DNA from: Syntrophaceae bacterium
Lineage (GTDB): Bacteria > Desulfobacterota > DTXE01
Direction: 5' to 3'
Assembly: GCA_012962595.1 (NCBI GenBank)
Contig: DTXE01000285.1
Coordinates: forward strand, 1 to 10,988
DNA: 10,988 bases
Below are positions 1-10,988 of this stretch, in pieces. Made by a program: the position numbers and the translations under genes. Below the pieces are notes generated by a model. It was not told the DNA's origin and did not search any database. It worked only from the letters and a program-made list of their open reading frames with translations. The first letter of the stretch is position 1. Every line of letters begins with the position of its first letter.

Positions 1-1
1 C

Positions 2-586
2 AAGGACACCAGGATATATGCCCCCATGGATGGCATAATAATCCAAAGGTTAGTTTCTGTGGGAGAGTATGTGCAAGCCGGAAATATACTTTTTAAAATG
101 GTTAGTATAAATCCTTTGAAGTTATTCTTCACCTTTCCAGAACGGTATAGTAGCTATCTCTCCGTGGGAAAAGAGGTTACGCTGGAGGTTAGAGCATATC
201 CGGGAGAGGTATTTAAGGGCACTATATACTTCATAAATCCCCAGATAGAGCCTAAGACCAGGGCTGTGCAGATGAAGGCATATGTCAAAAATGATGAAAT
301 GAAGCTTAAACCAGGGTTTTTTGCCGATGTGGACATGGTAGTGGATGTAAATGAAAGGGCCATGGTATTACCTCAGGAGGCAGTACTTTATAAAGGTGAT
401 AGAACCATTGTTTATACCATAGAGGATGGGATAGCCCATGAAAGACAGGTGGAAATAGGGGCGCAATTCGATGGAAAGATTGAAATCCTATGGGGCATAA
501 ACCCGGATAGCATTATAGCTACCAAAGGAAACTATCTGCTTGAAGACGGGAGAAAGGTAGCAGTTATGGAAGAGGCCACAGGATGA
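2..586 (+). CDS. RND efflux pump periplasmic adaptor (membrane fusion protein), C-terminal part
   Basis: This is the C-terminal portion of a membrane fusion protein that links an inner-membrane RND pump to an outer-membrane channel. The frame is open to the left edge, so the gene begins outside the window; the ATG at 26 is internal because the preceding codons continue the family pattern (IYAPMDG, the second half of the lipoyl/biotinyl-like domain that reads AP.DG.I in this family). After it come the beta-barrel domain (roughly LKLFFTFPERYSSYLSVGK to KPGFFADV) and the membrane-proximal domain (VLPQEAVL to the C-terminus). The PGFFADV segment matches the usual PGM.a.V of HlyD/AcrA adaptors. 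The stop overlaps the start of the pump gene (ATGA at 583-586), which indicates translational coupling and one operon. The substrate cannot be inferred. The N-terminal signal or lipoprotein region is not in the window. Confidence 0.9.
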   Translation, partial: KDTRIYAPMDGIIIQRLVSVGEYVQAGNILFKMVSINPLKLFFTFPERYSSYLSVGKEVTLEVRAYPGEVFKGTIYFINPQIEPKTRAVQMKAYVKNDEMKLKPGFFADVDMVVDVNERAMVLPQEAVLYKGDRTIVYTIEDGIAHERQVEIGAQFDGKIEILWGINPDSIIATKGNYLLEDGRKVAVMEEATG

Positions 587-3500
587 TTATTTGGGATACC
601 TGCATAAGAAGACCAGTGGCTACTATTGTAATGATGTCTGCCATAGTGGTATTTGGAATTATAGGGTTTCAAAGATTGGGACTAGACCTATTTCCCAGAG
701 TAGACTTACCTGTGGTAACTATTACCACATACTTACCCGGAGCTAGTCCTGAGACCATAGAATCCGATGTAACCGATCCTATAGAAGAACGGCTCAATGA
801 AATAGAAGGGGTTAAACACATAACATCGGTAAGTGCCTTAGGGGTCTCTCAAATTGTGGTGGAGTTTGTGTTAGAAAAGGATATAGATATTGCGGCTGAG
901 GATGTCCGGGCCAAGGTAAGTGTAGCCAGGCGAGAATTGCCTGAAGATGCAGAACCTCCCATTATAGATAAACTAGATATTGAAGCTATACCCATCATGT
1001 GGCTGGCGGTATCCGGTACCCGGTCTTATAAAGAGATAAGCCAGTATGCAGATAAGGTATTGAAAAGGTGCCTTGAAACAGTACCCGGGGTGGGCTATGT
1101 CCGTCTGGGCGGTTTCCGAGAAAAGGAGATCAAGATATGGCTTGATAGAGAGAAACTTAATGCCCACTCACTTACTGCTGCCGATGTGACCAATGCCCTT
1201 AAAAGAGAGCATATAGAGCTTCCAGCAGGGAGGTTAGAGACCGGTCCTAAGGAATTTCTGGTCAAAACCATGGGTGAATTTCAATCCCCATCTGATTTTA
1301 ACGAGTTAATCATTGCCTTTAGGAATGGAATTCCCATCAGAATTAAGGATGTAGGATATGCCGAGGAGGGATTTGAGGACATAGAAGAAGAATATCGAAC
1401 TCTGGCCCGTTTTAACGGAAAGTCTGCCACAGCATTAGGTATTTCCAAGCAAGCAGGTACCAATGCGGTTGCGGTAGCCGATGCGGTCAAAAAGCGACTG
1501 GCCGAACTTATACCCACCATGCCTTTGGGCATAAAGGTAGATATAGCTTACGATGCCTCTAAATTCATTAAGGCCTCTATTCGAGGGGTGCAAACTGATC
1601 TTTTGATAGGTGTTGTCCTGGTAGTTATAGTAATTGGATTTTTCTTAAGGAGTGTAGCCCCTACATTGGTTGCTGCTCTGGCTATTCCCACTTCCCTTAT
1701 TGGTACTTTTGCATTCATGTATTTCTTCCATTTCACAGCGAACAATCTTACTATGATTGCCTTATCTATTGCGGTTGGCTTGGTGGTAGACGATGCCATT
1801 GTGGTGCTGGAAAATATATTTCGCCATATGGAGGAAGGAAAGACCAGGATTGAGGCAGCTAGCTTTGGAACTAAAGAGATTGCCTTCGCAGTAGTTGCAG
1901 CTACCTCCTCTATATGTGCGGTATTCATTCCCGTAGCCTTTATGGGAGGGATAATCGGTAGGTTCTTCTTTCAATTCGGCGTGACGGTTGCGGTTGCTGT
2001 TACCCTGTCACTCCTGGTTTCCCTGACCTTAACCCCTATGGCCTGCTCCAGGATTCTCAAAACAGGGGGCAAGAAAAATCCTGTGTATAAATGGATCGAG
2101 AGAGGGCTGGTTGGTGTAAACTCCATATACCGAAGGCTGTTGAAATGGGCATTGGGGCATCGATTTACCATCTTGGGTATAGCTATGGGCATCTTTCTCA
2201 TAACCATCTTTCTGGGTAGCTTAATCAAGAAAGAGTTTATTCCCGCCCAGGATGAGAGCCACTTCCTTATCTATGCCAAGACCATGCAGGGGGCGAGCAT
2301 GGAATATACTGATTATTATTTCAGGCGGTTTGAACACATCCTAAGCAGAATCCCCGAGGTCCGAACCTATTTCACTGCTATAGGAACAGGGGATATTACA
2401 GATGTAAATGAGGGATATATGTTCATCAACATGTTAGATAGGGATAAGCGAGAGAGGACGCAACCCACGGTTATGACTGAGCTAAGAGGTAAATTAGGAA
2501 AGATTCCTGGTGTTATCACAGCGGTGAGTTATGTCCCTCGGGTGCAAATGGGGGGCTTAAGAGAATCTGATGTGAACTATGTGATAAAAGGACCGGATCT
2601 TAAGAAGCTTGAACAATACTCTGAGGAGATAAAGAGGCAGCTTAGGGCTATACCGGGGATTGTGGATGTAGACTCGGATCTGGAGCTTTCACGGCCAGAA
2701 ATCAGAATTTACGTGGATAGAGATAAGGCTGGGGATTTGGGGGTTAGTGTGGAGGCCATCTCCACCACGCTTCAGACACTGGTGGGCGGGGTGGATGTGG
2801 TTAAATATAAGAAAATGGGAGAGCGGTATGATGTGAATGTTAGGCTTATTAGGACCAAAAGAACGGCCCCTAAGGATATTCTTAATATTGCCGTTCCCAC
2901 AAAAGAAGGGAGGCTGATTTCTTTAAGCAATGTTATTGACATAGTACAAACCTCTGGGCCAGCCAATATTCGCAGGCGTGACAGGCAAAGGGCTGTTCAA
3001 ATCTATGCCAATGTGGAGCCGGGAATTAAAACTCAGGGAGAGGCCTTGGCGGATTTTGAGAGAATTGCAGCCAGTGTCCTTCCTAAAGGCCAGGGGTATA
3101 GTACTGCTGTTGCTGGGAGAACCGAAATCATGATGGAATCATTTGGTTATCTGTTCTTTGCTCTCTATTTGGCCATTATTATTATCTATATGGTTCTGGC
3201 TGCTCAATTTGAGAGTTTTATCCATCCCTTTACCGTTATGCTCTCCCTTCCCCTAAGCTTAATTGGAGCCTTTGGTGGTCTAGTTATTGCCAGGCAGACC
3301 TTAAATATCTTTAGCCTGATAGGATTTATCATGATGATGGGACTGGTAACCAAGAATGCCATACTTTTGGTGGATTATACTAATACCCTGAGATCAAGGG
3401 GTATGGAAAAGACAGAGGCCTTATTAACCGCAGGTCCTGTGAGACTTAGGCCTATTCTTATGACAGCCCTAACCACTATATTTGCAATGCTCCCCATAGC

Positions 3501-3672
3501 CTTAGGTTATAGCGAGGGTGGTGAAGCAAGGTCCCCCATGGGAGTGGCCGTGGTTGGTGGTATGACCACCTCCACCTTTCTTACCTTGGTGATTATTCCC
3601 GTAGTTTACTCTCTCCTTGATGACCTGGTGATAAAAATCAAAGATATGTTTGAGAAAAGGACTGTTAAATGA
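583..3672 (+). CDS. RND (HAE1/AcrB-like) multidrug efflux pump, inner-membrane subunit
   Basis: A 1029-residue proton-driven RND transporter, the usual full length for the AcrB/HAE1 family. It should sit in the inner membrane as a trimer and export hydrophobic or amphiphilic compounds through the adjacent adaptor and an outer-membrane channel not seen here. The N-terminus (IIWDTCIRRPVAT) has the typical FI.RP beginning, followed by a periplasmic porter domain (about 35-335), membrane segments TM2-6 (about 338-490), TM7 (about 528-548), a second porter domain, and TM8-12 (about 855-1010). Proton-relay residues are present: the DD pair at 403-404 in GLVVDDAIVVLEN and a lysine near 924 in GLVTKNAILLVDY. 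The start overlaps the adaptor stop by four bases, and a GGAAGAGG ribosome-binding site lies at 568-575, seven bases upstream. Drug versus lipid or other substrate cannot be told from sequence alone. Confidence 0.96.
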   Translation: MIIWDTCIRRPVATIVMMSAIVVFGIIGFQRLGLDLFPRVDLPVVTITTYLPGASPETIESDVTDPIEERLNEIEGVKHITSVSALGVSQIVVEFVLEKDIDIAAEDVRAKVSVARRELPEDAEPPIIDKLDIEAIPIMWLAVSGTRSYKEISQYADKVLKRCLETVPGVGYVRLGGFREKEIKIWLDREKLNAHSLTAADVTNALKREHIELPAGRLETGPKEFLVKTMGEFQSPSDFNELIIAFRNGIPIRIKDVGYAEEGFEDIEEEYRTLARFNGKSATALGISKQAGTNAVAVADAVKKRLAELIPTMPLGIKVDIAYDASKFIKASIRGVQTDLLIGVVLVVIVIGFFLRSVAPTLVAALAIPTSLIGTFAFMYFFHFTANNLTMIALSIAVGLVVDDAIVVLENIFRHMEEGKTRIEAASFGTKEIAFAVVAATSSICAVFIPVAFMGGIIGRFFFQFGVTVAVAVTLSLLVSLTLTPMACSRILKTGGKKNPVYKWIERGLVGVNSIYRRLLKWALGHRFTILGIAMGIFLITIFLGSLIKKEFIPAQDESHFLIYAKTMQGASMEYTDYYFRRFEHILSRIPEVRTYFTAIGTGDITDVNEGYMFINMLDRDKRERTQPTVMTELRGKLGKIPGVITAVSYVPRVQMGGLRESDVNYVIKGPDLKKLEQYSEEIKRQLRAIPGIVDVDSDLELSRPEIRIYVDRDKAGDLGVSVEAISTTLQTLVGGVDVVKYKKMGERYDVNVRLIRTKRTAPKDILNIAVPTKEGRLISLSNVIDIVQTSGPANIRRRDRQRAVQIYANVEPGIKTQGEALADFERIAASVLPKGQGYSTAVAGRTEIMMESFGYLFFALYLAIIIIYMVLAAQFESFIHPFTVMLSLPLSLIGAFGGLVIARQTLNIFSLIGFIMMMGLVTKNAILLVDYTNTLRSRGMEKTEALLTAGPVRLRPILMTALTTIFAMLPIALGYSEGGEARSPMGVAVVGGMTTSTFLTLVIIPVVYSLLDDLVIKIKDMFEKRTVK

Positions 3673-3689
3673 GAGAGTATAAATGGTAT

Positions 3690-3694
3690 AGGAG
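3690..3694 (+). promoter_or_regulatory. Ribosome binding site fixing the TTG start of the TrmO-like gene
   Basis: AGGAG sits five bases before TTG at 3700. No ATG or GTG start exists in that frame between the pump stop (TGA, 3670-3672) and this TTG, so the site decides the start. Confidence 0.7.
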
Positions 3695-3699
3695 AAATA

Positions 3700-4113
3700 T
3701 TGATCACTAAATCCTTCAAGATATTTCCTATAGGAAGAATAAATAAGCAAAATGGGATTACCATCGAGATATATGAAAAATATATCGATGCACTTTTAGG
3801 GCTTGATCAGTTTTCTCACATAATTGTCCTCTATTGGCTTCATAAGAGTGATACTGAGGCGAAGAGAGATATTCTTCAGGTGCATCCAAGAGGTGATATA
3901 AGAAGGCCATTGAGAGGGGTTTTTGCAACCCGTTCACCAGTAAGACCAAATCCCATAGGTATGTCTGTGTGTAAGATTTTATCGGTAGAGAAAAATAGTA
4001 TCAGAATCAATGCCATCGATGCCCAGGATGGTACCCCAGTTATGGACATAAAACCTTATATCCCCAGAAATAATTCAATCCCTAATGCCAGTTGTCCTGA
4101 GTGGCTGGAATGA
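3700..4113 (+). CDS. trmO: TrmO/YaeB-like tRNA (t6A37) N6-methyltransferase, short form
   Basis: A 137-residue protein of the UPF0066/TsaA family. The characterised E. coli member (TrmO) uses S-adenosylmethionine to methylate N6-threonylcarbamoyladenosine at position 37 of threonine tRNAs. Diagnostic motifs are clear: GVFATRSPVRPNPIGMS at residues 73-89 and DGTPVMDIKPY at 110-120, with an early FSHI at 38-41. It carries only the N-terminal catalytic beta-barrel domain; E. coli TrmO is about 235 residues with a C-terminal extension, but short one-domain forms are common in bacteria and archaea. The start is TTG at 3700 with AGGAG at 3690-3694, five bases away. The only nearby ATG (3683) is out of frame and runs into a stop. 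The gene lies 27 nt after the pump gene, so it is probably cotranscribed, although no functional link is obvious. Short homologs may differ in substrate. Confidence 0.9.
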   Translation: MITKSFKIFPIGRINKQNGITIEIYEKYIDALLGLDQFSHIIVLYWLHKSDTEAKRDILQVHPRGDIRRPLRGVFATRSPVRPNPIGMSVCKILSVEKNSIRINAIDAQDGTPVMDIKPYIPRNNSIPNASCPEWLE

Positions 4114-4692
4114 TCACTTCACAAACCGGTTAATCAATATATTGTGACTTATGCCAAAGTCCTTAATTTTTCTGGGATCAAACTTTCCTGAAAGATATGC
4201 CTTTTTAAATTTTGGTTTATCAAGTAGATAAAGGATAAAGCTCAGATGTCCCGAATAGCCGGTATCATCCAGATACTGCAACTCTCTTACCACTTCATTC
4301 GCTAGCTTGACTGCCTGGCGGTGGATGATTGGTGGACCACCATTGCATTTTTCAACGGAATAAAGCCGGCGGCAGCTGAAGGGGCGAATGTCGTAGATTA
4401 AACAGGTATTATCTTCTTTGAGGAATGCACACTTAGCGAATTTATTGTTTTCCTTCTCTGCCCTATTTTGAGCCAGTCTCTTTTGAATCTCTGCTTTCAA
4501 TGGCTTGGCAAGTGTGTTTATCCGTTCATGTATAATGATCCCCTCCAGAGTTGTAATATCCACATTACCCACATTGATACAGCAATCAGCACACCCTATC
4601 TGGCAAACAGCGGCCTTTTTAAATTCAGAGACATCTCTTTCGAATCGATTATATATCTCCACTAACCTTCCTTTCTTATCTTTTATTGTCAT
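4114..4692 (-). CDS. YkgJ-family cysteine-cluster protein (CxxxCxxCC metal-binding domain)
   Basis: A 192-residue soluble protein of the YkgJ / zinc- or iron-chelating cysteine-cluster family. The eight cysteines are arranged as C30-x3-C34-x2-C37-C38 (CQIGCADCC), then C88, C97, C107 in RPFSCR, and C116. IYDIRPFSCR is the family's typical second half. Members are thought to bind a metal or Fe-S cluster; no reaction is established, so the role here is unknown. No signal peptide or membrane segment is seen. The ATG at 4692 has no ribosome-binding site. A GTG at 4662 (product starting MEIYNRFERD) has AAAGGA/GGAAGG at 4674-4666 just upstream and is a strong alternative start, supported by a possible promoter lying only about 8 nt before the ATG. 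The stop abuts the stop of the convergent TrmO-like gene with no gap. Confidence 0.85.
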   Translation of the reverse strand: MTIKDKKGRLVEIYNRFERDVSEFKKAAVCQIGCADCCINVGNVDITTLEGIIIHERINTLAKPLKAEIQKRLAQNRAEKENNKFAKCAFLKEDNTCLIYDIRPFSCRRLYSVEKCNGGPPIIHRQAVKLANEVVRELQYLDDTGYSGHLSFILYLLDKPKFKKAYLSGKFDPRKIKDFGISHNILINRFVK

Positions 4693-4706
4693 GGGTAGCT
4701 AATACT

Positions 4707-4715
4707 ATTATCACA
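4707..4715 (-). promoter_or_regulatory. Possible extended -10 promoter for the YkgJ-like gene
   Basis: Reading the minus strand, TGTGATAAT (4715 down to 4707) fits an extended -10 element (TGn followed by GATAAT, five of six matches to TATAAT). No good -35 hexamer is visible 17 nt upstream, as is usual for extended -10 promoters. Transcription would begin near 4700, leaving about 8 nt before the ATG at 4692 but about 38 nt, including a ribosome-binding site, before the GTG at 4662. Confidence 0.35.
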
Positions 4716-4841
4716 ATTGGTAAGAAATTTCCACTGGCAGATTTAGCTCAAAGATGAAAGGAAAATTGGAGACTGTGGTTGGCAATTACCTGAACTTCTG
4801 CTATATTGCCAAATTTATCTAAATTCTTAAAAGATATAGAA

Positions 4842-7190
4842 ATGGTAGCAAATAAAAACTGGCATAATATGGACGTGACAGAGGTCATGGCCTCTTTGAA
4901 ATCAAGTAGTCTGGGCTTGAGTCAAGAGGAAGCCAAACGCCGTCTGGTTGAGTTTGGCCCCAATGAGCTTATAGCAAAGAAAAGGGTGTCACCCTGGATT
5001 ATTTTCCTGCGACAATTTCAGAACTTCTTCATTATCATTCTGCTAGTAGCTGTGGTTATTTCCGCCATTTTAGGTGAGATAGTAGATTCTATGGTAATTG
5101 CCGTTATTGTTCTATTCGCTTGCGGTCTTGGTTTTATTCAGGAATACAGGGCAGAACGCGCCATGGAGGCCTTGAAAAGAATGGCAGCTCCCATGGCCCC
5201 GGTTATAAGAGATGGTGAGGAGATAGAGATAGCTTCAAGGGATTTAGTTCCTGGTGATGTAATCTCACTTAGGACAGGGGATCGCATTCCAGCTGATGCC
5301 CGCCTTATTGAGGCAATAAACCTTAAGATCGATGAGGTTCCCTTAACGGGTGAGTCTATTCCAGTAAACAAGGTTACCAGACATATCACGGAAGAGGTAG
5401 TGGTTGGTGACAGAAACAATATGGTTTATATGGGTACGGCAGCGGTTTATGGTAGAGGAAAGGCTATAGTAACCGCTACTGGTATGGCTACTGAGTTTGG
5501 CAAGATTGCGGGTATGCTCCAAGATGTGGAGGAAAGACCAACTCCTCTTCAGGAAAGCCTCGATCATTTGGGAAAGTGGATTGCCATAGGTGCAATTACC
5601 CTATGTGCATTACTAGCTATTTTGGGAATTATGAGGGGGCATAAGATCCTGGAGATGTTTATTTGGGGAGTGAGCTTGGCCATAGCAGCAGTACCTGAGG
5701 CCCTCCCAGCAGTAGTCACCATGGGGCTTGCTATAGGGGTGCAAAGAATGGTAAGGCGCCATGCACTTATTAAGAAGCTACCTGCTGTGGAAGCCTTGGG
5801 TTGCACTACAGTTATTTGTTCCGATAAAACCGGCACTTTGACACAAGATCAAATGACGGTGAGCAAGTTATATGCTAATGGGAGGATTTTTGATGTCACG
5901 GGAGTAGGTTATGAGCCAAGTGGACAATTTTACTCGGATGGTAAGGCCATACATCCTAGTGATGATCCTCATCTGAAAAGGCTCTTGCACATATGTTGTC
6001 TATGTAATGATGCTGGCCTAAAATCAGTTAACGGGGTTTGGGAGATAAAGGGAGACCCTACAGAAGGTGCATTATTGGTGGTGGCTGCTAAGGCAGGAAT
6101 ATGGCAGGATGAAATCTCTTGTCAATTTCCACGTGTCCGCGAAGTACCCTTCTCTTCAGAAAGAAAGAGAATGACTACTATCCATAAGGTTAGCCGAGGC
6201 AGATTTGCCTATTCTAAAGGGGCATGTGAAGTAATCCTTAATTCATGCACTCATATTTATAGAGATGGGAGAGAAAGGAGATTAGATAGCAGAGATATAG
6301 AGGTTATTCTTAATATCTTCCAAAATATGGCCAACAATGCCCTTCGAGTGTTAGCTGTGGCCTATAGACACCTTCCCACTGACATAGAGTTACCAGAAAC
6401 TGCTGAACAAGAGATGGTTTTTGTAGGCTTGGTAGGGATGATGGATCCCCCACGGGAGGAGGTAAAGGAGGGGATAAGACTGTGCCAGCGTGCAGGCATA
6501 AGATCTATAATGATAACTGGAGACCATAAGCTTACCGCCATGGCTATTGCTAAGAAGATAGGTCTCCTAAAAAGGGGTATTGCTTTAAGTGGATCCGAAC
6601 TCGACAAGCTGGGTGATGATGAACTGGATGAGATGGTGGAAAATATAGATGTTTATGCCAGGGTTTCCCCAGCTCACAAACTCAGGATAGTGAATGCCTT
6701 GACTAAAGATGGACATGTGGTAGCCATGACAGGAGATGGGATAAATGATGCCCCGGCCTTGAAGAAGGCAGACATCGGGATTGCCATGGGCGTAACAGGA
6801 ACAGATGTAACCAAGGAGGCTGCCGATATGGTGCTTACCGATGACAACTTTACCTCCATTGTAGCTGCTGTGGAGGAGGGAAGAGGTATTTTTGTCAATA
6901 TTAAAAAATATCTTGTGTATTTGCTTTCCTGTAATCTGGGTGAGATACTTTTGATGGCCGCTGCCATCCTAGTTGGTCCTCTCATGCAACTGCCGGCTGG
7001 TATTTTGCCCCTTGTAGCCGTTCAGATTCTATATGTAAATCTGGCCCCAGATGGCCTGCCGGCCATTGCATTATCTGTGGAGCCACCAGATATCGATATT
7101 ATGGATCGTCCGCCTCGACCCCGTCAAAATGGCATTTTTACTCCATCTGTACTGAAATTTCTTTTTGGGCTGGTATATGGACGGCCTTAG
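4842..7190 (+). CDS. P2A-type Ca2+-transporting ATPase, main part, frameshifted near its C-terminus
   Basis: An inner-membrane P-type ATPase that pumps Ca2+ or a related cation. Residues are numbered from the TTG at 4806, which is the alternative start; the ATG at 4842 is preferred because the family's N-terminal WH motif begins just after it, but neither start has a clear ribosome-binding site. The order is an N-terminal cation ATPase domain (WHNMD, GLSQEEAKRRL, FGPNEL), M1-M2 (about 73-112), actuator loop with TGES at 181-184, M3-M4 with PEALP at 298-301, phosphorylation motif DKTGT with Asp340, nucleotide-binding KGDPTEGAL at 415-423, TGDH at 571-574, hinge TGDGINDAP at 642-650, and M5-M6 (CNLGE; NLAPDG, where SERCA has NLVTDG). 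The frame ends in TAG at 7188-7190 at the start of M7; M7-M10 follow in another frame (7166-7540). A full protein would be about 900 residues, normal for the family. Confidence 0.93.
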   Translation: MVANKNWHNMDVTEVMASLKSSSLGLSQEEAKRRLVEFGPNELIAKKRVSPWIIFLRQFQNFFIIILLVAVVISAILGEIVDSMVIAVIVLFACGLGFIQEYRAERAMEALKRMAAPMAPVIRDGEEIEIASRDLVPGDVISLRTGDRIPADARLIEAINLKIDEVPLTGESIPVNKVTRHITEEVVVGDRNNMVYMGTAAVYGRGKAIVTATGMATEFGKIAGMLQDVEERPTPLQESLDHLGKWIAIGAITLCALLAILGIMRGHKILEMFIWGVSLAIAAVPEALPAVVTMGLAIGVQRMVRRHALIKKLPAVEALGCTTVICSDKTGTLTQDQMTVSKLYANGRIFDVTGVGYEPSGQFYSDGKAIHPSDDPHLKRLLHICCLCNDAGLKSVNGVWEIKGDPTEGALLVVAAKAGIWQDEISCQFPRVREVPFSSERKRMTTIHKVSRGRFAYSKGACEVILNSCTHIYRDGRERRLDSRDIEVILNIFQNMANNALRVLAVAYRHLPTDIELPETAEQEMVFVGLVGMMDPPREEVKEGIRLCQRAGIRSIMITGDHKLTAMAIAKKIGLLKRGIALSGSELDKLGDDELDEMVENIDVYARVSPAHKLRIVNALTKDGHVVAMTGDGINDAPALKKADIGIAMGVTGTDVTKEAADMVLTDDNFTSIVAAVEEGRGIFVNIKKYLVYLLSCNLGEILLMAAAILVGPLMQLPAGILPLVAVQILYVNLAPDGLPAIALSVEPPDIDIMDRPPRPRQNGIFTPSVLKFLFGLVYGRP
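7162..7169 (+). other. Frameshift site in the Ca2+ ATPase gene (TTTTTGGG)
   Basis: Before this point the ATPase reads in the frame of 4842; after it the family-consistent protein reads one frame back. Adding one T to the five-T run, or re-reading one base at TTT (7164-7166), joins KFLF to WAGIWTALVAFGVF without a break, exactly the expected M7. A lost base in a homopolymer, by mutation or by sequencing or assembly error, is the simplest explanation. T TTT GGG is not a good canonical -1 slippery heptamer because only the UUU codon can re-pair, so programmed frameshifting is less likely. Confidence 0.8.
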
Positions 7191-7540
7191 TAGCCTTTGG
7201 AGTTTTCGTTTGGGCTATTAACTCGGGCCGAAGCATCATTGAATCACAGTGCTTATGCTTTGTTACCTTGGTACTTGTGGAATTCTTTAATGCCCTCAAC
7301 TGTCGGTCTGACAGGTACTCTCTATTCAAATTGGGCCTTTTTACCAATAAATGGCTATTATTGGCAATAGCCTGGGAGTGTGTGGTGATAAGCTTGGTAG
7401 TCTATCTTCCATTTCTACAACATCCATTTCATACCTATGCCCTGAGTGCCATCGATTGGGTGGTAGCCATCCTCTGTGCTTCGACTATCTTTGTTGTAGT
7501 AGAGATATCCAAGTTTTTAGACTGGATTGGAGATCATTGA
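7166..7540 (+). pseudogene. C-terminal fragment (M7-M10) of the Ca2+ ATPase in the shifted frame
   Basis: This frame continues the ATPase: WAGIWTALVAFGVFVWAINSG (M7), then a segment ending VLVEFFNALNCRSD (M8), SLFKLGLFTNKWLLLAI (M9), and a last helix before VEISKFLDWIGDH. This matches the P2A cation ATPase C-terminal domain; NALNCRS..SLF is typical. The glutamate in VEFFNALN aligns with SERCA Glu908, a Ca2+ ligand of site I, so the ion site is complete only if the two frames are joined. A separate short gene starting at TTG 7268 could be predicted here, but it would begin in the middle of M8 and has no ribosome-binding site, so it is a fragment rather than an independent gene. Codons and family match show no decay (no further stops), which suggests the break is recent or an artefact. 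Confidence 0.85.
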
Positions 7541-7573
7541 TATATAGGCTGCTCCGATAAGGTTTTAAAATTG

Positions 7574-8470
7574 CTACTGAATAGGGGAATACAATGGCTC
7601 TTCAGAAAGGGGTCTTTTCTTACGAATCTGAGAAATTAAAGCCAAGCTTAGCCATCCCACTAGAATTCCAGCTACTGCATCAGAAACATAGTGATACCGT
7701 CCATAGATTGTAGAGAGGATCATGAAAATAACCAGAGGAAACATAGGGTAATAAATCCTTTTTTCATATCTTCGCATCATTACTAGTGAAACTACTGTTG
7801 CAGCTATATGTGAACTGGGCATAGCACCCCCTCTGTAGGCGCCCATATCCATGAAATACGCATGGATTTGTGAAAAGGCATATCCCTTGAGAGGGGTTGT
7901 ATAAAGAGGGGCTAAGGCAAATCGTGGCCCTTCTACAGGAAAAAGTACGAAAATGATAAAAGAGATATAGTAGGCAAGCATAACATTTATAGAAAATTCA
8001 TGAAATTCCTGCTTTCTTCCAGGAATATAGAGGGCCAATGCAGGTATGATAATCATAAAATAATAGGAGAAATAAGAGTATACAAAAAACTCAGTCAACC
8101 AAGGCCTAGCGATATTTTGAAGCCAGACTGTGGGATAAACTCCAAATATGGCCAACTCCAATCCATTAACCAGATGATCAAAGGATTTTGTGAAGATGAT
8201 GTGTATCAATCCCTCTAGCTCTTCATAGAAGAAGAATAAGGAAATTAGCGCATAGGTATCCCGAAAGAAGTGGATAGCCTTATTTTTCGATTTAGCAGCC
8301 CAAGAGATGAGGATGATAACAACTACTACATAAAGGGCATGTGCCAAAAGGTAGATACCCCAGTGCTTCAATCCCTCATGAAAAATGGCTATGAGGATGC
8401 TTAGTATTCCTACATAGGCCAAGGTAAGGAAATCAATGGTTCTCAGTAACTTTATGTTTAAGCCTTTCAA
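7574..8470 (-). CDS. PAP2_3/AUR1-like integral membrane phosphatase or phosphotransferase
   Basis: A 298-residue polytopic membrane protein with about six or seven hydrophobic helices. The PAP2 catalytic signatures are GGAMPSSHIAA (214-224, His221) and YGRYHYVSDAVAG (256-268, His260 and Asp264). The classical KX6RP first motif is absent; its place holds PVEGPRFA (178-185), and the D..L...E..iFG..P pattern (about 98-113) precedes a helix starting at FFVYSYFSYYF. This is the PAP2_3 layout shared with fungal AUR1 inositol phosphorylceramide synthase, rather than a soluble-type acid phosphatase. Such enzymes transfer or remove phospho-headgroups on lipids at the outer face of the inner membrane. 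It is the last gene of a probable operon, 35 nt after the GNAT gene and behind serine palmitoyltransferase, so a ceramide or long-chain-base phosphate substrate is a reasonable inference, not shown. The start is TTG at 8470; the overlapping ATG at 8478 hits a stop after three codons. Confidence 0.85.
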   Translation of the reverse strand: MKGLNIKLLRTIDFLTLAYVGILSILIAIFHEGLKHWGIYLLAHALYVVVVIILISWAAKSKNKAIHFFRDTYALISLFFFYEELEGLIHIIFTKSFDHLVNGLELAIFGVYPTVWLQNIARPWLTEFFVYSYFSYYFMIIIPALALYIPGRKQEFHEFSINVMLAYYISFIIFVLFPVEGPRFALAPLYTTPLKGYAFSQIHAYFMDMGAYRGGAMPSSHIAATVVSLVMMRRYEKRIYYPMFPLVIFMILSTIYGRYHYVSDAVAGILVGWLSLALISQIRKKRPLSEEPLYSPIQ

Positions 8471-8505
8471 TTTTCCATGCCTAGATTTTGAGAAATAATA
8501 TTAGC

Positions 8506-9633
8506 TCATATTGCCTTTTCAAAAATCCGGTACTTCTTATAAAGTTGGGCATTTAGCCTTTTTCTCAAGACATTATGGACCGCTGTATTATCTTCCAATA
8601 TCCAAGAGATTTCCCATTTGAGATATCCGTTTTTTTTAGCTGCTTCTGCCAGCTTTACATACAGCAGCAGATCTAAACCTAGGTGTCTATATTTTTCAAT
8701 AATTCCCAGGATTAATGCCCGAAAGACATCTATTTTTTTGTAGTAATAAAACCACTTGAAAATCCCCCAGGGAAAGAGCCTTCCATTAAGCCTTTTTAAA
8801 ACCTGATTAATATCAGGCACCGTTAAAGTAAAACCAACTGCCTTACCATCTAACTCCGCAATGAGGGCTAGGTCAGGGATAACTATCTTTTTTAGCTCCT
8901 TGCCCATATACCAGAACTCCTCATCGGTCATAGGAACAAATCCCCAATTATTACCCCAGGCAGAATTATATATTTCTCTCACCGTTTGGGCTTCATTTTC
9001 AAAGTTTTTTAAATTTACAGGCCTCACCCTAAGGTTTCTTCGAGATAAAACCCTCTCAATCTTCTCTTCCAATTTACCTTTCTCATAGCGGCTGAAATCT
9101 ATAAAGTAGGCATAAAGATCCTTTACTTTTTGAAAACCATAGTTTTCCAGATAATTTCTGTAATATGAGGGGTTATAAGGTGTCATAAATACCGGGGGAG
9201 AATCAAAGCCCTCTATAAGCAACCCACACTCATGATTGGTAGAAAGATTCATGGGGCCTTGGATTGTCTCCATCCCCATTTCCTTGAGCCACTTTTCAAC
9301 ACTTTGAAGGAGGGTATAGGCTACAGAGTAATCCGGGAGACATTCAAAAAGTCCGAAAAATCCCACCTTTTGGTGGTAATAATTGATATACTGGTCATCA
9401 ACCACGGCTGCAATCCGGCCCAGTATCTCCTTATCCTTATGAGCTAGAAACAACTTCACCTGGGCGTGATGGAAAAATGGATTTATCTTGGGATTGAGGA
9501 ACCTTTTACGCTCCGAGATAAGGGGGGGTACCCAGTAAGGATCTCCCCGATATACCTTCCATGGGAACTTGATAAATAAACTTTCCTGTTTTCTGGTACT
9601 TACTGGAACAACCTGGATTTCGCCGGTAGCCAT
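8506..9633 (-). CDS. YghO-like GNAT-fold acyltransferase, candidate bacterial ceramide synthase (bCerS-like)
   Basis: A 375-residue soluble or peripheral protein. The N-terminal half has the family signatures DPYWVPPL (31-38), NPFFHHAQVKLFLAHKD (51-67), LGRIAAVVD (71-79) and GFFGLFE (91-97), then GPMNLSTNHECGLLIEGF and PYNPSYY. The C-terminal half is GNAT-like, with LGIIEKYRHLGLDLLL (309-324) in the place of the acyl-donor-binding loop and SWILEDNTAVHNVLRK (343-358). This resembles the YghO family, to which, from memory, the Caulobacter ceramide synthase (bCerS, a GNAT protein that N-acylates a long-chain base) belongs. It starts 24 nt after the serine palmitoyltransferase gene on the same strand, which makes N-acylation of the long-chain base its most likely job. 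YghO members also occur in bacteria without sphingolipids, so the substrate is inferred from context. The start is ATG at 9633 with only a weak ribosome-binding site. Confidence 0.8.
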   Translation of the reverse strand: MATGEIQVVPVSTRKQESLFIKFPWKVYRGDPYWVPPLISERKRFLNPKINPFFHHAQVKLFLAHKDKEILGRIAAVVDDQYINYYHQKVGFFGLFECLPDYSVAYTLLQSVEKWLKEMGMETIQGPMNLSTNHECGLLIEGFDSPPVFMTPYNPSYYRNYLENYGFQKVKDLYAYFIDFSRYEKGKLEEKIERVLSRRNLRVRPVNLKNFENEAQTVREIYNSAWGNNWGFVPMTDEEFWYMGKELKKIVIPDLALIAELDGKAVGFTLTVPDINQVLKRLNGRLFPWGIFKWFYYYKKIDVFRALILGIIEKYRHLGLDLLLYVKLAEAAKKNGYLKWEISWILEDNTAVHNVLRKRLNAQLYKKYRIFEKAI

Positions 9634-9657
9634 TAAACCATTCTCGCTACAGTTATC

Positions 9658-10839
9658 TCAGATGATTCCAGCAGCCTTTCCCGCCTTTTCAAAAACAGTA
9701 AGTGCCTTTTCTAGATGCTCTGGTTTATGGGTAGCCACCAAACTTACGCGGAGGAGGGATTGTTCTGGTGGGACGGCAGGGGCGATCATGGGGTTAACGT
9801 ATACACCTCCTTCAAAGAGTATATTCCAAATAAAGAAGGTCTTTTCTAAGTCACCTATGGTAACGGGGATAATGGGAGTTAGTCCATCTGCCACGACAAA
9901 TCCAAGGTTCTTGAGCTCATTTCTCATTATCTTGGCGTTATGCAAAAGATTTTCTCTTCTCTCCGGTTCATTCTCTATAACATCTAGGGCTGCAAGTACA
10001 GCTGCTACCGAGGCAGGAGGCATGCTGGCACTGAAGATCAAAGATCTTCCATGATGTTTTATGAAATCCAGCACCCTCTCTTCACCGGCTATCATCCCTC
10101 CAATGGAGGCAAGGGATTTGCTAAAAGTTATCATAACCAGATCCACCTCGTTATTTAGACCAAAATGCTCAAGGGTTCCCCTCCCATTTTTTCCCAGTAT
10201 CCCTATACCGTGGGCATCATCCACCATTATTCTAGCCCCATATCTTTGACATGTTTTCGTCATATCAGGCAACTCAGCTATATCGCCTCCCACACTGTAC
10301 ACCCCTTCCACTATCACCAGTTTTCCCTGATTATCGGGAGAGGACTCAAGAAGCCTAGCTAAATCTTCCACATCATTGTGTTTAAACTTTATTACCTTGC
10401 CATAGGATAGACGACACCCATCCACAATACTGGCATGGTCATCTCTATCGATAAACACCATGTCACGTCTTCCCACAAGACTAGAAATAGTTCCCAGATT
10501 TGTCTGATATCCTGTAGTGAAAACTAGAGCGGCTTCCTTATTTAGAAATTTTGCAAGTTTCTCTTCCAATTCTAGGTGAATATCGAGGGTGCCATTAAGA
10601 AATCTTGAACCTGTACACCCCGATCCATATTTTTGAATGGCTTTTTGGGCAGCTTCCTTAAGCTTAGGATGGCTAGTCAGACCCAGATAATTGTTGGACC
10701 CCAACATAATTAGCTTCTTTCCATCAATTGTTACCTCTGCATCTTGTTCAGACTCCACTGCCTTAAAATAGGGATAGTATCCAGATTCTCTAGCTACTTT
10801 GGCCCGAATATAATTATAACACCTTGCGAACAGGTCCAT
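9658..10839 (-). CDS. spt: Serine palmitoyltransferase (alpha-oxoamine synthase family)
   Basis: A 393-residue PLP enzyme expected to condense L-serine with a long-chain acyl thioester to give 3-ketosphinganine, the committed step of sphingolipid synthesis in the cytoplasm. Motifs in order are MLGSNNYLGL (45-54), GCTGSRFLNGTLDIHLELEE (74-93), DDHASIVDG (133-141, His135 stacking on PLP), VDDAHG (206-211, Asp207 and His210), TFSKSLASIGG (238-248, Lys241 as the PLP Schiff-base lysine) and LLRVSLVATH (362-371, Arg364 for carboxylate binding). The key positions keep the same spacing as in Sphingomonas serine palmitoyltransferase (His159, Asp231, His234, Lys265, all offset by 24). The GSRFLNGT.DIH.ELE block favours this enzyme over BioF or 2-amino-3-ketobutyrate CoA ligase. 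The ATG at 10839 has AAGGGG at 10852-10847, seven bases upstream. It is the first gene of an operon with the GNAT and PAP2_3 genes. Confidence 0.9.
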   Translation of the reverse strand: MDLFARCYNYIRAKVARESGYYPYFKAVESEQDAEVTIDGKKLIMLGSNNYLGLTSHPKLKEAAQKAIQKYGSGCTGSRFLNGTLDIHLELEEKLAKFLNKEAALVFTTGYQTNLGTISSLVGRRDMVFIDRDDHASIVDGCRLSYGKVIKFKHNDVEDLARLLESSPDNQGKLVIVEGVYSVGGDIAELPDMTKTCQRYGARIMVDDAHGIGILGKNGRGTLEHFGLNNEVDLVMITFSKSLASIGGMIAGEERVLDFIKHHGRSLIFSASMPPASVAAVLAALDVIENEPERRENLLHNAKIMRNELKNLGFVVADGLTPIIPVTIGDLEKTFFIWNILFEGGVYVNPMIAPAVPPEQSLLRVSLVATHKPEHLEKALTVFEKAGKAAGII

Positions 10840-10913
10840 AATTTTTCCCCTTGACCAAAAAAGATACCCAGTATTAATCTTGTCTTAATAGAACCAGCGT
10901 GGAAATTTTTTGA

Positions 10914-10942
10914 TATATAATGTATAAAACCAATTTTTGCAA
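10914..10942 (-). promoter_or_regulatory. Possible sigma-70-type promoter of the sphingolipid operon
   Basis: On the minus strand, TTGCAA (10942-10937) and TATATA (10919-10914) are separated by 17 bases; each matches four of six consensus positions. They lie about 75 nt before the serine palmitoyltransferase ATG in an AT-rich, gene-free stretch (10840-10988). TTGCAA is palindromic and AT-rich DNA gives chance matches, so this is only a candidate. Confidence 0.3.
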
Positions 10943-10988
10943 CAATTTATTCACTAAAACTTTGCCAAGGCCCTTTGGACTATTTTCC

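Follow-up and report, generated by a model that had tools for sequence, protein, structure and literature searches.

An AUR1-like PAP2_3 gene in a candidate ceramide gene cluster of a Syntrophaceae bacterium

Do three consecutive genes of a Syntrophaceae bacterium encode a single route to ceramides carrying a phospho-headgroup? The window, that is, the whole stretch of 10,988 nt analyzed here, is the entire contig G000:C285 and ends 149 nt upstream of the first of these genes, which encodes a predicted serine palmitoyltransferase (SPT). The ORFs for SPT, a ceramide synthase (CerS)-type GNAT protein, and a PAP2_3 membrane protein follow one another on the same strand, separated by spacers of 24 and 35 nt (Table 1). 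Coordinates, strand, and spacing agree with the original prediction, and Lys241, His135, and GSRFLNGT (residues 77–84) of the SPT are located exactly where it had placed them. A scan for promoters and terminators returned no more sites than shuffled sequences did; a single transcript presumably covers all three genes. With a probability of about 0.6, the three genes make up the core of a bacterial route to ceramides that includes a reductase encoded on another contig (C225) and AUR1-like headgroup transfer, most likely of phosphoinositol.

Table 1. Features of the locus (positions refer to the window).
Feature	Positions	Strand	Basis
Serine palmitoyltransferase (alpha-oxoamine synthase), 393 aa	9658..10839	-	identity, tree, topology tests
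Codon for Lys241 in TFSKS, the lysine that binds PLP	10117..10119	-	position mapped in ORF
bCerS/CerS-family N-acyltransferase (GNAT), 375 aa	8506..9633	-	full-length similarity, SPT linkage
AUR1-like PAP2_3 membrane protein, 298 aa, putative ceramide headgroup transferase	7574..8470	-	predicted TTG start
PAP2 stretch FPVEGPRF, residues 177–184	7919..7942	-	P178 and P182 invariant, 65 rows
PAP2 motif AMPSSHIA, residues 216–223, presumed catalytic His221	7802..7825	-	P218, S219, and H221 invariant, 65 rows
PAP2 motif GRYHYVSDAVAG, residues 257–268, presumed catalytic His260 and Asp264	7667..7702	-	H260 and D264 invariant, 65 rows
Upstream region cut off by the contig end	10840..10988	.	window is the whole of G000:C285

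The product of the first gene (Pfam Aminotran_1_2) is almost certainly an SPT. It is 51.6% identical to the SPT of Sphingobacterium (3a2b), against which it scored 444 bits, compared with about 307 bits for the Sphingomonas SPT and 244 bits for a solved cysteate acyltransferase. Throughout this family, the lysine equivalent to Lys241 binds PLP. The window enzyme carries this lysine and the stacking histidine in SPT context (TFSKS and DxHAS; Lys241 and His135), and T[FY]SK[ST] occurs in nearly all alignment rows of the SPT side, as opposed to TFGK or TLGK in the BioF/KBL rows. Grouping with BioF or KBL, which had been named beforehand as evidence against an SPT, was not observed: the tree placed the enzyme inside the SPT group together with proven SPTs (25 rows, branch support 100/100), and separate AU tests gave p-AU values of 0.0006 for its placement with BioF and 0.0016 for that with the KBL rows, which rules out that the gene is either of the two. 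A further AU test, which held the window enzyme, BioF, and KBL together and is ill-posed for that question, gave p 0.31, meaning only that the window enzyme might branch off first on the SPT side. As the best NCBIfam match, NF047600 (SerpalmtaseCFB equivalog), reached 553 bits and thus stayed under its cut-off of 640, the enzyme is, on sequence grounds, classed as an SPT in the wide sense only, outside this equivalog.

The second gene product contains one Pfam GNAT domain (30 bits; cut-off 20.7) and showed 33–37% identity at 98–100% coverage to genes from SPT clusters of Sphingomonas and Roseomonas and to E. coli YghO, a comparison set that did not contain Caulobacter CC_1154 itself. Profile searches against solved structures returned weak matches to acetyltransferases, mostly in the C-terminal part (best E 0.003). 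The CerS-type family is very large (6042 matches among 8000 candidates scored), so function is not deducible from family membership alone. A CerS-type gene lies directly downstream of SPT in 38 of 93 loci; 31 SPT-clade loci having both 2.5-kb flanks contain no CerS. Judged from sequence and neighborhood, the protein is very probably a ceramide synthase that would N-acylate the long-chain base.

For the third gene, linkage was also assessed from the opposite direction. When 395 genomes of the phylum were searched with the PAP2 protein, SPT or CerS genes were found near 26 of the 41 matches outside the own genome. Only one of the six other genes with the motif type of the window protein was among them (beside CerS), compared with 25 of the 35 matches of other motif types. 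Because CerS follows SPT in so many loci and the PAP2 search returned these genes so often, the order of the three genes is beyond chance. A survey revealing no conservation of the neighborhood had been anticipated as counter-evidence; it was carried out with the opposite outcome, and the notion of one pathway is supported. PAP2_3 proteins are widespread (11 of the 14 control genomes have at least one match), as would be expected if the three genes were unrelated neighbors, yet linkage was evident in both the SPT-started and the PAP2-started surveys, which makes such a coincidence exceedingly improbable.

The PAP2 protein itself (Pfam PAP2_3, 63.9 bits; cut-off 27) contains the complete His-His-Asp set of PAP2 motifs (H221, H260, and D264). 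It matched the AUR1 fold over the whole chain, and AUR1 was the top match in the profile search. With yeast AUR1, the inositol phosphorylceramide synthase, it shares 13% identity, and FPAAPPWY of AUR1 corresponds to FPVEGPRF in the window protein. That the protein is a lipid phosphatase acting, for example, on a phosphorylated sphingolipid or on undecaprenyl diphosphate, rather than a transferase, is rather unlikely considering that AUR1 fits the entire chain, including the N-terminal helices, with a higher Z, and leads the profile search. Furthermore, the window protein has PSSH where AUR1 has PSLH and a Saprospiraceae protein PSMH, whereas the 21 other genomes read show PSGH, a contrast that is suggestive only. 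The model NF052609 (phosphoinositol dihydroceramide synthase, BT_1522 family) did not match the window protein at E 0.1 or better; the Saprospiraceae PAP2 protein, whose gene adjoins SPT, scored 278 bits against it (cut-off 480). The PAP2 protein is likely to act on ceramide. All three predicted assignments (SPT, ceramide synthase, and AUR1-like protein) are supported.

We infer the catalytic steps as follows. 3-Oxo-sphinganine would be formed by SPT from serine and an acyl thioester and N-acylated by the GNAT protein, and a CerR-like enzyme would reduce its 3-oxo function either ahead of the acylation step or following it. In Caulobacter, the order of reduction and acylation is still debated. 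The AUR1-like protein would then take a phospho-headgroup off a glycerophospholipid and attach it to the 1-hydroxyl of (dihydro)ceramide by His-His-Asp phosphoryl-transfer chemistry. Use of alanine, glycine, or cysteate by the SPT-like enzyme, resulting in 1-deoxy or sulfonolipid-type products, is very unlikely. Substrate preference is not readable from sequence data, and excerpts of PMC11334938 describe 1-deoxyceramides and sulfono-1-deoxyceramides from layers of the Black Sea in which Desulfobacterota carrying SPT-like genes are abundant; however, the cysteate acyltransferase is distant compared with the Sphingobacterium SPT (see scores above), and a 1-deoxy or 1-sulfono product would offer no 1-hydroxyl to a headgroup transferase.

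The predicted order of reactions (long-chain base, N-acylation, headgroup) omitted the 3-oxo reduction. A CerR-like ORF occupies bases 2–982 of contig C225 in the same genome, which does not fit a compact three-gene pathway lacking a reductase, and CerS-bearing relatives keep such a gene near SPT. The claim of an operon shorter than that of Caulobacter is unsupported, as the contig stops just before SPT and the reductase gene lies on C225; a contig ending at the first gene is a poor guide to operon size. No exact overlap of at least 10 nt was found between the window end and the end of C225, so the two could not be joined physically and their junction is only presumed. Going by loci L083, L104, and L106, the CerR-like gene is expected to be divergent from the SPT upstream region and to lie no more than about 500 nt away.

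Which headgroup would be transferred? The genome has a gene for inositol-phosphate synthase (C499), the best solved relative of which is 7nwr, the Bacteroides enzyme. It also encodes a PI(P)-synthase-like (PIPS-like) enzyme (138 bits, under the cut-off of 180). In a table of 14 genomes, a full-length synthase was present in only two of the eight with PAP2_3 in the SPT cluster, which excludes PI as the universal donor of SPT-linked PAP2_3 proteins and led to a division by motif type. The motif type of the window protein co-occurs with the synthase in six of seven genomes (the exception is G294), a split made after the scores had been seen and spanning four families, one of which contributes four of the seven genomes. 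PAP2_3 neighbors of SPT or CerS in relatives mostly belong to another type, and none of the 30 other PAP2-positive genomes has a full-length synthase, so those proteins cannot rely on home-made inositol. Conversely, 44 of 50 synthase genomes lack a window-type PAP2 at the cut used, so the synthase also serves other purposes. Given both inositol genes in the genome and the synthase in most genomes of the same motif type, phosphoinositol is the likeliest headgroup, with chances of about even. Transfer of another headgroup, such as phosphoglycerol or phosphoethanolamine, from a different glycerophospholipid is considered rather improbable. The SPT-linked PAP2_3 proteins of genomes without a full-length synthase, if transferases, would require another donor, and a PgsA-like gene is present (99 bits; cut-off 109), but the window motif type goes with the synthase, and the only two CDP-alcohol transferases found resemble PgsA and an inositol-phosphate lipid synthase.

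Compared with spt, cerS (bCerS), and cerR of Caulobacter crescentus (CC_1162, CC_1154, and CC_1164), the SPT, GNAT ceramide synthase, and epimerase-like reductase families are the same. In contrast, the visible stretch, which is cut off upstream, shows no gene for an acyl carrier protein or acyl-ACP synthetase beside SPT, headgroup transfer would fall to a PAP2_3 protein, and the SPT is closer to that of Sphingobacterium than to that of Sphingomonas. With Bacteroides thetaiotaomicron (BT_0870 and BT_1522-1526), the locus shares SPT, an AUR1-like protein, and inositol-phosphate synthase; it differs in that its PAP2 protein does not match the BT_1522 model, and in that SPT, CerS, and PAP2 are together whereas the genes for the reductase, the synthase, and the PIPS-like enzyme are spread over three further contigs. 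The SPT/bCerS/CerR sets of the Black Sea span, according to excerpts of PMC11334938, about 40 phyla including Desulfobacterota; that core is the same as here, with the PAP2 partner not part of it, and the text contains no word beginning with "inositol".

In the literature consulted, inositol sphingolipids are assigned to eukaryotes and to Bacteroidota, and tentatively to Novosphingobium as well, and no report of inositol-ceramide genes in Thermodesulfobacteriota appeared among the matches listed from the open-access literature. Tentatively, and with somewhat less than even confidence, we propose that a deep Thermodesulfobacteriota lineage has a phosphoinositol-ceramide pathway whose headgroup enzyme has the AUR1 fold but does not belong to the BT_1522 family, that bacterial ceramide clusters acquired this fold on several occasions, and that motif type tracks inositol supply (PSSH with the synthase, PSGH without). 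If true, inositol sphingolipids would be present in one more phylum, and the PAP2_3 genes adjoining SPT and CerS across the phylum would be candidate headgroup enzymes, each of them individually testable.

The three genes do form a ceramide cluster, largely of an ordinary kind, whose last enzyme is the interesting part. Its core is already known, since the set of serine palmitoyltransferase (SPT), bacterial ceramide synthase (bCerS or CerS) and epimerase-like reductase (CerR) has been reported in about 40 phyla (PMC11334938). Judged from their sequences, the three proteins belong to the SPTs (in the wide sense), the CerS family and PAP2_3. The predicted ceramide synthesis is of the same type as in Caulobacter, and the proposed headgroup step of the same type as in Bacteroides and a fungus. 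The window is one complete contig (C285) of a 2.09-Mb draft genome (564 contigs, 91% complete). An RpoB fragment of this genome (contig C171) showed ∼70% identity to the nearest taxonomically labeled relatives (Thermodesulfobacteriota, Deltaproteobacteria or, more loosely, Pseudomonadota/Proteobacteria), with two closer matches at 91% and 81%. Because of this distance, and because the closest comparison genomes belong to the same phylum at best, the host most probably belongs to a deeply branching lineage within the Thermodesulfobacteriota. The predicted compact, same-strand layout was confirmed in the window.

Features of the window
Feature	Position	Strand	Remark
SPT-like gene (gene 1)	10839-9658	minus	
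GNAT gene (gene 2)	9633-8506	minus	24-nt gap after SPT-like gene
PAP2_3 gene	8470-7574	minus	35-nt gap after GNAT gene
Cation ATPase (by eye)	4806-7540	opposite to PAP2_3	split into frames 4806-7190 and 7268-7540; the second matches the Cation_ATPase C-terminus (Pfam)
Pump (by eye, RND, HAE1-type)	583-3672	plus	
Pump adaptor (by eye)	2-586		

The ATPase gene lies downstream of the PAP2_3 gene, and the split between its frames is a frameshift, either real or from assembly.

Gene 1 shares 51.6% identity over 374 residues with the SPT of Sphingobacterium, and its ten top solved relatives are bacterial SPTs (304-444 bits). These are followed by two entries named BioF/KBL (301-302 bits) and by KBL (up to 257 bits); farther relatives are cysteate acyltransferase (244 bits), a BioF-like protein (228 bits), BioF (up to 218 bits) and the eukaryotic SPT subunits (up to 198 bits). 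A careful tree was built from 32 rows, picked from a set of 112; in it, gene 1 fell inside a 25-row SPT group (100/100 support, branch 0.67), apart from the BioF and KBL rows; the tree supports the group, not one particular place inside it. Constraining gene 1 to two BioF proteins or to five KBL-type rows was 72 log units worse in each case (p-AU 0.0006 and p 0.0016, respectively). Identity as BioF or KBL is thereby rejected, and the SPT assignment of the original prediction stands. Against the SerpalmtaseCFB model, gene 1 scores 553 where 640 is required, and it is predicted to be an SPT in the wide sense. The genome also has its own bioF (449 bits to TIGR00858, cut-off 426) in what reads by eye as a bioB-bioF-bioC-bioD run.

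Gene 2 is 33-37% identical, over 98-100% of the query, to genes of Sphingomonas, Roseomonas and E. coli. All three references are plasmid-borne. The first two sit in clusters that also encode acyl carrier protein, SPT, LptF and LptG, and a similar gene set is reported around Caulobacter cerS (PMC11324152); the E. coli reference, yghO, is listed with CC_1154 as the acyltransferase gene (PMC9386255). Gene 2 is accordingly classed, by similarity, as a CerS family member. Linkage matters for this assignment because the surrounding GNAT family is very large and one locus, L004, carries a second copy. There (7197-10573), a PAP2_3 gene sits between the two CerS-family genes, behind SPT.

Conservation of the neighborhood was supported from both the SPT and the PAP2 side. 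Of 93 loci with an SPT-clade relative (the best 80 of 460 named genome contigs plus 13 same-phylum genomes), picked by similarity to gene 1 and therefore no random sample of SPTs, 39 had CerS within 3 kb of SPT and 38 had it immediately downstream; CerS was present in 37 of the 80 loci having at least 1.2 kb downstream of SPT. Eighteen same-phylum genomes had matched; the own genome and the weaker G032, G043, G055 and G060 were omitted (of these, G043 and G055 group with the SPTs in a quick tree), as were second SPT copies in G009 and G083. Among 31 CerS-bearing loci with enough flank, a CerR-like epimerase occurred within 3 kb in 30 and PAP2_3 within 4 kb in 12, versus 4/31 and 0/31, respectively, for CerS-lacking loci in which both flanks were present. 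In the reverse survey of 395 phylum genomes, with ∼1.5 kb fetched on each side, the PAP2 protein matched at 42 places in 37 genomes, and SPT or CerS was nearby at 26 of the 41 places other than the window's own (CerS at 25, SPT at 18). Plasmids of Streptomyces, Rubrobacter and Aureispira carry adjoining SPT and CerS genes with a reductase beside them. On the Streptomyces sp. NBC_01001 plasmid (L142, 3763-8289), SPT-like, CerS-like, epimerase and condensation-domain genes form one run. Twelve loci (L019, L021, L025, L035, L037, L079 and six more), mostly from Gram-positive lineages, pair an SPT-clade gene without CerS with an adjoining short-chain dehydrogenase-like gene (by eye), perhaps another ceramide or long-chain-base route.

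The earlier reading of the cluster as complete was wrong: the contig continues for just 149 nt upstream of SPT, a stretch in which no further gene is visible, and a CerR-like gene lies on another contig, C225. A profile built from six neighboring epimerases gave its best match in the own genome there (413 bits, bases 5-979; next best, 139 bits), in a frame opening at base 2. The operon had been thought shorter than that of Caulobacter; given this gene, it is the contig that is short, not the pathway. Reductases from other SPT clusters share 29-35% identity with the C225 protein. In three same-phylum loci (L083, L104 and L106), the reductase and SPT genes are arranged divergently, their matches separated by 306-460 nt, and by analogy the C225 gene may sit just past the window end; no exact overlap of 10 nt or more joins the ends of the two contigs, so this junction is one that we infer. 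Caulobacter CerR is reportedly active in the periplasm and, in its authors' model, acts after N-acylation (PMC11087976).

Two kinds of motif occur among the PAP2_3 proteins of the phylum. Type 1 combines PSSH and GRYHYV[ST]D (window, G037, G073, G106, G135, G162 and G294), and type 2 has PSGH, mostly with [LC]RYHY. A quick tree separates window-type from neighbor-type proteins (its P0195 was equated with G073 by motif). Six of the seven type-1 genomes have a full-length inositol-phosphate synthase. The remaining 30 genomes with a PAP2 match, 21 of them assigned to type 2 by their motifs and 9 without a motif reading, have none; across the phylum the synthase occurs in 50 of 395 genomes. By an E-value cut set after the data were seen, the link is 6/6, with a random probability of 3e-6, or 0.002 when counted as three families. 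G033, which falls under this cut, combines PSSH and CRYHY in a mixed motif; it encodes the synthase, and its PAP2 gene lies within the SPT cluster. In G294, the type-1 gene adjoins CerS and a CerR-like gene, and the synthase match is partial (53 bits); G037 and G073 have SPT, CerS and CerR elsewhere in the genome. G106 and G135 hold second, type-2-like PAP2_3 genes (PSGH/CRYHY; L204, L208) in addition to the type-1 gene.

The own synthase is full-length: it matches PF07994 at 346 bits, and among solved structures 7nwr is its best relative, with 525 bits. A CDP-alcohol transferase encoded in the own genome comes closest to two models, archaetidylinositol-phosphate synthase and PI-phosphate synthase, scoring 138 bits (cut-off 180) and 81 bits (cut-off 170), and its best solved relatives are CDP-diacylglycerol-inositol transferases (49 bits). 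Five Bacteroidota loci (L032, L055, L070, L074 and L080) have the synthase 2-2.5 kb downstream of SPT, and CerS and a reductase occupy the space in between; L055 also has an AUR1-like gene ahead of SPT. Normal inositol ceramide in B. thetaiotaomicron is described as needing BT_1522 and BT_1526 (PMC9246714, PMC8791184). The window PAP2 protein falls outside the BT_1522 model family. Among the matches listed from the open-access literature, neither the AUR1-like partner nor the inositol link was found in print for this phylum.

Relatives of the RND-type pump share loci with the SPT cluster (L003, L005, L006 and L011; 46-55% identity) or lie beside a type-1 PAP2 gene (L210-L213; 32-35%), with weaker ones in L032 and L053, in total 10 of 100 loci searched; the pump might be a putative exporter of the lipid.
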